Both the position numbers and the translations under genes were made by a program. From contig JAWXAT010000050.1 of the NCBI GenBank assembly GCA_034439615.1, forward strand, positions 1 to 64,000: a stretch of 64,000 nucleotides of DNA, written 5' to 3'. The DNA comes from Oligoflexia bacterium. Lineage in GTDB: Bacteria; Bdellovibrionota; Bdellovibrionia; JABDDW01. Positions within the stretch are counted from its first letter, which is position 1; each line of letters begins with the position of its first letter. The notes below the pieces were generated by a model. It made no database searches and had not been told where the DNA came from. It saw only the letters and a program-made list of their open reading frames with translations. This document shows positions 1 to 64,000 of the stretch, one piece after another.

Positions 1-120
1 TAGAAAAAGACGTCAATATTAAAATGAAAAAATATTCATGCCCATCAATTTCCAAGCCATCGCGGTAAAATTATGTTTCAGGTTGCGCCATTAAAAAATA
101 TTTTCGCTCATCATTTTCGC

Positions 121-206
121 ACTTAAATATTCGTACGCACATATTCGTACGCACATATTCGTACTTACATATTCGCGCAAATATCCGTGCTTAAATATTC
201 GCGCCC
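121..206. repeat. Degenerate 12-14 bp tandem repeat
   Basis: Six adjacent units follow the pattern [A][A/C]ATATTCGTACGC. The two central units are ACATATTCGTACGC and ACATATTCGTACTT, and the outer ones carry AAATATTCGCGC or AAATATCCGTGCTT. Unit lengths are about 14, 14, 14, 12, 14 and 12 bases. The larger motif AAATATT..CGC.CATCA.TTTTC recurs around 31-54, 97-120 and 194-217, so the array is nested in a wider repeated context. The spacing is too short for CRISPR and there is no regular spacer. Confidence 0.75.
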
Positions 207-400
207 ATCATTTTTCAAGTTTTCTCGATAAATTTGCGCAACTACTAACAGCGCGAACCTCAAATCATTTCACACTGTACGGATCTGCAGCTCTATTTCA
301 AACCCTCTTCCTTAGCCACCTTTAGAATCCACTTGTAGCTATCCAAGAAAATTCAATCTAAATATCATGATGGCTCAAACCTAAATTGCGTTACATCTGC

Positions 401-454
401 CTAAAAACCAAAGCTCAATCACAAGCCAACTTCCTAAAACCAAAGCTCAATCAA
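401..454. repeat. Short direct repeat pair
   Basis: CCTAAAAACCAAAGCTCAAT at about 401 recurs at 434 with one A missing from the A-run, and both copies continue with CA. The two copies lie 33 bases apart in non-coding DNA. No function is apparent; such pairs often arise by replication slippage. Confidence 0.7.
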
Positions 455-611
455 ATTCCAAGCGATCATATCGGCGCACGCCTCATCTCAAATGTCATGC
501 AAATCATGAAATTGGCTGTCATACCGAGCGCTTTCGACACGAATTTGTGGCATAGAGGTAAGCCCTGACCATACTAGCTGTAATTACCTCCTGATTTCCC
601 CTTAAAACCCT

Positions 612-641
612 TTGACTTAGCGGATTTAGCCCAAGTATAAA
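612..641 (+). promoter_or_regulatory. Sigma70-type promoter for rpsA
   Basis: A -35 box TTGACT (612-617), an 18-base spacer and a -10 box TATAAA (636-641) lie about 75 bases before the chosen rpsA start. This predicts a leader of roughly 70 bases, long enough for translational autoregulation such as is known for S1 in enterobacteria. No specific leader structure was identified. Confidence 0.65.
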
Positions 642-716
642 TGCAAGTTCAACATTATAGACCCTCAGAAACGCAATTTCGTGTTTCATTACCCCTATAA
701 TGTGAAAAGAGAATTA

Positions 717-2531
717 ATGAGTATGAATGCACCTAGTGAAGCCCCCGATAAAAAGGGACAAAAATTTTCAAAATCCGAAACCGCACGTCGCGCCGTTTTA
801 GCACAACTCGAAGCTGAAGAATTAGCCGAAGGTAAAACAAGCGCACAATCAGGCAGCGATTCATTTGCGGCACTTTTTGAAGCAAGTGTAAAAGAACGTG
901 ATTTCAACGTCGGTGATGTTGTTACCGGAAAAGTACTTGAAGTAAATTCTGACTACGTACTTGTTGATATCAACTACAAGTCTGAAGGACTCATACCTTT
1001 CAGCGAATTTCACACTGCAGATGGTAAACCCAACATTGCTGTTGGCGACACTGTTCAGGTGTACATCGACAAAGTTGAAAACGAAAATGGCATGGTTGTT
1101 TTGTCTAAAGACAAAGCAGATATGCTCAAAGCATGGAATGACATCAGTCAAGCATGCGAGCGTGAAGAACTTGTTGAAGGAACCGTCATTGCAAAAGTTA
1201 AAGGCGGTTTAAGCGTTGATATCGGCGTAAAAGCATTCTTGCCCGGTTCACAAATTGATCTCAGACCCGTTCGTAATCTTGATCAATTCATCGGCAAACG
1301 ACTTAAATTTAAAGTTATTAAATTTAATAAAAAACGTGGAAACATTGTTCTCTCACGTCGTGCACTTTTAGAAAAAGAAAGAGAACATCTTAAGCATCAA
1401 ACCCTTGAGACAATCCGTGAAGGCCAAATTGTTGATGGTATCGTAAAAAATATCACTGACTACGGAGCATTCATTGACCTAGGCGGTATGGACGGACTTC
1501 TCCATATTACCGATATGAGCTGGGGCCGCGTGAAGCATCCTTCACAAATGCTCAACATCGGTGATGAGATTAAAGTAAAAGTTTTAAAGTACGATACAGA
1601 GCGTGAACGCGTAAGTTTAGGCCTCAAGCAATTGCAGCCTGATCCTTGGGAAAATGTTCAAGCACGTTATGTAATCGGTCAAAAACTCTCTGGCAAAATT
1701 GTCAGCCTCGCTGATTACGGTGCATTTGTAGAACTTGAAGAAGGTGTAGAAGGCCTCATTCACGTTTCTGAAATGAGCTGGACTCAACGTGTGAAACATC
1801 CTTCAAAAATTGTGGCAATTGATGACACAGTAAATGTTGTAGTTCTTGATGTTGATACCGCCAATCGTCGTATCAGCCTTGGAATGAAACAACTTGAAGT
1901 GAATCCTTGGGTTGCATTGAAAGACAAATATCCTTCAGGCACAATCATTGAAGGCCAAATTAAATCTATTACTGATTTTGGTGTTTTTATCGGCATTGAA
2001 GAAGGTATCGATGGACTTGTTCACATCAGTGACTTCTCATGGACTAAACGCGTAAATCACCCCTCTGAAGTTTATAAAAAGAGCGATGTGATTAAAGCTG
2101 TTGTGCTTTCAGTCGATATGGAAAATGAACGCTTTAGCCTTGGTATCAAGCAACTTGATAAAGATCCTTGGGCTGAAGTTTCAAACAAGTATCCTGTTGG
2201 TTCTCAGCTCGATGTTAAAGTCACAAAAACTGCTGACTTTGGCGTGTTTGTTGAACTTGAACCTGAAATTGAAGGTTTGATCCATATCAGTGAGCTTTCA
2301 ACGGAACGCGTTGAAAAAACTGAAGATGTGGCAAAACCAGGTGACATGATTAGGGCTGAAGTTATTTCTATTGATAGAGATGCTCGCAAAATCGGTCTTT
2401 CAGCAAAACAGGTTTCTGTTAAAGGTGATCGCGTTGAAATTCAAAAGCATGCCGGTGGAAAGAGTACTGCCAAAACAAGTTTGGGAGATCTTTTCGGTGA
2501 TCAATTTAAACCAGGCAAATCTGACGAATAA
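717..2531 (+). CDS. rpsA: 30S ribosomal protein S1
   Basis: Ribosomal protein S1 binds mRNA on the small subunit and helps unfold and place it for initiation. The 604-residue product shows six S1 (OB-fold) repeats at roughly residues 64, 148, 233, 318, 405 and 492. The last four carry the typical [DY/DF]GAF/GVF...G(L)(I/V)H(I/V)S(E/D) signature. Six repeats match the Proteobacterial form. An acidic, Lys-rich tail of about 60 residues precedes the first repeat, making the protein longer than the 557-residue E. coli one. An in-frame GTG at 681 would add 12 residues, but the ATG at 717 fits the promoter and the Ser/Met-rich start better. It has its own promoter and terminator. Family assignment is certain; the start is fairly sure. 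Confidence 0.97.
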   Translation: MSMNAPSEAPDKKGQKFSKSETARRAVLAQLEAEELAEGKTSAQSGSDSFAALFEASVKERDFNVGDVVTGKVLEVNSDYVLVDINYKSEGLIPFSEFHTADGKPNIAVGDTVQVYIDKVENENGMVVLSKDKADMLKAWNDISQACEREELVEGTVIAKVKGGLSVDIGVKAFLPGSQIDLRPVRNLDQFIGKRLKFKVIKFNKKRGNIVLSRRALLEKEREHLKHQTLETIREGQIVDGIVKNITDYGAFIDLGGMDGLLHITDMSWGRVKHPSQMLNIGDEIKVKVLKYDTERERVSLGLKQLQPDPWENVQARYVIGQKLSGKIVSLADYGAFVELEEGVEGLIHVSEMSWTQRVKHPSKIVAIDDTVNVVVLDVDTANRRISLGMKQLEVNPWVALKDKYPSGTIIEGQIKSITDFGVFIGIEEGIDGLVHISDFSWTKRVNHPSEVYKKSDVIKAVVLSVDMENERFSLGIKQLDKDPWAEVSNKYPVGSQLDVKVTKTADFGVFVELEPEIEGLIHISELSTERVEKTEDVAKPGDMIRAEVISIDRDARKIGLSAKQVSVKGDRVEIQKHAGGKSTAKTSLGDLFGDQFKPGKSDE

Positions 2532-2565
2532 CCAGCGCAGCCTATTTACAACGAGTAATGATGTG

Positions 2566-2601
2566 CAAGAGCCGTTGACAACCTCAACGGCTCTTGTTTT
2601 A
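2566..2601 (+). terminator. Rho-independent terminator of rpsA
   Basis: A perfect 13-bp stem, CAAGAGCCGTTGA (2566-2578) and TCAACGGCTCTTG (2584-2596), with a 5-base loop and TTTTATT directly after. It sits 35 bases past the rpsA stop and separates rpsA from the sppA cluster. Confidence 0.9.
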
Positions 2602-2643
2602 TTGAGTGAATAATTAATTTTTTTAGTAAGTGAAGGATCCTAA

Positions 2644-3558
2644 ATGAAAAAAAATCCCTGGGTTGTTGCGATTACTTTAGTCGGCGTTTTTATGGTTCTC
2701 ATGTTCATCGGAATATGCGCGGCTATGTACACGGCCTTTGGTGAAAAAACAGCTGTAGTATCGAGCAATTCAGTTTTGATTCTAGATGTTAAAGGCATCA
2801 TCATTGATAGCCGTCAGTTCATTAAAACTTTACATAAGTACCGCGAAGATGAAGATGTGAAAGCTATTGTTATTCGCCTTGATTCACCTGGTGGTGTCGT
2901 TGGCCCCAGCCAAGAAATCTATGATGAAATTTTACGAACCAGAGAAATGGGAAAACATGTTGTAGCGAGTCTGGGGAGTGTTGCTGCCAGTGGTGCGTAT
3001 TACATCGCTGTGGCGTGTGAAAAAATTGTGACCAACCCAGGAACCATCACCGGAAGTATTGGTGTGATTATGGAATTTGCAAACCTAAGTCGACTTTATG
3101 ATTGGGCAAAAATTGAACGTTATGTGGTTAAAAGTGGAAGTTTTAAAGACATTGGTAATGAGTACCGTTCAATGACTCCCCCTGAACGCGCTGTGATTCA
3201 AGATATGATTGATAATGTGCACAATCAATTTCGACAAGCAGTAGTTAAGGGCCGAAAAATGAAAGTCGAAGAGGTAAATAAATTCGCTGATGGACGCATT
3301 TTTAGTGGTGAGCAAGCTGTTAAAGTCGGTATGGCTGATTCTTTAGGCGGTCTTCATGAAGCTGTAGAATTAGCAGGCAAACTTGCAGGTATTAAGGGCA
3401 AACCAGAAATGGTATTTCCTCCTCCAAAGCGTCCAAAATTTATCGATATGTTTTTTGGTCAAGATGACGAAGATGAGATGTACGGAAAAGTTTTGAGAAA
3501 ATCACTAGGTCTTGATCTTATTGGTCAACCTTTGTATCTCATGCCAGGTGCTCGCTAA
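2644..3558 (+). CDS. sppA: Signal peptide peptidase SppA (short, 36K-type)
   Basis: Membrane-bound serine/lysine protease of the S49 family that degrades cleaved signal peptides. The 304 residues begin with one membrane anchor (about residues 7-30). The protease domain follows: RLDSPGG near 78-84, the nucleophile Ser116 in the segment VAASGAYYIA, and the general-base lysine most likely Lys168 in SGSFKDIG, 52 residues after the serine as in the Bacillus enzyme. It is a single-domain form rather than the duplicated ~600-residue E. coli form, so it should work as a multimer. Start: ATG after AAGGATCC. It opens a cluster of six genes with gaps of 13 bases or less. Confidence 0.93.
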   Translation: MKKNPWVVAITLVGVFMVLMFIGICAAMYTAFGEKTAVVSSNSVLILDVKGIIIDSRQFIKTLHKYREDEDVKAIVIRLDSPGGVVGPSQEIYDEILRTREMGKHVVASLGSVAASGAYYIAVACEKIVTNPGTITGSIGVIMEFANLSRLYDWAKIERYVVKSGSFKDIGNEYRSMTPPERAVIQDMIDNVHNQFRQAVVKGRKMKVEEVNKFADGRIFSGEQAVKVGMADSLGGLHEAVELAGKLAGIKGKPEMVFPPPKRPKFIDMFFGQDDEDEMYGKVLRKSLGLDLIGQPLYLMPGAR

Positions 3559-3564
3559 AATTAT

Positions 3565-4053
3565 ATGAAAATACTTTTTGCTCCATGGCGATTTTTTTAC
3601 ATCAAAAAAGCTTCAAAAGGTGATGAAGAGGGTGTCTGTGTATTTTGCTCTGCCATAAAACTTGGTGTGAGCCCAAAATCTTTGGTCATCTATAAGGGCA
3701 CTCACGCTTCAATTATCTTAAATAAATACCCCTATAATAATGGCCACATCATGGTGATTCCTCATTCACACACATCTGATTTTCAAGAGCTAAATTCTGC
3801 TGAATTCAAGGAGTTACACGATCTTTTAAAACAAGCACATCAAGCACTTAAAAAAGTCTATAACCCCAATGGAATGAACATCGGGATGAATTTAGGGCGA
3901 GATGCGGGTGCTGGAATTGTTGACCACTTGCATTATCATTTAGTTCCACGTTGGCATGGAGACACTAACTTTATGCCCGTAGTCGGAGGCACAAAGGTCA
4001 TCAGCGAAAGTATTGAGCAAACATATGAAAAGCTGTTACCTTTATTCGTATGA
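3565..4053 (+). CDS. HIT-family nucleotide hydrolase/phosphorylase
   Basis: Histidine-triad protein acting on dinucleoside polyphosphates or nucleotide-adduct substrates. It shows CVFC near residue 25 (a likely zinc-site pair). It also shows the triad D120-H121-L-H123-Y-H125-L-V-P-R-W followed by GDTNFMPV. This extended tail resembles the mycobacterial Ap4A-phosphorylase-like HIT branch (Rv2613c type) more than plain HinT. The length (162) fits that group. It starts 6 bases after sppA, and its stop overlaps the next start as ATGA, so the pair is probably translationally coupled. The substrate is not settled by sequence. Confidence 0.88.
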   Translation: MKILFAPWRFFYIKKASKGDEEGVCVFCSAIKLGVSPKSLVIYKGTHASIILNKYPYNNGHIMVIPHSHTSDFQELNSAEFKELHDLLKQAHQALKKVYNPNGMNIGMNLGRDAGAGIVDHLHYHLVPRWHGDTNFMPVVGGTKVISESIEQTYEKLLPLFV

Positions 4054-4466
4054 GCCCTGATATCGAATTTGATCATATCGGCATAGCAGTTGAGAGCCTC
4101 GCAGCTCCGAGTTATGCTTTTTGGCAAGCGCTTGGTTGGCCTTCAAGGCCTGATACTGAAACAGTTGTTGATCAAAAAGTAAAAGTCGCCATGCTCCCAT
4201 TAAAAAACTCAAGCTGTATTGAATTACTTGAACCAACAGACCCCACGAGTACGATCGCAAATTTTTTATCTAAAAGGGGTCCAGGCATTCATCACATTTG
4301 TCTTAGAGTAAAAGATATAGATGGCGTACTTTTGAAACTTAAAAATGCGCAAGTGCGACTCATCAATGAAGTACCCGTACGTGGTGCTCATGATTGTCGC
4401 GTTGCTTTTGTTCATCCTTCAGCCACAGGTGGAGTACTTGTGGAATTAAGCGAAAAACAGGGGTAG
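4050..4466 (+). CDS. mce: VOC-superfamily protein, probable methylmalonyl-CoA epimerase
   Basis: The 138 residues form two paired vicinal-oxygen-chelate modules. FDHIGIAV opens the first, GPGIHHICLRVKDI the second, and VLVELSE ends it, supplying the usual His/His/Glu metal ligands. The layout and GPG(I)HH motif match methylmalonyl-CoA epimerases, which interconvert the (R) and (S) isomers in propionate or odd-chain catabolism. No mutase or propionyl-CoA carboxylase gene lies in the window, so the exact substrate is inferred. The start ATG overlaps the HIT stop by four bases. Confidence 0.8.
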   Translation: MSPDIEFDHIGIAVESLAAPSYAFWQALGWPSRPDTETVVDQKVKVAMLPLKNSSCIELLEPTDPTSTIANFLSKRGPGIHHICLRVKDIDGVLLKLKNAQVRLINEVPVRGAHDCRVAFVHPSATGGVLVELSEKQG

Positions 4467-4471
4467 ATCAC

Positions 4472-5248
4472 TTGCGAAATAAAAATTCCACACCCGATTT
4501 TCAACAAATTATGCCGATCACACCGGTTGTAAAAAAGCTCATCATCGCAAATGTGGTCATATGGTTTGTCGGAATTGTTCTTATTGAACAGTATTTTTTA
4601 GCTGACCCTAAAATCAGTCATTGGTTTGGGTTAACTCCTTATAATGTTTTAAAAGATTTTTATCTTTGGCAGCCCGTTACCTATCTTTTTATTCATAGCT
4701 CAGGCCCCATGCATGTCATTTTCAATATGCTCCTTTTATGGTGGATGGGCAGTGAGCTAGAGCGCCATTGGGGTGCTAGATTTTTCACGCTCTATTATTT
4801 TGTGTGTGGCGTAGGTTCTGCCTTTTTATATATGTTCTCGGTATTAATTTATTCCATCATCTCAGGTAAGGCAGAAGTACTTTCAGTGCCTGTTGTTGGG
4901 GCATCGGCTGCGATTTTTGGGCTACTTGTGGCTTATGGTTTGGTTTTTGGAGAAAGAACGGTTTTGTTCTTCTTCTTTTTCCCCATGAAAGCCAAGGTAT
5001 TCGTTGCCATCTTAGGTGCTATTGAAGTGGTCTTAGTCTTGAACAATGGGTTAATTCAGGGTAAGGTGGCCAACTTAGCTCATATCGGTGGCTTGGTTTC
5101 GGGTTTTGCTTTCTTGGTTTTATGGCCTTGGTTTAAAAACCGGGGTACAAGATCGAAGGCTTCGAAAAAAGGAACCGGAAAATTAAAACTTGTCGTTAAC
5201 AAGAATGAAGATTTAAATGAAAACGATAAGCCTAAATATTGGAATTAA
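4472..5248 (+). CDS. Rhomboid-family intramembrane serine protease
   Basis: Polytopic membrane protein (about 258 residues) with the rhomboid signature. It shows HVIFNMLLLWWMGSELE in an early helix, the nucleophile Ser (codon 4904) in VVGASAAIFGLL, and the catalytic His in LAHIGGLVSGF. Rhomboids cut transmembrane substrates within the bilayer. The open frame extends back to 4394 inside the epimerase gene. A TTG at 4472 preceded by AGGGG at about 8 bases is the likelier start; an ATG at 4511 is the alternative. The tail after the last helix is strongly basic and cytoplasmic. It is five bases after the epimerase gene in the same cluster. Confidence 0.88.
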   Translation: MRNKNSTPDFQQIMPITPVVKKLIIANVVIWFVGIVLIEQYFLADPKISHWFGLTPYNVLKDFYLWQPVTYLFIHSSGPMHVIFNMLLLWWMGSELERHWGARFFTLYYFVCGVGSAFLYMFSVLIYSIISGKAEVLSVPVVGASAAIFGLLVAYGLVFGERTVLFFFFFPMKAKVFVAILGAIEVVLVLNNGLIQGKVANLAHIGGLVSGFAFLVLWPWFKNRGTRSKASKKGTGKLKLVVNKNEDLNENDKPKYWN

Positions 5249-5261
5249 AGAGAGGTACAAA

Positions 5262-5462
5262 ATGTCAAAAACTATGACTCCCCCTGAATTTGACTCACGT
5301 ATGGTTGAGTGGAATCTCAAGCACAATGTAATCACCAAAGATCAACTTAAGACTTTTTTGAGTTCATTAACTGATGAATCAGAAAACTCCCAACTTCTTC
5401 AAATTGATGACGAAGATGAAGCCGTTGAATTAGCGGTTCCTCATTTAGGAGAACAGGCCTAA
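5262..5462 (+). CDS. Small acidic hypothetical protein
   Basis: A 66-residue soluble, acidic product that I do not recognise. The start is the ATG at 5262 behind a good AGAGAGGT site; an upstream in-frame ATG at 5217 lies inside the rhomboid gene and lacks a site. No signal peptide, Cys or metal motif is visible; the sequence looks helical with a Glu/Asp-rich second half. It lies 13 bases after the rhomboid gene and 2 bases before the cytochrome-like gene, so it is co-transcribed with them. Confidence 0.75.
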   Translation: MSKTMTPPEFDSRMVEWNLKHNVITKDQLKTFLSSLTDESENSQLLQIDDEDEAVELAVPHLGEQA

Positions 5463-5464
5463 AA

Positions 5465-5797
5465 TTGATTCAATTTATTCTTGGCTTTCTAGTCAGTGTA
5501 AGCTGGTTGTTAGAAAGCCAAGTAAGCGCCATGCCACGGTATTCCATTAAAGAAGGTAAGAAGTGCGCTTATTGTCACGTTGACCCTGATGTGGGTGGGC
5601 CAACCAATGAGCGCGGCCGTTATTACGGAAAACATTATAGTTTTATCGGTTATCAAGAAACGCAAAAAAAGAATCCTCAGGCTAAACCACAACTTCAAAA
5701 AGTAAAACCCAAAGCCAAATCTAAGGCCAAAGCAAAACCAAGTTCACAATCACAAGAATCGAAATCAACTATTATTGAAGTTCAGTTTGACGAATAA
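5465..5797 (+). CDS. Exported one-haem c-type cytochrome-like protein with Lys-rich tail
   Basis: A signal peptide (roughly residues 1-22, ending VSA) is followed by one CAYCH haem-attachment motif in KKCAYCHVDPDVGGPTNERG, so the protein is likely periplasmic with a single covalent haem. The region past residue 65 is low-complexity, rich in Lys, Ala, Pro, Gln and Ser, and ends acidic. A distal Met ligand is not obvious. At 110 residues it is at the small end for cytochrome c and has no terminal oxidase neighbour. The start is TTG, two bases after the previous stop. The haem motif is direct evidence; the role is unknown. Confidence 0.72.
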   Translation: MIQFILGFLVSVSWLLESQVSAMPRYSIKEGKKCAYCHVDPDVGGPTNERGRYYGKHYSFIGYQETQKKNPQAKPQLQKVKPKAKSKAKAKPSSQSQESKSTIIEVQFDE

Positions 5798-5808
5798 GTG
5801 GGTTCTTC

Positions 5809-5837
5809 TTGACGGCCCCTAGGCCTGCCACTTATAT
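5809..5837 (+). promoter_or_regulatory. Sigma70-type promoter for ssb
   Basis: TTGACG (5809-5814), a 17-base spacer and TTATAT (5832-5837) lie about 70 bases before the ssb ATG, directly after the preceding stop codon. Confidence 0.6.
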
Positions 5838-5905
5838 AACCTGTCATAGGGCGTAGAGTGCTCACATATTTCACATCGGATTAAAATCCTTATGGGAGGG
5901 GTGTT

Positions 5906-6391
5906 ATGTCGGGAGTAAATAAAGTTATCGTTGTTGGGCGTTTGGGTGGAGATCCGGAAGTCCGTTACACTCCTGGTGGTCAGGCTGTTGCACGCCTCAG
6001 TATTGCTACAAGCGAAAATTGGACAGACAAACAAGGTCAAAAACAAGAACGTACAGAATGGCATCGCATCGTTGTTTGGGGAAAAATGGCCGAAGTTTGT
6101 GGTCAACATTTAAGCAAAGGCCGTCAAGTTTATGTTGAAGGACGCCTTCAAACCCGTTCATGGGATGATAAAGCTACAGGTCAGAAAAAATATTCTACTG
6201 AAATAGTTGCGCAAACAGTTCAATTCTTAGGAGCTTCAAGCGGAGCAAGTGCAGGGGCCAGTGCCGGCGCTAGTGCAGGTGGTGCGCGTAATTTCGACGG
6301 TGAAAGCCAAGTTCCACCTAAAGGATCCGAAGTAGGTTCTGATTTCGTACCTGAACCCGCGTTTGATTCAGACGAAGAAATTCCTTTTTAA
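5906..6391 (+). CDS. ssb: Single-stranded DNA-binding protein
   Basis: SSB coats single-stranded DNA and recruits replication and repair proteins. The OB-fold occupies about residues 1-110: [19 protein letters not shown] at the start, [14 protein letters not shown] in the middle, [12 protein letters not shown] later. A short linker with repeated GAS/AGAS units follows, then the acidic partner-binding tip DSDEEIPF at the C-terminus. Length 161 is normal. It is preceded by its own promoter and an AUG with GGGAGGGG. The linker is encoded by imperfect 12-base repeats and may vary in length between strains. Confidence 0.98.
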
Positions 6392-6393
6392 AT

Positions 6394-7377
6394 TTAATTG
6401 TGCGTTTGACAGCAGAGGTTATTCCCTGCCAATAGAGCTTTGGTATTGGGGTCTGTTGCTTCGCGCCATTCTTCATTGAGTATAAGAAAACGACCATTCA
6501 TCTTTTTGAGATAAAGAGTTTTTGCACCAAAATCGGCGTGGTCAGTACTCGTGTAATCTTGTAAGAAACGCACAACCATATAGTCTTTGTGTTCATAGAT
6601 AACGGGCATGCTCAGTGAGACCTTAATTTCTTGATATTTTTCAGCTAATCCTTGTTTGTATTTTTTGAATTGATTGCGGCTCATTTTTCCAAACTTAAAA
6701 TCATCAGCATAATACTGTATGTAACTATTGATGTCTTTTGATTCCCATGACTGTTTCCATGCGGAGAGATATTTTAAAATCATATCAGATTCTTTTTTGA
6801 CAACTGCAGATGGCAGCCACGTTACTTTATCGAAAATCATTATCGGAGTTTCACGAAGCGTGATGAATTGGCTGATTTTTTTAATAGTGTCATTTCTAAC
6901 AACAACACAACCACGACTGCCACGCTCTAATGTAACGCTATCATCAATAGCATGGAGCCAAATACCGCTACCACCTTTGCTTAATTTTTGGTCAAAGAAA
7001 TTGGGATAATTTGTAGTGAAGGCACGTACACCATATTTGAAAGCATCAAGATTAGAGCCTTCTAATTTTGTCTCAAGAAAATAAATTCCTTCAGGGGTTT
7101 TATGATCACCTTGTGAGAGTTTATCACCAGCATTTTTACCCAGATCAGAGTCATAAGTTTCAAGAGCAATGGGGGTTCCTGAGGTATTGTCGATGACATG
7201 AATTTTCTTTTTTGATTTATCAACCACGAGTGCGTAAGGAGGGAATAAAACACCATCGCCTAGTCGCAAAAGTCCTGCAGGAGATTTGCCTTTAAGTTCG
7301 TCAATTACTGCAAAACTTGTCGCAGAAAATGTAAAACAAATAAGCATTAAAAACAGTTTTAAAAGCGCTTTTGGCAC
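6394..7377 (-). CDS. Exported YkuD-fold L,D-carboxypeptidase/transpeptidase with NTF2-like domain
   Basis: Periplasmic peptidoglycan-tailoring enzyme. After a signal peptide comes an N-terminal YkuD domain with His142 (GIWLHAIDD) and the catalytic Cys157 (SRGCVVV). A C-terminal NTF2-like domain follows from about residue 200 (YLSAWKQSWESKDINSYIQ). This order and length match Helicobacter Csd6, Campylobacter Pgp2 and Bdellovibrio Bd1075. These are L,D-carboxypeptidases that trim tetrapeptides to tripeptides and set cell curvature. The GTG at 7377 is preferred because GAGGAG lies 5 bases upstream of it; the ATG at 7398 puts that site inside the coding region. It is a single gene that converges on ssb. 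Confidence 0.88.
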   Translation of the reverse strand: MPKALLKLFLMLICFTFSATSFAVIDELKGKSPAGLLRLGDGVLFPPYALVVDKSKKKIHVIDNTSGTPIALETYDSDLGKNAGDKLSQGDHKTPEGIYFLETKLEGSNLDAFKYGVRAFTTNYPNFFDQKLSKGGSGIWLHAIDDSVTLERGSRGCVVVRNDTIKKISQFITLRETPIMIFDKVTWLPSAVVKKESDMILKYLSAWKQSWESKDINSYIQYYADDFKFGKMSRNQFKKYKQGLAEKYQEIKVSLSMPVIYEHKDYMVVRFLQDYTSTDHADFGAKTLYLKKMNGRFLILNEEWREATDPNTKALLAGNNLCCQTHN

Positions 7378-7547
7378 TTTTGACTCCTCGTTATGCATCG
7401 TTACTTAAGTGTCAATTATTTCAGCGAAAAATGCAAAACTCTGTTTAACTTTTTGCTTCTTCTCTCGTATTTATTAGCGTGAACTTAGGCTATACTAAAG
7501 TCAAGAGTCTAACTGGTCTTTATAGCCTGCTTGTAGAGGGGTGAAAT

Positions 7548-8078
7548 ATGGCACAAGGCAAAACTGGTCCAAAAGATGAAGTCGTAGCAGTACCAAAACC
7601 TGGACTGCGTGAGAAATTACCAAAAATTTTAATGGGTATTTTTGTAGGTCTTAATTTAGCAGTCATGATTGGTGGGACCTTCATGATTTATACGATTAAA
7701 ATTGCCTACCACAGGCCTACAATCACAGAAGAAACCGAGACCCAAGGGTTAGGCGAAGATAGAGATATTCGCGAAGATAAGCCTGTGCTTTACAGCTTTG
7801 AGCCCTTTACTGTGAATTTAGATGGTCGACCGCGTAAATTGGTGCGTACCACCATTCAATTAGAAATGCTCAGCGAAGAGGGTTACGAAGAGGTGGTGAA
7901 TCAAAGCCCCATTGCTCGTGATCAAATTGTGAGAATTCTAAATGCAAAAACTTATGAAGATATTGAAACAATCCAAGGAAAACTTTTTTTAAAGAATCAA
8001 ATTATAACAGCCCTTAATGGCATGCTCAGTCGGGGCTCAATTAAAGAAATATATTTTGGAGAATTTGTCGTTCAATAA
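7548..8078 (+). CDS. fliL: FliL-like flagellar basal-body-associated protein
   Basis: FliL proteins surround the flagellar stator at the basal body and tune torque and motor stability. The 176 residues comprise a short cytoplasmic head, one membrane helix (about 25-50), an acidic linker and the conserved periplasmic domain. That domain shows FTVNLDG...LVRTTIQLEM, then IARDQIVRIL and the terminal IKEIYFGEFVVQ. No other flagellar gene is in the window, so it stands alone between the L,D-carboxypeptidase and the T2SS operon. It could serve a second copy or a non-standard motor. Start: ATG behind AGAGGGG. Confidence 0.82.
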   Translation: MAQGKTGPKDEVVAVPKPGLREKLPKILMGIFVGLNLAVMIGGTFMIYTIKIAYHRPTITEETETQGLGEDRDIREDKPVLYSFEPFTVNLDGRPRKLVRTTIQLEMLSEEGYEEVVNQSPIARDQIVRILNAKTYEDIETIQGKLFLKNQIITALNGMLSRGSIKEIYFGEFVVQ

Positions 8079-8098
8079 TTTGGGTGTAGGTTTGTCTA

Positions 8099-9061
8099 TC
8101 ATTGAACTTTAGTGATAGACGGTGGGCCATATAGGTTTTGTCCTACGAAACGACAAGAGTATGAATTAGTTGATGCTTGGCATTTTTCTAAAAAACTTAA
8201 AAATATTCCTAATTTTTGTTTAAACGCTTCACCCACTTGAAATTTGACAGTGAGATCATACTGATTTAGCTGAGAATAAACTTCTGTTCCTGATTTTAAT
8301 ACTTTCAAATCTATGCGCCCAGTTGCATTGGCGTATAAGTCGCCGCCAGGCTTGCCAATTATAAATTTTGAAATTTCATAAATACCTTTGTCCGCTTTAG
8401 ACTCAAAAATAATATCATTCAATATGAGTTTTGGTAAACTCAGCGGCCCCATCATTGTATTTACACTACTATCTGGCATTATAACTTTTGAGGCCTCAAG
8501 TTGAATTGTCCCGGAGGGTTGTTCGGTAAAATCAATATCAAAATTTGAATCAACACTTCCTGAAAGATCGCCTGTGAGTCGAATGGGCATTTGTGTGAGC
8601 TTTACGATTTCTGCCAAATTTAAGTTTTCTAATTCAATATTGAGTTTTTGTTTTGTTTTACCTGCTGCTGTTTTACCACTGCCGCGGGTTGAGAGGCTGA
8701 TGTCTCCACCAAGGAGTTCTTCAGCATAAATACTTACACCTGGTTTAAAAGTCAAAAGCCCTGCAACGTTAGGTGCAACTGAGAGTGATTTTGCAGTTAA
8801 CCGAGATGTAAATGCAGTTTCAACATTAACGTTTGTCAGCTCAAGCCCTGGTTGGGGAACAATGCTTAGATCTAAAGTGTCAAAATTAATAAAAATTTGA
8901 CCAGAAGTGAGTTCAGAAACTTTTGAAGCGACTAAATCACCTAAGTCATTAAATGGAAATAGAAGGTATAAAAAAAATATATACAAAAAACTCAGGAGCA
9001 TGATTTTACTTTTATGGTATCTAAAGATGCTCATAAAAGAATTTAAAACTTTTGAAATCAC
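8099..9061 (-). CDS. gspN: Type II secretion system protein N
   Basis: Last gene of the T2SS operon. One N-terminal membrane helix (about residues 18-37) is followed by LLFPFNDLGDLVASKVSELT, the usual GspN opening. The remainder is a periplasmic AsmA-like beta-rich domain of about 270 residues. GspN is an accessory component found in only some T2SS; its precise role is poorly known. Length 320 is slightly above typical. It starts 8 bases after gspM. A dyad with 8-bp arms (8094-8101 and 8113-8120) overlaps its end, but there is no U-run to call it a terminator. Confidence 0.82.
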   Translation of the reverse strand: MISKVLNSFMSIFRYHKSKIMLLSFLYIFFLYLLFPFNDLGDLVASKVSELTSGQIFINFDTLDLSIVPQPGLELTNVNVETAFTSRLTAKSLSVAPNVAGLLTFKPGVSIYAEELLGGDISLSTRGSGKTAAGKTKQKLNIELENLNLAEIVKLTQMPIRLTGDLSGSVDSNFDIDFTEQPSGTIQLEASKVIMPDSSVNTMMGPLSLPKLILNDIIFESKADKGIYEISKFIIGKPGGDLYANATGRIDLKVLKSGTEVYSQLNQYDLTVKFQVGEAFKQKLGIFLSFLEKCQASTNSYSCRFVGQNLYGPPSITKVQ

Positions 9062-9069
9062 GTAGCGTC

Positions 9070-9765
9070 CTATTCTTCTTGTTTATCTTCAGCAGGTGCT
9101 GATTTTGAATTTGAACCAGATTTTTTTAGTGCATCTGCTAGTGCACCACTCGAAAAGCCTGCAGCGATTTTAGGTGCAAAATTAATCACCTTAAAAGTTG
9201 TATAATAATAATGAGGATCCGCAGCATCGGCAGTTACTGAAAAGCTAGAAAGTTTAAGGCTCGGATCAGCATGTTCTAGTTCGTAGGCGATATCAATTGC
9301 TTGTCTAATAGTTAATTTAGAGATTTTGTACTGATAACCTCTTTGATTGGTTCCAAAGTAGGGTGATTCTGGAATTTCTTGCCCCAGTATTTGTTCAGGC
9401 AAAACACCGGCCCCCGCAATGCGCTGATCAAATTGACTTTTAAGAGCAGTGGGCGCTGGTGGAGAAGAAACATTTGGCGCACTTGCTAAGTCGCGTTCTA
9501 TACGAACAAGATCACGCAACAGCTGGCGTTTTTCTTCAAAACTTACGTTCAGATCATTTGCAGTCAAAAGATTTGAAAGAGGCCACCACATTATTATTAG
9601 AATAGAAAATGTCATTAAACTCCAAACACTGACTTTTTGAGCCATTGGTGGGAGTCCTTCAAATTTTTCTTTGATAGCGATAAACAACGCACTCTCTTGT
9701 TGTGCAGCCCATGCATTTTTTAATTGTTCTTTGAGATTCTCAAAAATATTTTTAAATGTTTCCAT
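9070..9765 (-). CDS. gspM: Type II secretion system protein M
   Basis: Inner-membrane platform protein that partners GspL. A cytoplasmic amphipathic start is followed by a membrane helix around residues 47-63 (VWSLMTFSILIIMWWPL), a coiled-coil stretch, then a ferredoxin-like periplasmic domain to about residue 205 and a charged Ser/Lys tail. GspM sequences diverge strongly; the identification rests on the helix/coil layout and the position between gspL and gspN, with a 1-base overlap with gspL. Confidence 0.75.
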   Translation of the reverse strand: METFKNIFENLKEQLKNAWAAQQESALFIAIKEKFEGLPPMAQKVSVWSLMTFSILIIMWWPLSNLLTANDLNVSFEEKRQLLRDLVRIERDLASAPNVSSPPAPTALKSQFDQRIAGAGVLPEQILGQEIPESPYFGTNQRGYQYKISKLTIRQAIDIAYELEHADPSLKLSSFSVTADAADPHYYYTTFKVINFAPKIAAGFSSGALADALKKSGSNSKSAPAEDKQEE

Positions 9766-11423
9766 TATTTCCCACCTTTATCACTTGATGGCACTCGTGT
9801 GAGATTCATGGTTAATAAAAATGGGAATTTTCCTGGAGCAGCTAACTGTGATTGTCCACTTGTAATATTATTAATTGATGGAATTTGTGTAAGATTTCTT
9901 TGTAGAGTGTCAAATTCTTGTTTTGAATTAACTATCCCTTCAAAAACGAGTTTGTCACCATCGACATTGAAATTTCTAACATCAAGTGTGATCACATTTT
10001 TTTGAGGCGCTGCTTGAGAAATAGATTTAACGATCTCAAGTGCTGAAACCATTTGGCTGAGTCTTACGACTTCTTTTTTGCTATCAATTTCTTCACTTTT
10101 TGCTTTGATAAAACGCTTAAGATTTTCTGGTTTGAGATCTCTGCCTGAAATATTAATAGATGGGTTTTTAGCCTGTGTTTTAAGTGCAGTCTCTACTGCG
10201 GCTAAATTATCTTCAATAAAACTCACCCGCATGGAGCTATACACAACAAAAGCTATAAATAGTGCTGCTCCAACAGAAGCTAATTCTTTATAGCGCTCCC
10301 ACAAGAATTTGAAATTTTGACTTCGTTTTGAAAAATCACCTTTACGAAAATTAATTGCAGGATTTTTAGGGCGCCTAACACCTTCAAGTGCAAGACCTAT
10401 GGCGATTGCTGAAGTTTTATCAGTGGATTCACTCACTGCAATATCACTGACGGCATTTTTGCCCAAATGGTTGTAAATATTTGCCGGTATTTCTAATTGT
10501 TGAGTAAGATAGGGGCCAAGATTTAAAAGACGACTCATTCCGCCCATTATATAAACGGATGTGAAATTCACATTCAAATCAGCTTTGATATCTACCATCG
10601 TGCGTTTAAGTTCGATGACCAAATTTGAAAGTGTAAGAGCTATGATATTACTAAAAGCTATTTGATCTTCAGTAGCACCTTCGTGACTGGTCAGAATAAA
10701 ACCTGTTTCTGAAACACCTTTAAGAGCTTCAAGGTACGGAAGCTGATAGGCGCGGCTCACAGCATTTGTGAGATCTTTTCCCCCAAAATATAATGCCCGA
10801 CTTGCAATGAGAGATTTTTCACGCATAACGTTCACAAGTGTTTTTGAATAACCAATGTGAATAATAATTTCGGCATTACTTACACCCACACTGGTATCGT
10901 GGGAAATAACTTGGGTAGGAGGAGACAAATAATCTTCAAAAAGATTTGAGAGAGCAGTCCCATCAAGACTAACCATGTCTGGGTCAAGACCCGCATCTTC
11001 ACATAGTGTTAAAACTTCTTGTAAATATTTTTTAGGCACAGCAATAGCTAAAACTTGTGATGACGCTTCTCTTTGCTGAATTATACGAAAATCAAAAACT
11101 GCATCAGCTTGTGAGAAGGGGATAACGTCTTCAAGCTCAAAGGGCAAACTTTGGTGAATTTTTTTACGATCAAGAAACGGAAACGTCAATATACGCTGAA
11201 CGCTATGTTCAGAGCCTAGGCTTACGATATAACGGTGAGTTGATTGATCATAAAGCCCTGCAATTTTTCGAAGAGCTTCAATTTTTTCAAGACGAAGGTC
11301 TTGACCTGGCTCGTGAGTTAGCGCAATTTCAAAAAAATCACGAACCCTGACTGTCTTTAGTGAGCTTTCAACTTCGGCAACTTTGATACTGAAACTGCCA
11401 ATGTCGATTCCGACTGTACGCAT
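9765..11423 (-). CDS. gspL: Type II secretion system protein L (PilM-like actin-fold plus PilN-like part)
   Basis: Links the GspE ATPase to the inner-membrane platform. The N-terminal half (residues 1 to about 350) is an actin-like domain opening with TVGIDIGSFSIKVAEVE, more like PilM of type IV pili than enterobacterial GspL. A membrane helix near 380-400 (LASVGAALFIAFVVYSSMRV) and a PilN-like periplasmic domain follow. At 552 residues it is longer than the ~400 typical of Gammaproteobacteria. The start ATG follows AAGGATCGC. It lies 15 bases after gspK. Confidence 0.85.
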   Translation of the reverse strand: MRTVGIDIGSFSIKVAEVESSLKTVRVRDFFEIALTHEPGQDLRLEKIEALRKIAGLYDQSTHRYIVSLGSEHSVQRILTFPFLDRKKIHQSLPFELEDVIPFSQADAVFDFRIIQQREASSQVLAIAVPKKYLQEVLTLCEDAGLDPDMVSLDGTALSNLFEDYLSPPTQVISHDTSVGVSNAEIIIHIGYSKTLVNVMREKSLIASRALYFGGKDLTNAVSRAYQLPYLEALKGVSETGFILTSHEGATEDQIAFSNIIALTLSNLVIELKRTMVDIKADLNVNFTSVYIMGGMSRLLNLGPYLTQQLEIPANIYNHLGKNAVSDIAVSESTDKTSAIAIGLALEGVRRPKNPAINFRKGDFSKRSQNFKFLWERYKELASVGAALFIAFVVYSSMRVSFIEDNLAAVETALKTQAKNPSINISGRDLKPENLKRFIKAKSEEIDSKKEVVRLSQMVSALEIVKSISQAAPQKNVITLDVRNFNVDGDKLVFEGIVNSKQEFDTLQRNLTQIPSINNITSGQSQLAAPGKFPFLLTMNLTRVPSSDKGGK

Positions 11424-11438
11424 GCGATCCTTGCTTAA

Positions 11439-12653
11439 TTAAAACTCCTGCCAGAATATAATCTGCGGAGGGCCAGAACTTCCTTGCTGACCTGGGCTTG
11501 GCGAGGGTGTTGGAGTCGGTGTTGCCCCAGCTCCTGTATTACCAGGTGATGGAGACGGAGTCGGTGTCGCCAATTGACTCGCAAGCCCTCCCTTTACTTT
11601 ATCAAAGTCGTAGACTATCGCAATGATTTCACGCTGCGCACGCCTATATATTCCTGTGGATTTGATTCGAAAGTTATATTCTGCGTCAAATATGAGCGGA
11701 ATAACTGGACTTTGATTGAAGGTTGCGGGAATTACACCCTTTGAAGAGAGAAAACTTTTGAGATCATCTTCACTTTGAAATGGTCCTCCAATTTGGGGAT
11801 CATTTCGTCTTCCAATAATTAATTTTGCACGTTCAGCATTTATTTGCGGATCAATACTCATTAATACTTCTTGAGAAGCAAGGTTTACATTGATGCCTTT
11901 TGTTCCATATACCGTCACTCGAGGGGCTATAATATTATAAAGCTCATCAGTGATTCCTTTAACCATGTGAAGTTCTGCTATTGTTTTTAGTGAACGATTT
12001 GCGGGTTTAATCGGAGGATCATTACTATTGTAACCCGATTGTTCATCACCACCACTGAGACCAACATTATCTTCGTCAATCCAATCGGCGATATTATTTA
12101 TAATCTCTTGTGGCCTGATATCGCGATTATCTTTCGCCCAGTCATCATCAGCTTCTAGACGATTTTTTAAAATTTGCACTAATTGAGCATTAACAGATTG
12201 TCTGAGTTTTTCTGAAGGGGAGCCAAGATCATTAATATCAATTTTTGCACCTTCGCCCTCAATACTTGTTGCAAATGCTCCGTCAATGTAACTTTTTTTA
12301 ATAGTACTTTGAATTTCATCTTTATCAAAAGTGCTGGCATCACCAGGGAGCATAGGTGGCCATGCAAAAGGAAACTGCCAAATCATATCAAGTTGTGATT
12401 TGTTTGCTCCAAGTTGTTCGCCATATTTAGCCATGACGGTTTTATAAACGCTAATTCTTAAAAGACTAAATTGAACGCCTGATTTTGCTAAATAATAGGC
12501 TCTTAACCTATCAACCTGAGATGCTCCAACTAAAAGTTCAACACGTGTACTGTAACTAATTTCAACGGCCAAAAAAGTCATGATCATGATGGAAAATAAG
12601 GTGATGAGCATTGCAATACCTTTTTGATTTTTAAGAGGTGCTTGCTTTTTCAT
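11439..12653 (-). CDS. gspK: Type II secretion minor pseudopilin K with Pro/Thr-rich tail
   Basis: GspK caps the pseudopilus tip and starts its assembly with GspI and GspJ. A short basic leader ends KNQKG, then IAMLITLFSIMIMTFLAVEI forms the pilin helix. The processed residue after Gly is Ile rather than the usual Phe, as is common for GspK-type proteins. The globular part contains the family-typical long insertion. The last ~45 residues are a low-complexity repeat of TPTPSPSPG units ending IIFWQEF, which is unusual. The start overlaps the gspJ stop by 4 bases. Confidence 0.87.
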   Translation of the reverse strand: MKKQAPLKNQKGIAMLITLFSIMIMTFLAVEISYSTRVELLVGASQVDRLRAYYLAKSGVQFSLLRISVYKTVMAKYGEQLGANKSQLDMIWQFPFAWPPMLPGDASTFDKDEIQSTIKKSYIDGAFATSIEGEGAKIDINDLGSPSEKLRQSVNAQLVQILKNRLEADDDWAKDNRDIRPQEIINNIADWIDEDNVGLSGGDEQSGYNSNDPPIKPANRSLKTIAELHMVKGITDELYNIIAPRVTVYGTKGINVNLASQEVLMSIDPQINAERAKLIIGRRNDPQIGGPFQSEDDLKSFLSSKGVIPATFNQSPVIPLIFDAEYNFRIKSTGIYRRAQREIIAIVYDFDKVKGGLASQLATPTPSPSPGNTGAGATPTPTPSPSPGQQGSSGPPQIIFWQEF

Positions 12654-13468
12654 GGCGTTGGTCCGGGTGGTGTGCCTGGAGATATTCCGGGGGAGGCTCC
12701 GGGACTTGCCTCAGTTTTTGTTCCAGGTGGTTCATTGTTGGGCATATGCACTGCCGCAACGGTTGAAAGTTTAAACTCTCTTTTGTCTTTGCCGACAGTG
12801 AGATTAATTTCTACAGCATTTGGAAATTTTCCTTGAGAACGACTCTCATCAGTGCCAGTGCTTTTCCATGTATCAACCCAATCTTTATTGTCGCCACCAA
12901 GATATTTAAATTTAAGACTCTTTATATCTTCAAGCAGTACGGTTTCTTTTCCACCTTTAGTGACGTCATCATCTAGTAATGTTGAAACACTTCTAACAAG
13001 TGCTTTTGTGGATTTTTGATCTTTCACTGATCTCACACTCTTGATGTAATAACCAATTTCGGCTTGATCACTTTCAGCGGCATTGGTGAGAGTTCGTTGA
13101 TGACTCAGTGTTGTTAGATAAAGTGAATCAGGAGCTCCAATAAATGAAGTTAATTTTTCAGTTGGGATAGCTGGGCCAACTTGTTGATTATTACCAAAGG
13201 GTGATTCTTTGCCTGCGGCTTTGGCATCTGCAATCATTTTTTTCTTAATCTCTTCAGAGATGTCATACCAATGAAATGCTTGGTTTACATCGCGCGTGAT
13301 AATCACTAGCGCATCTCGAACTGAAGAATATTCGTCTATGTCTTTTTCAATTTTTCCTTTAAATCGTGTGCTTCTTTGAATACTCATGGCGGTAAGAGTT
13401 GAGATGATTGATAGGATTACGACTGAAATTAATACTTCTAAAAGTGTAAAACCTTTTTTAGAAGCCAC
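12650..13468 (-). CDS. gspJ: Type II secretion minor pseudopilin J with Pro/Gly-rich tail
   Basis: Minor pseudopilin of the tip complex. The best start is the GTG at 13468, 7 bases behind AAAAGGAG; a TTG at 13492 would be upstream of that site. This gives a short leader ending SKKG, cut before FTLLEVLISVVILSIISTL. The globular domain runs to about residue 245. The final ~30 residues are a Pro/Gly/Ser repeat (ASPG, ISPG, TPPG units). It overlaps gspI by 11 bases and gspK by 4. Confidence 0.86.
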   Translation of the reverse strand: MASKKGFTLLEVLISVVILSIISTLTAMSIQRSTRFKGKIEKDIDEYSSVRDALVIITRDVNQAFHWYDISEEIKKKMIADAKAAGKESPFGNNQQVGPAIPTEKLTSFIGAPDSLYLTTLSHQRTLTNAAESDQAEIGYYIKSVRSVKDQKSTKALVRSVSTLLDDDVTKGGKETVLLEDIKSLKFKYLGGDNKDWVDTWKSTGTDESRSQGKFPNAVEINLTVGKDKREFKLSTVAAVHMPNNEPPGTKTEASPGASPGISPGTPPGPTP

Positions 13469-13946
13469 CGGGTAGCTCCTTTTTATAATCAATATATATT
13501 GTACTTAGGGAATGTCGTTGAACTTTTGTACCATGTGAATAAACAACGGTGATTTGTATTTCTCGAACCGCTTTTTCAAAATAATCAGTTAAAGTTTTAA
13601 TGACTAAAGTCATGAGTTCATTTTGATTTTCGCCATCTGCATTTTTTGGAAATAACGAGGGTACTGTGAAAGGTTTAGCTTTTATTTCCCACTTATAATC
13701 AGCATATTCACTTCCAAAATCACCGGTTTCTTCATCTTTGATGTCATCAACAGTCTTATCTTTTGTTTCGAGTTCAAATTCCACAGCTTTTTTTTGTAAA
13801 AGAAGTGCAATGGTACTATAGGTGCGACCCTTACGTACGGCAAGAAGGCTTCCGTTCCAGCTTTGATACAATATTACACTTGTTGTTGCTAAAAGCAGTA
13901 TCGACATCAAAACTTCAATAAGTGTAAAACCCTTTGAAGTCTTCAT
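13458..13946 (-). CDS. gspI: Type II secretion minor pseudopilin I
   Basis: Minor pseudopilin. Leader MKTSKG is cleaved before FTLIEVLMSILLLATTSVILY, with the invariant Glu at +5. The 162-residue length is ordinary for GspI. It overlaps gspH by 4 bases and gspJ by 11, consistent with coupled translation of the tip proteins. Confidence 0.86.
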   Translation of the reverse strand: MKTSKGFTLIEVLMSILLLATTSVILYQSWNGSLLAVRKGRTYSTIALLLQKKAVEFELETKDKTVDDIKDEETGDFGSEYADYKWEIKAKPFTVPSLFPKNADGENQNELMTLVIKTLTDYFEKAVREIQITVVYSHGTKVQRHSLSTIYIDYKKELPGGF

Positions 13947-14566
13947 TGTTGGATATCCTTAAGCTTCACATATTCATCGCGTATAGTTGTCTCAGCGGTT
14001 AATGGATTCACAATGAGTGACCATTTAAATTTGTCTCCACCATGAAGATGGATTACGGTTTTTTGCACGAGTCCTTGGGGGAAAAAATGAATATAGGCTT
14101 TTCCCTCTTTGATGGGGTTAATTGAAGTCTCTGTTTCTACATCTTCAAATTTCACCCCTGTTGGGAGTTTAATCGGTTTTTTTAAAACCTCTTGATCCAT
14201 AGAAAAAACAGTAGATTTTTTTCCATCATTATTCTTACGGCTAAAATTTTTATTTTCATCTTGTGAAACGATAAGTTGAGAGCCTGCCGCACTTTCAACA
14301 TAAAAGGTTGAGCCATGGGTTTCATCTCCAAAATCCATGACGAGTCTATAGGTTTTATTTTTAAGACGTGCGTAATGATGTAGTTCTTTATTGAGTACAA
14401 TAATTTTACGGGCGACCGTTTTGAATTGGCTGCCCGTTGATCTTCCAAGTTTTGGAATTCCGATTCCCACCACAAAAGCAATGATCGCAATGGCGATCAT
14501 TAACTCAATGAGGGTGAAGCCTTTTTGGGTTCTAGTCGTCGCTGGAGATATCGGTTTTAACTCCAT
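13943..14566 (-). CDS. gspH: Type II secretion minor pseudopilin H
   Basis: Minor pseudopilin that connects the tip to the GspG shaft. A 16-residue leader ending RTQKG precedes FTLIELMIAIAIIAFVVGIG. The frame is open to a GTG at 14590; the ATG at 14566 with AAGGCGGAG just ahead gives a more normal leader and is preferred. Either start lies inside the end of gspG, an overlap of 35 or 59 bases. The globular domain is somewhat longer than usual (about 207 residues in total). Confidence 0.83.
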   Translation of the reverse strand: MELKPISPATTRTQKGFTLIELMIAIAIIAFVVGIGIPKLGRSTGSQFKTVARKIIVLNKELHHYARLKNKTYRLVMDFGDETHGSTFYVESAAGSQLIVSQDENKNFSRKNNDGKKSTVFSMDQEVLKKPIKLPTGVKFEDVETETSINPIKEGKAYIHFFPQGLVQKTVIHLHGGDKFKWSLIVNPLTAETTIRDEYVKLKDIQQ

Positions 14567-14957
14567 CTCCGCCTTCTTGTCTGTCTGCACCTAATGATCT
14601 TAAGGTGTACTTGAGTCCATCGCTACTGGAATAAATAAGATCTCCACCCCAAGGGTCTTTGGGAGCTTTTTTAAGGTAAGGTTCTGGGCCCCAGTTTGAA
14701 CAGGTGCGCCCTCCAGGAGCTTGGAGAAGTGCGTTTATTCCTTGGCCGGAGTCGGGGTAAAATCCGCAATCGGTGTAAAATTGATCTAGAGATTTTCCAA
14801 CTTCGCTGATCAGAATTCTAGCTTGATTCACTTTTGCTTTAGCAAATTGTTTGGATACTTGTGACACGATGACCGTTGCCATACCAGCGATGATAGCAAG
14901 TACGATCATGATTTCGATGAGTGTCATACCGCGGTTATTTTTTAAGAACTTCTTCAT
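14532..14957 (-). CDS. gspG: Type II secretion major pseudopilin G
   Basis: Forms the pseudopilus shaft. Leader of 9 residues (MKKFLKNNRG) cut before MTLIEIMIVLAIIAGMATVI; the +1 residue is Met instead of the more frequent Phe, with Glu at +5 intact. The C-terminal signature is present: DCGFYPDSGQGINALLQ, then PYLKKAPKDPWGGDL, and LRSLGADRQEGGDGVKTD, which holds the calcium-loop residues. Length 141 is standard. A perfect AGGAGG precedes the ATG, the strongest site in the operon, fitting a highly expressed shaft protein. A 134-base gap separates it from gspF and may carry an internal promoter. Confidence 0.96.
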   Translation of the reverse strand: MKKFLKNNRGMTLIEIMIVLAIIAGMATVIVSQVSKQFAKAKVNQARILISEVGKSLDQFYTDCGFYPDSGQGINALLQAPGGRTCSNWGPEPYLKKAPKDPWGGDLIYSSSDGLKYTLRSLGADRQEGGDGVKTDISSDD

Positions 14958-15091
14958 AACAACTAGTCCTCCTGCAAAAGGTGTAAAACGAGATCCTAGT
15001 TTCTACTGACTTTATCGTCGGGTCAAGAGCATGCTTGGTAAAAACGCTATGCGCCGCATTAAGTAGGTGCGGTTGGAATTGTATTTGGAAG
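14958..15091 (-). promoter_or_regulatory. gspF-gspG gap, possible internal promoter
   Basis: This is the only sizeable gap inside the T2SS operon. On the minus strand TTGACC is followed 15-22 bases later by weak -10-like sequences (TAGAAA, TAGGAT), and the gap ends in the strong AGGAGG of gspG. Extra transcription of the major pseudopilin would make sense, but the -10 match is poor. Confidence 0.3.
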
Positions 15092-16306
15092 TTAAGCGAT
15101 CGTTGACATTTCTAAGATAGGAACAAGAATCGCAAATACGATAAAGCCAACAATTAAACCCATACTGATGAGCATGATGGGTTCAAGTAGGCTTGTGAGT
15201 CCGCTAATTGCGTTTTCTACTTGAAAATCATAGGCCTCAGAAACTTGGGCAAGCATGTTTTCTAGATCCCCTGTTTTTTCACCGATAGCGATCATGTGAA
15301 TTACTATGGGAGGAAATTCCCCTGATTTTCTTAAAGGGCCTGCAACACTTTCACCCTCGCTGACGTTATCGCGAGCTTCGTTGATAACTTTTTCAAAAAC
15401 TTTATTATCAACGACATTTTTAACAATATCAAAGGCGTTGAGCATGGGGACACCCCCCGCAAGCAATGTGCTGAGTGTTTTTGCAAATCGTGAAACAGCA
15501 ACCATGCGCATGAGTTTTCCGAATATAGGAATTTTCATCTTCATACCGTCCCAATGAGTGCGGCCAGTAGGGGATGATTTCCATTTAACAAACATAATGA
15601 TAGCGCCGATGATGCTCATGGTAAGTACATGCCAATATTCTGCGATGAAATTACTGACATCAATAAGAAGTACTGTGTACCAGGGAAGTGCTTTTTCCAT
15701 TTCTTCAAACACTTTTGTAATTTGCGGAATAACAAAAACAAAAATAACAATTAAAACTGCAAATCCAAAAAAACCCATAAGCATGGGGTACATCATTGCT
15801 GATCTTACTTTGTTTCGAAGTGAATTTTGTTTTTCTGTGAATTCAGCCAAACGAATTAAAATAAGATCAAGTGTGCCTGTGGCTTCGCCAGCTTCACACA
15901 TGGTGATGTATATTACCGGAAATATTTTCGGATACTTCCCAATAGCTCTGTGAAAGCTTGAACCCTCATTGACCATTTGTCTGATATCGCTGACAGCACC
16001 TTTTAAAACTTCGTTTTCAACTTGGTCAACAAGAGCTGCGAGTGCATCTACGAGCGGAATTTGTGCTTTTATAAGTGTAGCCAGTTGACGCGTCATCATG
16101 GCCATCTCAGCAACGTTTACACCACTGCCGATTCTAAAAGACGATGCGTTTTTCTTTGCCTCTTGAGCTTTTTTATCTTTGATATCGATGACGTAAATGC
16201 CATCTCGTTTGAGTTTTATTTTTGCACTTTTAATATTTTCAGCTTCAACATTACCCTTAATATTTTTGCCGGTTTTGTTGAGCCCTCGGTATTCAAATGC
16301 AGGCAT
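15092..16306 (-). CDS. gspF: Type II secretion inner-membrane platform protein F
   Basis: Polytopic platform protein at the centre of the T2SS that contacts GspE and GspL. It has the two tandem T2SSF domains, each beginning MTRQLATLIKAQIPLVDAL-like (residues ~70 and ~272), with three membrane segments near 170-195, 220-240 and 375-397. The motif GEKTGDLENML is typical. At 404 residues the length is standard. The start codon overlaps the gspE stop as TAATG. Confidence 0.95.
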   Translation of the reverse strand: MPAFEYRGLNKTGKNIKGNVEAENIKSAKIKLKRDGIYVIDIKDKKAQEAKKNASSFRIGSGVNVAEMAMMTRQLATLIKAQIPLVDALAALVDQVENEVLKGAVSDIRQMVNEGSSFHRAIGKYPKIFPVIYITMCEAGEATGTLDLILIRLAEFTEKQNSLRNKVRSAMMYPMLMGFFGFAVLIVIFVFVIPQITKVFEEMEKALPWYTVLLIDVSNFIAEYWHVLTMSIIGAIIMFVKWKSSPTGRTHWDGMKMKIPIFGKLMRMVAVSRFAKTLSTLLAGGVPMLNAFDIVKNVVDNKVFEKVINEARDNVSEGESVAGPLRKSGEFPPIVIHMIAIGEKTGDLENMLAQVSEAYDFQVENAISGLTSLLEPIMLISMGLIVGFIVFAILVPILEMSTIA

Positions 16307-17994
16307 TATTCATCCTCTTGCGTCGTACTGAGAAGTTCTTCAATGGTTGTGATACCCATTAAGACTTTTTTAACGCCATCGTCTCTGAATGTTTTCATGC
16401 CGTTTGCTTGTGCGGCCTTCTTAATTGTTCCGCTGTCTTTGTTCTGTAAGATTAATTGTCGAATCCCTTCATCAATTTTTAAGAGCTCATGAATTACAGT
16501 TCTTCCGACATAACCTTTTTGATTACACTGATTACAACCTACAGCTTTATGTACGCGCCCTGCATCGGCATCTACGCGTGAAGCTTCAATGCTGGCAAGT
16601 TCTGCATCAGTAGGTGTGTAGGCAACCTTGCAATGGGGGCATAACACTCTAATCAAACGTTGAGCTAATATTCCTACTAAACTACTTGAAACCAAGAATG
16701 GCTCACAACCCATATCGATTAATCTAGGAATTGCCCCTGCTGAATCGTTTGTATGAATGGTTGAGAGAACTAAATGACCAGTGAGTGATGAGTTAATTGC
16801 AATCTCTGCTGTCTCAAGGTCACGAATCTCTCCAATCATTATGACATCTGGATCTTGTCGCAAAATTGCGCGAAGCCCGTTGGCAAAGGTGAGATTAATT
16901 TTGCTGTTTACTTGAATTTGCCCAATACCGTGAATTCGATTTTCCACAGGGTCTTCAACAGTAATGATGTTTCTCTCGATACTATTGATGGCCATAATAG
17001 AGGCGTAGAGCGTTGTTGATTTACCAGAACCTGTGGGGCCGGTGACAAGAAAAATTCCATGTTGTTTATTTACCAGGTCTAAAATATTTTGAAGACTTTG
17101 ATCATGAAAGCCAAGTTGTGGGAGTTCTAAAATAACATTACTTCTATCTTGCAAACGCATAACAAGTCGTTCGCCGTGAGCTGTGGGGACGGTGCTGAGT
17201 CGAATATCAATGTCTTTTCCGGCCATTTTAATAGGTATGCGACCATCTTGAGGAAGACGTTTTTCAGCGATATTGAGATTGGCCATAACTTTAATACGTG
17301 AAGTAATTGCGCTTTGTAGTTTTTTTGGCGGCTTAAAAATATCATAAAGTACACCATCAATGCGAAAACGAACAACGAGATCACGTTCGTAAGGCTCGAT
17401 ATGAATATCTGAGGCTTTTTCTTTTACCGCTCTAAATAAAAGAGAGTTTACGAGTTTAATAACGGGGGCGTCGTCATCGCCAGCTTCAAGTAGATCAATG
17501 GGTTCATCAAAATCATAGGCTTCGCCATCTTCGATTCCTTCAAGGCCTTCAAACGCAGCGGTACTTTTTTCATAAACTTTATTAATGGCGTCTTGAACTC
17601 TACTACTCGTGACAACAATGGGCAAAGCTCTCTTATTAAATAAAACGCGCATGTCATCGAGCACTTTGTAGTTTAAGGGGTTTGAGGTCAGAATTTTTAC
17701 GTGATCATTTTCATTTTTAAAAGGGAGTATTTCATACTGTTTAGCGTAATTAATTGGAATATCACGTACAAGATCTACGGGAATATCGTTTATAGGAATA
17801 TCTTTCATATAATCTACGTGAAGCTGAAGACAAAGTGCTTTGAGCATGTCGTCAGGGGAGGTGATGTTTTTCTTGGCTAAAACTTCGCCAAGCTTTTCAC
17901 CATTGGGATCTTGCAATAACAATACTTCATTTAACTGATTTTCAGTCAGTGAAGTATTTTTTAATAAAAGAGCACCAATACTATCAATAGCCAC
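16306..17994 (-). CDS. gspE: Type II secretion ATPase E
   Basis: Cytoplasmic hexameric ATPase that drives pseudopilus assembly. N-terminal N1E/N2E domains span about 1-160. The catalytic part has Walker A GPTGSGKSTTLYA at ~318-330, the Asp box, and Walker B with IMIGEIRDLETAEIA. A zinc-binding tetracysteine follows, LCPHC near 451 and CNQC near 488. All catalytic elements are intact. The start is a GTG 6 bases after gspD. Length 562 is normal. Confidence 0.96.
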   Translation of the reverse strand: MAIDSIGALLLKNTSLTENQLNEVLLLQDPNGEKLGEVLAKKNITSPDDMLKALCLQLHVDYMKDIPINDIPVDLVRDIPINYAKQYEILPFKNENDHVKILTSNPLNYKVLDDMRVLFNKRALPIVVTSSRVQDAINKVYEKSTAAFEGLEGIEDGEAYDFDEPIDLLEAGDDDAPVIKLVNSLLFRAVKEKASDIHIEPYERDLVVRFRIDGVLYDIFKPPKKLQSAITSRIKVMANLNIAEKRLPQDGRIPIKMAGKDIDIRLSTVPTAHGERLVMRLQDRSNVILELPQLGFHDQSLQNILDLVNKQHGIFLVTGPTGSGKSTTLYASIMAINSIERNIITVEDPVENRIHGIGQIQVNSKINLTFANGLRAILRQDPDVIMIGEIRDLETAEIAINSSLTGHLVLSTIHTNDSAGAIPRLIDMGCEPFLVSSSLVGILAQRLIRVLCPHCKVAYTPTDAELASIEASRVDADAGRVHKAVGCNQCNQKGYVGRTVIHELLKIDEGIRQLILQNKDSGTIKKAAQANGMKTFRDDGVKKVLMGITTIEELLSTTQEDE

Positions 17995-18000
17995 TGAAAA

Positions 18001-20364
18001 TTAATTTCCCTTTGATTCTAATGGAACTGTTTTTCCATCACGTTTGAGTTTTAGCTGATCCATCGCATCACCTTGATTATCACGTCCACCAAGATTTCTT
18101 TCGATAAATCTAACGCGGTCAGTGAGTTTTTCAGTTAAATTGTTCGCGGCATCTTCTTTATTGCGAATAATCTTAGGAGTTAAAAACATCAAAAGATTTT
18201 GTTTAGAAGTTTCAGTACGTTTACTTTTAAAGAGCCACCCAATAATTGGAATGTCACCTAAGAGTGGTACTTTTGTGCTCTTAACACGTTCATCTTCTGA
18301 CATCAAACCGCCGAGCACTATGGTGTCACCGTTACGTACCATCACACTTGTTTTTGCTAGACGCTTTGTTGTCGCAATAGCATTTTGTGCAAGATTGGCA
18401 GCACCTATTGATCTTCCTGATACACCTTGAATTGATTGATTGATTTCAAGTCGCATCGTATTTGACCCTGGGCTGATGTGAGGTTTGATATTAAGTTTAA
18501 TAGTGAGATCTTCACGTTGAACGCTGGTGGTTGAAGTTCCGTTGGCAGCCGTTGAAGAAGAAGAACTTGTCGGAACTTTTTCACCCACCTCAATCTCAGC
18601 CTCTTCGTTATCAAGTGCCATGATTTGAGGAGTGCTTAAAATATTTGTGGTTCCTAAAGTTGAAAGAAAATTAATAAAACCAGTGAGGCTCTTAAGTGCT
18701 ATGGCTGTTCCACCGCCGGGTGGAGTGATATTGACAGTTTCGCCCGCACCAAAACCTAAGACCGCACCTTCACCAGAATCAAGTGGAGGGTTAATAATAT
18801 TTGCAAGTGGAAGTGATGAAAAACCTGCGCGTCCTGCTAAACTATTACCAGCAAGTGCGTAGTAACTAATGCCCCATTGTTTGATATTATCGACGTTAAG
18901 TTCCATAAAAATTCCCTCAACATAAACTTGATCACGAGCAACATCGAGTTTAGAGAGAATGGCTTGAACAACTTCATAATCTTGTTTACTTGCTGTAACT
19001 ACAAGACTGTTGGTTGTTTTATCAGCAACAATTTTTACATCACCACTAAAAACTGAAGCTTTTTGTATGGGCGCTCCGCCTGGGGGGGCTGCTGAAGATT
19101 GCGCTGCTGCTTGTGCTAAACCTGAAAGTGTAGTTGAGATTTTTTCGGCATCTCCGTATCTAACATAATAAACATAAACACCGCCGGCATCTTCTGGTCT
19201 CACTTTGAAATCAAGTTTTGCTACAAGTTTTCTAATTTTTTCAATGCCTTGATTATTACCCACGACGATTAAAGAATTTGTGCGGTCATCAGGAATAACC
19301 ATCGAGAATGCTTCATTGCCTTGGCTTTGTGAGCTACCAAGGGGCGTGAATCGCGGAATACCTGCTGTGAAACTGCCTTGGCCTTGAGTGGATTTACCTT
19401 TATTAATGATCTGATCAACTAGCTTTGCAATATCAGAAGATTTCGCATAGCGAATTCGAATAACTTCAAGTTGTTCTTCAAACCCAGGCACATCAAGTTG
19501 TCTTAAAATTTTCATGATGCGTTCAATATTACTTCCGTAATCAGAAATAATTAAAGTATTCGTGGGTTCATAAGGGCGCATCTCGCCAAGACGTGATTGC
19601 AACAAGGGCCCAAGGCTATTGTAAATTTCTTTTGCTTGAATATAACGTAATTGCACAATTCTTGTGATCATGGTGTCAGTATTTGGCGAATAAGTACCAG
19701 AATAAGTATCAAGATTGTCACGTACTGCATTTGCAGCTTGTTTTACTTTTAAAAATTTTCCTGAGGGCACTACAGCAAGACCGTTAATAGCGAGTGCTGA
19801 CAAAAATGCTTTGTAAGCTTCAGCTACAGTGATGCGGGTAGGGGCTATGATTGTGATTTTGCCTCTCACTTGTGGATCAACGATAAAGTTTTTACCCGTG
19901 AGTTCTGAAATCGCTTTAACAATATCTGTGATCTCAGCATTGGGGTAATCAAAGCTATCGATAAGATCAGGAAAGTTTTCATCGGTGATATCTTTATCTT
20001 GCGCCTCTGACATATTAACTGGTTGTTTTGCTAAAAGATTGGGTGGTTCTTTTCTATTTCTGCGAGGTAAAGGAGACGCCCCTTTAAAAGAAGGGCTTGC
20101 AGCACTTCCAGAATCAGGAGCATTTGACGAAGGAGTATTTCCAAAACTTTTGCGATCACCAAAAGATGTTCCCGGCGGGCCTTGATTTGGTTGTTGAGGT
20201 GGATAAGTCCCAGGTGGGGGGCCATCAAATTCTTCATCATCTAAAAAGTTATCTAGATTATTAGATTGTCCAGGTGGTGGGGGGATTTGTGCACTCACTA
20301 AATTTGTGAGTAAAAATATTCCCACGAATGTTATTGTGAAAAAGGCAAGTTGTGTGTTTCGCAT
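18001..20364 (-). CDS. gspD: Type II secretion secretin D
   Basis: Outer-membrane channel. A signal peptide (about residues 1-26, ending VSA) leads into an unusual ~100-residue Pro/Gly/Asn-rich segment. The N0 domain follows (NAEITDIVKAISELTGKNFIVDP), then N1-N3 with TNTLIISDYGSNIERI and TNSLIVVGNNQGIEKI, and the secretin domain ending VPLLGDIPIIGWLFKS and LLMFLTPKII. The start ATG at 20364 has AAGGA six bases upstream; an ATG at 20382 that overlaps the gspC stop has no site. The 787 residues exceed the usual ~650-700 mainly through the Pro-rich insert. No pilotin gene is seen nearby. Confidence 0.95.
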   Translation of the reverse strand: MRNTQLAFFTITFVGIFLLTNLVSAQIPPPPGQSNNLDNFLDDEEFDGPPPGTYPPQQPNQGPPGTSFGDRKSFGNTPSSNAPDSGSAASPSFKGASPLPRRNRKEPPNLLAKQPVNMSEAQDKDITDENFPDLIDSFDYPNAEITDIVKAISELTGKNFIVDPQVRGKITIIAPTRITVAEAYKAFLSALAINGLAVVPSGKFLKVKQAANAVRDNLDTYSGTYSPNTDTMITRIVQLRYIQAKEIYNSLGPLLQSRLGEMRPYEPTNTLIISDYGSNIERIMKILRQLDVPGFEEQLEVIRIRYAKSSDIAKLVDQIINKGKSTQGQGSFTAGIPRFTPLGSSQSQGNEAFSMVIPDDRTNSLIVVGNNQGIEKIRKLVAKLDFKVRPEDAGGVYVYYVRYGDAEKISTTLSGLAQAAAQSSAAPPGGAPIQKASVFSGDVKIVADKTTNSLVVTASKQDYEVVQAILSKLDVARDQVYVEGIFMELNVDNIKQWGISYYALAGNSLAGRAGFSSLPLANIINPPLDSGEGAVLGFGAGETVNITPPGGGTAIALKSLTGFINFLSTLGTTNILSTPQIMALDNEEAEIEVGEKVPTSSSSSTAANGTSTTSVQREDLTIKLNIKPHISPGSNTMRLEINQSIQGVSGRSIGAANLAQNAIATTKRLAKTSVMVRNGDTIVLGGLMSEDERVKSTKVPLLGDIPIIGWLFKSKRTETSKQNLLMFLTPKIIRNKEDAANNLTEKLTDRVRFIERNLGGRDNQGDAMDQLKLKRDGKTVPLESKGN

Positions 20365-20381
20365 ATGTTGATCCTTGCTCA

Positions 20382-21380
20382 TTATCTGATGTTGTAATTA
20401 AAAGTTTCTGTCTTGCCATTACGTTCGATTGAAAGCTTTAAATTCGATTTATTTTTAAGACCATTATAAAGTTCCATTGCTTTGGCCGGACTATCTAATG
20501 CTTCTCCGTCCACACCCTTGATGACATCGCCGGGGTTAATTCCTAGTTTTCTAAATATTGAATTATCTTGGATGTCGACAATTCTAAAACCATCGACTTT
20601 TCCGCCACTCCCAGGCGCAATGTTGGGCACGGCTCTAGCTTGAGTGAGTAGTTCAGGCAAGTTGTTCATCTGCATATCTAAATCTGAACGAGTGATAGCA
20701 AAATTAGTATCACTTTCTTTCATAATAGGACCATCTTGACTTACCGCTACTGTCTTTTTTGTAAATGCAAAGACAACTTCATCTTTAATTTGAATATATT
20801 CATAGGCACCAGATTGCAGATTTCTAATAAATGCTTTTTTACGTTCCACTTTCATGAGTGTAGCCATGCCTTCAATTTCGTCATTTGGAATATAAGGCAA
20901 AACTTTTTCTGCATTGCCACTGACTTGAACTGTCGCCACACATTTTCCGGGGTTTGCATGAACGATGGTTCCCATAAGTACAAGTGGTAACGCTGATTCG
21001 CGAGCCACTCCAGGGTCAGATGAACTTTGACCTGCGACCATGACGTCTGGAATTAACCCATCACTATTAAAAATATTTCTCGCAAGTATATCGTCATAAT
21101 TTGAGCGGGGCTTGTATTGAGTCACAGGGCCGATTGATTTTTTTGAAGTAGTTGTTCCCTTGGGAAGCATAAGGGATCTCAAGTTAACGGAAGTTAAATC
21201 AGCCGCCATGAGTGCAAGAATTCCGATTGCTGCATGTGGCATATATTTTTTAAATGGAAGTTGTCTAAAGCGATTAGGCTTAATAGGAAGTATAGAAGTT
21301 ACTTCGGTCGATTGAAGCTTTTGGCTACCTAAAACTTGTGGCTCATTTTGCTTATTTAAAAAACGCTTGAGCCATTTCAT
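20382..21380 (-). CDS. gspC: Type II secretion protein C with PDZ domain
   Basis: Inner-membrane component that bridges to the GspD secretin. A cytoplasmic basic head, a membrane helix at about residues 47-67, a linker, the homology region (DDILARNIFNSDGL then PLVLMGTIVHANPGKCVATV), and a C-terminal PDZ domain (KVDGFRIVDIQDNSIFRKLG, INPGDVIKGVDG). The 332 residues are typical of the PDZ-bearing form. It is first in the operon, and its upstream region carries two dyads that could be operators. Confidence 0.92.
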   Translation of the reverse strand: MKWLKRFLNKQNEPQVLGSQKLQSTEVTSILPIKPNRFRQLPFKKYMPHAAIGILALMAADLTSVNLRSLMLPKGTTTSKKSIGPVTQYKPRSNYDDILARNIFNSDGLIPDVMVAGQSSSDPGVARESALPLVLMGTIVHANPGKCVATVQVSGNAEKVLPYIPNDEIEGMATLMKVERKKAFIRNLQSGAYEYIQIKDEVVFAFTKKTVAVSQDGPIMKESDTNFAITRSDLDMQMNNLPELLTQARAVPNIAPGSGGKVDGFRIVDIQDNSIFRKLGINPGDVIKGVDGEALDSPAKAMELYNGLKNKSNLKLSIERNGKTETFNYNIR

Positions 21381-21423
21381 TGTAAGTGCCTGAGGGCGGT
21401 CGATATCATCCTTGATTCTCCAC

Positions 21424-21442
21424 GTTTAAGTCTAACTTAAAC
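21424..21442. promoter_or_regulatory. Dyad upstream of gspC, possible operator
   Basis: GTTTAAGT (21424-21431) and ACTTAAAC (21435-21442) are perfect 8-base arms around a 3-base centre, 44 bases before the T2SS operon start. The size and spacing suit a dimeric repressor or activator. It is too short-looped and lacks a T-run for a terminator. Confidence 0.45.
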
Positions 21443-21483
21443 CCCGAAAGAAGGGTGGTGTTTTTTCAAAAAGTACTTCAAAA

Positions 21484-21498
21484 TAATGCTTAGCATTA
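21484..21498. promoter_or_regulatory. Palindrome between gspC and ffh
   Basis: TAATGCTTAGCATTA is a perfect 15-base palindrome with 7-base arms and a single central base, in the 220-base divergent gap between gspC and ffh. It is a candidate protein-binding site; no known regulator motif was matched. Confidence 0.4.
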
Positions 21499-21600
21499 GG
21501 ACCTCATTATGAAGCTTGTCACACTCGAATTGAAAGAGTATGACCAGAACTTAGAGAATGAGAATTTGACGCACAGCTTAAGTGAGAAAGTTAGGCCAAA

Positions 21601-22950
21601 ATGTTTGAGAATCTTTCTGATAAATTAATGTCGGGTATTAAAAAAATCCGAGGTCAGGGAAAAATCACCACAGAAAATGTGGAAGCAGCACTTAAAGAAA
21701 TCAGACTAGGTCTTTTAGAAGCTGATGTGAATTTTAAAGTGGTAAAACAATTTATCACTCATGTTCAAGAAAAAGCCCTTGGCCAAGAAGTCATTGGCAG
21801 TCTTACCGCCGGTCAACAAATTGTAAAAATCGTTCATGAAGAACTCGTGAATCTCATGGGTGGTGAAAACCAAGGTCTTAATTTTTCTGGCCACAGCCCG
21901 CACATTATTATGCTAGTGGGTCTTCAGGGAGCGGGTAAAACCACAACCGCTGCAAAACTTTCTTTTTTAATCAAGAAAAAGGGACGTCAACCACTTCTTG
22001 TTCCCGTTGACGTTTACAGACCTGCTGCTATTGAACAGTTAAAAACTTTAGGAAAACAAAACCAATTAGATGTTTTTGATTCTAACAGTAAACAAAAGCC
22101 CCTAGAAATTTGTAAAGCAGCACAAGAATTCGCAAAAGCAAACGGTAAAGACACATTAATTATCGATACAGCCGGACGCCTTCAAATCGATGATGAACTC
22201 ATGAATGAACTTGTCGGTTTAAAATCAAATCTCACACCTTGTGAAATTCTTATTGTAGCTGACGCCATGACCGGACAAGATGCCGTTAACATTGCCCAAG
22301 GTTTTCATGAAAAATTACAAATCACAGGGGTTGTACTCACTAAACTTGATGGTGATGCTCGAGGTGGTGCAGCTCTTTCGATTAAAGCTACTACCGGTGC
22401 ACCCATTAAATTTATCGGAACCAGCGAAAAAGTTTCAGGCTTAGAGCCGTTTCACCCAGAGCGCATAGCAAGTCGCATTTTAGATATGGGTGATGTTTTG
22501 TCATTAGTTGAAAAGGCGTCAGAGGTTTTTGATGAAGCTAAATCACGGGAAATGACCAAAAAATTGGGTAAAAACCAATTTACCCTTGAAGATTTTAGAG
22601 ATCAGCTTAAACAGATTAAAAAACTAGGTCCATTAGAGGGGATCATGAAAATGATTCCTGGCATGGGGCAAATGTCTAAGCAACTTAAGAACATGTCGCC
22701 CCCTGATCAAGAATTAAAAAAGATTGAAGCTATTATTAACAGTATGACCCCAAAAGAGCGTGCCAAACATGAGGTTCTAAACGGCTCAAGACGTGCTCGA
22801 ATAGCGCGGGGTAGTGGCACCCAAGTTAGTGACATTAATAGATTTATTAAACAATTTGAGCAAATGCAGAAGATGATGCAAATGATGACTAAAACGGGAG
22901 GCAAACGAGGCGGGCCTGGTGGATTTCCCGGTGGCGGGATGCCCTTTTAG
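21601..22950 (+). CDS. ffh: Signal recognition particle protein Ffh (SRP54)
   Basis: GTPase that with 4.5S RNA delivers nascent inner-membrane proteins to FtsY. N domain 1 to ~90; G domain with G1 [14 protein letters not shown] at ~107, [19 protein letters not shown]. The M domain begins near 300 with repeated Met-rich stretches ([27 protein letters not shown]) and the RNA-binding segment [11 protein letters not shown]. The C-terminus ends in a Gly/Pro tail ([13 protein letters not shown]). Length 449 is standard. It heads a co-directional translation cluster; ATG follows a weak AGG. Confidence 0.98.
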
Positions 22951-23058
22951 GAAATTCCTTGAGTCATGACTTAAAATGTTGTATTTAATCGCTTTTGCTT
23001 AATATGAACTAGATTCGACGCGTCTTTTTGGAACGCGCAAAATAGGAGACTAAATTTC

Positions 23059-23316
23059 ATGGCCGTTGTTATTCGACTTTCTCGTGCAGGAAAAACTAAC
23101 ACCCCACTCTACCGTGTGACCGTTGCTGATCAACGCCGATGGCGCGATGGCAAATTTTTAGCACGTGTTGGCTGGTACAATCCCTGCCGTGATGAGATGA
23201 AAACGCGTATGAAACTTGATCTTACAGCTATTGATGAATGGATCAAAAAAGGTGCTCGTCCTTCAGAAACAGTAGCGAAATTAATCAGAGATTTTCGCTC
23301 AAGCCAGGCTCAATAA
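23059..23316 (+). CDS. rpsP: 30S ribosomal protein S16
   Basis: Small-subunit protein needed for 30S assembly. The sequence opens AVVIRLSRAGKTNTPLYRV, close to the S16 consensus, and continues DGKFLARVGWYNP. It is 85 residues long. The order ffh-rpsP-khpA-rimM-trmD-rplS is conserved across many bacteria and supports the call. A good AGGAGA site precedes the ATG. Confidence 0.98.
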   Translation: MAVVIRLSRAGKTNTPLYRVTVADQRRWRDGKFLARVGWYNPCRDEMKTRMKLDLTAIDEWIKKGARPSETVAKLIRDFRSSQAQ

Positions 23317-23319
23317 TCA

Positions 23320-23565
23320 ATGGACATCACTGATTTAAAAGAACTTGTGATTTTTATGGCCAAGTCATTGGTAGATTTGCCCGATCAAGTTGAAGTCACT
23401 GAAATGGTGGGTGAACAAACCACTGTATACGAACTCAAAGTAGCAAAAGAAGATTTAGGTAAAATTATCGGTAAGCAAGGTCGCACCGCGCGTTCTTTGC
23501 GAACCATTTTGAATGCTGCGAGCACGAAGCTTAAAAAACGCAGCGTGCTTGAAATTATCGAATAA
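23320..23565 (+). CDS. khpA: KH-domain RNA-binding protein KhpA
   Basis: Small KH-fold RNA-binding protein (81 residues), KhpA/YlqC family, with the GXXG loop [15 protein letters not shown]. KhpA-type proteins bind RNA, often with KhpB, and influence cell division and ribosome-related functions in Gram-positives. It starts four bases after rpsP, its usual neighbour. Confidence 0.93.
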
Positions 23566-23569
23566 AAAT

Positions 23570-24100
23570 TTGCGCAGTAAAAATCCCCTCATAAAAATTG
23601 GAAAAATCGTACAAGCCCATGGACTCAAGGGAGAAGTAAAAGTGTATCTTTTTTCTGGTGAAGCATCTTGGTATAAACAATTAGAATTCATTGTTTTAAA
23701 TGGCGATGAATCAAAGCCCATCGAAGTAATCACAAAAACTTTTCGTAATGATCGTCTGGTTTTAAAGCTTAAAGGTGTTGATGATCGAAATTCTAGCGAA
23801 GCCCTTAAGGGTAGTGAAGTGAGTATTCTAGAGGAACTCTTAAATTCAAAAAAAGGTGAGGCCGTTTTTTTACGAGAACTTTTAGGGTTTAAAGTCATCG
23901 ATAATGGTTTAGAAGTCGGCACAGTTTCAGGATTTGAGAGCACAAACTTTCAAGATATAATAATTATTGATTTAATAAATTCACAAAAAAAAGCTTTGGT
24001 TCCATTAGTTCAAGAGTTCTTGGTAAAAACTGATTTTGAGAAAAAAGAAATTCATATGAATTTGCCTACTGGTTTACTTGAGGTTAATGATGCGCTTTGA
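23570..24100 (+). CDS. rimM: 16S rRNA processing/ribosome maturation factor RimM
   Basis: Assists late 30S assembly by binding S19 near the 16S 3' domain. The N-terminal RimM domain begins IKIGKIVQAHGLKGEVKV; the C-terminal PRC-barrel domain begins near residue 95 (FLRELLGFKVIDNGLEVGTV) and ends with LVPLVQEFLV. The start is uncertain: TTG at 23570 just after the khpA stop gives a normal N-terminus, while an ATG at 23513 would overlap khpA by 53 bases. Neither has a clear ribosome site. Confidence 0.92.
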   Translation: MRSKNPLIKIGKIVQAHGLKGEVKVYLFSGEASWYKQLEFIVLNGDESKPIEVITKTFRNDRLVLKLKGVDDRNSSEALKGSEVSILEELLNSKKGEAVFLRELLGFKVIDNGLEVGTVSGFESTNFQDIIIIDLINSQKKALVPLVQEFLVKTDFEKKEIHMNLPTGLLEVNDAL

Positions 24101-25376
24101 TGTCATGACCATATTTCCTAAAATGTTTGAATCTCCATTTAAAGAGGGGATCGTCGGCCAAGCTATCACTTCAAATAAAATCGAACTAAAATTTTGGAAT
24201 TTACGTGATCACGCAACAGATGCCCATAAGACCATTGACGATCGTCCATTTGGTGGTGGTGACGGAATGGTTATGCTTCCTGAGATGCTTAAACTTACAT
24301 TAGATAAAATCCAATCAGACAAACGTCGACGCGTAATTTATCTTTCACCTCAGGGGCCAGTACTTACTCAAGAAAAAGCTAAACGCTTAGCAATTGATTA
24401 TGATCAAGTTGTTCTAATCTGTGGCCGCTATGGTGGAATAGATGAACGTTTTATTGAAAACTATGTCGATGAAGAATTAAGTATTGGTGACTATGTGATT
24501 AGCGGCGGGGAGTTAGCCGCCATGGTTGTTATCGATGCGGTGGCGCGTTTTATGCCTGGAGTTTTAGGTAACGATCTCTCACCTGTTGAAGAAACATTTA
24601 AGGAGAATCTTTTAGAACAGCCTTTGTACACAAGGCCTAGAGAATTTGAAGGTAAACAGGTTCCTGAAGTATTACTTTCTGGTCATCATCAAAAAATCAA
24701 AGAATGGCAACGCTCACAGCGAATTTTAAGAACACTTAATAAGCGACCTGATTTATTGACAAAGGCTGAAGTCACAAAAGATGAAATTCTAAAAGCATCA
24801 GAGGTGCTTCCGCTGAGAAAAAATATTGCCGTGGGTCTTATTCATTACCCCGTTTACAATAAAACAGGTGAAGTGGTTGCCACAAATGTCACAAATCTAG
24901 ATATTCACGACATTGCTCGGGCTTGTCGTACCTACGGAATTGACCAGTTTTATATAATCACCCCCGCTGAAGAACAATTAGCCTTCGTCGGACGAGTACT
25001 TGCCCATTGGCAATCGGGGAGAGGTACTCAATATAATCCTGTTAGAAAAGACTCACTGATTAATACAAAAACTGCTCCCAGCATAGAAGCTGCCCTTGAG
25101 GATTGGGGAGTTAAAGGCACAAAACTTGTCGCCACATCGGCTCGAGAGGTCATGGGGCCTCAAAATATCGGGTATCCAGAAATTCGAGAAAAAGCACTTA
25201 AAGAGCCGATATTCTTGGTATTTGGCACTGGCTGGGGGCTTGAAAATACCCTGGTTCGGCGTATGGATTATATTTTAGACCCCATTCGAGGTAGGGCTGG
25301 CGATGGTTTTAGGCATTTAAGTGTTAGGTCAGCTGTAAGTATCACTCTTGACCGGGTATTGGGTCCATGCTACTAA
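24090..25376 (+). CDS. trmD: tRNA (guanine-N1)-methyltransferase TrmD fused to a second SPOUT-type RNA methyltransferase domain
   Basis: Residues 1 to ~243 are a complete TrmD, which makes m1G37 in tRNAs. They show RFDVMTIFPKMFESP, PFGGGDGMVM, ICGRYGGIDERFIENYVDEE and LSIGDYVISGGELAA (the trefoil-knot AdoMet site). From ~245 a second domain follows: IAVGLIHYPVYNKTGEVVAT, then ARACRTYGIDQFYIITP, VFGTGWGLE, and RSAVSITLDRVLG. It matches the SAM-dependent RNA methyltransferase family (Methyltrn_RNA_4/TM1570 type). That family is usually a separate gene beside trmD. The 428-residue length and absence of a stop at the junction show a real fusion. ATG at 24090 is chosen over 24087 by spacing from GAGG. 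It overlaps the rimM end. Confidence 0.93.
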   Translation: MRFDVMTIFPKMFESPFKEGIVGQAITSNKIELKFWNLRDHATDAHKTIDDRPFGGGDGMVMLPEMLKLTLDKIQSDKRRRVIYLSPQGPVLTQEKAKRLAIDYDQVVLICGRYGGIDERFIENYVDEELSIGDYVISGGELAAMVVIDAVARFMPGVLGNDLSPVEETFKENLLEQPLYTRPREFEGKQVPEVLLSGHHQKIKEWQRSQRILRTLNKRPDLLTKAEVTKDEILKASEVLPLRKNIAVGLIHYPVYNKTGEVVATNVTNLDIHDIARACRTYGIDQFYIITPAEEQLAFVGRVLAHWQSGRGTQYNPVRKDSLINTKTAPSIEAALEDWGVKGTKLVATSAREVMGPQNIGYPEIREKALKEPIFLVFGTGWGLENTLVRRMDYILDPIRGRAGDGFRHLSVRSAVSITLDRVLGPCY

Positions 25377-25421
25377 GTTTCACTCAGCTATTTTATAATA
25401 TAAATTAGGAGCTTAACTCAC

Positions 25422-25808
25422 ATGGATCTCATTAAGAATTTAATTCAAAAACGTTTTAAAACTGCACCTATGGCAGCATTTCGCGCCGGTGATACCGTTC
25501 AGGTTCATGTGAAAATTGTTGAAGGCGAAAAATCACGCGTTCAAATTTACGAAGGCGTTGTTATTCGAACAAAAGCTGGTGGGCTCAGTTCAAGTTTTAC
25601 TGTACGTAAAATTTCAAACGGAATTGGTGTTGAGAGAACCTTCCCATATTATGCACCAACAATTGACCGCGTAGAAGTTGTATCACGTGGTAAAACACGA
25701 CGTTCAAAGCTCTATTATCTTCGTCAACTTGAAGGTAAGGCAGCTCGTTTGGACAGCGAACTTGAAATGGCTGTTTCAGTTCCTACTTCTGCTGCTGTCG
25801 CAAAATAA
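25422..25808 (+). CDS. rplS: 50S ribosomal protein L19
   Basis: Large-subunit protein at the 30S-50S bridge. Motifs include [36 protein letters not shown] and [14 protein letters not shown]. At 128 residues it carries a short extra Ala/Val-rich tail beyond the core. Strong AGGAG at 7-8 bases. A TATAAT-like box (25394-25399) precedes it, but no -35 partner was found. Confidence 0.98.
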
Positions 25809-25839
25809 TAATTAATTTATAACATCGAGACTCGCTTCT

Positions 25840-26469
25840 ATGAAAAAGGCATCTTCTTTGAAAGAAGATTTAAAACCTATTGACTGGGTAACTTTTGGCG
25901 TGGAATTAACAGCGGGTGTTGACGAAGCCGGACGCGGTTGTCTTGCTGGGCCTGTCTATGCGGCGGCCGTTATTGTGCGTCCGGATTACAGTCTCAAAGG
26001 TCTCACTGATTCTAAACTAATGACTCCTGAGAAAAGATTTGAACTTGCAGTACGTATCAAAGAAGAAGCGGTATGCTGGGCTATTGGTATTGGCACTGTT
26101 GAAGAAATTGAAGAAATCAATATTCTTCATGCAAGCTTGCTTGCGATGAAGCGAGCTGTAGAGAATCTTAGCTTAAAGCCTGAGCTGCTTTTGATTGATG
26201 GAAATCAAACAATCAAAGGTCATTGGGTTCAAAAAACTTTGATCAAAGGGGATCTTCGTTGTTTGCCCATAAGTGCTGCCAGTGTGCTTGCAAAAACTCA
26301 GCGCGATATACATATGATGGAGCTTGATGAAAAATTCCCGGGTTATAAATTTGCCACACATAAAGGGTACGGGACGCTCCAGCACCGTCAAGCCATCGAA
26401 AAGCTTGGACCAAGCATTGTCCACAGGCGCCTCTTTTCTGGAGTCAGAGAATTTCTGGATTTCAAATAA
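25840..26469 (+). CDS. rnhB: Ribonuclease HII
   Basis: Removes misincorporated ribonucleotides and RNA from RNA:DNA hybrids. Catalytic Asp28 and Glu29 sit in GVDEAGRGCLAGPVYAAAV; a further acidic residue is in LLIDGNQ, and the conserved SVLAKTQRD and HKGYGT segments are present. Length 209 is usual. It follows rplS by 31 bases, the common arrangement. Confidence 0.97.
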   Translation: MKKASSLKEDLKPIDWVTFGVELTAGVDEAGRGCLAGPVYAAAVIVRPDYSLKGLTDSKLMTPEKRFELAVRIKEEAVCWAIGIGTVEEIEEINILHASLLAMKRAVENLSLKPELLLIDGNQTIKGHWVQKTLIKGDLRCLPISAASVLAKTQRDIHMMELDEKFPGYKFATHKGYGTLQHRQAIEKLGPSIVHRRLFSGVREFLDFK

Positions 26470-26824
26470 TAAAGTTGAACTTGGTAGACGTGGTGAACAG
26501 CTTGTCATCGAGTTGCTTCAAAACCAGGGTTTTTGTTTACGCGAGCGCAATCTAAGAACTCCCTTTGGTGAAATCGATATCATCGGAAGTTTTGATTCCA
26601 CCTTACTCATCATCGAAGTTAAAACTCGACATAAGACAAGTTTAGAGAACTCTATTGCTTTGAACTTTGTGGGAAGAGTGCAACTCCAAAGACTTAAACG
26701 AGCTGCGACTTGGATATGGCAACGTGAGGGTCGCTCATTTGCTAAAATGCGCTGTGGTCTAGTGGTGGTGACTGAATGCGGCATAAGATGGTTCAATTTG
26801 CCTTTGCTTTATGACCAATGTTAA
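26417..26824 (+). CDS. yraN: YraN/UPF0102 family putative endonuclease
   Basis: Small protein with a restriction-endonuclease-like fold. The signature runs LGRRGEQLVIELLQ, LRERNLRTPFGEIDIIG, and LLIIEVKTRHK, with Glu, Asp and Glu-x-Lys placed like a nuclease active site. The biological role is not firmly known. No ATG is available in frame near the domain start; the TTG at 26417, inside rnhB, is the likeliest start, giving about 135 residues and a 53-base overlap. rnhB-yraN pairing is common in Proteobacteria. Confidence 0.85.
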   Translation: MSTGASFLESENFWISNNKVELGRRGEQLVIELLQNQGFCLRERNLRTPFGEIDIIGSFDSTLLIIEVKTRHKTSLENSIALNFVGRVQLQRLKRAATWIWQREGRSFAKMRCGLVVVTECGIRWFNLPLLYDQC

Positions 26825-26841
26825 GTCGAAAATAAAGTCTG

Positions 26842-27315
26842 ATGGTACAAACATTTAAGAATCTGACATTGAGATTATTTTTTTGCATTATATTACTGCA
26901 TACATCTTTTGCTCAAGCAGCGACAGGCAAAGAATTTATTACAAGTGTGATATATGGAACACTTGCCGGAACTCTTGTGGGTGCTGCAACTTTAGCATTC
27001 ACATCTAATCCTGGCGAGAACATGAATGCTGTTGCTCGAGGATCTAGTTATGGATTGTACGCAGGAATTTTATTGGGTTTGTATGTTACCTACGGTGTAG
27101 ACGACATTGAAGAAGTTGAAGTAGAGCAAGGGCCAAGTGAGGGTGATCCGTTTGATCCGAACACTCCACTTCCTGAGGGTAATGATTCAAATTCACCTGA
27201 CAGTGGATCATTGCTACAACAAGTATATAAAGGATTTGCTATTTATCCAATTGTGCCACAAAACGCACAAGGTTCAGTGGGCATTGGTGTTAATTTAATT
27301 CACATGCAATTCTAA
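26842..27315 (+). CDS. Exported small protein with glycine-zipper-like helices
   Basis: Unrecognised. Residues 1-26 form a signal peptide ending AQA. A pair of Gly/Ala-rich hydrophobic stretches follows (YGTLAGTLVGAATLAF, GSSYGLYAGILLGLYVTYG), like glycine-zipper membrane-associating segments. An acidic Pro/Asp/Ser linker and a short hydrophobic end come after. It begins 17 bases after yraN and converges on lptD with a 2-base gap. Probably envelope-located; no enzyme motif is seen. Confidence 0.7.
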   Translation: MVQTFKNLTLRLFFCIILLHTSFAQAATGKEFITSVIYGTLAGTLVGAATLAFTSNPGENMNAVARGSSYGLYAGILLGLYVTYGVDDIEEVEVEQGPSEGDPFDPNTPLPEGNDSNSPDSGSLLQQVYKGFAIYPIVPQNAQGSVGIGVNLIHMQF

Positions 27316-27317
27316 GA

Positions 27318-29648
27318 TCAAACACCTGAAGGTTTACTTAAGGTGGTTTGTTTACCTTCTCCAAAAAATATAGGAAGTTGGATCATATAACGGGGATTAC
27401 CTCCGCCAAGATTTTTCTCGTACGTAAATTGAATACCCCAACATTTTCCTGGTGGTTTTAGTAATCCACCAATTGTCTGAGTAGTGAAGCTATGACTGTT
27501 AATGTCGAAATTTTGTGTTGCTGAAACATCTAAATATTTTGATATAAAATAAACTGTTAAATTCATAGCTTCAGAGCGAGTGGAAGTATCCACTCGTTTT
27601 GTAGGAAGTTGTGTGCGTGGATCACGAAATGTTGAAAGCCGTTGAGCATAACCAAATGCAATTCCATCGCCGTGTTTATTGCGAAAACCAATACTTGATG
27701 AACTTGAAGCAACGTTTTGATAAACGTAATAGCTCACATCAGAATTTGCAGTGAAATAATCGAGACGTACTGAGAGTAGAGATTGAATTTCACTCCAGGG
27801 TTCTCGTATGACGGGTATAACCTTACCTTCGTCATCGAGGGGGTCAGCTTGAGTTAAGATGAAAACGTCATAACTTTGAGCCAAGCGGTGACGAATAATC
27901 TCTCGATATTCAGTGCCTGTGTCTTTATAGGCTTTGCGAGTGAGTTTATTTGTCAAACCATAGGTAAGTACTTGGCGATCTACGAGACGATCTTTGTAAT
28001 CAAATTGAATTTGATCATATTCAGTAATGGGTTGTGAACTGGTGAAGTTTAATTCTTCATTTTGCTTTTTACCAAAGAACGGATGGTTGTCTTGTTCAAT
28101 ATAAGGTACATAAGTAAGTGTCAGATCAGGTTCAAAGTTGTGTTTGTACCGATTTGCACGTGGGTCAATTTCTTCTCCTAAAATTGCACTCAATCTTGTT
28201 TTTGCTTGAATGCTTGTGCGAATATAACGACGCACTGCTGTTGGTTTTTTTGAATATCCGAATTGATAGTAAAGTTCTTCATAATTAATTTCTGGGAGCA
28301 AATCTAAATAATTTCCAACGCTCAAAGGGTATATCACTCGTGGGCTCACAATAAATCTTTGCCCGGTACGATAATGACCCGATGTTTTTTCATCACGAGT
28401 AGCATCAAACGTAGTATTTGCTCGAGCCAAGTTAAGATAATTTGCATTAAAACCCACGAGTAAGCCTGAATTAAAAATATTTTTAGGTAAAAACCCGTAT
28501 TTAAGCTCTGGCATTCGGTGAATGGCAGTATCATTTTCACCGATAGGGTCAGACTTGATAAGACTTTGATAAAGTGAAATGTCAGTTGATAAATGTGCAT
28601 TTTCTGTATTTTTTGTCACACTCAAACGGTTTTCTAGTGCTGTTTCGCCGTTACCACTAATGTCATGTGGGTAATCGTAAACATAGCGTGAATCGCGAAT
28701 CAGATTTATATTTAGGTTGTTTGTATAGTTATCGGGAAGCTCAAAATGATGCTCATAATGTAATGAATATCGAGGTATAGCATATTCTCGTGCACGTGCT
28801 GTATTGGGGGAGTATCGTTCGTCGGGTTCTAGATAACGAATGTCATTTGCATAAACACCGTCATTAATAAAATTACCATTAAATTTACCCCCACTATTTT
28901 CATCTGCTAAAAATCGATATTCCACACCTGTTTTGTAACCACGGTTTTTGTAACTAGTTTCTGTAAGAGTTAAATCTTTGCTGGGGCTAATTGCCCAAAA
29001 AAAACTTTCTTGTAGAGTGAATCCATCAGTTTCACTAAAGGCAAAAGAGGGTGGCAGCAAGCCTGATTGGCGTTGTGTTTTAATGGGAATAACCATGTAG
29101 GGAAGCCATAAAACAGGGGCGCCATAAATACGAACCACGGGATTTTTAATAAATGCGTACGCCCCTGGTGTGGCATTAATTTTTGTACCTGATAATTTCC
29201 ATGCCGCTGGGCAATTTATACAAGATGTGTAGCTCGCATATCTTGCTTCATATTCATCATTGCCAAGTTTATGAATTTCTTCACCTTCAATAGTTTCTTG
29301 ACCCATTTGTATAAAGCCATTGGTTACAACACCTTTTTGAGTGTTGAAATTGTAATTCATTTTTTCGGCTCTCATATATTCACGAGGTGAAATGTAAATA
29401 ACGTTTCCAACAGCAATGACATCGTTGGTAATCAAGTTGATGGTAGCTCTGTCACAAGTGAGTTGCTCAACACCTCTGATGATTTTTACATTTCCGACAA
29501 GATCTGCGATTTGGCCAGGTTTACTCGTGTATTGATCTGCATCCACAAAAACAGAAGGAGTTTGGGCCCCTGTAGTGATGCTACCAATGAAGAGGATCAT
29601 CAAAAAAAGATATAAACTGCGACTTAGTTCACTAGAATTCAAACTCAT
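27318..29648 (-). CDS. lptD: LPS-assembly protein LptD
   Basis: Outer-membrane beta-barrel that inserts lipopolysaccharide into the outer leaflet with LptE. After a signal peptide (about 1-28) comes the OstA/LptA-like jellyroll (DQYTSKPGQIADLVGNVKII, REYMRAEKMNYNF). The LptD barrel region then runs from ~residue 190 to the end (PVLWLPYMVIPIKTQRQSGLL). A CINC-type Cys pair (SCINC, about 138-141) is visible; the full two-disulfide pattern of E. coli is not obvious. The start overlaps the upstream hydrolase gene by 17 bases. 776 residues is typical. Its presence shows the organism makes LPS. Confidence 0.93.
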   Translation of the reverse strand: MSLNSSELSRSLYLFLMILFIGSITTGAQTPSVFVDADQYTSKPGQIADLVGNVKIIRGVEQLTCDRATINLITNDVIAVGNVIYISPREYMRAEKMNYNFNTQKGVVTNGFIQMGQETIEGEEIHKLGNDEYEARYASYTSCINCPAAWKLSGTKINATPGAYAFIKNPVVRIYGAPVLWLPYMVIPIKTQRQSGLLPPSFAFSETDGFTLQESFFWAISPSKDLTLTETSYKNRGYKTGVEYRFLADENSGGKFNGNFINDGVYANDIRYLEPDERYSPNTARAREYAIPRYSLHYEHHFELPDNYTNNLNINLIRDSRYVYDYPHDISGNGETALENRLSVTKNTENAHLSTDISLYQSLIKSDPIGENDTAIHRMPELKYGFLPKNIFNSGLLVGFNANYLNLARANTTFDATRDEKTSGHYRTGQRFIVSPRVIYPLSVGNYLDLLPEINYEELYYQFGYSKKPTAVRRYIRTSIQAKTRLSAILGEEIDPRANRYKHNFEPDLTLTYVPYIEQDNHPFFGKKQNEELNFTSSQPITEYDQIQFDYKDRLVDRQVLTYGLTNKLTRKAYKDTGTEYREIIRHRLAQSYDVFILTQADPLDDEGKVIPVIREPWSEIQSLLSVRLDYFTANSDVSYYVYQNVASSSSSIGFRNKHGDGIAFGYAQRLSTFRDPRTQLPTKRVDTSTRSEAMNLTVYFISKYLDVSATQNFDINSHSFTTQTIGGLLKPPGKCWGIQFTYEKNLGGGNPRYMIQLPIFFGEGKQTTLSKPSGV

Positions 29649-30399
29649 CTTCCTGATGGAGTAAGTGCATTCGTTTGGGTGCCAAACGATGAAACTCGTC
29701 CATCAGCTCCTCAAAGAAACGAGGTTTGAAATGAGCGATATAAATGGGGACATCTTTATTGTTTAATTTTTCAAGATCACCTAACAATTGATCTATGGTG
29801 AAATGCCCACTCACTCTTGCCATGGCTTCCATTTCATTTGGAAAACTAATTTCTGTGAATACGGCTTGTAGGTTTTTGCAGCGATTGGCAATATCCCATA
29901 ATTCTTGTGTAGGGCCAGTGTCACCACTAAAAACAATTTGTTTTTTTCCGTCATCTAACACATATCCAATTGCTTCACCTGGATGGTTCACGCGCATGTA
30001 ATGTATGGTGAGGTCTTCATGTACCATACCTTGTTCAATGGGAATGAATTTGATCAGTGCTTTTTTATGTTCTTTATCGACATAAATCTTAGAAAAATCT
30101 GGCCATAAAATATCGTTGAGCATGTGTTTATGAATGCTGTTTAGAATTTCAGCTGTACTACGAATGTTGAGTACTGCACGATGTTCATAAAACGAATTTT
30201 CTACTAGAAAACAAATGTCTTTGATGTGATCGATATGGGGATGTGTAATGAAAATATCTTCGATTTCAGTTTGTCTTCTTGGGGAAAGGGCGGAGGCTGC
30301 AGAGCCTGCATCAATTAAAAAGCGATCGTTCACCATATAACAAGATGTTCGATAACCTGGTGCTACTCCGCCATGACAACCTAAGATGCGTATCTTCAT
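29632..30399 (-). CDS. Metallo-beta-lactamase-fold hydrolase, RNase Z/cyclic-phosphodiesterase type
   Basis: The metal motif H53-x-H55-x-D57-H58 lies in ITHPHIDHIKD, with further ligands in RVNHPGEA, FSGDTGPT and the late His of YIAHFKPR. This is the pattern of the beta-lactamase/RNase Z/class II cyclic-nucleotide phosphodiesterase branch. No Zn-exosite typical of tRNase Z is apparent, so a cyclic-nucleotide or other phosphodiesterase is as likely. It lies between rsmI and lptD, overlapping lptD, behind its own promoter-like sequence. Confidence 0.83.
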   Translation of the reverse strand: MKIRILGCHGGVAPGYRTSCYMVNDRFLIDAGSAASALSPRRQTEIEDIFITHPHIDHIKDICFLVENSFYEHRAVLNIRSTAEILNSIHKHMLNDILWPDFSKIYVDKEHKKALIKFIPIEQGMVHEDLTIHYMRVNHPGEAIGYVLDDGKKQIVFSGDTGPTQELWDIANRCKNLQAVFTEISFPNEMEAMARVSGHFTIDQLLGDLEKLNNKDVPIYIAHFKPRFFEELMDEFHRLAPKRMHLLHQEDEFEF

Positions 30400-30432
30400 C
30401 GGCTTTTATTTTTTGTAATTTCCCCTCGACTT

Positions 30433-30461
30433 ATTAGGCTTTGAAAGAGGGCTATTGTCAA
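30433..30461 (-). promoter_or_regulatory. Promoter for the hydrolase-lptD pair
   Basis: On the minus strand a consensus -35 TTGACA (30461-30456), a 17-base spacer and CCTAAT (30438-30433) lie about 35 bases before the hydrolase start. Confidence 0.55.
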
Positions 30462-30486
30462 ATGTTTAAACGCTGCGACATTTGAC
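30457..30486. promoter_or_regulatory. 9-bp dyad overlapping the -35 box
   Basis: GTCAAATGT (30457-30465) and ACATTTGAC (30478-30486) are perfect inverted arms 12 bases apart. They start 3 bases after the rsmI stop, and one arm covers the -35 of the next promoter. No T-run follows on either strand, so an operator is likelier than a terminator. Confidence 0.5.
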
Positions 30487-30488
30487 CT

Positions 30489-31379
30489 TTATGCGGGATC
30501 AATCAACTTTTTTAAACGAGTGATGAGATCATAAAGTTGCTTGCGTGAGAGAGCAGTTGTTGTTTGTAACCGTTCTAAGATATCTGATGCCGAAAAACCT
30601 TCGCCGAGTAATTTTGAGACTGCTTTTTCTGTATCAGTGGAACCTAATTGTTCAGGCGTTGCACCTTTAAATAAGATGACAAATTCTCCGCGAGGTTCGT
30701 TCACCTGAAAATGATTTCTGATTTCTGATAGAGTTTGAACTTTTACCTCTTCATAGGCTTTTGTGAGCTCACGGCAAGCAACGGTTTGTGTTTTTCCGCC
30801 AAAGATTTCTTCTGCATCATCCAGCATTTCTCTCAATCGATGAGGAGATTCAAAAAAAACTAAGTTTTCAGAAAAACTTTTATAATGTTTTAAAAGCTGT
30901 TGGCGCGCTCCACGTTGTGAGGGTAAAAATCCGCCGAAGAAAAAAGTATTCCCACCTAACGCCGCGACACTTAAGGCCGCTGTCAGGCTACTGGGGCCTG
31001 GAACAGGAATGACTGTATACCCGGCACTTCTCGCAGCATTGATTATTTTATAACCAGGGTCATTTATCAGTGGGGTACCGGCATCAGAGGCGAGTGCAAC
31101 ATCTTTACCTTCACTTAATAATACTAGTAGCCCTTTGGTGGAGGCATCTTCATTATGATCATGATACGAGAACACTTTTTGAGGTTTGATTCCGACCTTG
31201 GCTAATTCTTTTTTGAGTACTCGAGTATCTTCTGCAGCAATAACATCCACTGCTTTTAAGACTTGTTTTGCGCGATCAGTCCAGTCTAGGTGGTTGCCAA
31301 TGGGGGTTGCTACGACAAAGAGTGTTCCCTGTAAGTTCTTGGAATTGTTTTTCTTTTCTTTTGGCTTTGTGGACTTCAT
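30489..31379 (-). CDS. rsmI: 16S rRNA (cytidine1402-2'-O)-methyltransferase RsmI
   Basis: Methylates C1402 in the ribosomal P site. It shows the tetrapyrrole-methylase-like fold: GTLFVVATPIGNHLD, VIAAEDTRVLKKEL, LASDAGTPLINDPGY, VIPVPGPSSLTAALS and FFGGFLPSQ. The ATG at 31379 is chosen because AAGGTGAG lies 4 bases ahead; the GTG at 31388 overlaps that site. About 296 residues, with a Lys-rich N-terminal stretch. It is the first gene of a leftward group with the MBL hydrolase and lptD. Confidence 0.95.
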   Translation of the reverse strand: MKSTKPKEKKNNSKNLQGTLFVVATPIGNHLDWTDRAKQVLKAVDVIAAEDTRVLKKELAKVGIKPQKVFSYHDHNEDASTKGLLVLLSEGKDVALASDAGTPLINDPGYKIINAARSAGYTVIPVPGPSSLTAALSVAALGGNTFFFGGFLPSQRGARQQLLKHYKSFSENLVFFESPHRLREMLDDAEEIFGGKTQTVACRELTKAYEEVKVQTLSEIRNHFQVNEPRGEFVILFKGATPEQLGSTDTEKAVSKLLGEGFSASDILERLQTTTALSRKQLYDLITRLKKLIDPA

Positions 31380-31389
31380 TATTCTCACC

Positions 31390-31419
31390 TTGAGTTAAAA
31401 GTTATCTCCAGCCTATACT
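31390..31419 (+). promoter_or_regulatory. Promoter for the STAS gene
   Basis: TTGAGT (31390-31395), an 18-base spacer and TATACT (31414-31419) lie about 55 bases before the STAS start, in the divergent gap with rsmI. Confidence 0.5.
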
Positions 31420-31475
31420 GGTATATGTAACGGGTCAATGAAGCGTATGTGAACTTGGTAGGAGGTTTTAGAAGT

Positions 31476-31823
31476 ATGCAAGCAAAGATTAGAAAAAACG
31501 GTGATATCACTGTAGTTGAACTCAAAGGACGTCTTGATTTTGAGACAGCTGAGCCTTTTCGTGAAACATGCCAAGATATTTTGACTAATAGCAAAGTGGT
31601 TTTTAATTTAGAAGGCTTAAGTTTCGTAGGTTCTAGTGGAATCGGGGCGTTTGTAAATACACTACGTGAATTCTCTAAAAGTAGTCCAGTTCCGCCAAAA
31701 TTTTGTAATGTGAAATCTGAATTTCGAAAAGTTTTTAAAGCGACTGATGATGAGGCTGCATTTCAAGTATTTGATGATGAAAAAGCAGCATTAACCAGTT
31801 TTAATGACAAAATTTCGATTTAA
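31476..31823 (+). CDS. STAS-domain anti-sigma factor antagonist-like protein
   Basis: Single STAS domain of about 115 residues like SpoIIAA/RsbV: GDITVVELKGRLDFETAEP, then VFNLEGLSFVGSSGIGAFVN, where the Ser in the SSG motif is the usual phosphorylation site. Such proteins release sigma factors or other partners by binding a serine kinase/anti-sigma factor. No kinase or sigma gene is adjacent, so the partner is elsewhere. The ATG at 31476 is chosen over the GTG at 31449 because AGGAGG (31460-31465) lies between them. Confidence 0.88.
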   Translation: MQAKIRKNGDITVVELKGRLDFETAEPFRETCQDILTNSKVVFNLEGLSFVGSSGIGAFVNTLREFSKSSPVPPKFCNVKSEFRKVFKATDDEAAFQVFDDEKAALTSFNDKISI

Positions 31824-32957
31824 TTAATCAATAATTTGTAAATCGCCACGCTCTGAAATCAGCTGCTCAGTAATCGCATAGTTTGAGTTATCGCGTTCTT
31901 CATTTTCATCTGATGAAAGAGTGTGAGAAATGCGGCTAGATTGTGCGCTTAATTCATCGATGATTTTTGTCCATCGGTTCATAAATTGCTCAAGATTTTT
32001 TCTGTCTAGAAGTTTTTCATCAGCGATATTTAGTTTTGACTGTGCGGGCTGTTGTTCTTGTATCTTTTTTGATTTTTCGATGAGTTGTTCTGCATATCTT
32101 TTGTCTTTGAGTCGTGAGTTTTCTTGTTCTAATGCTGAAATTTTAGAACGAAAATTTTCTCTTTCATGTGTAAGTTTATCATCCAATTCATGAATCTGCT
32201 TTTGTGCCTTTGTAGCAGAATTCGTGAGTTCGGAATTGAGTGCCGCAATGCCTGCTTCTCTGATTTGAACTTCACGTAATTGATTTTGATAGAGTAAGTT
32301 TTCATCTCGCATTTGAGAAAATCTTGATTGCATTTCACGCATTGCATCGCCCATGTGTGATATTTGGGTAGTGTATGCATTTATTGTTCGCTGTGCTTCA
32401 TCGAGTTGCAAATTACGTTGGTTAAATTCTTCTGCCAAATTACGAAATTGTGTATTGGCTTGTTCCATGGTCGCTTCAGCTTGGCCAAGTTTTGACGTAA
32501 CACTTTTAAATGCTTCTTCGTGAGCTGAAATAGAAATTCGAAGTGTTTCATTTTCAATTTGAAGAGTGTTCATTGCTCTTTCAGTTGAAACTAAGCTTTT
32601 TCTTGTAAGATCGAGATTGTCGATTAATATCTGGTCGCTAATTTTGGCATGGTTGTAAACTTGTCTAGCGCGGATTTTATAACGTTTGTAATTTGAAATA
32701 ATTCTTAATAGTTTTTCATTAAAATTAATAAGTTCAAGATATTTTGAATAAATCTCAGCCGAACTTATTTCGGCTTGTTTGCGATCTTCAATTGCTGATT
32801 GATATATTATATAATCTACAGTGGATGGCTGTTTCTCAACATATTGAGATTGCACGAAAGTATGTATAGGCTCATCGACAATGAATTTTGTTAATAAGAA
32901 ATCTGGTGGTGCCGGCATTGCACCATTTATTTTAATTTTATTATCAGTATTTGACAT
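31824..32957 (-). CDS. Cytoplasmic coiled-coil protein, unknown
   Basis: Unrecognised 377-residue protein. Residues ~55-300 are heptad-rich (for example EKLLRIISNYKRYKIRARQV and later ETLRISISAHEEAFKSVTSK), indicating a long coiled coil. The last ~50 residues are a Ser/Asp/Asn/Glu-rich tail. There is no signal peptide or membrane helix. GGAGGAGGG precedes the ATG. It is divergent from the gene at 33135 across a 177-base gap that holds repeated GTCTAG/CTAGAC words. It could be a structural or scaffolding protein. Confidence 0.78.
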   Translation of the reverse strand: MSNTDNKIKINGAMPAPPDFLLTKFIVDEPIHTFVQSQYVEKQPSTVDYIIYQSAIEDRKQAEISSAEIYSKYLELINFNEKLLRIISNYKRYKIRARQVYNHAKISDQILIDNLDLTRKSLVSTERAMNTLQIENETLRISISAHEEAFKSVTSKLGQAEATMEQANTQFRNLAEEFNQRNLQLDEAQRTINAYTTQISHMGDAMREMQSRFSQMRDENLLYQNQLREVQIREAGIAALNSELTNSATKAQKQIHELDDKLTHERENFRSKISALEQENSRLKDKRYAEQLIEKSKKIQEQQPAQSKLNIADEKLLDRKNLEQFMNRWTKIIDELSAQSSRISHTLSSDENEERDNSNYAITEQLISERGDLQIID

Positions 32958-32992
32958 GTTTGCCCTCCTCCGTGAAGGTCATACTGAACATA

Positions 32993-33064
32993 GTCTAGCA
33001 GATCCTAAGTCTTATAAACTAGACAAAATAACGAATAAAAATTTACTTCTAGACTGATGTCTAG
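32993..33064. promoter_or_regulatory. Cluster of GTCTAG/CTAGAC half-sites
   Basis: Four hexamers (GTCTAG 32993-32998; CTAGAC 33019-33024 and 33049-33054; GTCTAG 33059-33064) lie between two divergent genes. The last two form a perfect 16-base dyad with a 4-base centre, and the first two an inverted pair 20 bases apart. CTAG is generally rare in bacterial DNA, so four in 72 bases suggests a binding-site cluster. Confidence 0.45.
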
Positions 33065-33134
33065 TGGCTGGTCTTGTACTTTATAAATGTGTGGTGTGTT
33101 CCGATAAAGGAATCGGTGATAAAAGGAGTCTCTT

Positions 33135-33662
33135 GTGGCTAAAGCACAAAGCACTGAGCAAAAATATGAATTTGTAGTTGGTACATATGCTGAAATCGGT
33201 GTTTTTCAGCATGAAGCTTTATCTGCAGTTGCTGAAGGAAGATACGAAGATGCTGTCGTAAAGATTAGTGAATACCAAAAAAGAAAAGCCCACGTAGTGA
33301 TGCATAAAGCAAAAACTGAACGTCTCTTTGATCATGCACGAGAACTTATCTCTGCCATTAAAGCTAAAAAAACATTTCCTAATTTGACTAGCCCTCCACA
33401 AAGTAAACAGGACGAAATTCAACAAAAAGCCCATGAAAATTGGAATGATCTTAAAGCAACATTACGAAGAGTAAAAGCGATTGAAGCTGAGATATCGCTT
33501 CAAGATGCGAGAAGTAGTATTTGGGTTATCCGAGCACTTATACTTTCAACGATGGTTATTCTAGGATGCTTCATTATCAACGAGGCATTTAGATCTTTTG
33601 GAAAATCATTTTCCGTTGTTCTTGACGATATGATTAAATTAATTATGTCAGAACTTTTCTAA
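33135..33662 (+). CDS. Helical protein with C-terminal membrane anchor, unknown
   Basis: Unrecognised 175-residue protein. It is mostly charged and helical up to about residue 130, then has one membrane helix (about 133-155, SSIWVIRALILSTMVILGCF) and a short amphipathic end. This suggests a tail-anchored protein with the bulk in the cytoplasm. The start is a GTG with AAGGAG six bases upstream. A short hairpin (CCGAT/ATCGG, 33101-33116) sits in the leader. It is divergent from the coiled-coil gene and convergent with the VKOR fusion. Confidence 0.72.
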   Translation: MAKAQSTEQKYEFVVGTYAEIGVFQHEALSAVAEGRYEDAVVKISEYQKRKAHVVMHKAKTERLFDHARELISAIKAKKTFPNLTSPPQSKQDEIQQKAHENWNDLKATLRRVKAIEAEISLQDARSSIWVIRALILSTMVILGCFIINEAFRSFGKSFSVVLDDMIKLIMSELF

Positions 33663-33667
33663 ATAAA

Positions 33668-34867
33668 TTATTTCTTTATGTCTTTAAGGGCTGCTTCTAA
33701 AACAGGAATCATAAAACCTGCTGGTAACAGTCTGCCGTTTACAAAAACTGTCGGAGTGCCTTCAAGACCTGCTAATCGAGCTCGTTCAATTTGGCTTGCA
33801 AGTTCGTTCATAACCGATGGATCTTCAAGGCAAGTTTTATACTGATTTTTATCAAGCTTTAGATCATCTGCCATAGTATCAATCATTTGAGCATTTAATG
33901 TTTCTTGTCTTTCGTATATCCAATCATGAGCAGCGAAAAATTTATTTTGGCGATGGGCACAAAGCGATGCTTTGGCAAATGAGCAAGAAAGTGAATGCCC
34001 GCCTGCGCCTTTCATATTGGGATTGCAACTAGGGTCTAGAGGGTAATTTTGAAAAATAAATCGAACATCATTTTTATGTGCATTTGTAAAAGCATGTATT
34101 GAAGGCGCAGCACGCTTGCAATGTCCGCATTGAAAATCTGCGAATTCAACGATTTGCATTGGTGCGGAGCTGTTACCCATCTCTGGTGCGTTGGTGATGC
34201 TGAAATTGTATTGTGTGTTTGACTTCCAATCAGCCAGGCTTTGATTGATCATTGGAGTAAGGTCTTTGATTCCTTGTGTGAGCATCCCATGTGCAAGCAC
34301 ACTACCGATAGGAATAATAAAAAGTACAAATAACACGCCTCGTGCACCACCTGCATCTGCTGATTTAAAAAGTGAACGCAGATCCTGAGCGAAATACTTT
34401 TTTGCTCCAGTTAAACGTGTAAGTTTGTAGCCGCACAAAAAGCTTACACCGGCCACAATGTAGAGACCGATGCAAAAGAGACAATATATTTTTAATAAAA
34501 ATGTTGAGACTATGGCTAAAAACGCGCTGTAAATTACATTTCCTAAAGTTAAATAGTAATAATAGCGCGCCAATTTTCTTTTTTCTTCTTCATCAAAAGC
34601 TCTAATGCCTAAAAGTAAAAGTAACTGAACAAGAAAAGCCATAAAAGCAATCAGCGCCACGGGGATGCCAAATAATTCGCTATAGTTACTCGTGTTTACA
34701 GCATCACAATCAAGTGTTGAACTCACGTTGCAAACACTTTTAGTCCCGCTCATTCCGTAGAGAAGGTCGTAGTGATGGGAGGTCAAATATCCACTGAGAA
34801 TGAGACCGATGAAAAGAAATACTGCGCCTAATGTGATCCAACGATTTTGAGTTGCCATAGGAGTCAT
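33668..34867 (-). CDS. VKOR-DsbA fusion, disulfide-forming membrane enzyme
   Basis: One polypeptide carries both halves of a periplasmic disulfide-forming system. N-terminal VKOR domain: about five membrane helices, loop cysteines Cys46 and Cys54 (SVCNVSSTLDCD), and the quinone-site pair Cys129-x-x-Cys132 (YCLFC). C-terminal DsbA-like thioredoxin domain: Cys247-Gly-His-Cys250 (FADFQCGHC), GTPTVFVNG with the cis-Pro loop. VKOR replaces DsbB by passing electrons from its thioredoxin partner to quinone. All key cysteines are present. The ATG choice is uncertain (34867 or 34858); neither has a strong site. Confidence 0.9.
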   Translation of the reverse strand: MTPMATQNRWITLGAVFLFIGLILSGYLTSHHYDLLYGMSGTKSVCNVSSTLDCDAVNTSNYSELFGIPVALIAFMAFLVQLLLLLGIRAFDEEEKRKLARYYYYLTLGNVIYSAFLAIVSTFLLKIYCLFCIGLYIVAGVSFLCGYKLTRLTGAKKYFAQDLRSLFKSADAGGARGVLFVLFIIPIGSVLAHGMLTQGIKDLTPMINQSLADWKSNTQYNFSITNAPEMGNSSAPMQIVEFADFQCGHCKRAAPSIHAFTNAHKNDVRFIFQNYPLDPSCNPNMKGAGGHSLSCSFAKASLCAHRQNKFFAAHDWIYERQETLNAQMIDTMADDLKLDKNQYKTCLEDPSVMNELASQIERARLAGLEGTPTVFVNGRLLPAGFMIPVLEAALKDIKK

Positions 34868-34992
34868 ATAATGAAGCTAAGATATGAAAGAATCAAGCAC
34901 TTAGCCTCAAGTCTAGGTAAATATTGCTTCATTAAAAGGGCTTGTGCCATTTACAATTTAACTAAGGCTTGTTGTTCTTATGGAAGGGAATT

Positions 34993-36591
34993 GTGACGCC
35001 ACGAAAGCAGCTTTTAAAAATGCAACGCATCATACTGAAGCAGCTCAAGGCTTCAGTGCACCGACTTGAAGGCCCCGAAGCTCCCTCACTTGCTAGTTAT
35101 TATCGTGCCTATAAACGTGAATTTAGAAATTATCAAAAAATTTCAAATAAAAAAGAATTACTCGTGGCTGTTCGCCAAGCAGACATAGTTTTTGGAGGCG
35201 ATTTTCATCCCTTTGCACAAAGCCAACGTACTCATTTGCGCATTTTGCGTGAACTTGTCAAAAACAAACGCCCTGTTGTCTTGGCTTTAGAGGCCATTGA
35301 TTCTCGTCATCAAATTTTTATTCAAAAATATCTCCAAGGTAAAATTGATGACAAAACTTTTTTAAAGAAAATAAATTATTTTGGTTCATGGGGATTCCCT
35401 TGGGAGAATTATAAGATTTTATTTGATCTGGCTAAAAAACATGGCCTTGAGGTTTATGGGATTAATCAGACAATGCATGATCGAAAGAAAAAAGATTTAC
35501 TCCTAAGAGATAGCCATTCAGCTTCGCAAATTGCTCAGTTACGTAAACTTCATGGGAAATCACTCATCTATGTTATCTATGGAGATCTTCATTTAGCTAG
35601 TCGTCATTTACCAAGACTGACAAAGAGTATTTTAGGAAAAGCCGATCAATCAAGATTTGTCACTGTCTTTCAAAATTCTGAAACTCTATACTGGAAGCTT
35701 GCTCAAAAAAACCTTGAAGAAAAAGTAGATGTACTTAAACTTCGCACAGACGCTTATTGTGTGGTGAATTCTCCTCCTTGGCTAAAATGGCAGGCGTATT
35801 TAAATTTTTTAGAAAATTCAATTGATCGAGATGTTAATGATATTCGTGATAAAATTGATTACAGTGAGCCATTAACAAATATTATTGAAATGATTCGCCA
35901 ATTATTGAAGCTCAATGGGAAATTTTTTGATTTCAATGTTTACCCAAAAGGTGATGCTCGTTTAGCCGCACATTTAAGCAAACATCTTAGTAAATCAGAG
36001 CTTATGTGGGTGGAAAGACTTATTAAACAAGAAAAAAACTTCTTCATTGCTAATCCTCCAACATTTTATTTTCCAAATTTTGGGGTCAACCATGCAGCCT
36101 CTCTTGCGGGAAAGTATATACACGCCAAGGTGAGGGGGGAAAAACGATCACATTATAAATTCCCAAAAGACTTTGTTCCTTCTATTTGGATAGAGGCTAT
36201 TGGTTTTTTTTCAAGCAAGGTGATGAACAATCGAAGAAAATTTAACATGATGAGTGATTTACCAACCCACCATCGTGTCACGTTGTTAGTATTAGATCAA
36301 AAATTGAGAGAGCAGATATCTTACAAAACTGGTGATATGCTTAAGCTTGGTACGAAACGACGAGGTTGGAAATCAATGGATTACGCTGAAGCAAGTCAAA
36401 TTCTTGGAGCTCATTTGGGTAATAAAATTTATTCGAGTTTTCACAGTGGAGTTTTAAATATTGTAGAACTTCAAAGGTGGCTTCGACTTCCCGTTGCGTA
36501 TACTCCGCGATTTTTAAAATCTTATATGGCTATTGTAAACAGCTTGCGCTCAGTGCCTGACAAACAGCGTAGCAAAAATGAGAGGTTATAA
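34993..36591 (+). CDS. ChaN-like (haem-binding/TIKI superfamily) protein
   Basis: Residues ~40-250 match the ChaN/PF04187 fold: ADIVFGGDFHPFAQSQRTHL, PVVLALEAIDSRHQIFIQKY, GSWGFPWENYKILFDLAK, and VYGIN, with His at the position of the GE(x)HD motif. ChaN proteins are usually outer-membrane haem-binding lipoproteins, but here no signal peptide or lipobox is visible and the protein is almost twice the usual size. The C-terminal ~280 residues are of unknown function. GTG at 34993 with GGAAGGGA is preferred over a TTG at 34969. It lies 2 bases before the next gene. Confidence 0.72.
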   Translation: MTPRKQLLKMQRIILKQLKASVHRLEGPEAPSLASYYRAYKREFRNYQKISNKKELLVAVRQADIVFGGDFHPFAQSQRTHLRILRELVKNKRPVVLALEAIDSRHQIFIQKYLQGKIDDKTFLKKINYFGSWGFPWENYKILFDLAKKHGLEVYGINQTMHDRKKKDLLLRDSHSASQIAQLRKLHGKSLIYVIYGDLHLASRHLPRLTKSILGKADQSRFVTVFQNSETLYWKLAQKNLEEKVDVLKLRTDAYCVVNSPPWLKWQAYLNFLENSIDRDVNDIRDKIDYSEPLTNIIEMIRQLLKLNGKFFDFNVYPKGDARLAAHLSKHLSKSELMWVERLIKQEKNFFIANPPTFYFPNFGVNHAASLAGKYIHAKVRGEKRSHYKFPKDFVPSIWIEAIGFFSSKVMNNRRKFNMMSDLPTHHRVTLLVLDQKLREQISYKTGDMLKLGTKRRGWKSMDYAEASQILGAHLGNKIYSSFHSGVLNIVELQRWLRLPVAYTPRFLKSYMAIVNSLRSVPDKQRSKNERL

Positions 36592-36593
36592 GC

Positions 36594-38183
36594 ATGGTTA
36601 CGGAAAATAATGGGAAGATTTGGTACGTAGTTGTCAATGGTAAGGCTGATGGCCCTCATCCTATAGATGAAATTCAAAGTCGGCTTAAAGCTGGTAAATT
36701 GAATTACACTGATTTAGTTTTTAGACCCGGGCTTACGCGGTGGGTACCACTTGCAGAGTGTGCGGAGTTTGAAAGAAGGGCTGAATCTATTACTCAAACA
36801 TCCGGCAAGCCCGATATTCCAAATGATCAAGATGTAAACGGCTGGATTCTGCTTGTGAAACATACAAATGCAGAAGGTAAAGAAAATTATATTCAAAGTG
36901 GCCCTCACTTACCTGACCAAATTATTGAAAAACTCGCACGGGGTGAGGTGAAGTACGACGATCATGCATGGCAAAAAGGTCTTAAAACATGGAGTTCCCT
37001 CGGGAGCATCGAAGAATTTGAACGAAGAAGCCCCATGGATCACGCCAAGGGACCCATGCCAGAGTTAAGTTCACCCCCATTAACTTCTCCAGAGTTAACT
37101 GTAACGGAAGCTCCTTTAATTGCCGCTACAACTGCTTTTGATGATGAAAAAACAGCGTCTGCAGTTGAGACTCAAAATGTTGCGGTAGCATCAAACTTAG
37201 AAACAATTGCAAATGAAGATGTAACGCCTTCAACTCCAAAACTTCATCATAGACGACGTCTCATCATTGCTACTAGCGGTGCAGTCTTTGGGATGGCACT
37301 TGCTTTTGCCGGGGTACAGGCTTATCAGCAGAGTTTAGAACAAGTTGCACCTCCCGGTATACCCGAGCGTGTTGTGGCAAGCCAAAAAACACAAGTTGAA
37401 GTGCCTAGTGTTCAGGTGCCCGTACATCCTGAAGTTCAAAATCCAGTAGAAGTACCACCAAGCCTAAAAATTGTGGTTTTAAAGCCCACGAGTCCTAAGC
37501 CTCAATTACTTTTTGAAACGAATTTACAAGGTGGGGCAGTTATTGATCTTGAAATAACTGCAGAGCTAGGTGCAATTTTAAAGTATCCGACATTTTCACT
37601 TAAGAAAAAAATAACTGTTGTTGCTGGGCAAATGCCTTCTATTGATTTGGCGGCTGAAAATCTACCGCCGGGAGAATATAAGGCTTCAGCTAATGCCGGA
37701 ACTCTTTTGGCACAAACAAAAATTAATCTAGGCGTTCAAGACATTGCTTTTAAGAAAAAATTAGCGGTTTTCAAAAAATCCGTCGTGAAACAAGCCCTAA
37801 ACGAAAAAAAGCAATTAAATCGCGGTGTGGGATTTTTAACAAAAAGTTACAGCACCATGACTGCCCAATATAAAAAAGTAAAAAGCTCAAACAATGCTTT
37901 ACTTAAGAAAAAATGGGCGGCTTCATTAAATATTTGGCGTAAGCAGCATGTTAAAGAGTCTCAATTTGTAAAAGAAGTTAATGAAAGAACCTATAACAAG
38001 TATGCATACCCTGATCAACTGATGCGCTATAAAACGCTCAATAAAGAACTTTTCGAGATTGCTAAAAACTATGATCAGAACATTAAAACAGGACGTCAAA
38101 TAGCTAGTGCGGAAGTCAATGTAGATCAATTCAAGGGTCGCCTTGGACAACTTCAAAAAGATATAAAACGTCTTAAAAAATAA
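36594..38183 (+). CDS. Membrane protein with two GYF_2 domains
   Basis: Two N-terminal GYF_2-like modules, each with W....G...GP(H/x)....(I/L)...L..G.....D..W/F..G...W.(P/S)L. They are residues ~5-60 (KIWYVVVNGKADGPHPIDEI) and ~78-145 (GPHLPDQIIEKLARGEVKYD). After an acidic/Thr-rich linker comes one membrane helix at ~224-242 (LIIATSGAVFGMALAFAGV), a Pro/Val-rich stretch, an Ig-like beta region (about 295-380) and a basic helical end. GYF_2 modules are thought to bind peptides. It is two bases behind the ChaN-like gene; the pair probably works together. Confidence 0.75.
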   Translation: MVTENNGKIWYVVVNGKADGPHPIDEIQSRLKAGKLNYTDLVFRPGLTRWVPLAECAEFERRAESITQTSGKPDIPNDQDVNGWILLVKHTNAEGKENYIQSGPHLPDQIIEKLARGEVKYDDHAWQKGLKTWSSLGSIEEFERRSPMDHAKGPMPELSSPPLTSPELTVTEAPLIAATTAFDDEKTASAVETQNVAVASNLETIANEDVTPSTPKLHHRRRLIIATSGAVFGMALAFAGVQAYQQSLEQVAPPGIPERVVASQKTQVEVPSVQVPVHPEVQNPVEVPPSLKIVVLKPTSPKPQLLFETNLQGGAVIDLEITAELGAILKYPTFSLKKKITVVAGQMPSIDLAAENLPPGEYKASANAGTLLAQTKINLGVQDIAFKKKLAVFKKSVVKQALNEKKQLNRGVGFLTKSYSTMTAQYKKVKSSNNALLKKKWAASLNIWRKQHVKESQFVKEVNERTYNKYAYPDQLMRYKTLNKELFEIAKNYDQNIKTGRQIASAEVNVDQFKGRLGQLQKDIKRLKK

Positions 38184-38206
38184 AAGCCGCTCATAATAGC
38201 GGCTTT
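38175..38206 (-). terminator. Terminator of hup
   Basis: AAAGCCGCT and AGCGGCTTT form a perfect 9-bp stem (38183-38191 with 38198-38206) around a 6-base loop. On the minus strand it is followed by TTTATTTTTT, so it ends hup transcription. The stem may also act weakly on the + strand. Confidence 0.8.
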
Positions 38207-38238
38207 CAACAAAATTCTTATCAATACTACTTAATTGC

Positions 38239-38511
38239 TTAATTCACTTGTTCTTTAAATTCTTTACCAGCCTTAAAACGTGGAACGCGGCTCGCAGGAA
38301 TGGTGATGGCTGCTCCTGTTTGCGGATTTCTACCTGTGCGTGCTTTTCGTTTTCCGCGGCTGAATGTTCCAAAACCCACTAGTTTCACGTCGTCGCCTTT
38401 GGCTACTGTTTTTTTGATGATTTCTATGGTGTTGTCGAGTAGCAATTCGGTCTGAGCCTTTGTAATTTTTGATTCAGTGGCGATTTTTTCGACGAGTTGG
38501 GCTTTGTTCAT
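38239..38511 (-). CDS. hup: Histone-like DNA-binding protein HU
   Basis: Nucleoid protein that bends DNA. The 90 residues start MNKAQLVEKIATESKITKAQ and contain VKLVGFGTFSRGKRKARTGRNP (split by the standard beta-arm) followed by IPASRVPRFKAGKEFK. The Pro of the intercalating arm and the RTGRNP core are intact. It has its own promoter (TTGACC-17-TAGTTT) and terminator. AGGTTCTTA precedes the ATG. Confidence 0.97.
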   Translation of the reverse strand: MNKAQLVEKIATESKITKAQTELLLDNTIEIIKKTVAKGDDVKLVGFGTFSRGKRKARTGRNPQTGAAITIPASRVPRFKAGKEFKEQVN

Positions 38512-38567
38512 TAAGAACCTCCGTTAGGTGTTTTGTGACGTGCTAAATTGTGTGGTGACGAAGAGTG

Positions 38568-38596
38568 AAACTAATGATTTTTTTAAAAAGGGTCAA
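38568..38596 (-). promoter_or_regulatory. Promoter for hup
   Basis: On the minus strand TTGACC (38596-38591), a 17-base A/T-rich spacer and TAGTTT (38573-38568) lie about 57 bases before the HU start. Confidence 0.55.
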
Positions 38597-38659
38597 GTTG
38601 TTTTTAGAAAAAATATTATTTAAACAAAAAATTTTAAAGTCGAGTACAATTTAAAAACT

Positions 38660-40483
38660 ATGTTGACAAAAATGAAAAAAATTCTAGCAACGCAACTGAG
38701 TTCTGAGCTCAATCAATCAGAACAAGAGATTGTCACGCTGCTCGAAACCCCCAAAGATGCATCTCACGGAGATTTGGCGTTTCCATGTTTTGCGCAGTCA
38801 AAGTTATTGCGCAAGTCGCCTATGATTATTGCTCAAGAATATGCATTTAAATTTGAAAAAAACTTACCCCATGGTTTTAAAAAAGCTCAGAACATCGGAG
38901 GATACATAAATTTTTTCTATGATGAAAAATTCTGGATTAAAACTGTTTTTGATGAAATCCAAATCAAAAAATTAAAGTTAGGGGACAATCTTAATATTGG
39001 TGCTGGTAAAACCGCTGTGTTTGACTACTCATCACCAAACGTTGCAAAGCCTATGAGTATTGGCCATTTACGTTCTACTGTTATTGGGCAAGCGTTGGTG
39101 AACATTCATAAAGCCATGGGTTATAAAACAATCGGCATTAATTATTTGGGTGATTGGGGAGTGCAATTTGGCAAATTAGCTTGGGCTCATCTCAATAAGA
39201 CCCAGCTTCTCAAAATGGCCATGACAAATTCAGCTCAAATCATTGGAAATGGTTTTAAAGACGATCTTTGGGCTAAACTTATTAGCGATATCGAAACAAA
39301 AACTGATACTTCATTTGATTATCTCTATGCCCTCTATGTTGTTTTTCATGCCCTTGCGGAATTTGAACCTGTTTTAGAAGATTATGGACGTGATTATTTT
39401 TTGCGACTTGAGAACAGACAAAGTTCAGAGTCAAAAAAAGATCCTCTTAACACACGCATAGAAGAGACATGGAAGAAATTCGTCGATATCTCACTTATTG
39501 AATACAATAGAGTCTATGAACTTTTGGGCATTCAACATGATCTCATTCGTGGTGAATCATTTCATGAGCCAGAACTACCTGGAGTTGTAGCATCGCTGAG
39601 TCAAAATGGCTTACTTAAGATGAGTGAAGGTGCGCAAATCGTTGACCTTGACGCTTACAATATGCCTCCTTGTTTAATTCAAAAATCTGATGGTGCAACT
39701 CTTTATGCGACTCGCGACATTGCCGCTGCAAGCTATCGGCATGATATTCTTAAAGCGCAAAAACTTATTTATGTCGTAGGTGCAGAACAGGGTCTGCATT
39801 TTAAGCAGCTCTTTAAGGTTTTAGAGCTCATGGGGCATGATTGGGCAAAAGATTGTGTGCATGTCCCATTTGGACTTTATCGATTTAAAGATGGAAAAAT
39901 GTCAACCAGACGCGGCAATGTTGTTTTTTTAGAAGATGTTCTTGATCGTGCTGTTGAACTCGTTAGGCAGATCATTAAAGAAAAAAATCCAGATCTTAAA
40001 GACCCCGAATCAGTGGCTAGGGCTGTTGGAACGGGGGCCGTAGTGTTTAATGATTTGATGAATGATCGGGTTAAAAATATAGATTTTGATTGGACCAGGC
40101 TTTTAGATTTTAACGGCGACACGGGGCCCTATGTTCAATACACACACGTGAGGTGTTGTAGTGTTATTAGTAAATGGAACAAAGAACTTCCCAAAATCGA
40201 TGAAGCTTTAGAATTAACTGAGAAGCTTGAATTGGAAGTAATTCGAACTTTAGGAAGATTCAATGACATTGTAAGGCTCTCTTATGAACAACTTAAACCA
40301 AACTGGATTGCGCAATACCTCCTAGACTTAAGTAAAGCGTTTAACGCTTTTTATTATGAGCATCGTATTCTTGAAGGTGACTTGAAAGTTCAAAATTCTC
40401 GCATATTGCTTGTTGATTCCACTCGCCTTGCACTTCGTCGAGGTCTAGAGCTCTTAGGAGTTCAAACACCAGAAGCAATGTAA
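38660..40483 (+). CDS. argS: Arginyl-tRNA synthetase
   Basis: Class I synthetase that charges tRNA-Arg. The order is: N-terminal tRNA-D-loop-binding domain (1 to ~110), then the HIGH motif in FDYSSPNVAKPMSIGHLRST (about residues 118-137). A KMSKS-like motif follows, MSTRRG, near 413-418, and the C-terminal DALR helical domain (PYVQYTHVR onward). At 607 residues it is slightly long. There is no ribosome site before the ATG and a TACAAT box lies only 9 bases ahead, so a leaderless mRNA is possible; an ATG at 38672 is the alternative. Confidence 0.96.
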   Translation: MLTKMKKILATQLSSELNQSEQEIVTLLETPKDASHGDLAFPCFAQSKLLRKSPMIIAQEYAFKFEKNLPHGFKKAQNIGGYINFFYDEKFWIKTVFDEIQIKKLKLGDNLNIGAGKTAVFDYSSPNVAKPMSIGHLRSTVIGQALVNIHKAMGYKTIGINYLGDWGVQFGKLAWAHLNKTQLLKMAMTNSAQIIGNGFKDDLWAKLISDIETKTDTSFDYLYALYVVFHALAEFEPVLEDYGRDYFLRLENRQSSESKKDPLNTRIEETWKKFVDISLIEYNRVYELLGIQHDLIRGESFHEPELPGVVASLSQNGLLKMSEGAQIVDLDAYNMPPCLIQKSDGATLYATRDIAAASYRHDILKAQKLIYVVGAEQGLHFKQLFKVLELMGHDWAKDCVHVPFGLYRFKDGKMSTRRGNVVFLEDVLDRAVELVRQIIKEKNPDLKDPESVARAVGTGAVVFNDLMNDRVKNIDFDWTRLLDFNGDTGPYVQYTHVRCCSVISKWNKELPKIDEALELTEKLELEVIRTLGRFNDIVRLSYEQLKPNWIAQYLLDLSKAFNAFYYEHRILEGDLKVQNSRILLVDSTRLALRRGLELLGVQTPEAM

Positions 40484-40579
40484 AAGTTAAGGCCATCCGC
40501 AGTTAAAAAAAGCCACTGATCCCTAAACCTTAGATCCCTCCATGCCGAAGAGTTAGACAGTAACAAAGGAGACTCTTCA

Positions 40580-41260
40580 ATGGCCACCAGGGTCATGGTT
40601 ATTTGGGTTTTATCTCTGCTGGTGATGTGGGCCGGAGTGTATGGCTATTTCTCAACGTATTATAATGGCGTTGAGTTTGAAAAACATCGCGTTGCAAGTT
40701 TAGAAAAACGTCTCAATCGTAGTTACCGTCATTTTGCAAAACTTCAAATGAGCTTTAGTGAATATAAAGATGCCATGGTCGTTGCGGGTTTGAAAATCAA
40801 CAACCATACCAAGTGGACAGATGTCACACGTTCAATTGCAAGTGTTGTTTCGGATCCCCAATATAAAAAAATTCCTCTACCACAACCCGGAACACCCTTA
40901 TTTCTAAAAGCTAGAAAGATATTTAGCGCAGGGGATTTTTTAAGAGCGTCAGAAATATTAGATGATTTTATTTCAAAGTATTCAGATCATCCAGCTTTGC
41001 CTGAGGCAGGTCATCTTCTAGCGGAAAGTTACTTCTATCTTGATCAACAAGAAAACGCTGTGAAGATGATCGACTATGTATTAACGCATTTTCCTGAGAC
41101 TGAATTTGCGGGCTATGGACTTTTGCGATTAGGTAAAATATTTGAAAAACAAGAGCGACTTGAAGAAGCAGTTGAGATGTATCAAGTTGTAATTGATAAT
41201 TATGATAAATCAAATTCAGCAAATCTTGCTCGCAAATATATCAAGGAACTTAATTTATGA
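40580..41260 (+). CDS. Membrane-anchored TPR protein
   Basis: One N-terminal membrane helix (about residues 3-23), a coiled-coil segment (~35-65), then from ~105 tetratricopeptide-like repeats: SAGDFLRASEILDDFISKYS, AGHLLAESYFYLDQQENAVK, LLRLGKIFEKQERLEEAVEM. This resembles YbgF/CpoB and BamD-type periplasmic scaffolds, but the specific family is not clear. AAGGAG precedes the ATG by nine bases. It is first of a probable five-gene envelope operon; its stop overlaps the next start by 4 bases. Confidence 0.75.
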   Translation: MATRVMVIWVLSLLVMWAGVYGYFSTYYNGVEFEKHRVASLEKRLNRSYRHFAKLQMSFSEYKDAMVVAGLKINNHTKWTDVTRSIASVVSDPQYKKIPLPQPGTPLFLKARKIFSAGDFLRASEILDDFISKYSDHPALPEAGHLLAESYFYLDQQENAVKMIDYVLTHFPETEFAGYGLLRLGKIFEKQERLEEAVEMYQVVIDNYDKSNSANLARKYIKELNL

Positions 41261-42090
41261 ACTCAGTGAGAAAACATATGGTTGTGTTTTTTCGTGTGTT
41301 TATTGTGATGATATCATTTGTTGTTGATATTAAAGTTCGTGCTGACGTTTCTGTGCGAATTATTACGGGTGCCGTGGATATAGAAAAAAATGGTCAGCTT
41401 CAGGTTGTTCAAACTTTGCCAGCTAAGTTTATTGAACCATTAGATATACAAACATTCACAAAAGGTCATGTAAAGCTCATGGCAAATTCAGTGAGTATAG
41501 GCCTTGCTGAAAAGTCATTTGTATCATTGGCAAGTGAACCGGCTTTTGAATTTTTTCAAGGGATTGGCTATTTCAAAACACCTCATTTTCTTACACTTAA
41601 AACTCCCCATGGTGAAATTGAAACAGATGGCGGAGAGTTTTTACTTTCTACAAATCGCTCTAAAACCACGATTTGGGTTGTGGCTGGTTCTTTAATTGTA
41701 AAAGATCGATCTTCTACATGGCAGCAAAAAATTCGTTCAGGTTATACTTCTTGGATTGGTGGGTTATTATCTGTTGGTAGACGTGCCCATGGTGAACTTC
41801 AAGCATCTGAATTTGAAACGGTCATGAATTTAGTCAAACATTTAAGCCACTATACTTCAGATGAATTGCAATTTAAATACGATAATTATCGAATTGTTTG
41901 GAAAGACGCAGTAGAAACCATTGCTCTTGAAACGCAAGATAAAGTGCTTGATGATTTAAAGACATATGCTGAAATTCAAAAAATTGAAACTAAACGCCAA
42001 ATTGCTAGTGAACAAGACAATGCTCGTTTAAGGCGTTATTACAGAGCAAAAACAATTGGCTTACCTGACCAAAATGAAGAAGTTCCTTAA
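41257..42090 (+). CDS. Exported FecR-domain protein
   Basis: A signal peptide or anchor (to about residue 30, ending VRA) is followed by a FecR-like beta-helical region (VRIITGAVDIEKNGQ, FTKGHVKLMANSVSIGLAEK, LKTPHGEIETDGGEFLLSTN, TIWVVAGSLIVKD). Then comes a charged helical tail (~190-277). FecR domains sense or bind in the periplasm; without a sigma factor neighbour this one looks structural rather than regulatory. Translation is coupled to the TPR gene through ATGA. Confidence 0.68.
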   Translation: MNSVRKHMVVFFRVFIVMISFVVDIKVRADVSVRIITGAVDIEKNGQLQVVQTLPAKFIEPLDIQTFTKGHVKLMANSVSIGLAEKSFVSLASEPAFEFFQGIGYFKTPHFLTLKTPHGEIETDGGEFLLSTNRSKTTIWVVAGSLIVKDRSSTWQQKIRSGYTSWIGGLLSVGRRAHGELQASEFETVMNLVKHLSHYTSDELQFKYDNYRIVWKDAVETIALETQDKVLDDLKTYAEIQKIETKRQIASEQDNARLRRYYRAKTIGLPDQNEEVP

Positions 42091-42160
42091 GAATTTGTGG
42101 CATGCAACTTGAAATTAAAATCATAGAAGACATTGGTATTCATTTTGGAGTATTTGACAC

Positions 42161-43003
42161 GTGTTTAGTGTTCATAAAGTGTTCATTCGATTAACTTTTT
42201 TTGTCACACTTGCGTTTGTAAGCTATTCGTTTACACAAGCAAAAGGTGCAACCTGTGTACAAATTCTTGCGGCACAAAAAGAGGTGATTTCACAAAAATT
42301 AACTGAATTGCCTGAATTACGCGAAATGGTTTTGAGAATGATTGACGATCCGTTAATTCCAATGAACATTAAGCGCATATTAGAAGTAGCACTCATTCGC
42401 AAAAATACTCAGGTAAGACAACTCACTGCTGAACTTCGAAAAGAATTAAAAATTCCAGAAGAATTAGATATTGATGGAGCTTATACAACTACAAATTTAG
42501 CTTTTAGAAGAATGAATGTGGGCAATACTTTAAATCAAAAATTTACAGAACAGGCTGACTTTTCAAGCGTACAGCCTGGATACTCGGTTTTTGTTCAAAA
42601 CCGAGTGATTACGAGTGAAAATAATGATTTTAGCACTCTGGTTCACGAACTTTCACATGTGCGTTTTAATTATTCGTTAGAGCGGCAGTTAACGGTGTTA
42701 TTAAAAAAACTCCCTCCAGATTTAATTCGTAAAGCAAGTGATGGAGTAGTTGAAATTAGTGGAGAATTGTTTGATTTTCTAACTGAAAGATATGCTTTTC
42801 AAACAGAGTTTGAATTATTAGAGGCAACACAAGCGCGATATTATAAAGCTCGCTATTCAAAGTTTCCTCCCCAAGTAACTCGTGAAAACTACAAGTCCCT
42901 CATTGCAGCTCATATTATAAGTGTTTACAATATTACAGACCCACGAGTTGTAAGATTAAAGGACTTTTCGATTTCTGATATTCTCCTGGGCAAACCCTTT
43001 TAA
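42161..43003 (+). CDS. Exported protein with HExxH metalloprotease motif
   Basis: Signal peptide (about 1-26, ending TQAKG) followed by a helical N-terminal part. A putative zinc site follows, H162-E163-L-S-H166 in FSTLVHELSHVRFNY, and Glu residues ~50-60 residues on (ELFDFLTERYAFQTEFELLEA) could give the third ligand. This is a gluzincin-like pattern but no family is recognised, and catalysis is not shown. GTG start with GGAG 11 bases upstream is weak. It follows the FecR gene by 70 bases. Confidence 0.6.
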   Translation: MFSVHKVFIRLTFFVTLAFVSYSFTQAKGATCVQILAAQKEVISQKLTELPELREMVLRMIDDPLIPMNIKRILEVALIRKNTQVRQLTAELRKELKIPEELDIDGAYTTTNLAFRRMNVGNTLNQKFTEQADFSSVQPGYSVFVQNRVITSENNDFSTLVHELSHVRFNYSLERQLTVLLKKLPPDLIRKASDGVVEISGELFDFLTERYAFQTEFELLEATQARYYKARYSKFPPQVTRENYKSLIAAHIISVYNITDPRVVRLKDFSISDILLGKPF

Positions 43004-43209
43004 TGAAAAAATAACAGATCCTGATTGAAATAATTCCTAATGCTCTCTTGTGCCCCCATCAATTTGAGTCCAAAGTATGAGGAATTATATAATAATATCG
43101 AATAATTAAGGCTTTGTGCTTAAACACGTATAGGGCCCATTTTCTGAGCTCCAAATCAAATATAGGCACTGCTCGTTGGCATGCGCTGTGCTCTTTTTTC
43201 CCTCGAATT

Positions 43210-44448
43210 ATGGGTATCAGAAAAATAATTTTCGTAATCATTTTAAGCCTTTGGAGTCAGTCGGTAGGGGCTGATTTAGAAAGCACAAACTTACTCCCAA
43301 AAAATGTGTGGAGTCCTAAATTTATTTATGGAAGTTATTCTGGCCTAAGTGATCGTTATAATTCATCAGGACTTCTTGAGGGTGTCAGTGCCCGTTATCA
43401 CATTGATCTTACAAGTCAGCGTTTAGCGCGCATGAATGATGAAGTGCAAATACTTATAAACGCCTTGAATTCTTTTTCTCATGATTTAGGGAATAAAGTT
43501 TATTTTGGTACTCTTGATTTTAAATCAAACCCAGTAATTGATTATTTTACGCCCATGTTGACCTATGGTTTATCAAAAAATGTTTCAGTAGGGGTGGGTA
43601 TTCCTATTGTGCATTATCAAAATACTGTTCAGGTAGTTATGAGTGGTAAAAGTAATATCCAAGATATTATTGATCACACCGGTGATCTCAACGAAGATTT
43701 AAAGAATGGTTTATTAAAAGCAAAAAACAGTGTGGCAGAAATTCCAACACTCTTTCAAGCCACACTTATTAAAAAAGGCTACAAATCTGTTCGAAACGTC
43801 AATTACACAGCCATCGGTGATGTTCAAGCTTCTGCTAATTATTTATATTATAAGAAAAAAAATCTTCGCCTATCTGTAAGGCCCTACGTGCAAGTTCCTA
43901 CAGGTCAAAAAGATGACCCAGATGATTTGGTTGACTTAGCAACTGGCGGACAACCAGCCGTGGGTGCGTATTCGATTCATGAGTTTAAAATATTACCAAG
44001 GCTAACTTTGGCATCTTCGGTTGGGTATCATGCTAACATTGAAGACCGTGTTAATTTGAGAGTACCTGCCAGTACTGATGATTTACTCCCGGGGCCTGAA
44101 CGAAAAGAGAATGTAAAAAGAAAGACGGGGAATTCGATTTTTCTTGAAGGGGGAACTCGTTATACGATTTCTCCTCAATTCGAAGTTGGTGCTTATTACG
44201 ATTATACACAAAAAGATCCTGACTGGTATGCTGGCGAAAATGGCTGGAACTATGGAGCCCTGAGCGATGACAGCACAGCCCAAACTCATCAGCTCAAAGG
44301 TGTAGTAGAGTTTAATACAGTAAATTGGTATCAACAAAAAGCGTATGATGTTCCATTTATATTGGGTTATGTCTATGGGAATACTTTTTATGCGATAAAC
44401 TATCCTTCACAAATAACTAATCAACTTTATTTAAGGATGTTTTTTTGA
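43210..44448 (+). CDS. Outer-membrane beta-barrel protein
   Basis: The frame is open from 43114, but the ATG at 43210 puts a clean signal peptide first (MGIRKIIFVIILSLWSQSVG, cut before ADLEST). The rest alternates polar and hydrophobic residues in many short strands (NYLYYKKKNLRLSVRPYVQV, IFLEGGTRYTISPQFEVGAY) and ends in Phe, the usual barrel C-terminus. About 412 residues, so a barrel of perhaps 12-16 strands. No channel family is recognised; it resembles the uncharacterised transporter-like porin families of Proteobacteria. Confidence 0.72.
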   Translation: MGIRKIIFVIILSLWSQSVGADLESTNLLPKNVWSPKFIYGSYSGLSDRYNSSGLLEGVSARYHIDLTSQRLARMNDEVQILINALNSFSHDLGNKVYFGTLDFKSNPVIDYFTPMLTYGLSKNVSVGVGIPIVHYQNTVQVVMSGKSNIQDIIDHTGDLNEDLKNGLLKAKNSVAEIPTLFQATLIKKGYKSVRNVNYTAIGDVQASANYLYYKKKNLRLSVRPYVQVPTGQKDDPDDLVDLATGGQPAVGAYSIHEFKILPRLTLASSVGYHANIEDRVNLRVPASTDDLLPGPERKENVKRKTGNSIFLEGGTRYTISPQFEVGAYYDYTQKDPDWYAGENGWNYGALSDDSTAQTHQLKGVVEFNTVNWYQQKAYDVPFILGYVYGNTFYAINYPSQITNQLYLRMFF

Positions 44449-47400
44449 TGAAACAGGTGGGGTTTGTTTTATTTTTAATCCTTGCTTCGTTGAGTTGTTC
44501 AAAACGCTCAGAGCCGCCAACGCGTCCTCAAGTAGAGCGAGTGTTCGGCTCTAGACTTTCAGATACACCAGTTAAATTTTTGGAAAGTTATCGTCCATTA
44601 CGACAAGAAAAAATCACTTCAGAAATATATCTTCCAAGTAGTCAATGGTTAGGACTTTCCAAGCAATTACTAGAGACGGGTCATTTAATTGAAAATGAAC
44701 GACTATTGGCAATGGGGAGTCGTATTTTTAATTCTTTTTATTCATGGAATGGTTCAACAACAAAAATGTCTGCAAGTACGAATCCGCCAGGAAATCCCTA
44801 TGTAGAGCTTGCATACCCCTATGCACAAAAAGCCTTAGATGATTATAAAGTTGCTGTGATTAAAGTAAAAGAAGTTGCGATTAATGCAGCCGAAAAAACG
44901 CAGGTCAATCAGGCAGGGTTAACTGCTCAATCATCACCTGCGCTAATTGTTACTTCTATAATCAACGGAATTGATGATTTTCTTAAACATCTTGAAATAC
45001 AAAAAACTTCACAAACTGAATTTGGAATAAATAAAATTACAAAACTAGTGCGGGAACTTCCAGATATGAAGGGCTTGTTGTACCTAAGAGATAATTCCGT
45101 ATATGACAAGGATAAAGACAAAAACGATCTTCAGAAGAATTACTATCCTGTTAAAGAATTTATGCGCGGATTACTTACTAATTTAGAATTACTGCAATCA
45201 TTAGATGCTGAGATGAAAAATGCATTGCTGTTAGATCTTAGTTTTGGAATTGATTTAGCTGAAAAAACAGAAAGTATTCAAAATGAGAATGATGCTCTCA
45301 TTGTGGTTGTTGATCTGTGGCAGAATAAATATAGACGTCTACGATTCACGCAACAACTAAAGAATTTATTTGAATCGTATAATGACTCTGAACTCCTTGC
45401 GCTCATCACTAATAATCAATTAATGTCAAATTCAGAATATAATATTTTGACAAGGAGAGATGACTATAAATTCATGACACCAATTCAACAAGCGACATTG
45501 ATGCTTGAAAATAAACAGGGTGTGGATAAAGAGCGCTGGGAAGATCTAGAGCAAATCAAAACTCAATGGCTTATTAAATTAATAACTCAATCACATATTA
45601 AAACTTTTGCACGTCGTTTTAATTCAGAACTCAAAGTTGACAGCGCCCCAGAAGTAGAACTTAATGCGTTAATCGCGAGTTGGATGGGTCTTGAAATGAG
45701 ACTTTTGTATCCATATGCAATTAGAAAAAGCCTCACTGACCAATCACCTGAAGATCTTGAATTAGTTAAAAATCCAAAACTTAGTAAGTTTTGGCATCCA
45801 TTTGTCTATGAGAGTCGACAAAATGCATTAAATGAAATTAAATTATTTGTCGCTGGTGCTGTTGAGCCTGATCCCGCATTAGGAATCTCACGTCTTAAGG
45901 CTTACTTTGGAGAAAGCTTAGTTAAAACCGCTCAACTTAGAGTCGTCAACGCGCTATTGCCTGTTGGTCGAGAGCTCAAGTTACATCTTCGAAAGAAAAT
46001 CGTAGATATGGTAAAGCCAGATAGCCGTACGGCTGAGCAGATTTACTTAGAACAAGTTAATAAAAATGCCCCATTGTGGTTTTTTAAAGATGGCAAGGAC
46101 TTACCTTTACTTGAAAAAAGCGGATTACAATTTTCTTATAAATCTGGAAAATTTGAATATCTGCGAAGTACTTCTCAAAGTGGCGCAAAAGTACTAGGCG
46201 TATCATTGGCTGCTACGACTTTGGAGCTAGATAGCTTACAAGAAAAAGACAATGCATTGCCAATTGCTTTTCAAATGATTTGTAAGCTTGCTTCATTGAT
46301 GGGCTATAAACATTTAAACGGTGAAAAAGCACCAGCGCTTACGATACTTTTTTCAAACCAATATTCGACAAATGGTTTTGATATCAGTTCATACAATCCG
46401 CAAGATGGAGTATTTGCGACTCCAGAATTTTTTTCTATAAATGAACGAAGTGAATTGATCAAAGATATAAACACGAATTCCTACGCTAGTGTTGGCAGTC
46501 AAATGGAGTTGCTTAGCGGATACAATCATGTTTTGAAGTATTTAAAACCATGGGAAAAAACTACTTTTGATAAACAATTGGGGAAACTAAAACTTCGTGA
46601 TGAATCGGGTGAAGAGTTAGCATTTGATGTCTTTGATAAAGATAGCCTTTTTGCAATGACCATTGGTTTGTCGAATGTCATTTTGCAAAACATTAAGCAT
46701 CAAATGGCAAGAATCTTAACGTCTGATGATAAATTATTAAGTGTTGCTGAATTAAATCGATTAACCGCGAATAATATTCAGTCAAATGAAATAGCAGCTG
46801 TTCTTGTGGATTTAGATAATACAAAAAAAATTACGCTTGTGAAAACCTCTGCAATTGCTCAATCACTCATTGCCTTGGCAGAATTTTATCAGGTCACTTC
46901 TGATTCTGAAAAATCTCAAAATAAAGAATTTCGCACTAAGATTTTACCTCATTTAGTCGCTGCAAGATCTGATATTAAACGCCTTATTACAGGTCTAACT
47001 GCCTTTTCGCTTTCAAAATTGATGATGCAAGACGGAGGGTTTTCTCAAGGTTATAATTTTCAAAAAAACACATCAATTGTAGGAGTCCGAAATCTTGATG
47101 ATCAACTTCTCATGGAAGAAGCGCTGTTAAGCGTTGGTCAACTTTTTAACTCAGATTTGATTCGTTTTAGGGCTGTAGATAATCTATTTTTCATTAACAA
47201 AACATTTTGGAACAGCGAACTTGGTTTTTACAATATGACTGAAGATATAAAACAATCACCTGTAGTAAAATTGGCTTCGGTAAGTAAAGCACTCAAAAAT
47301 GCTCATGAATTTAACATACTGTTTAGTAAATTTATGACTCATAGTTCCAATGCTCGTGCTGCGCGAACTCAACTTGAAAAGATGGAAAGACTTTGGCTTG

Positions 47401-47468
47401 ATCGTTTCTTTGATCGAAGGATTCAAGAGCTGCCTGCAATCTCACAAGTTTTCGAGTTTTCACTTTGA
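44445..47468 (+). CDS. Giant helical lipoprotein, unknown
   Basis: Unrecognised 1007-residue lipoprotein. The signal ends in a lipobox with the lipidated Cys18 in LILASLSCSK; Ser at +2 predicts sorting to the outer membrane. The mature part is long and mostly helical with no clear repeats, Cys pairs or catalytic motifs. It overlaps the barrel gene by 4 bases (ATGA) and the two are probably partners at the cell surface. Base use is like its neighbours, with no sign of recent transfer. Confidence 0.75.
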   Translation: MMKQVGFVLFLILASLSCSKRSEPPTRPQVERVFGSRLSDTPVKFLESYRPLRQEKITSEIYLPSSQWLGLSKQLLETGHLIENERLLAMGSRIFNSFYSWNGSTTKMSASTNPPGNPYVELAYPYAQKALDDYKVAVIKVKEVAINAAEKTQVNQAGLTAQSSPALIVTSIINGIDDFLKHLEIQKTSQTEFGINKITKLVRELPDMKGLLYLRDNSVYDKDKDKNDLQKNYYPVKEFMRGLLTNLELLQSLDAEMKNALLLDLSFGIDLAEKTESIQNENDALIVVVDLWQNKYRRLRFTQQLKNLFESYNDSELLALITNNQLMSNSEYNILTRRDDYKFMTPIQQATLMLENKQGVDKERWEDLEQIKTQWLIKLITQSHIKTFARRFNSELKVDSAPEVELNALIASWMGLEMRLLYPYAIRKSLTDQSPEDLELVKNPKLSKFWHPFVYESRQNALNEIKLFVAGAVEPDPALGISRLKAYFGESLVKTAQLRVVNALLPVGRELKLHLRKKIVDMVKPDSRTAEQIYLEQVNKNAPLWFFKDGKDLPLLEKSGLQFSYKSGKFEYLRSTSQSGAKVLGVSLAATTLELDSLQEKDNALPIAFQMICKLASLMGYKHLNGEKAPALTILFSNQYSTNGFDISSYNPQDGVFATPEFFSINERSELIKDINTNSYASVGSQMELLSGYNHVLKYLKPWEKTTFDKQLGKLKLRDESGEELAFDVFDKDSLFAMTIGLSNVILQNIKHQMARILTSDDKLLSVAELNRLTANNIQSNEIAAVLVDLDNTKKITLVKTSAIAQSLIALAEFYQVTSDSEKSQNKEFRTKILPHLVAARSDIKRLITGLTAFSLSKLMMQDGGFSQGYNFQKNTSIVGVRNLDDQLLMEEALLSVGQLFNSDLIRFRAVDNLFFINKTFWNSELGFYNMTEDIKQSPVVKLASVSKALKNAHEFNILFSKFMTHSSNARAARTQLEKMERLWLDRFFDRRIQELPAISQVFEFSL

Positions 47469-47531
47469 CATGCCTTTAGCCTCGCGTATGCTGATACGGT
47501 TATTTTAATCAAACATTTTTAGGAGGACATT

Positions 47532-48548
47532 GTGAAATTCGGAATCATCAGCCTCATTGTATTATCTTTTGCATTCACTGGCTGTGTGAAAAAATCAAGC
47601 GGAGGCAATGACGAAGAAAATGTCGTTTTTGCTACCGTTAATGGAAAAGAAATAAAGGGGAAGGATATCCTCGGAAAAGTTAAGAATGATCTAGCCGAAC
47701 TTAAGCGTAATGAGTACGAAATAAAGCGTCGTGCAACAGAAGAGGTCATACAACAGACAATTCTTGAGGAAGAAGCAAAAAAACAAGGCACATCAGTTGA
47801 TAAATTATTTTCTCAATTTGATAGTCTTCGAGATAAAGAAGTTGGAAAAGACGATATTCAACAGTTTTTAAAGCAAAGAAATATTGAAGAAAAAAGACTT
47901 TCCAAACAAGAAAAAGAATCCATTCCGCAAATCATTAAAATGCAACGTGTGTATGAAGCTCGACAAAAATATGCTGGTGAATTGCGCGTGAAATCAAACG
48001 TTCAATTCAAGATTCCTAAGCCCATTGAAAAAGTTGATATCAGTACTGGCAATGGAACACCACTTGGTGGAGCAAATGCAAAAGTCACAATCGTTGAATT
48101 TAGTGATTTTCAATGTCCATTTTGTTCGCGAGGGCGACAACGCGTAGATGAAATTAAACAAAAATATGGTGATAAAGTTCGTGTTTTTTTCAGACATTTC
48201 CCGCTGGAAAGTATTCATCCATTGGCCATGAAAGCGTCTGAAGCTTCTTTGTGTGCTCAAGATCAAGGTAAATTCTGGGAATATCACGATTTACTTTTTG
48301 ATAACCAAAGTAAACTTGATGATAAAAGTCTAAAAGAATATGCGACACAACTTAAGTTTGATCAAAAAGTTTTTGAAGAATGTCTTTCATCAGGCAAGAA
48401 GGTCGCTGAGGTTCGTAAAGATATGGAAGACGGAACAAAAGTGGGAGTGAATAGCACACCTACTTTTTTCGTCAACGGGTATCCTGTTAGGGGTGCGGTG
48501 CCCCTTGAAGCTTTCTCAGAAGAGATCGACGAACAGCTAGGCAAATAA
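47532..48548 (+). CDS. DsbA-like lipoprotein with SurA-N-type segment
   Basis: A lipobox (FAFTGC, Cys18) leads into a Gly/Ser/Asn linker, then a SurA-N-like helical stretch (FATVNGKEIKGKDILGKV, ATEEVIQQTILEEEAKKQG). From ~170 comes a DsbA-type thioredoxin domain with Cys195-Pro-Phe-Cys198 (FSDFQCPFC), SLCAQDQGKFWEYHDLLF, and the cis-Pro loop GVNSTPTFFVNGYPVRG. The active site Cys pair is intact. Known family role: disulfide formation or isomerisation in the periplasm. GTG start with AGGAGG. A strong terminator follows. Confidence 0.88.
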   Translation: MKFGIISLIVLSFAFTGCVKKSSGGNDEENVVFATVNGKEIKGKDILGKVKNDLAELKRNEYEIKRRATEEVIQQTILEEEAKKQGTSVDKLFSQFDSLRDKEVGKDDIQQFLKQRNIEEKRLSKQEKESIPQIIKMQRVYEARQKYAGELRVKSNVQFKIPKPIEKVDISTGNGTPLGGANAKVTIVEFSDFQCPFCSRGRQRVDEIKQKYGDKVRVFFRHFPLESIHPLAMKASEASLCAQDQGKFWEYHDLLFDNQSKLDDKSLKEYATQLKFDQKVFEECLSSGKKVAEVRKDMEDGTKVGVNSTPTFFVNGYPVRGAVPLEAFSEEIDEQLGK

Positions 48549-48570
48549 TTAATTAAAAATAGTATAAGCA

Positions 48571-48608
48571 AAACGGGTTAGACTTTCGTCTAACCCGTTT
48601 TTATTTTT
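48571..48608 (+). terminator. Rho-independent terminator after the DsbA lipoprotein
   Basis: AAACGGGTTAGAC (48571-48583) and GTCTAACCCGTTT (48588-48600) form a perfect 13-bp stem with a TTTC loop, followed by TTATTTTT. It ends the envelope cluster. Confidence 0.92.
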
Positions 48609-48631
48609 AAGAGATAATGATTCTCTTTTTT
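48609..48631. promoter_or_regulatory. Second hairpin/Fur-like site
   Basis: AAGAGA and TCTCTT (48609-48614, 48622-48627) with a 7-base loop and a TTTTTT run could be a weak second terminator. The same bases, AGATAATGATTCTCT, match 11 of 14 positions of the 7-1-7 Fur box. It lies about 80 bases upstream of the coiled-coil gene. Confidence 0.35.
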
Positions 48632-48638
48632 GCAGTGG

Positions 48639-48663
48639 GTATAGGGATTATGGTAACCTATAC
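48639..48663. promoter_or_regulatory. Dyad upstream of the coiled-coil gene
   Basis: GTATAGG (48639-48645) and CCTATAC (48657-48663) are perfect inverted arms 11 bases apart, in the expected promoter zone of the gene at 48708. TTGCAG at 48630 with TAACCT about 18 bases on is the best promoter candidate and overlaps it. Confidence 0.45.
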
Positions 48664-48707
48664 AAGAGATATTTAAGTATTACCTACTTTCTCATGGAGG
48701 AGAAAGC

Positions 48708-50348
48708 ATGGCAGTAGATACTGTAAATCAAAGAAATGAGCATATTCGAGAAGCCAAAGAAGACAAGGAGCAATCTCTTGTCGCAAAGCATAGGCGCGAA
48801 ATTGCTGAACTTCAAAGAAAACATGTTGAGACAATTCAAGGTTTAAAAGAGGGCTTTGACGAACAACTCACAGAACTCCGCAAGGACTCACGTGAAGCAC
48901 TGACCTCAAAAGAACAAAATCATCTAAAAGAAATTCAAGAAGTTCAAGAAGTCAATCGTAAAAGACTTATGAAAACAAAGGCAGATGACGAAGAACAACT
49001 TCGCACAACAAAGTCGACCCTTTTAGGTGAGTTAGAGCGTTCTAAAGGGAAGAATGAATCTGATAACACTCGACTTACAAAGCTTATGGAATCTGAACTT
49101 TCTAAAAAAGATTCTGCTACACGTGATATGGAGTTGAAATCTCGAGAAGGTTCTCAAGAAGCTATAAAAAATCAAGCAAATCGCTATCAAGATAAATTTG
49201 AAGAGGAAAGAAATTTTTATCGTTCGGTGATCGGTGAAAATATTAAAGAAAAAGAAAGAGAATTTGGAGATCTTAGGCGCTCAAAAGAAGTTAATGAGAA
49301 AAATCTTAAAGGTCGATTGGAATCTCAAAAGCAGCGAGCTGATGAGAGGTTTAAGGACACTGTTCTTGGCGATAGAGCCCGTTATCAGGCAAGTCTTGAT
49401 CAGATGTCTGAGGGGTATCAACAACAACGTGGTATCGATCATGAAAAATTAGACAAGCAATCAACCAAGCTTAATACGACATACGTTGATAATTTAGATA
49501 ATCTTCGTGAAACCGTAGACAGTAGAATTGAAAAAGAAGTTAGAAGTGTTCGACGTGAAAACCATGATTTAAAAAATGCTCTGACGACTGATAAAGTTGA
49601 AATGAATCGCAAAAAAGAAACAGAAAAAAAGAATCTTACTAATGAATTTCAAAAAAGTATTGTAGAGCTAGAAAAGCGACGGGGAGAAGCTACTACACAG
49701 GCCCATGAAGGTTATGCAAAAAAGATTGATGAAGTTCAAGGCCGAAATGACAAATTCATCGAATCTATAAATACGTCATATGGTCGAAAACTTGAAGAAC
49801 AAAAAATTAATCACCAAAAACATTTCGACGAAGAAATTGGGTATGTAACTCGTGATCGAGATGTAAATAAAATGCAGACTGACAAACAAAAGAAAAAATT
49901 AGTAGATATTTATGCTGATAAGACAGTTATGCAGACTGATTTTTACGAAGATCAAATAGATTTGAAAAAGAAAGATGCAGAGCAAGCTTTAGTTAATCAA
50001 AGAAATAACATGCAAAAACAACACCTCAATGATGTCGGCACACTTCGTAATCAATTGGTAAAAGAGAGTGTCGATCATCAAGAAAAATTAATTGATACAA
50101 CCAGTAAGTATGAAAAACAACTTAATACAATGCGCAATGAATTTGAGAAGAAATTCAGACAGCAAAATGAACTTTTTCGTGAACAAACCAATTCACAAGT
50201 TAAAAATCAACAAATGGAACGCGAATCATTTGAAGCTAAGATGAAGCAGCGTATCAATCAAGTCAAAGAAGTCTATGAGCGTGAAATTGAACAGCTCAGA
50301 AAAAGACAGGCCGTAGAGCGACAAGATCTTGCCACTAAGAAAACATAA
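48708..50348 (+). CDS. Long, highly charged coiled-coil protein, unknown
   Basis: Unrecognised 546-residue protein with almost no large hydrophobic clusters. It is dominated by Lys, Glu, Asp, Arg and Gln, with heptad-compatible segments from end to end (for example EIAELQRKHVETIQGLKEGF and QNNMQKQHLNDVGTLRNQLV-like stretches). It predicts one extended rod, perhaps 70-80 nm if continuous. No signal peptide, Cys or globular domain. GGAGGAGAAAGC precedes the ATG. It is a single gene between strong regulatory sequences and pyk. Candidates are a filament or cytoskeletal spacer protein; this is inference. Confidence 0.8.
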   Translation: MAVDTVNQRNEHIREAKEDKEQSLVAKHRREIAELQRKHVETIQGLKEGFDEQLTELRKDSREALTSKEQNHLKEIQEVQEVNRKRLMKTKADDEEQLRTTKSTLLGELERSKGKNESDNTRLTKLMESELSKKDSATRDMELKSREGSQEAIKNQANRYQDKFEEERNFYRSVIGENIKEKEREFGDLRRSKEVNEKNLKGRLESQKQRADERFKDTVLGDRARYQASLDQMSEGYQQQRGIDHEKLDKQSTKLNTTYVDNLDNLRETVDSRIEKEVRSVRRENHDLKNALTTDKVEMNRKKETEKKNLTNEFQKSIVELEKRRGEATTQAHEGYAKKIDEVQGRNDKFIESINTSYGRKLEEQKINHQKHFDEEIGYVTRDRDVNKMQTDKQKKKLVDIYADKTVMQTDFYEDQIDLKKKDAEQALVNQRNNMQKQHLNDVGTLRNQLVKESVDHQEKLIDTTSKYEKQLNTMRNEFEKKFRQQNELFREQTNSQVKNQQMERESFEAKMKQRINQVKEVYEREIEQLRKRQAVERQDLATKKT

Positions 50349-50399
50349 GTATACATACTCACTTAGGGTCTTATACTTCTTGTTAATAAGGGGCGCATC

Positions 50400-51875
50400 T
50401 TGATTGCTGATCGACGAACTAAAATAGTAGGAACCATAGGGCCCGCATCTCAATCTCCTGAGATGCTTATGAAACTAGTTGAAGCAGGGCTTAACGTCGC
50501 TCGGCTTAATTTTAGTCATGGTATTCACGCTGATCATCAAAACGTTATTAAAACTCTGCGTAGCATTTCTCAAAGCGAAAATGCTCCCATCGCTTTGCTG
50601 CAAGATCTTCAAGGTCCTAAAATTAGAATTGGTAAAGTTAAAAACGGAAGCATCCAACTTGCTGACGGCCAAAAAATTATAATTAAAGTTGGAAATCATA
50701 TTGGTGATGAAAAAGTTTTAGCCACAGATTTTCATACACTTCCTAAAGATGTTAAACCTCATACACACATTTTACTTGATGATGGAAATCTAGAATTTGT
50801 AGTTGAAAAAATATCAGGCGATGAAGTTCATTGTCAGGTTATTTATGGTGGGGAATTAAAAAACAATAAAGGTATGAACTTACCAGGTGCGCGCCTCAGT
50901 GTTGAGGCGATGACCGAGAAAGATTATGCAGATCTTGATTTTGGATTATCGCAAGGTGTGGACTATGTAGCTTTGAGTTTTGTTCGCCAAGGCAAAGATA
51001 TTAGACAGCTTAGAGAGATCATTGAAAGAAAAGCCAAGGGAACAAAAATTATAGCTAAAATTGAAAAAGTTGAAGCCCTTGATAATCTTGAAGATATCGT
51101 AGCTCTTTCAGATGGAGTTATGGTGGCCAGAGGTGATTTAGCTGTTGAGGTAGGGCAAAGTCTATTGCCGGGAAAGCAAAAAAAAATAATCAAACTTTGT
51201 AATGCTCTTGGTAAACCTGTTATTACAGCTACGCAAATGCTTGATTCTATGATTGAGAATCCAAGACCTACTCGAGCCGAAGTTACTGATATTGCCAATG
51301 CAGTTTTAGATGGAACAGATGCCGTGATGCTTTCAGCTGAAACAGCGAGTGGGAAGTATCCAGTAAAGTGTGTTCAAACCATGGATGAAATCATTCGAGA
51401 AGTAGAAAGAACTGACGTTCATTACTATCAAATGAATTTACGCGATGAATTTTTAACCGTAGCTGAGGCAATAGCTGAGAGTGCTTGTCTTTCTGCTATG
51501 AAGTTAAATGCTGCTGTTATTGTTTGTCTTACGACCTCAGGAAAAACCGCCACATTAATTTCTCGTTTTAGACCTAAAGCAAAAATTATCGCTGTGACAC
51601 ATATTATGGAAACTCTCAATAGACTTGAATTAGTATGGGGCATTGAGGGTATTCCAATCACGCCCTATAGTGATACTGATCTTGTGATGAAAACTTTAGA
51701 GAAAACACTTGTGGATTATGGTGTTTGTAAACAGGGTGATAAAATCATTTTTACGATGGGTTTACCGGTCTTGGAACGTGGCACTACAAACAGTGTTCGT
51801 GTCTATACTATTAAAGATCTTTCACCCACTGAATTAAATCCAAAAGAAATGCCTCTACGCTGTCGCCCAAAATAA
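50400..51875 (+). CDS. pyk: Pyruvate kinase
   Basis: Last step of glycolysis, converting phosphoenolpyruvate and ADP to pyruvate and ATP. Motifs: RTKIVGTIGPASQSPEML, RLNFSHG, GVMVARGDLAVEVG, and the K/Mg site ITATQMLDSMIENPRPTRAE with NAVLDGTDAVMLSAETASGK. The C-terminal allosteric domain begins near 350. A TTG start lies 8 bases behind GGGG. Length 491 is typical. Confidence 0.96.
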   Translation: MIADRRTKIVGTIGPASQSPEMLMKLVEAGLNVARLNFSHGIHADHQNVIKTLRSISQSENAPIALLQDLQGPKIRIGKVKNGSIQLADGQKIIIKVGNHIGDEKVLATDFHTLPKDVKPHTHILLDDGNLEFVVEKISGDEVHCQVIYGGELKNNKGMNLPGARLSVEAMTEKDYADLDFGLSQGVDYVALSFVRQGKDIRQLREIIERKAKGTKIIAKIEKVEALDNLEDIVALSDGVMVARGDLAVEVGQSLLPGKQKKIIKLCNALGKPVITATQMLDSMIENPRPTRAEVTDIANAVLDGTDAVMLSAETASGKYPVKCVQTMDEIIREVERTDVHYYQMNLRDEFLTVAEAIAESACLSAMKLNAAVIVCLTTSGKTATLISRFRPKAKIIAVTHIMETLNRLELVWGIEGIPITPYSDTDLVMKTLEKTLVDYGVCKQGDKIIFTMGLPVLERGTTNSVRVYTIKDLSPTELNPKEMPLRCRPK

Positions 51876-51881
51876 ATTCTT

Positions 51882-52562
51882 TTAATTCTTCTGAACTCGG
51901 TAGGTTTCATCGAGAAGTTCCCAATGTCTTGGTAACATAACTCCTGAACTGTTTGCTGACATGAAGTTTGCAAAATCAGTATAATATTTGTATTCGCACG
52001 TAGTTTGATCCCAAGCAGGATAATATTGATCTGGTAAACCTAAGACATGGCCTATTTCATGGCTAATCGTACTTGTTCTTGTATTAGGAAATAAACTAAC
52101 CATTCGCTCATTTCGAGAAACAAAAGCTCTTTCTCCAATTTCGTTAAAAAACTTTAATGTATAGTTTTTTTCGACAAGAAATTGGACGGGGGGTGTTTGA
52201 TTCCAAATAATATTAAGCTTATGAGTATCAGTTGTGAAGTGCCGAGTAATAATCATATCGATTTCAGATTCAAATCCGAGAAAATCTCCTGAATTGATAT
52301 AAAGCGTGTACTCATTTTTTTTAGTTCGTACTACAGTTTGATTGTATTTTACTCCAAAACTCTCCTTTATATCGCTGCCTAACAATTCAGCGAACTGATC
52401 TAAGACCGTATCGTAGTCTTGACCAGAAAGTTTGGTGAGTTTTTTTAATAATTCTTGATAGGGGAGGTAATGGCTTATAAGTGCTAAATCTTTAGTGTTC
52501 CATGTAGGATTTCGGCAGTTTTGAATATAACAATCATAGGCAATGCGAAATATATTTCTCAT
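51882..52562 (-). CDS. Metzincin-like metalloprotease domain protein
   Basis: The zinc site H168-E169-I-G-H172-V-L-G-L-P-D178 gives the HExxHxxGxxD pattern of metzincins and M12/M10-type proteases, with Asp as third ligand. No signal peptide is present with this start, so it may be cytoplasmic or the start may be wrong; a Cys-rich short segment (YDCYIQNCRNPTW) lies near residue 15. It is the downstream gene of a leftward pair with a lipoprotein gene 33 bases upstream. It is likely a secreted or surface enzyme, by context only. Confidence 0.7.
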   Translation of the reverse strand: MRNIFRIAYDCYIQNCRNPTWNTKDLALISHYLPYQELLKKLTKLSGQDYDTVLDQFAELLGSDIKESFGVKYNQTVVRTKKNEYTLYINSGDFLGFESEIDMIITRHFTTDTHKLNIIWNQTPPVQFLVEKNYTLKFFNEIGERAFVSRNERMVSLFPNTRTSTISHEIGHVLGLPDQYYPAWDQTTCEYKYYTDFANFMSANSSGVMLPRHWELLDETYRVQKN

Positions 52563-52595
52563 GGGTTTTTCCCATTTCGGCGTGAGTAGATAATT

Positions 52596-53129
52596 CTATT
52601 TATCAACGAGTCGACCGTGGTCATCTTGTATTAGGCTACGAACTATTGAATTTAGTGAAATCCAATCAGCATCAATAGGTTTTAATTTGATCTGATCATA
52701 TTTATTTTTAGCATCTTTCCAACTATCTGGAACTTCTTGCCAGCTAGATTTTTCATGTTCTGGAAATTTGTTAGGTACTAGTAATGACGTTGGACCAAAT
52801 GTTTTTTTAGTATAGTGCTTTGGAACATAAGTTTTCATAAACAGACTTATTTCCTCAGATTTTTGCATAATTACATGTGTTAAAAAATTTCGAGTTTCTT
52901 TATTTTTTGTTTCGCATAAATCATCTTGTGTTCCTGCATGTTCGATCTTTTTTGCTTCATCAACAAGCGAGAGTGCAAAAGATGGTTGATGTGAATAACC
53001 ATGTGAATTCGTAAGGGGTGTTCCCAGATTTTGTGGTGCACAATTAGTCAAACCAGTAAGACTTACCATGGAGATAAGAAGAGTGGATGCGTAAGCTCTT
53101 ACACCGCTGAGATAATGACAAAAGTTCAT
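52596..53129 (-). CDS. Lipoprotein, unknown
   Basis: A signal with lipobox LTGLTNC (Cys30 from the ATG at 53129) predicts a lipoprotein of about 177 residues. An earlier ATG at 53171 gives no site and an unlikely start. The mature part is Lys/Asp-rich, with no recognisable family. The gene lies 33 bases upstream of the metzincin gene and is divergent from the lipoprotein at 53231. It could be a partner or inhibitor of that protease, but this is speculation. Confidence 0.6.
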   Translation of the reverse strand: MNFCHYLSGVRAYASTLLISMVSLTGLTNCAPQNLGTPLTNSHGYSHQPSFALSLVDEAKKIEHAGTQDDLCETKNKETRNFLTHVIMQKSEEISLFMKTYVPKHYTKKTFGPTSLLVPNKFPEHEKSSWQEVPDSWKDAKNKYDQIKLKPIDADWISLNSIVRSLIQDDHGRLVDK

Positions 53130-53230
53130 AGGATTTCTTAATTTAGCAAAATCAGGGCCACAGTTAAACATGACTTGTGATTGACAGGAGTTGAGACAAA
53201 TTCTCTAATATTCATAACCACGGAGGGTTT

Positions 53231-53851
53231 ATGCGAATCGCCATAATTTTATTTAGTTTGGTTTTTATGTTGGGCTGTAAAAGTGGTGTAAAAAATGGCG
53301 TTGAGACTAGAGGAAATGGAATTAATTTAAACCAAGTTAAACAATGTGAAGAAGCGTACAATCCAATTCCACTCATAATTGCTGGGACTCCTGAATATCC
53401 TTATTCTCAATTGCCTATGGGGAAATATAGTTTTGGTGCCTTAGAGTTTTATCTTGTCGGAAAAGATTATGAAAATAAACTAGGGAGCATTCATTTTAAA
53501 GAAACGGAATTTAGTGCACTGCAGGTTATCTGTGGTACAAAACTATCGGAAAATGAAAATTCTGTAGTTGTTTCTAAATTCGTAAATGCTTTTAGCCTAG
53601 CAACAAATGATAGAATTAAATCTAGTTTAACAACCTATGAGTTTTCGTTAAAAGGCCCGCAATCATTAGTCATCACATCAACTAAAACAAATCTCAATGA
53701 ATCATTAAATATTTCTGAAACCATGGATAAGTGGCTTATTCGATTTTATAAGTACAGTTTAAACGACTATGAATTAAGAGCGGTTTCAACCCGCAGTGAT
53801 TCAAAATTCAATTTCTTTATCAGTGTGAAATTGAAATATCTAGGGAATTAG
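53231..53851 (+). CDS. Lipoprotein, unknown
   Basis: The signal ends in lipobox FMLGC (Cys16), so this 206-residue product is lipid-anchored. The mature part looks beta-rich with no known motif. GGAGGG precedes the ATG by about 4 bases. It stands between the divergent lipoprotein/metzincin pair and the exported GT-like gene. No function can be assigned. Confidence 0.68.
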   Translation: MRIAIILFSLVFMLGCKSGVKNGVETRGNGINLNQVKQCEEAYNPIPLIIAGTPEYPYSQLPMGKYSFGALEFYLVGKDYENKLGSIHFKETEFSALQVICGTKLSENENSVVVSKFVNAFSLATNDRIKSSLTTYEFSLKGPQSLVITSTKTNLNESLNISETMDKWLIRFYKYSLNDYELRAVSTRSDSKFNFFISVKLKYLGN

Positions 53852-53899
53852 CTTCAGTCACAACGAGGCCATGGCATGTGAGTTGCTCATACTTTAGTT

Positions 53900-55369
53900 A
53901 TGAAGCTAAGTACTCGAATCAAGGGGAATATAACCTACTTGATTGTCAATTTTTTAAGCATCCTTGTGCCGCTTTTAGGCTATGCCACACCCATTGATTT
54001 GCTCGGGAATATTAAAAAATTACCTGTAATTCGAATTGGTATTTCTGCATCTCCTGGCAATGGCCATCAAGCTGCAGGCGCTATAGTAGCAAATCGTCTT
54101 AGACAATTGGGTTATCAAGGAAAATTAGAAATTGTGTATGCAGAAAAGACAAAAGAACAACTTGGTTTTTTATTTCCACCATTTAATCCGGATGGTGAAA
54201 GCATACAAAAATTTATTGATCAAAATATTGTTTTTATCGCGAAGCAAAAATTTATGTTAGAAAGTGAATTGTTTCCCAAAGTAGAATTAGCAATTCTAGG
54301 TGCTGATGATAATCATAGGTATCCGACAGATTTGAGGGTGGATACACTTTTAACATTACAGCCTCTTAAATGGTCAAAACCATCAACTGTAATCAAAATT
54401 ATGCCATCGGGCAAATTCACAAGTTTGTCGTTAAAACATTTAGCTAATATGGGCTACTCATATGAATTGCCACATTCAAATGATCCACTAGCTTTTATTA
54501 AAGAACAACTGTCTCATACCCCTGGATTGGCAAAAAAAACTGATGGTCTCAACGCTATTTATCGCGAAATTGGGCATATTGATTTAGCTGCTGCTTATGG
54601 GCATTTTATGAACCAAAAACAGGTGTTCACTTATGCCCGAGGGATCTTATGGGCTATGGATAATTCACCTGAGCTTTTTACAAAAGGTGTTGTGATTCCT
54701 GTTTTTAATTCGTTAGCAACATTAGATAAAATCGATCTTAAAAAATACCTACGAAGTTCACCCTCACTTGCCCAAAAAGTTAAGGTTGTGGATATTCTCA
54801 ATGCAGAACTCTCTATTAAATTAAAAGAAATAAAAAGAGGTGAGATTTTAATTGTCACAGTTGGATCGGTTACAAAACCAGTATTTGAACTTCTCTATAG
54901 TGAAAGTTCTATTGCCCCGGTAGTTGAGGGGCGAAATAGTATGAATCTTATGCACATTCTTGGGAGACCATATCTTCCTTCAGCCGGGTGGGAAGGCTAC
55001 CCATTCTCAAGCCCTTCAGATATTGCAGAAGACGCCAGGCTTGATTTAAGTTATTCAATCGAATTGGGAGAGGCTATCGGTCAGTTTTTAATTGAAGCCA
55101 AACTTCCAGATTCAAAACTTAATGCGTTTTTTTCAGCAATGCGAATAGATCCTAAAAATTTGGCAAAGGATAAATTATTTCAAGCACTCGCGATTATAAA
55201 TAAACAATGGGATACAACGTCAGACCAAATTTCTGAAAATATAACCATTATTGATATGAAGGAGGCTGAAAAAAACATACGTGACAGGATAAGAAAAGAA
55301 ATATTATTTGAATCTTGTTCGACGCAGTTAGATTTAATATATTCACACGGAAATCGAAGTAAAAATTAG
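53900..55369 (+). CDS. Exported protein with GT-B glycosyltransferase-like features
   Basis: A hydrophobic signal (about residues 10-30, ending YATP) is followed by IRIGISASPGNGHQAAGAIV, resembling the first loop (GxGH...A) of MGDG synthase/MurG-type GT-B enzymes. Near the C-terminus SSIAPVVEGRNSMNLMHILG followed by RPYL resembles the donor-binding segment (S..P.V.EG.NS.N....GKP.L). GT-B enzymes normally act in the cytoplasm, so an exported copy is odd. Family identity is moderate at best; the middle (~130-330) is unrecognised. It is a single gene of 489 residues. Confidence 0.55.
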   Translation: MKLSTRIKGNITYLIVNFLSILVPLLGYATPIDLLGNIKKLPVIRIGISASPGNGHQAAGAIVANRLRQLGYQGKLEIVYAEKTKEQLGFLFPPFNPDGESIQKFIDQNIVFIAKQKFMLESELFPKVELAILGADDNHRYPTDLRVDTLLTLQPLKWSKPSTVIKIMPSGKFTSLSLKHLANMGYSYELPHSNDPLAFIKEQLSHTPGLAKKTDGLNAIYREIGHIDLAAAYGHFMNQKQVFTYARGILWAMDNSPELFTKGVVIPVFNSLATLDKIDLKKYLRSSPSLAQKVKVVDILNAELSIKLKEIKRGEILIVTVGSVTKPVFELLYSESSIAPVVEGRNSMNLMHILGRPYLPSAGWEGYPFSSPSDIAEDARLDLSYSIELGEAIGQFLIEAKLPDSKLNAFFSAMRIDPKNLAKDKLFQALAIINKQWDTTSDQISENITIIDMKEAEKNIRDRIRKEILFESCSTQLDLIYSHGNRSKN

Positions 55370-55374
55370 AGGAT

Positions 55375-56367
55375 TCAACCTACATCTACACCAAGCGCAT
55401 AATAAAGTTGCCAATACGGATAAATACGTTCTAATTCTTTAAGATCAAGTTTTATATATGTACCGTCTTTTTCAGAAATTTTATCTGAAACCAATTGTTT
55501 TTGAACAAGTCCATTCACATCATTAATACCTACGAGATAACTTAACTCTTTCATTGATTCATTTTGCATTTCGACAAGACTGATTTTTGTTTGGCCTTTA
55601 TCGTCAGGCTGTTTTTTCTTCGCAAAATGAATAACAGCTCTAAAGATTCGAAGTTCGTCATTTGTAACAGTGACGCGTTTTGATTCTTCGGTAAAAAGAT
55701 AATCATTAAACCATTCTACAAATCCGTAGAGAGCTTCGGGTTGTAAAAGTGTGATTCTTTGTTTTCCTTCACCCAAATCTTCTTGTTTGAGCATACCCAT
55801 GCCTTGCAAAATTCCCATGAGTACTTGCATTTTGCTTGTGGCTTCTTGAAAAACTTGAATTGTAAATTTTCGAAGTTGCCCCGGCTTTACATCAATGCCT
55901 CCACCTTCAACGGGAGTTCCCCATTTATGTGAAACAAACATCAAAATTGCACAAAGTTTATTGGCCTGATAGGGCGTAAGTGAGTTTGCTTTAGCACCTG
56001 TGTTTTGAACTTGTTCAAGATTTTTAATTCGTTTATTGGCTTCGCGCAAATGATCATTAATTGTTTTTGTCATCGCTTTGAGCCATTCAGGAAACTGATC
56101 AAATTGCGATTGTAGTGCCTTGAAGGGGAGTTCTATTACTTCAGAATCAACTGCTGCCTTGATTGAAGCTGAACGAGGTTTTTGATCAAAGAAAGCCATT
56201 TCTCCAATCATTTGACCTGCTCTTACTTCAGCAAGTTCTATTTCAGATGTACCTTTGGGTTTGAAAACAATGAGACGGCCTTTTTTGACAACATACATGC
56301 TGTCAGGAGCATCGCCCTCTTTGAACAGGATCTCGCCCTGCTTAAGCTGCTTTAGATGTGATGCCAT
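55375..56367 (-). CDS. Cyclic-nucleotide-binding-domain protein
   Basis: Residues ~5-120 form a cNMP-binding fold: KQGEILFKEGDAPDSMYVV, then GQMIGEMAFFDQKPRSASIK, where the GE...R.A phosphate cassette is intact. About 200 residues of unknown helical sequence follow; a short winged-helix-like segment is possible but unclear, so a CRP-type regulator is not proved. It lies 14 bases after scoB in the same direction and may sense cAMP or a related nucleotide for this operon. Confidence 0.75.
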   Translation of the reverse strand: MASHLKQLKQGEILFKEGDAPDSMYVVKKGRLIVFKPKGTSEIELAEVRAGQMIGEMAFFDQKPRSASIKAAVDSEVIELPFKALQSQFDQFPEWLKAMTKTINDHLREANKRIKNLEQVQNTGAKANSLTPYQANKLCAILMFVSHKWGTPVEGGGIDVKPGQLRKFTIQVFQEATSKMQVLMGILQGMGMLKQEDLGEGKQRITLLQPEALYGFVEWFNDYLFTEESKRVTVTNDELRIFRAVIHFAKKKQPDDKGQTKISLVEMQNESMKELSYLVGINDVNGLVQKQLVSDKISEKDGTYIKLDLKELERIYPYWQLYYALGVDVG

Positions 56368-56381
56368 GGTGCCTTTACGCT

Positions 56382-57038
56382 TTAAATTTTTACTGGGCGA
56401 ATATCTTTTGCGATAATAAGTTTTGCCTCAGTTAATTCTTGAACTTGCGCAACTGTTACATCAGGAGCATGTTCTTTTAGTACTAGCCCTTGTTTTGTAA
56501 CCTCAATTACCGCTAAATCAGTCACAATTAAGTTTACCACTCCAATGCCAGTTAGAGGTAGTGTGCATTTCTTTAAGACCTTCTTTTCTCCTGATTTACT
56601 GTCGCAATGTTGCATTGCAATAATAACTCGTTTTGCACCGGCAACGAGATCCATAGCGCCGCCCATGCCTTTGACCATTTTCCCAGGTATCATCCAGTTA
56701 GCCAGAGATCCAGTTTCATCAACCTGCATAGCCCCAAGGACAGTTAAATCAACGTGTCCGCCACGAATCATGGCAAAAGAATCAGCGGATGAAAAAAAAC
56801 TAGCCCCAGGTATAGTCGTAACTGTTTGTTTACCTGCATTGATAAGATCAGCATCAATTTGAGATTCTGTAGGAAATGGACCCATTCCTAAAATTCCATT
56901 TTCAGACTGCAAAACTACATCTTGGTCTTTTGAAATATGATTGGCAACAAGAGTAGGGATGCCAATCCCTAGATTTACGGTAAATCCGTCTTGGATTTCT
57001 TGGGCAATTCGTTTTACCAATTGATCACGTGTGAGCAT
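56382..57038 (-). CDS. scoB: Succinyl-CoA:3-ketoacid CoA-transferase subunit B
   Basis: Beta subunit that carries the catalytic Glu46 in [27 protein letters not shown] and [18 protein letters not shown] are also typical. It transfers CoA from succinyl-CoA to acetoacetate with ScoA. One base separates it from scoA. Length 218 is standard. Together with the thiolase it lets the cell turn acetoacetate into acetyl-CoA. Confidence 0.95.
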
Positions 57039-57039
57039 T

Positions 57040-57741
57040 TTAATTCCTCTCTAGCACTGTGCGATTTTCAATGCGTCTTTCATAATTTTCACCCTTGATG
57101 ATCCGTTTGACATAAACGCCAGGTGTATGAATTTGATCTGGATCTAATTCACCCACAGCAACAATTTCTTCAACTTCTGCAATTGTAATGCGCGCAGCGG
57201 TCGCCATCATCGGATTAAAATTGCGAGTTGTTTTTCGATAAATCAGATTTCCGTATTCATCACTTTTCCAAGCTTTCACAAATGCATAGTCAGCTTTTAA
57301 AGCACGTTCTAAAACATAAGTGCGACCATCAAATTCTTTATGATCTTTTCCTTGAGCGACAAGAGTACCTACGCCGGTGGGTGTATAAAAAGCTGGAATC
57401 CCAGCACCTCCGGCACGAATACGTTCAGCGAGAGTTCCTTGAGGGTTAAATTCAACCTCAAGTTCACCTGCGAGATATTGTTTTTCAAATAATGCATTTT
57501 CACCAACGTAACTTGAGATCATTTTTTTGATTTGCTTATTTGACATCACCAAGCCCAAGCCAAAATCAACAACCCCTGCATTATTTGATACACAGGTAAG
57601 ATTTTTTGAACCATTGCGTTTAAGAGCAGCGATTAGATTTTCAGGAATTCCACAAAGACCAAAACCTCCGCACATGATTGTGACGCCATCCCGGAGGTCA
57701 TGAATCGCCTCATCAGCTGATTTAAAAACTTTTGACTTCAT
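57040..57741 (-). CDS. scoA: Succinyl-CoA:3-ketoacid CoA-transferase subunit A
   Basis: Alpha subunit. The CoA-transferase signature [20 protein letters not shown] is near residue 19-38, with [20 protein letters not shown] and [20 protein letters not shown] following. Length 233 is typical. It lies 44 bases downstream of the thiolase gene and one base before scoB. Confidence 0.95.
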
Positions 57742-57785
57742 TTGATTTCTCCATAAAACATGGTTTTACTCTGTGCGAATTTAAT

Positions 57786-58970
57786 TTATATAAGTTCAAC
57801 AATCATTGCGGCAGCTTCTCCTCCGCCGATGCAAATACTGACCATTCCACGTTTTGCATTTTGCGATTGCATAGCGTGAATCAAGGTAGTCAAAATTCTA
57901 GCACCACTGGCTCCGATGGGATGCCCTAGAGCAACTGCGCCTCCAAAAATATTCACACGCTTTGGATCTAAATTAAAATCGCGCATAGCTGAAATGGCTA
58001 CTACAGAAAAAGCTTCATTAATTTCAAAAAGATCGATGTCTTTAATACCGAGGCCCGTCTTTTTTAAAACATTATCCATTGCGCGCGAGGGTGCCGTGGT
58101 AAACCATTCAGGAGCTTGAGCAGCAGAAGCATGGCCCAAAATTCGCACCAGTGGTTTTATTCCTAAAGTTTTAGCTTTTTCTTCAGACATGACAACAAGT
58201 GCAGATGCACCGTCGTTAATGGAGCTAGCATTTGCCGCAGTGATTGTACCTGTTTTGTCAAAAGCTGGTTTAAGTGAAGGGATTTTTTCAAATTTTACCT
58301 TAAAGGGTTCTTCATCGTCTTTGACTGCCACAGCTTCTTTTGCACCTGGGGGAGTAGACATAATAGAAACGATTTCATTTTTAAAATGGCCATCTTTAGT
58401 TGCTTGTTGTGCGCGTTTGTAACTTTCAATGGCAAAGGCATCTTGTTCTTCTCGACTTACTGATTTTTCACGTGCGCAAAGTTCAGCGGCATTTCCCATA
58501 TGAAAATTATTATAGACATCCCATAGTCCATCTTTAACCATGCTATCGGTCATTTGAACGTGGCCCATTTTGTAACCGAGTCGCGATTTCTCAAGGAGAT
58601 GTGGAGCTAAAGACATATTCTCTTGTCCGCCTGCAACGGCAATTTGAGAATCACCACAAAGAATTCCTTGTGCTGCGAGCATGACTGCTTTTAGGCCACT
58701 TCCACATACTTTATTAATCGTAGTGCAGGTTACTGAATTAGGTAATTTTGCAAAAAGGGCAGCTTGTCTTGCCGGTGCTTGTCCGACTCCGGCAGTTAAA
58801 ACGTTACCCATGAGAACTTCGTCAACGAGATCTTTTTTAATACCAGCTCGCGTGAGCGCTGCGTCGATGGCGAAACTTCCTAATTGCGGTGCTGTTAATT
58901 GAGATAGTTGTCCGTTAAAAGAACCAATAGGTGTTCGTACCGCACTGGCAATAATCACTGAATTAGACAT
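57786..58970 (-). CDS. atoB: Acetyl-CoA acetyltransferase (thiolase)
   Basis: Thiolase with the acyl-enzyme Cys89 (NKVCGSGLKAVMLA), His near 350 (GHPIGASG) and the second Cys near 379 (CIGGGEAAAM). It condenses or cleaves acetoacetyl-CoA. Next to ScoAB the likely direction is degradative. The length of 394 fits the short thiolase class. It begins the leftward ketone-body operon. Confidence 0.95.
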   Translation of the reverse strand: MSNSVIIASAVRTPIGSFNGQLSQLTAPQLGSFAIDAALTRAGIKKDLVDEVLMGNVLTAGVGQAPARQAALFAKLPNSVTCTTINKVCGSGLKAVMLAAQGILCGDSQIAVAGGQENMSLAPHLLEKSRLGYKMGHVQMTDSMVKDGLWDVYNNFHMGNAAELCAREKSVSREEQDAFAIESYKRAQQATKDGHFKNEIVSIMSTPPGAKEAVAVKDDEEPFKVKFEKIPSLKPAFDKTGTITAANASSINDGASALVVMSEEKAKTLGIKPLVRILGHASAAQAPEWFTTAPSRAMDNVLKKTGLGIKDIDLFEINEAFSVVAISAMRDFNLDPKRVNIFGGAVALGHPIGASGARILTTLIHAMQSQNAKRGMVSICIGGGEAAAMIVELI

Positions 58971-59075
58971 TTTTCTCTCCTATTTTTGTGTCGAGTGTAC
59001 AGTAACGTACCAAAAGTGGTTGCACAAATATAATTTGAATTGCAAGCTAGGGGAATATCATGATCGGAGAATTCG

Positions 59076-59399
59076 GTGAAGCGCTATGTTCGAGAACCAA
59101 GTCTGGGAACAATCACAATCATTGAGAGTCATCAACTTAGTTTTAAACTAGGGGCTGAATTGGCCCAGATTCTTGGGCGGAAGTACATTGATTGTCAAAA
59201 TCAGAAATTAAAACAAAACTTACTAGATTGGCTCCCCTGGCGATGGCATCCTCGCGTCATTAGTCGTGAACCAGAATATTCACCCGGTCATTCTGATGGC
59301 CGAGTGATAAGAGCTGATATTGTACTAGGTAGAAACTCTCAATATCAAAAAGCAGAAGTTTTAAGACGCGCAATGATAATGCTTGAAAGAGGAGAATAA
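59076..59399 (+). CDS. Small hypothetical protein
   Basis: Unrecognised 107-residue soluble protein. It has a mixed beta/alpha start (TITIIESHQLSFKLGAELAQ) and a Trp-rich middle (DWLPWRWHP). GTG start with GGAG six bases upstream. It is immediately followed by the exported DUF4097-like gene with no gap, which suggests co-translation; the nature of the pairing is unknown. Confidence 0.7.
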   Translation: MKRYVREPSLGTITIIESHQLSFKLGAELAQILGRKYIDCQNQKLKQNLLDWLPWRWHPRVISREPEYSPGHSDGRVIRADIVLGRNSQYQKAEVLRRAMIMLERGE

Positions 59400-60458
59400 A
59401 TGGGTCTGCGACTAATTATTTTTTTATTGCTGTGTCCAGTAATTGCGCAAGCTAAGCCAAAGATTGTGACCGTTACAGATACACCTACGGTCGTTGAAAA
59501 AGGTGGGGCTCGTCGTATTTTTATTAGTGGGTTTGCAGGTCAAGTAGTTGTGTTGCCCGGAAAAAGTACTGAAATTTTAGTTAAGGCCACACGCTATGTT
59601 GAAGGTGACGATGCGCTTAATAATGCAGGCGATCTTAGCGAAGTGTTAAGACAAATCGCGGTGAAAGCTACTAATAATGCCGGCACAATTGAGATTCGAA
59701 CCATACTGCCACCCAATCGTTCAGATTGGACTAAATGGGCACAAGGTAAAAATATTCCTCAAGTAAAACTTGAAGTGTCGGCTCCAGATAACATGAACCT
59801 TGAAATATATTGGGCACGAGGTGATGTGAAAGTCACAAAATGGAAGGCGGGTGTAGTAATCACTCATCAAACCGGTAAGCTTACGCTTGAAGATATTAGC
59901 GGTGATGTTACGGCGCGCACCATGTATGGCATAGCAAGGTTTGAGAATATCAAGGGTTCTATGAGTATTGAGAATTTTGCAAGCCAACTCAATGTTGGGC
60001 AAGTAACCGGAAAGTTAAAACTACGTACTTTTTCTGGCGAAACACAAATTCGAAAGATTTTGGGAAATTCTGTCATATCTACACAAAAAGCTAGTGTAGT
60101 TACCCAAGACACCCAAGGACCCATGGAAATTCAAACAGGTATTGCTGCAATTTCAATTGCTAATCATCGAGGTTCTATTCGCGGGCAAACCGATACTGGG
60201 TCTGTCACAGCAAAACTCACTGGTCAAATTGATGCTCGATTTAATAGTAATTCAGGAGCTCTTTTGATTTCTATTCCACGTTCAAGTCGGGCTGATGTTA
60301 GTTTATCTACGAATAAAGGAGATCTCAAAGCACCAAAGAATCTAGATCATAAACGCACATCTGCTGGTAAGATTGTGCGCGGCCGCCTAAGTGGAAGCGA
60401 GAGCGGAGCCATTCGTATGAATTCAGATGCGGGTGATATTAATCTTCGTGTACTCTAA
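59400..60458 (+). CDS. Exported DUF4097-like beta-solenoid protein
   Basis: A signal peptide (about residues 1-20, ending AQA) precedes a run of short beta repeats with the pattern GxVTxxTxxGxxxIxxxxG, for example TGKLTLEDISGDVTARTMYG and LKAPKNLDHKR. This is the style of the DUF4097/DUF4098 adhesin-like solenoid family. It is probably periplasmic or surface-located. No enzyme residues. About 352 residues. It starts one base after the previous stop. Confidence 0.75.
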   Translation: MGLRLIIFLLLCPVIAQAKPKIVTVTDTPTVVEKGGARRIFISGFAGQVVVLPGKSTEILVKATRYVEGDDALNNAGDLSEVLRQIAVKATNNAGTIEIRTILPPNRSDWTKWAQGKNIPQVKLEVSAPDNMNLEIYWARGDVKVTKWKAGVVITHQTGKLTLEDISGDVTARTMYGIARFENIKGSMSIENFASQLNVGQVTGKLKLRTFSGETQIRKILGNSVISTQKASVVTQDTQGPMEIQTGIAAISIANHRGSIRGQTDTGSVTAKLTGQIDARFNSNSGALLISIPRSSRADVSLSTNKGDLKAPKNLDHKRTSAGKIVRGRLSGSESGAIRMNSDAGDINLRVL

Positions 60459-60556
60459 ATTCCTAAAGTGTTGAGAGTATTGACGAACAAGTAAAAAAAA
60501 CTCTTTACAAGGTTGGCCATTAACTCTAGGGTCCAGATACGGAGGACCTCTTTAAA

Positions 60557-61219
60557 ATGAAAAAAGCGGCCAAAAAATCAAATAAAAAAGCAGCAACTAA
60601 GAAGGCCAAAAAGCCAAAAGCAACTTCAGCAAAAGCTTCTAAGAAGGTCCCTAAGTTAGCTAAAACTAAAGAGAAAGTTCTTAAAAAAGTTTCAGCTAAA
60701 GTCATTCCAGCAAAAGCTCAAGTTAAAGCTAAAACTAAAGAAGTAAAAACGCCAGTGCCTGTGGCCGCACCTGAGCCTTTGGCTAAATCTGCAAAAAATA
60801 AAAAAGCTCAAGCCATAGTTCTTGAAGCCCTTGCCCAAGATGAAAAAGAAGTTATTTTAACAAATGCCGATGGCAAGCAATATTGTCGCGTTCATGATTG
60901 TGATAGCGAAGGTAGCACCGATGGTTATTGCCGCTTTCATTATCTAGCACTTTGGAAGCGTAATAAAATCAAAGCTAAGATTCTTCAAGGTGATAAGCTT
61001 GATAAGTACATCGAAGAATTAACTGCAAAATATCCTGATAAATACCTAGAAATTCTGCGTAAAGACCTCGCATCAGAAAAAGATTTTACTCTCATCATCA
61101 ATGAAATGGATGTTGAAGATTCAAATGAAGATGCCGAGTCAGAAGAAGAAGCTAGTCGGTTCATCGAAGAAGTTCGTGGTGGGGTTCCCACTGGTGATGA
61201 TGACGATGGTGGCTACTAA
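60557..61219 (+). CDS. Lys/Ala-rich protein with Cys3His motif
   Basis: Residues 1-75 are a Lys/Ala/Thr-rich, histone-H1-like tail (KKAAKKSNKKAATKKAKK). From ~105 comes a compact domain with Cys110-x4-Cys115-x9-Cys125-x2-His128 (YCRVHDCD, then YCRFHYLALWKRNKIKAKI), a likely zinc-binding module. A long acidic Glu/Asp tail ends the 220 residues. Such a basic tail plus zinc module suggests DNA or RNA binding, but no known family was recognised. GGAGGAC precedes the ATG; TTGACG at about 60480 may be part of its promoter. Confidence 0.75.
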   Translation: MKKAAKKSNKKAATKKAKKPKATSAKASKKVPKLAKTKEKVLKKVSAKVIPAKAQVKAKTKEVKTPVPVAAPEPLAKSAKNKKAQAIVLEALAQDEKEVILTNADGKQYCRVHDCDSEGSTDGYCRFHYLALWKRNKIKAKILQGDKLDKYIEELTAKYPDKYLEILRKDLASEKDFTLIINEMDVEDSNEDAESEEEASRFIEEVRGGVPTGDDDDGGY

Positions 61220-61239
61220 AATTAATTTAAATTTTACTC

Positions 61240-61623
61240 TTAGCGCGCATATTGGCAATTGACGATTTGTGATGTTTCTCTTTTTCCAAACATTAGATTC
61301 CCTAAATAGCCATTGAGTTGGGTATTGTACCGACTCAAGTCTACTATCAATGTGAATTTATCACCCATATACACTCTCGTATTTCGGGATCTAAATGATT
61401 TTTTGATAAAGTGTGTAGGCACAGTGCTTGTCACATTATAGATGGCGTAACTTACCACTACTACGAGCACATTTTTATGGTTTGTATCATAGCCAATTTC
61501 TGCACGCATGGCTGTTGGATTTGAATTGATAGGATTACAGGTAAGTTCAATTCTAGATCGATCTAAATTTGCGGATGAAACTGAGCTTACAGCCAGAGCT
61601 GCAAGTATAACCAAGTACTTCAT
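61240..61623 (-). CDS. Exported small protein, unknown
   Basis: A signal peptide (about 1-18, ending SSA) is followed by a beta-rich 110-residue mature part containing two Cys (LTCNP and VNCQY) that may form a disulfide. No family recognised. It is a single gene downstream of the leftward unknown gene at 61707, with two palindromes between them. Confidence 0.65.
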   Translation of the reverse strand: MKYLVILAALAVSSVSSANLDRSRIELTCNPINSNPTAMRAEIGYDTNHKNVLVVVVSYAIYNVTSTVPTHFIKKSFRSRNTRVYMGDKFTLIVDLSRYNTQLNGYLGNLMFGKRETSQIVNCQYAR

Positions 61624-61650
61624 AATACCCCCTACTACTTAATACCCCGG

Positions 61651-61688
61651 CCCTATCGTAATAGGGTTAACAAGGCTATGCCATAGCC
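61651..61688. promoter_or_regulatory. Pair of adjacent palindromes
   Basis: CCCTAT-CGTA-ATAGGG (61651-61666) and GGCTATG-C-CATAGCC (61674-61688) are both perfect and lie 7 bases apart between two leftward genes. They lack a U-run; they could be tandem operators or an attenuation-type structure for the gene ending at 61240. Confidence 0.4.
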
Positions 61689-61706
61689 CTAGAGAGTTTA
61701 GCAAGT

Positions 61707-62168
61707 TTAGTTTTCATCTTCAGGGTCTTTGTCATCATCAACTTTTAGTTTGAGAAGTTTGGCAGCTTTTGATTCTAACTCATTATTAATACTGGATACT
61801 TGAAGGTGGACAAACTTGTCGTCGAGCTTAAACTCATGCCATGATTTTGGAACTTCAATATCGCCATCAGCATGAAAATATTGCTCAATCAATGAGCCTA
61901 ATGCATCTAGTGCGAGATAGATCTGCTCCATGATGTTTTTCTTTTTCACCGAGTAATCTACACTGGCTTCAAAGTTGACCTGTTTGATAGCGCCTGGGTC
62001 TATAAAGCCGATACGAAGACAAACCTCCTCGTTATAAATGGCGCCTTCTACAATGACCTTTTTGCCCTTGGTTTTTTTGAAATTTTTGCTAATTACATCT
62101 CTAATCATCTTGATGTAATCCAACGGAAAATCTTGCTTCTTTTTAGACGAGGGGAGTCTTGGTTCCAC
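61707..62168 (-). CDS. Small acidic-tailed protein, unknown
   Basis: Unrecognised 153-residue soluble protein. A basic N-terminal third (KNFKKTKGKKVIVEG) changes to a mixed core and an Asp/Glu tail (DDDKDPEDEN). No signal peptide or metal motif. GGAGCAAGCC lies just ahead of the ATG. It is divergent from miaB. Confidence 0.7.
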   Translation of the reverse strand: MEPRLPSSKKKQDFPLDYIKMIRDVISKNFKKTKGKKVIVEGAIYNEEVCLRIGFIDPGAIKQVNFEASVDYSVKKKNIMEQIYLALDALGSLIEQYFHADGDIEVPKSWHEFKLDDKFVHLQVSSINNELESKAAKLLKLKVDDDKDPEDEN

Positions 62169-62254
62169 TTGGCTTGCTCCTTATTTTTACCCTTTGTCAC
62201 AGAGTGCCAGCGTTGACTTTGTTTGTCTAGAGGGACTATAAACGAAAGCTTAAT

Positions 62255-63607
62255 ATGAAGCAGATTATGACAGAAAAAAATCAAAATAGCGGTCACGGAG
62301 ACAGGGTCTATATTACGACCTATGGTTGTCAAATGAATGACCATGACACTGAACGTATGTACTCGCTTTTAGAAATGAATAAGTATCTTCAAGCCACATC
62401 CCCTGAAGAAGCAGATGTCATTATTATTAATTCTTGTTCAGTGCGCGAAAAGCCTGTGCATAAAGTAATGAGTGAAGTTGGAACTTACCGGCCGCTTAAA
62501 GAAAAAAATCCTAAACTAAAAATTGGTATTGGTGGCTGTGTTGGACAACAAGAGGGCAAAAAACTTCTGAGCCAAACAAAGTTGCTTGATTTTGTTTTTG
62601 GAACCGACACGATTGATCAGTTACCTCAGATTATTTCAGAAGTTCGCGTTGATAAAAAAAGAGCGGCGTGGACAAAAGTAGGGCACCGCGATGCCTATCA
62701 AATTCAAACTTTGGTGCGAAACCCAAAAGTTTCAGCATTTGTGACAATAACAAAGGGCTGTGATAATTTTTGTTCATTTTGTGTGGTGCCCTTTACAAGG
62801 GGGCGTGAAAAAAGCCGCCTCTTGAGTGAGCTTATCAAAGACGTTCAAAGTTTAGTTGAGCGGGGAGTAAAAGAAGTTACCCTTTTAGGGCAAAATGTAA
62901 ATTCGTATAAAAGCCCAGATGGCAATGGTGGATTTACTGATTTATTACGCGCAGTATGCGAAGAAACAAATATTGAGCGTGTTAGATTTACGACAAGTCA
63001 TCCAAAAGATTTTGATGAAGATCTCATTTCTGTTTTAGTAAAATATCAAAATAAACTCGGACACTTTGTGCATTTGCCTGTGCAATCAGGCTCCACTCGT
63101 ATTTTAGAACTCATGAATCGTGGCTACACACGAGAAGAATACATTCATAAAGCCAAGCGACTTAAAGAAGAACTTCCGGAAGTAGCCTTTTCAACAGATA
63201 TTATAGTTGGGTTTCCTGGCGAGACAGATGAAGATTTTGACATGACACTCTCAATGTTAGAAGAGATTGGTTATGAAAATGTTTACGGTTTTAAATATTC
63301 GCCAAGGCCTTTCACAAAAGCATTAAAATTTACTGAGCAAGTTGCTGAAAGTGTAAAAGAAGAAAGACTAGCAAAACTTATTGAACTTCAAGACCGTTTG
63401 GGTTTTGATTTTTGCAAAAGATATGACGGTAAAATATTTCCGATTCTTGTTGAGGGTCCTTCACGTACTAATAAAGAAGTATTAACGGGTCGTACAACTC
63501 ACAATAAGGTAATTAACTTTGAAGGCCCTAGTTCGCTAATAGGTAAAACAATTGATGTAAGAGTACTAAAAGCGCAGCCCTTTTCATTAAGAGGAGAAGT
63601 TGTTTGA
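62255..63607 (+). CDS. miaB: tRNA-2-methylthio-N6-isopentenyladenosine synthase MiaB
   Basis: Radical-SAM methylthiotransferase that modifies A37 of tRNAs reading U-starting codons. N-terminal UPF0004 domain with the auxiliary-cluster cysteines in TTYGCQMN, SCSVREK and GGCVGQ. The radical-SAM CxxxCxxC follows in KGCDNFCSFCVVPFTRGREKSR (split: KGCDNFCSFCVVP and FTRGREKSR), then the TRAM domain from ~390. 450 residues is normal. All six cysteines are present. Confidence 0.97.
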   Translation: MKQIMTEKNQNSGHGDRVYITTYGCQMNDHDTERMYSLLEMNKYLQATSPEEADVIIINSCSVREKPVHKVMSEVGTYRPLKEKNPKLKIGIGGCVGQQEGKKLLSQTKLLDFVFGTDTIDQLPQIISEVRVDKKRAAWTKVGHRDAYQIQTLVRNPKVSAFVTITKGCDNFCSFCVVPFTRGREKSRLLSELIKDVQSLVERGVKEVTLLGQNVNSYKSPDGNGGFTDLLRAVCEETNIERVRFTTSHPKDFDEDLISVLVKYQNKLGHFVHLPVQSGSTRILELMNRGYTREEYIHKAKRLKEELPEVAFSTDIIVGFPGETDEDFDMTLSMLEEIGYENVYGFKYSPRPFTKALKFTEQVAESVKEERLAKLIELQDRLGFDFCKRYDGKIFPILVEGPSRTNKEVLTGRTTHNKVINFEGPSSLIGKTIDVRVLKAQPFSLRGEVV

Positions 63608-64000
63608 TGAGAAAACTTGAAATGTATCCCCACGGCATCTCTGTCGGACCAGTGAATATACGTCCTGCAATGATTTTTAAAGATAAGACGGAGCGCGAGA
63701 TTTTACCTGTTTGGTTAGATGCAGTAGATGCAAGTTTACTTTTAGCAAGTGCTCAAGGGCTTCATGATGCTAAGCGTGCGCATAATGCGATTTTTAAGAT
63801 TTTTGATGAATTAAAAATTAGTTTGAAATCAGTTTATTTTAACGAAATTAACGTATCAACACAGTACGCAATACTCACAGCCCTTCAGGGTAAAAAAACT
63901 ATTGAAGTTAGAGTTAGAGCTGCAGAGGCTATGTCACTAGCTGTAAATGCTGGATGTGTTTTTTATACTGATGAAGACATCATTGAAAAGAGTCGAGTGC
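63607..64000 (+). CDS. Bifunctional nuclease family (DUF151) protein, partial
   Basis: The first 131 codons are visible; the window edge cuts the gene. The start ATG shares a base with the miaB stop (TGATG) behind AGGAG. The sequence matches the bifunctional nuclease family: a V/I-rich start, LPVWLDAVDASLLLA (the LPI(W)xG..EA-type segment), then VRVRAAEAMSLAV, the counterpart of the (I)DARPSDAIALA core. The Asp of that core is Glu/Ala here, so nuclease activity is uncertain. miaB-bfn adjacency is common in Deltaproteobacteria-like genomes. Confidence 0.75.
   Translation, partial: MRKLEMYPHGISVGPVNIRPAMIFKDKTEREILPVWLDAVDASLLLASAQGLHDAKRAHNAIFKIFDELKISLKSVYFNEINVSTQYAILTALQGKKTIEVRVRAAEAMSLAVNAGCVFYTDEDIIEKSRV

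What the first reader, a model, noticed from the sequence alone, without database searches (positions are those of the whole stretch)
40580..47468. Five-gene envelope operon of unknown purpose
A membrane TPR protein, a FecR-domain protein, an exported HExxH protein, a beta-barrel and a 1007-residue lipoprotein lie in one direction. Two of the four junctions are ATGA overlaps. None belongs to a recognised pathway, but the set has what a surface or secretion device would need: scaffold, sensor or solenoid, protease, pore and large lipoprotein.
Basis: inference. Interest (0 to 1): 0.6.

Follow-up and report, generated by a model that had tools for sequence, protein, structure and literature searches.

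The report
Two gene pairs, not five-gene device
The five neighbouring envelope genes are not one conserved machine: they are two separate, anciently conserved gene pairs plus one stray gene, and one of the pairs joins a known kind of outer-membrane channel to a large, undescribed lipoprotein that has stayed beside it throughout a group of predatory bacteria and their relatives.

Summary
All five ORFs are real. (1) TPR–FecR is a translationally coupled pair inside an old argS–TPR–FecR–coiled-coil–pyk neighbourhood, and it persists in Bdellovibrionia that lack the rest. (2) Barrel–lipoprotein is an autonomous pair: adjacent in 38 of 38 distinct loci (one has a gene between), with gaps of −4 to +112 nt in 29 of 30 genomes, in unrelated contexts, and with mirrored trees. 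(3) The HExxH gene is a private insertion: absent from both sister genomes and found in 4 of 144 class genomes. The barrel is a 12-stranded COG4313 channel: two sister orthologues pass the PF13557 cut-off, the PTG motif is invariant, and the top structure matches are FapF and Pput2725. The lipoprotein has no Pfam family; its C-terminal half is predicted as an (alpha/alpha)6-like toroid without a conserved histidine. Best reading: an outer-membrane conduit for hydrophobic or amphipathic cargo with a dedicated lipoprotein partner. The two-gene unit is well supported; cargo, direction and physical contact are inferred. It is a new variant of a known channel kind, not a five-gene secretion device.

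The parts
40580..41260 (+). Membrane-anchored TPR protein, 226 aa, CpoB/YbgF-like C-terminal TPR; first gene of the coupled TPR-FecR pair
   Evidence: TIGR02795 69 bits, below its 90 cut-off; CpoB 6g5s E 7.6e-15
41257..42090 (+). Exported FecR-like protein, 277 aa, beta domain plus C-terminal charged helix; ATGA-coupled to the TPR gene
   Evidence: (FecR 15.7 bits, below cut-off)
42161..43003 (+). Exported HELSH-motif protein, 280 aa, GTG start; lineage-private gene, not part of either conserved pair
   Evidence: no family; 4 of 144 class genomes
43210..44448 (+). 12-stranded COG4313 (Phenol_MetA_deg)-type outer-membrane barrel, 412 aa from ATG 43210 (ORF open from TTG 43114)
   Evidence: (pLDDT 86.8)
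43897..43905 (+). Barrel residues P230-T231-G232: the invariant PTG motif at the beta5-beta6 loop
   Evidence: sequence; motif described for FapF in PMC5557850
44448..47468 (+). Large outer-membrane lipoprotein, 1006 aa, Cys17; C-terminal half predicted as (alpha/alpha)6-like toroid; constant neighbour of the barrel
47532..48548 (+). SurA_N + DsbA/thioredoxin_4 lipoprotein-like gene, probably the last gene of the transcription unit
48570..48601 (+). Terminator-like stem-loop (14 pairs) with T tail after the DsbA-like gene
48708..50348 (+). 546-aa coiled-coil protein, conserved next to pyk; part of the TPR-FecR-coil-pyk neighbourhood
50400..51875 (+). Pyruvate kinase, conserved anchor gene of the neighbourhood

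Best explanation
The interval holds two independent gene pairs and a stray gene. The interesting pair is barrel + lipoprotein. The barrel is a 12-stranded COG4313-type outer-membrane channel. The lipoprotein is its dedicated partner, anchored in the outer membrane, with a helical N-terminal half and a C-terminal (alpha/alpha)6-like toroid. Most likely mechanism: the barrel passes a hydrophobic or amphipathic molecule across or into the outer membrane (COG4313 lateral/lumen route), and the toroid lipoprotein, tethered beside it, binds, accepts or processes that molecule. SHOWN: the two-gene unit, its conservation, the barrel family. PREDICTED: the folds. INFERRED: physical contact, cargo class, uptake direction. 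TPR-FecR is a separate coupled pair of unassigned envelope role (a CpoB-like TPR with an exported FecR-like partner), associated with coiled-coil + pyk rather than with the barrel.
For: Pair adjacent in 38/38 distinct loci (one with an intervening gene), while flanks range over argS/pyk, mlaEFD/trypsin, MFS, lipoate ligase, DbpA helicase, ABC NMT1 and others; gap -4 to +112 nt in 29/30 genomes. Barrel and lipoprotein distances correlate, r=0.89 against null maximum 0.47. Barrel family: orthologues in both sister genomes pass the PF13557 cut-off (35.2 and 22.2 bits against 22) and four members of A6 hit it; Foldseek top hits are FapF (2.5e-13) and COG4313 Pput2725 (3.1e-12, TMt 0.78); PTG is 100% invariant at the beta5-6 loop, as described in PMC5557850 and PMC4493636. 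Hydrophobic cargo: COG4313 literature (PMC4493636); paralogous barrels elsewhere in the phylum lie beside TatT/BstC-family proteins (profile hits 8g52 2.7e-12, BstC 1.4e-7), and BstC binds sterols (PMC10942540); in several Bdellovibrio the pair follows mlaE-mlaF-mlaD closely. Lipoprotein toroid: model pLDDT 76.9, hits to the AGE/cellobiose-epimerase fold at E 4e-4.
Against: FapF, the best structural match, exports polypeptide, so the same fold does not fix cargo or direction. The mla adjacency is confined to one genus and probably one or few events. The lipoprotein of this pair is not homologous to the lipoproteins beside the TatT-linked barrels. Tree congruence is expected of any two vertically inherited neighbours. 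The window barrel itself is not reported by PF13557. No complex was modelled.
Confidence: 0.5

Rival explanations
1. The pair is a polypeptide-secretion channel of FapF type: the barrel exports a protein and the lipoprotein is its periplasmic or surface escort.
For: The best structural hits are FapF chains; the PTG motif is shared. Prey-invading relatives export many proteins (general knowledge).
Against: No N-terminal coiled coil or 13-residue plug helix before strand 1 (the mature N-terminus has about 11 residues). No amyloid subunit and no cysteine protease recognised beside the loci examined. COG4313 uptake channels match nearly as well.
Confidence: 0.15
2. The toroid lipoprotein is an enzyme (carbohydrate-active (alpha/alpha)6 fold) that trims or isomerises a glycan moving through the barrel, as AlgL/BcsZ do in polysaccharide export.
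For: Foldseek matches to 2-epimerases, GH76, GH48, GH88 and GH8; conserved polar residues lie near helix starts (K731, Q886, D708) or in the preceding strand (E556).
Against: No conserved histidine, which the epimerases need (general knowledge). No polysaccharide synthase or export genes recognised at the loci examined. TM-scores normalised by the whole query are low (about 0.2).
Confidence: 0.15
3. One reading: all five genes form one surface or secretion device.
For: Co-directional, short spacings; a four-gene TPR-FecR-barrel-lipoprotein order recurs in several families.
Against: HExxH absent in sisters. FecR in 105/144 class genomes but lipoprotein in 53/144, with about 60 genomes having FecR alone. 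In the genome taken to be HD100 the two pairs lie about 1.3 Mb apart.
Confidence: 0.08
4. The conserved adjacency is only slow gene-order decay after vertical inheritance, with no functional link.
For: Trees mirror each other as vertical inheritance predicts.
Against: The pair has been relocated to several unrelated contexts without being split, and the spacing stays near zero.
Confidence: 0.07

Closest known systems
COG4313 / PF13557 channels (Pput2725, SphA)
   Same: 12-stranded barrel, invariant PTG at the beta5-6 loop, short N-terminal segment before strand 1, PF13557 hit in sister orthologues
   Different: Two long helical loop insertions (residues 45-97 and 146-196), a conserved DDPDD/RVPxxEDDxLPD/DxYxG loop set, and a dedicated large lipoprotein partner; the passages read describe no such partner
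FapF amyloid transporter
   Same: Best fold match; PTG motif; 12 strands
   Different: No coiled-coil or helical plug N-terminus, no fap operon genes
TatT/BstC T-component proteins with lower-scoring barrels in Bdellovibrionota
   Same: Helical periplasmic partner encoded beside a COG4313-like barrel; a lipoprotein gene follows
   Different: The 300-440 aa lipoproteins there are not homologous to this 850-1100 aa lipoprotein, and the TatT-like protein is not related to the window's TPR protein
AGE/cellobiose 2-epimerase (alpha/alpha)6 superfamily
   Same: Predicted toroid of paired helices in the C-terminal half
   Different: 8-11% identity, no conserved histidine, large extra helical N-terminal half, lipid anchor
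CpoB/YbgF
   Same: C-terminal TPR of the 40580 gene
   Different: N-terminal transmembrane anchor; no tol-pal genes; sits with FecR-like, coiled-coil and pyk genes

Membership tests
COG4313 / PF13557 (barrel) | 12-stranded beta-barrel | tested here: met
   model, 12 strands, pLDDT 86.8; one search matches 4rl8
COG4313 / PF13557 (barrel) | Pfam PF13557 score above the gathering cut-off | tested here: inconclusive
   Met by the orthologues in G002 (35.2) and G001 (22.2 against 22); window copy itself not reported
COG4313 / PF13557 (barrel) | PTG motif at the beta5-beta6 loop | tested here: met
   P230 T231 G232 invariant in 36 rows
COG4313 / PF13557 (barrel) | N-terminal segment occluding the lumen | not testable with these tools
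FapF | Periplasmic coiled coil plus helical plug before strand 1 | tested here: not met
   strand 1 starts at residue 34, directly after the signal peptide region
FapF | fap operon context | tested here: not met
AGE 2-epimerases (lipoprotein toroid) | (alpha/alpha)6 fold | tested here: inconclusive
   E 4e-4, TMt 0.44-0.52, model of moderate confidence
AGE 2-epimerases (lipoprotein toroid) | Conserved catalytic histidines | tested here: not met
   no conserved His among columns at 75% or more
Outer-membrane lipoprotein | Lipobox cysteine without Asp at +2 | tested here: met
   Cys17 100%; +2 mostly A or S, Asp seen in none of the listed rows
CpoB (TPR protein) | Score above the CpoB/YbgF equivalog cut-off and tol-pal context | tested here: not met
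   69 bits, below 90.1; conserved neighbours are argS, FecR, coiled-coil, pyk
FecR | PF04773 above cut-off | tested here: not met
   15.7 bits, cut-off 24

The most novel reading that the evidence does not exclude
A Bdellovibrionota-specific two-component outer-membrane transporter in which a COG4313 channel works only with a lipid-anchored (alpha/alpha)6 toroid protein, possibly to take up or remodel lipids or other amphipathic molecules. This would be a channel-plus-toroid architecture not described in the papers read.
Probability: 0.35. Interest if true: 0.65.

Novelty: new variant of a known kind. Interest (0 to 1): 0.48.

Why it matters
COG4313 channels were described as stand-alone barrels in the structural work read here. 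A lipoprotein that never leaves the barrel across many families suggests such channels can be two-component machines, and gives an experimentally accessible handle in Bdellovibrio bacteriovorus. It also shows that an apparently coherent envelope operon can be a union of two independently conserved pairs, which matters for reading function from gene order.

Tried and rejected
(1) Five genes as one device: rejected by synteny. (2) Mla/MCE membership: mlaEFD lies just upstream of the pair in HD100-like genomes, but other lineages, including other Bdellovibrio, have different neighbours, so it is kept only as weak support. (3) An ABC NMT1/THI5 transporter beside L043: a different context, no general link. 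(4) Lipoprotein homology to the lipoproteins downstream of the lower-scoring barrels: none. (5) Kinship of the TPR protein to TatT: none. (6) PDB sequence profiles for lipoprotein and barrel: only chance hits. (7) Published work on the HD100 copies: locus tags were only estimated by interpolation (about Bd3416/3417) and those searches returned nothing relevant; supplements could not be read. (8) Rfam: no RNA family in the window. (9) Sigma-70 and terminator scans are at chance level overall.

Full report
What is there. Five co-directional ORFs lie at 40580-47468. TPR/FecR overlap by ATGA and barrel/lipoprotein by TGATG. The HExxH gene is separated from FecR by 70 nt and from the likely barrel ATG (43210) by 206 nt. 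Upstream is argS (38660-40483). Downstream are a SurA_N/DsbA-like gene (47532-48548), a strong stem plus T-run (48570-48601), a coiled-coil gene and pyk. The genome is an unnamed Bdellovibrionota assembly; its nearest named relatives are records titled 'Oligoflexia bacterium'.

Neighbourhood test. Searches of relatives and stretches around the hits were annotated with profiles of each protein. Result one: the high-scoring barrels are followed by the lipoprotein in all 38 distinct loci. Two loci are not simple: L039 has one gene between the two, and in L037 the lipoprotein is split into two ORFs. The gap was -4 to +112 nt in 29 of 30 genomes where both were located. Flanking genes differ widely: argS/TPR/FecR and coil/pyk in eight database loci plus the window; mlaE-mlaF-mlaD, often with a trypsin-like gene, in six Bdellovibrio loci; an A_deaminase-like gene and an MFS gene, lipoate ligase, DbpA helicase or an NMT1 ABC transporter in others. 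The pair is therefore an autonomous unit. Barrel and lipoprotein trees correlate (r 0.89, null maximum 0.47), and the pyk-locus location needs only two changes on the tree; the root, and so gain versus loss, is not resolved.

Result two: TPR-FecR is a separate pair. It is overlapping in all 17 loci measured, mostly by 4 or 1 nt. It sits before coil and pyk also in Bdellovibrionia genomes whose barrel-lipoprotein pair is elsewhere (for example G015, taken to be HD100 from its length of 3,782,950 bp, recalled from memory, and from three DacB-like genes) or not detected (G018, G024). FecR is found in 105 of 144 class genomes, the lipoprotein in 53, and about 60 genomes have FecR without the lipoprotein. 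There is a mild positive association (Fisher p 0.02), not corrected for kinship; the overlap counts were tallied by hand from the two tables.

Result three: the HExxH gene is private. It is absent from both same-family genomes and present in 4 of 144 class genomes, three of these only as distant matches elsewhere.

What the barrel is. AlphaFold gives 12 strands at pLDDT 86.8. Foldseek ranks FapF and the COG4313 channel Pput2725 first. Orthologues in the two sister genomes pass the PF13557 cut-off, and four rows of A6 hit PF13557. The PTG motif at the beta5-6 loop, a described feature of FapF and one of the conserved COG4313 patches (PMC5557850, PMC4493636), is invariant in 36 rows. The window copy itself is not reported by PF13557, so membership rests on orthologues of 45-47% identity plus fold and motif. 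The longer loops that are best conserved are L3 (PTGxxDDPDDL), L4 (RVPxxEDDxLP) and L5, as expected if the COG4313 loop cluster is functional.

What the lipoprotein is. It has no Pfam or NCBIfam family. Cys17 is invariant and no listed homologue has Asp at +2, which argues for outer-membrane sorting. The model (pLDDT 76.9, pTM 0.67) is helical, with paired long helices in the C-terminal half. Foldseek matches (alpha/alpha)6 2-epimerases at E about 4e-4 with TMt about 0.5. No histidine is conserved, so it is not an epimerase of that kind on present evidence.

Function. The cargo argument has three weak legs: the COG4313 literature points to hydrophobic molecules; paralogous barrels across the phylum are preceded by TatT/BstC-family proteins (profile match to 8g52 at 2.7e-12 and BstC at 1.4e-7), a family with a sterol-binding member (PMC10942540); and the pair abuts mlaEFD in part of Bdellovibrio. 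Against this, FapF shows the fold can export polypeptide. I therefore give the two-gene unit about 0.9, COG4313 identity about 0.85, and hydrophobic-cargo uptake about 0.4; the combined statement gets 0.5.

Verdict. The five-gene interpretation is not supported as a unit, but within it lies a well-conserved, apparently undescribed channel-lipoprotein pair worth an experiment.

Noticed in passing
window 47532-48548 and 48570-48601: A SurA_N plus DsbA-fold gene follows the lipoprotein in the window and both sister genomes and is closed in the window by a long terminator-like stem; it may be the sixth gene of the transcription unit.
   Followed up: partly
L075-L088, L065, L070: Lower-scoring COG4313-like barrels across Bdellovibrionota are commonly preceded by a TatT/BstC-family helical protein and followed by an unrelated lipoprotein, mostly of 300-440 aa: a second, parallel barrel cassette.
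   Followed up: partly
L052 (CALQIT020000004.1): A record titled Streptomyces griseus encodes the barrel-lipoprotein pair and groups with Bdellovibrionota; probably a mislabelled or contaminated bin.
   Followed up: no
L074:4457-8651: In the genome taken to be B. bacteriovorus HD100, mlaE, mlaF, mlaD, a 119-aa ORF and a trypsin-like gene run directly into the barrel-lipoprotein pair.
   Followed up: partly
L037:7592-10668: The lipoprotein of G016 is split into two ORFs (253 and 781 aa); either a frameshift or a true split.
   Followed up: no
window 48708-50348: A 546-aa coiled-coil protein without a known family is conserved next to pyk in many Bdellovibrionia genomes.
   Followed up: no
G003: The genome whose length fits B. 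exovorus JSS (from memory), an external predator, shows neither barrel nor lipoprotein match; presence is patchy also among close Bdellovibrio.
   Followed up: no
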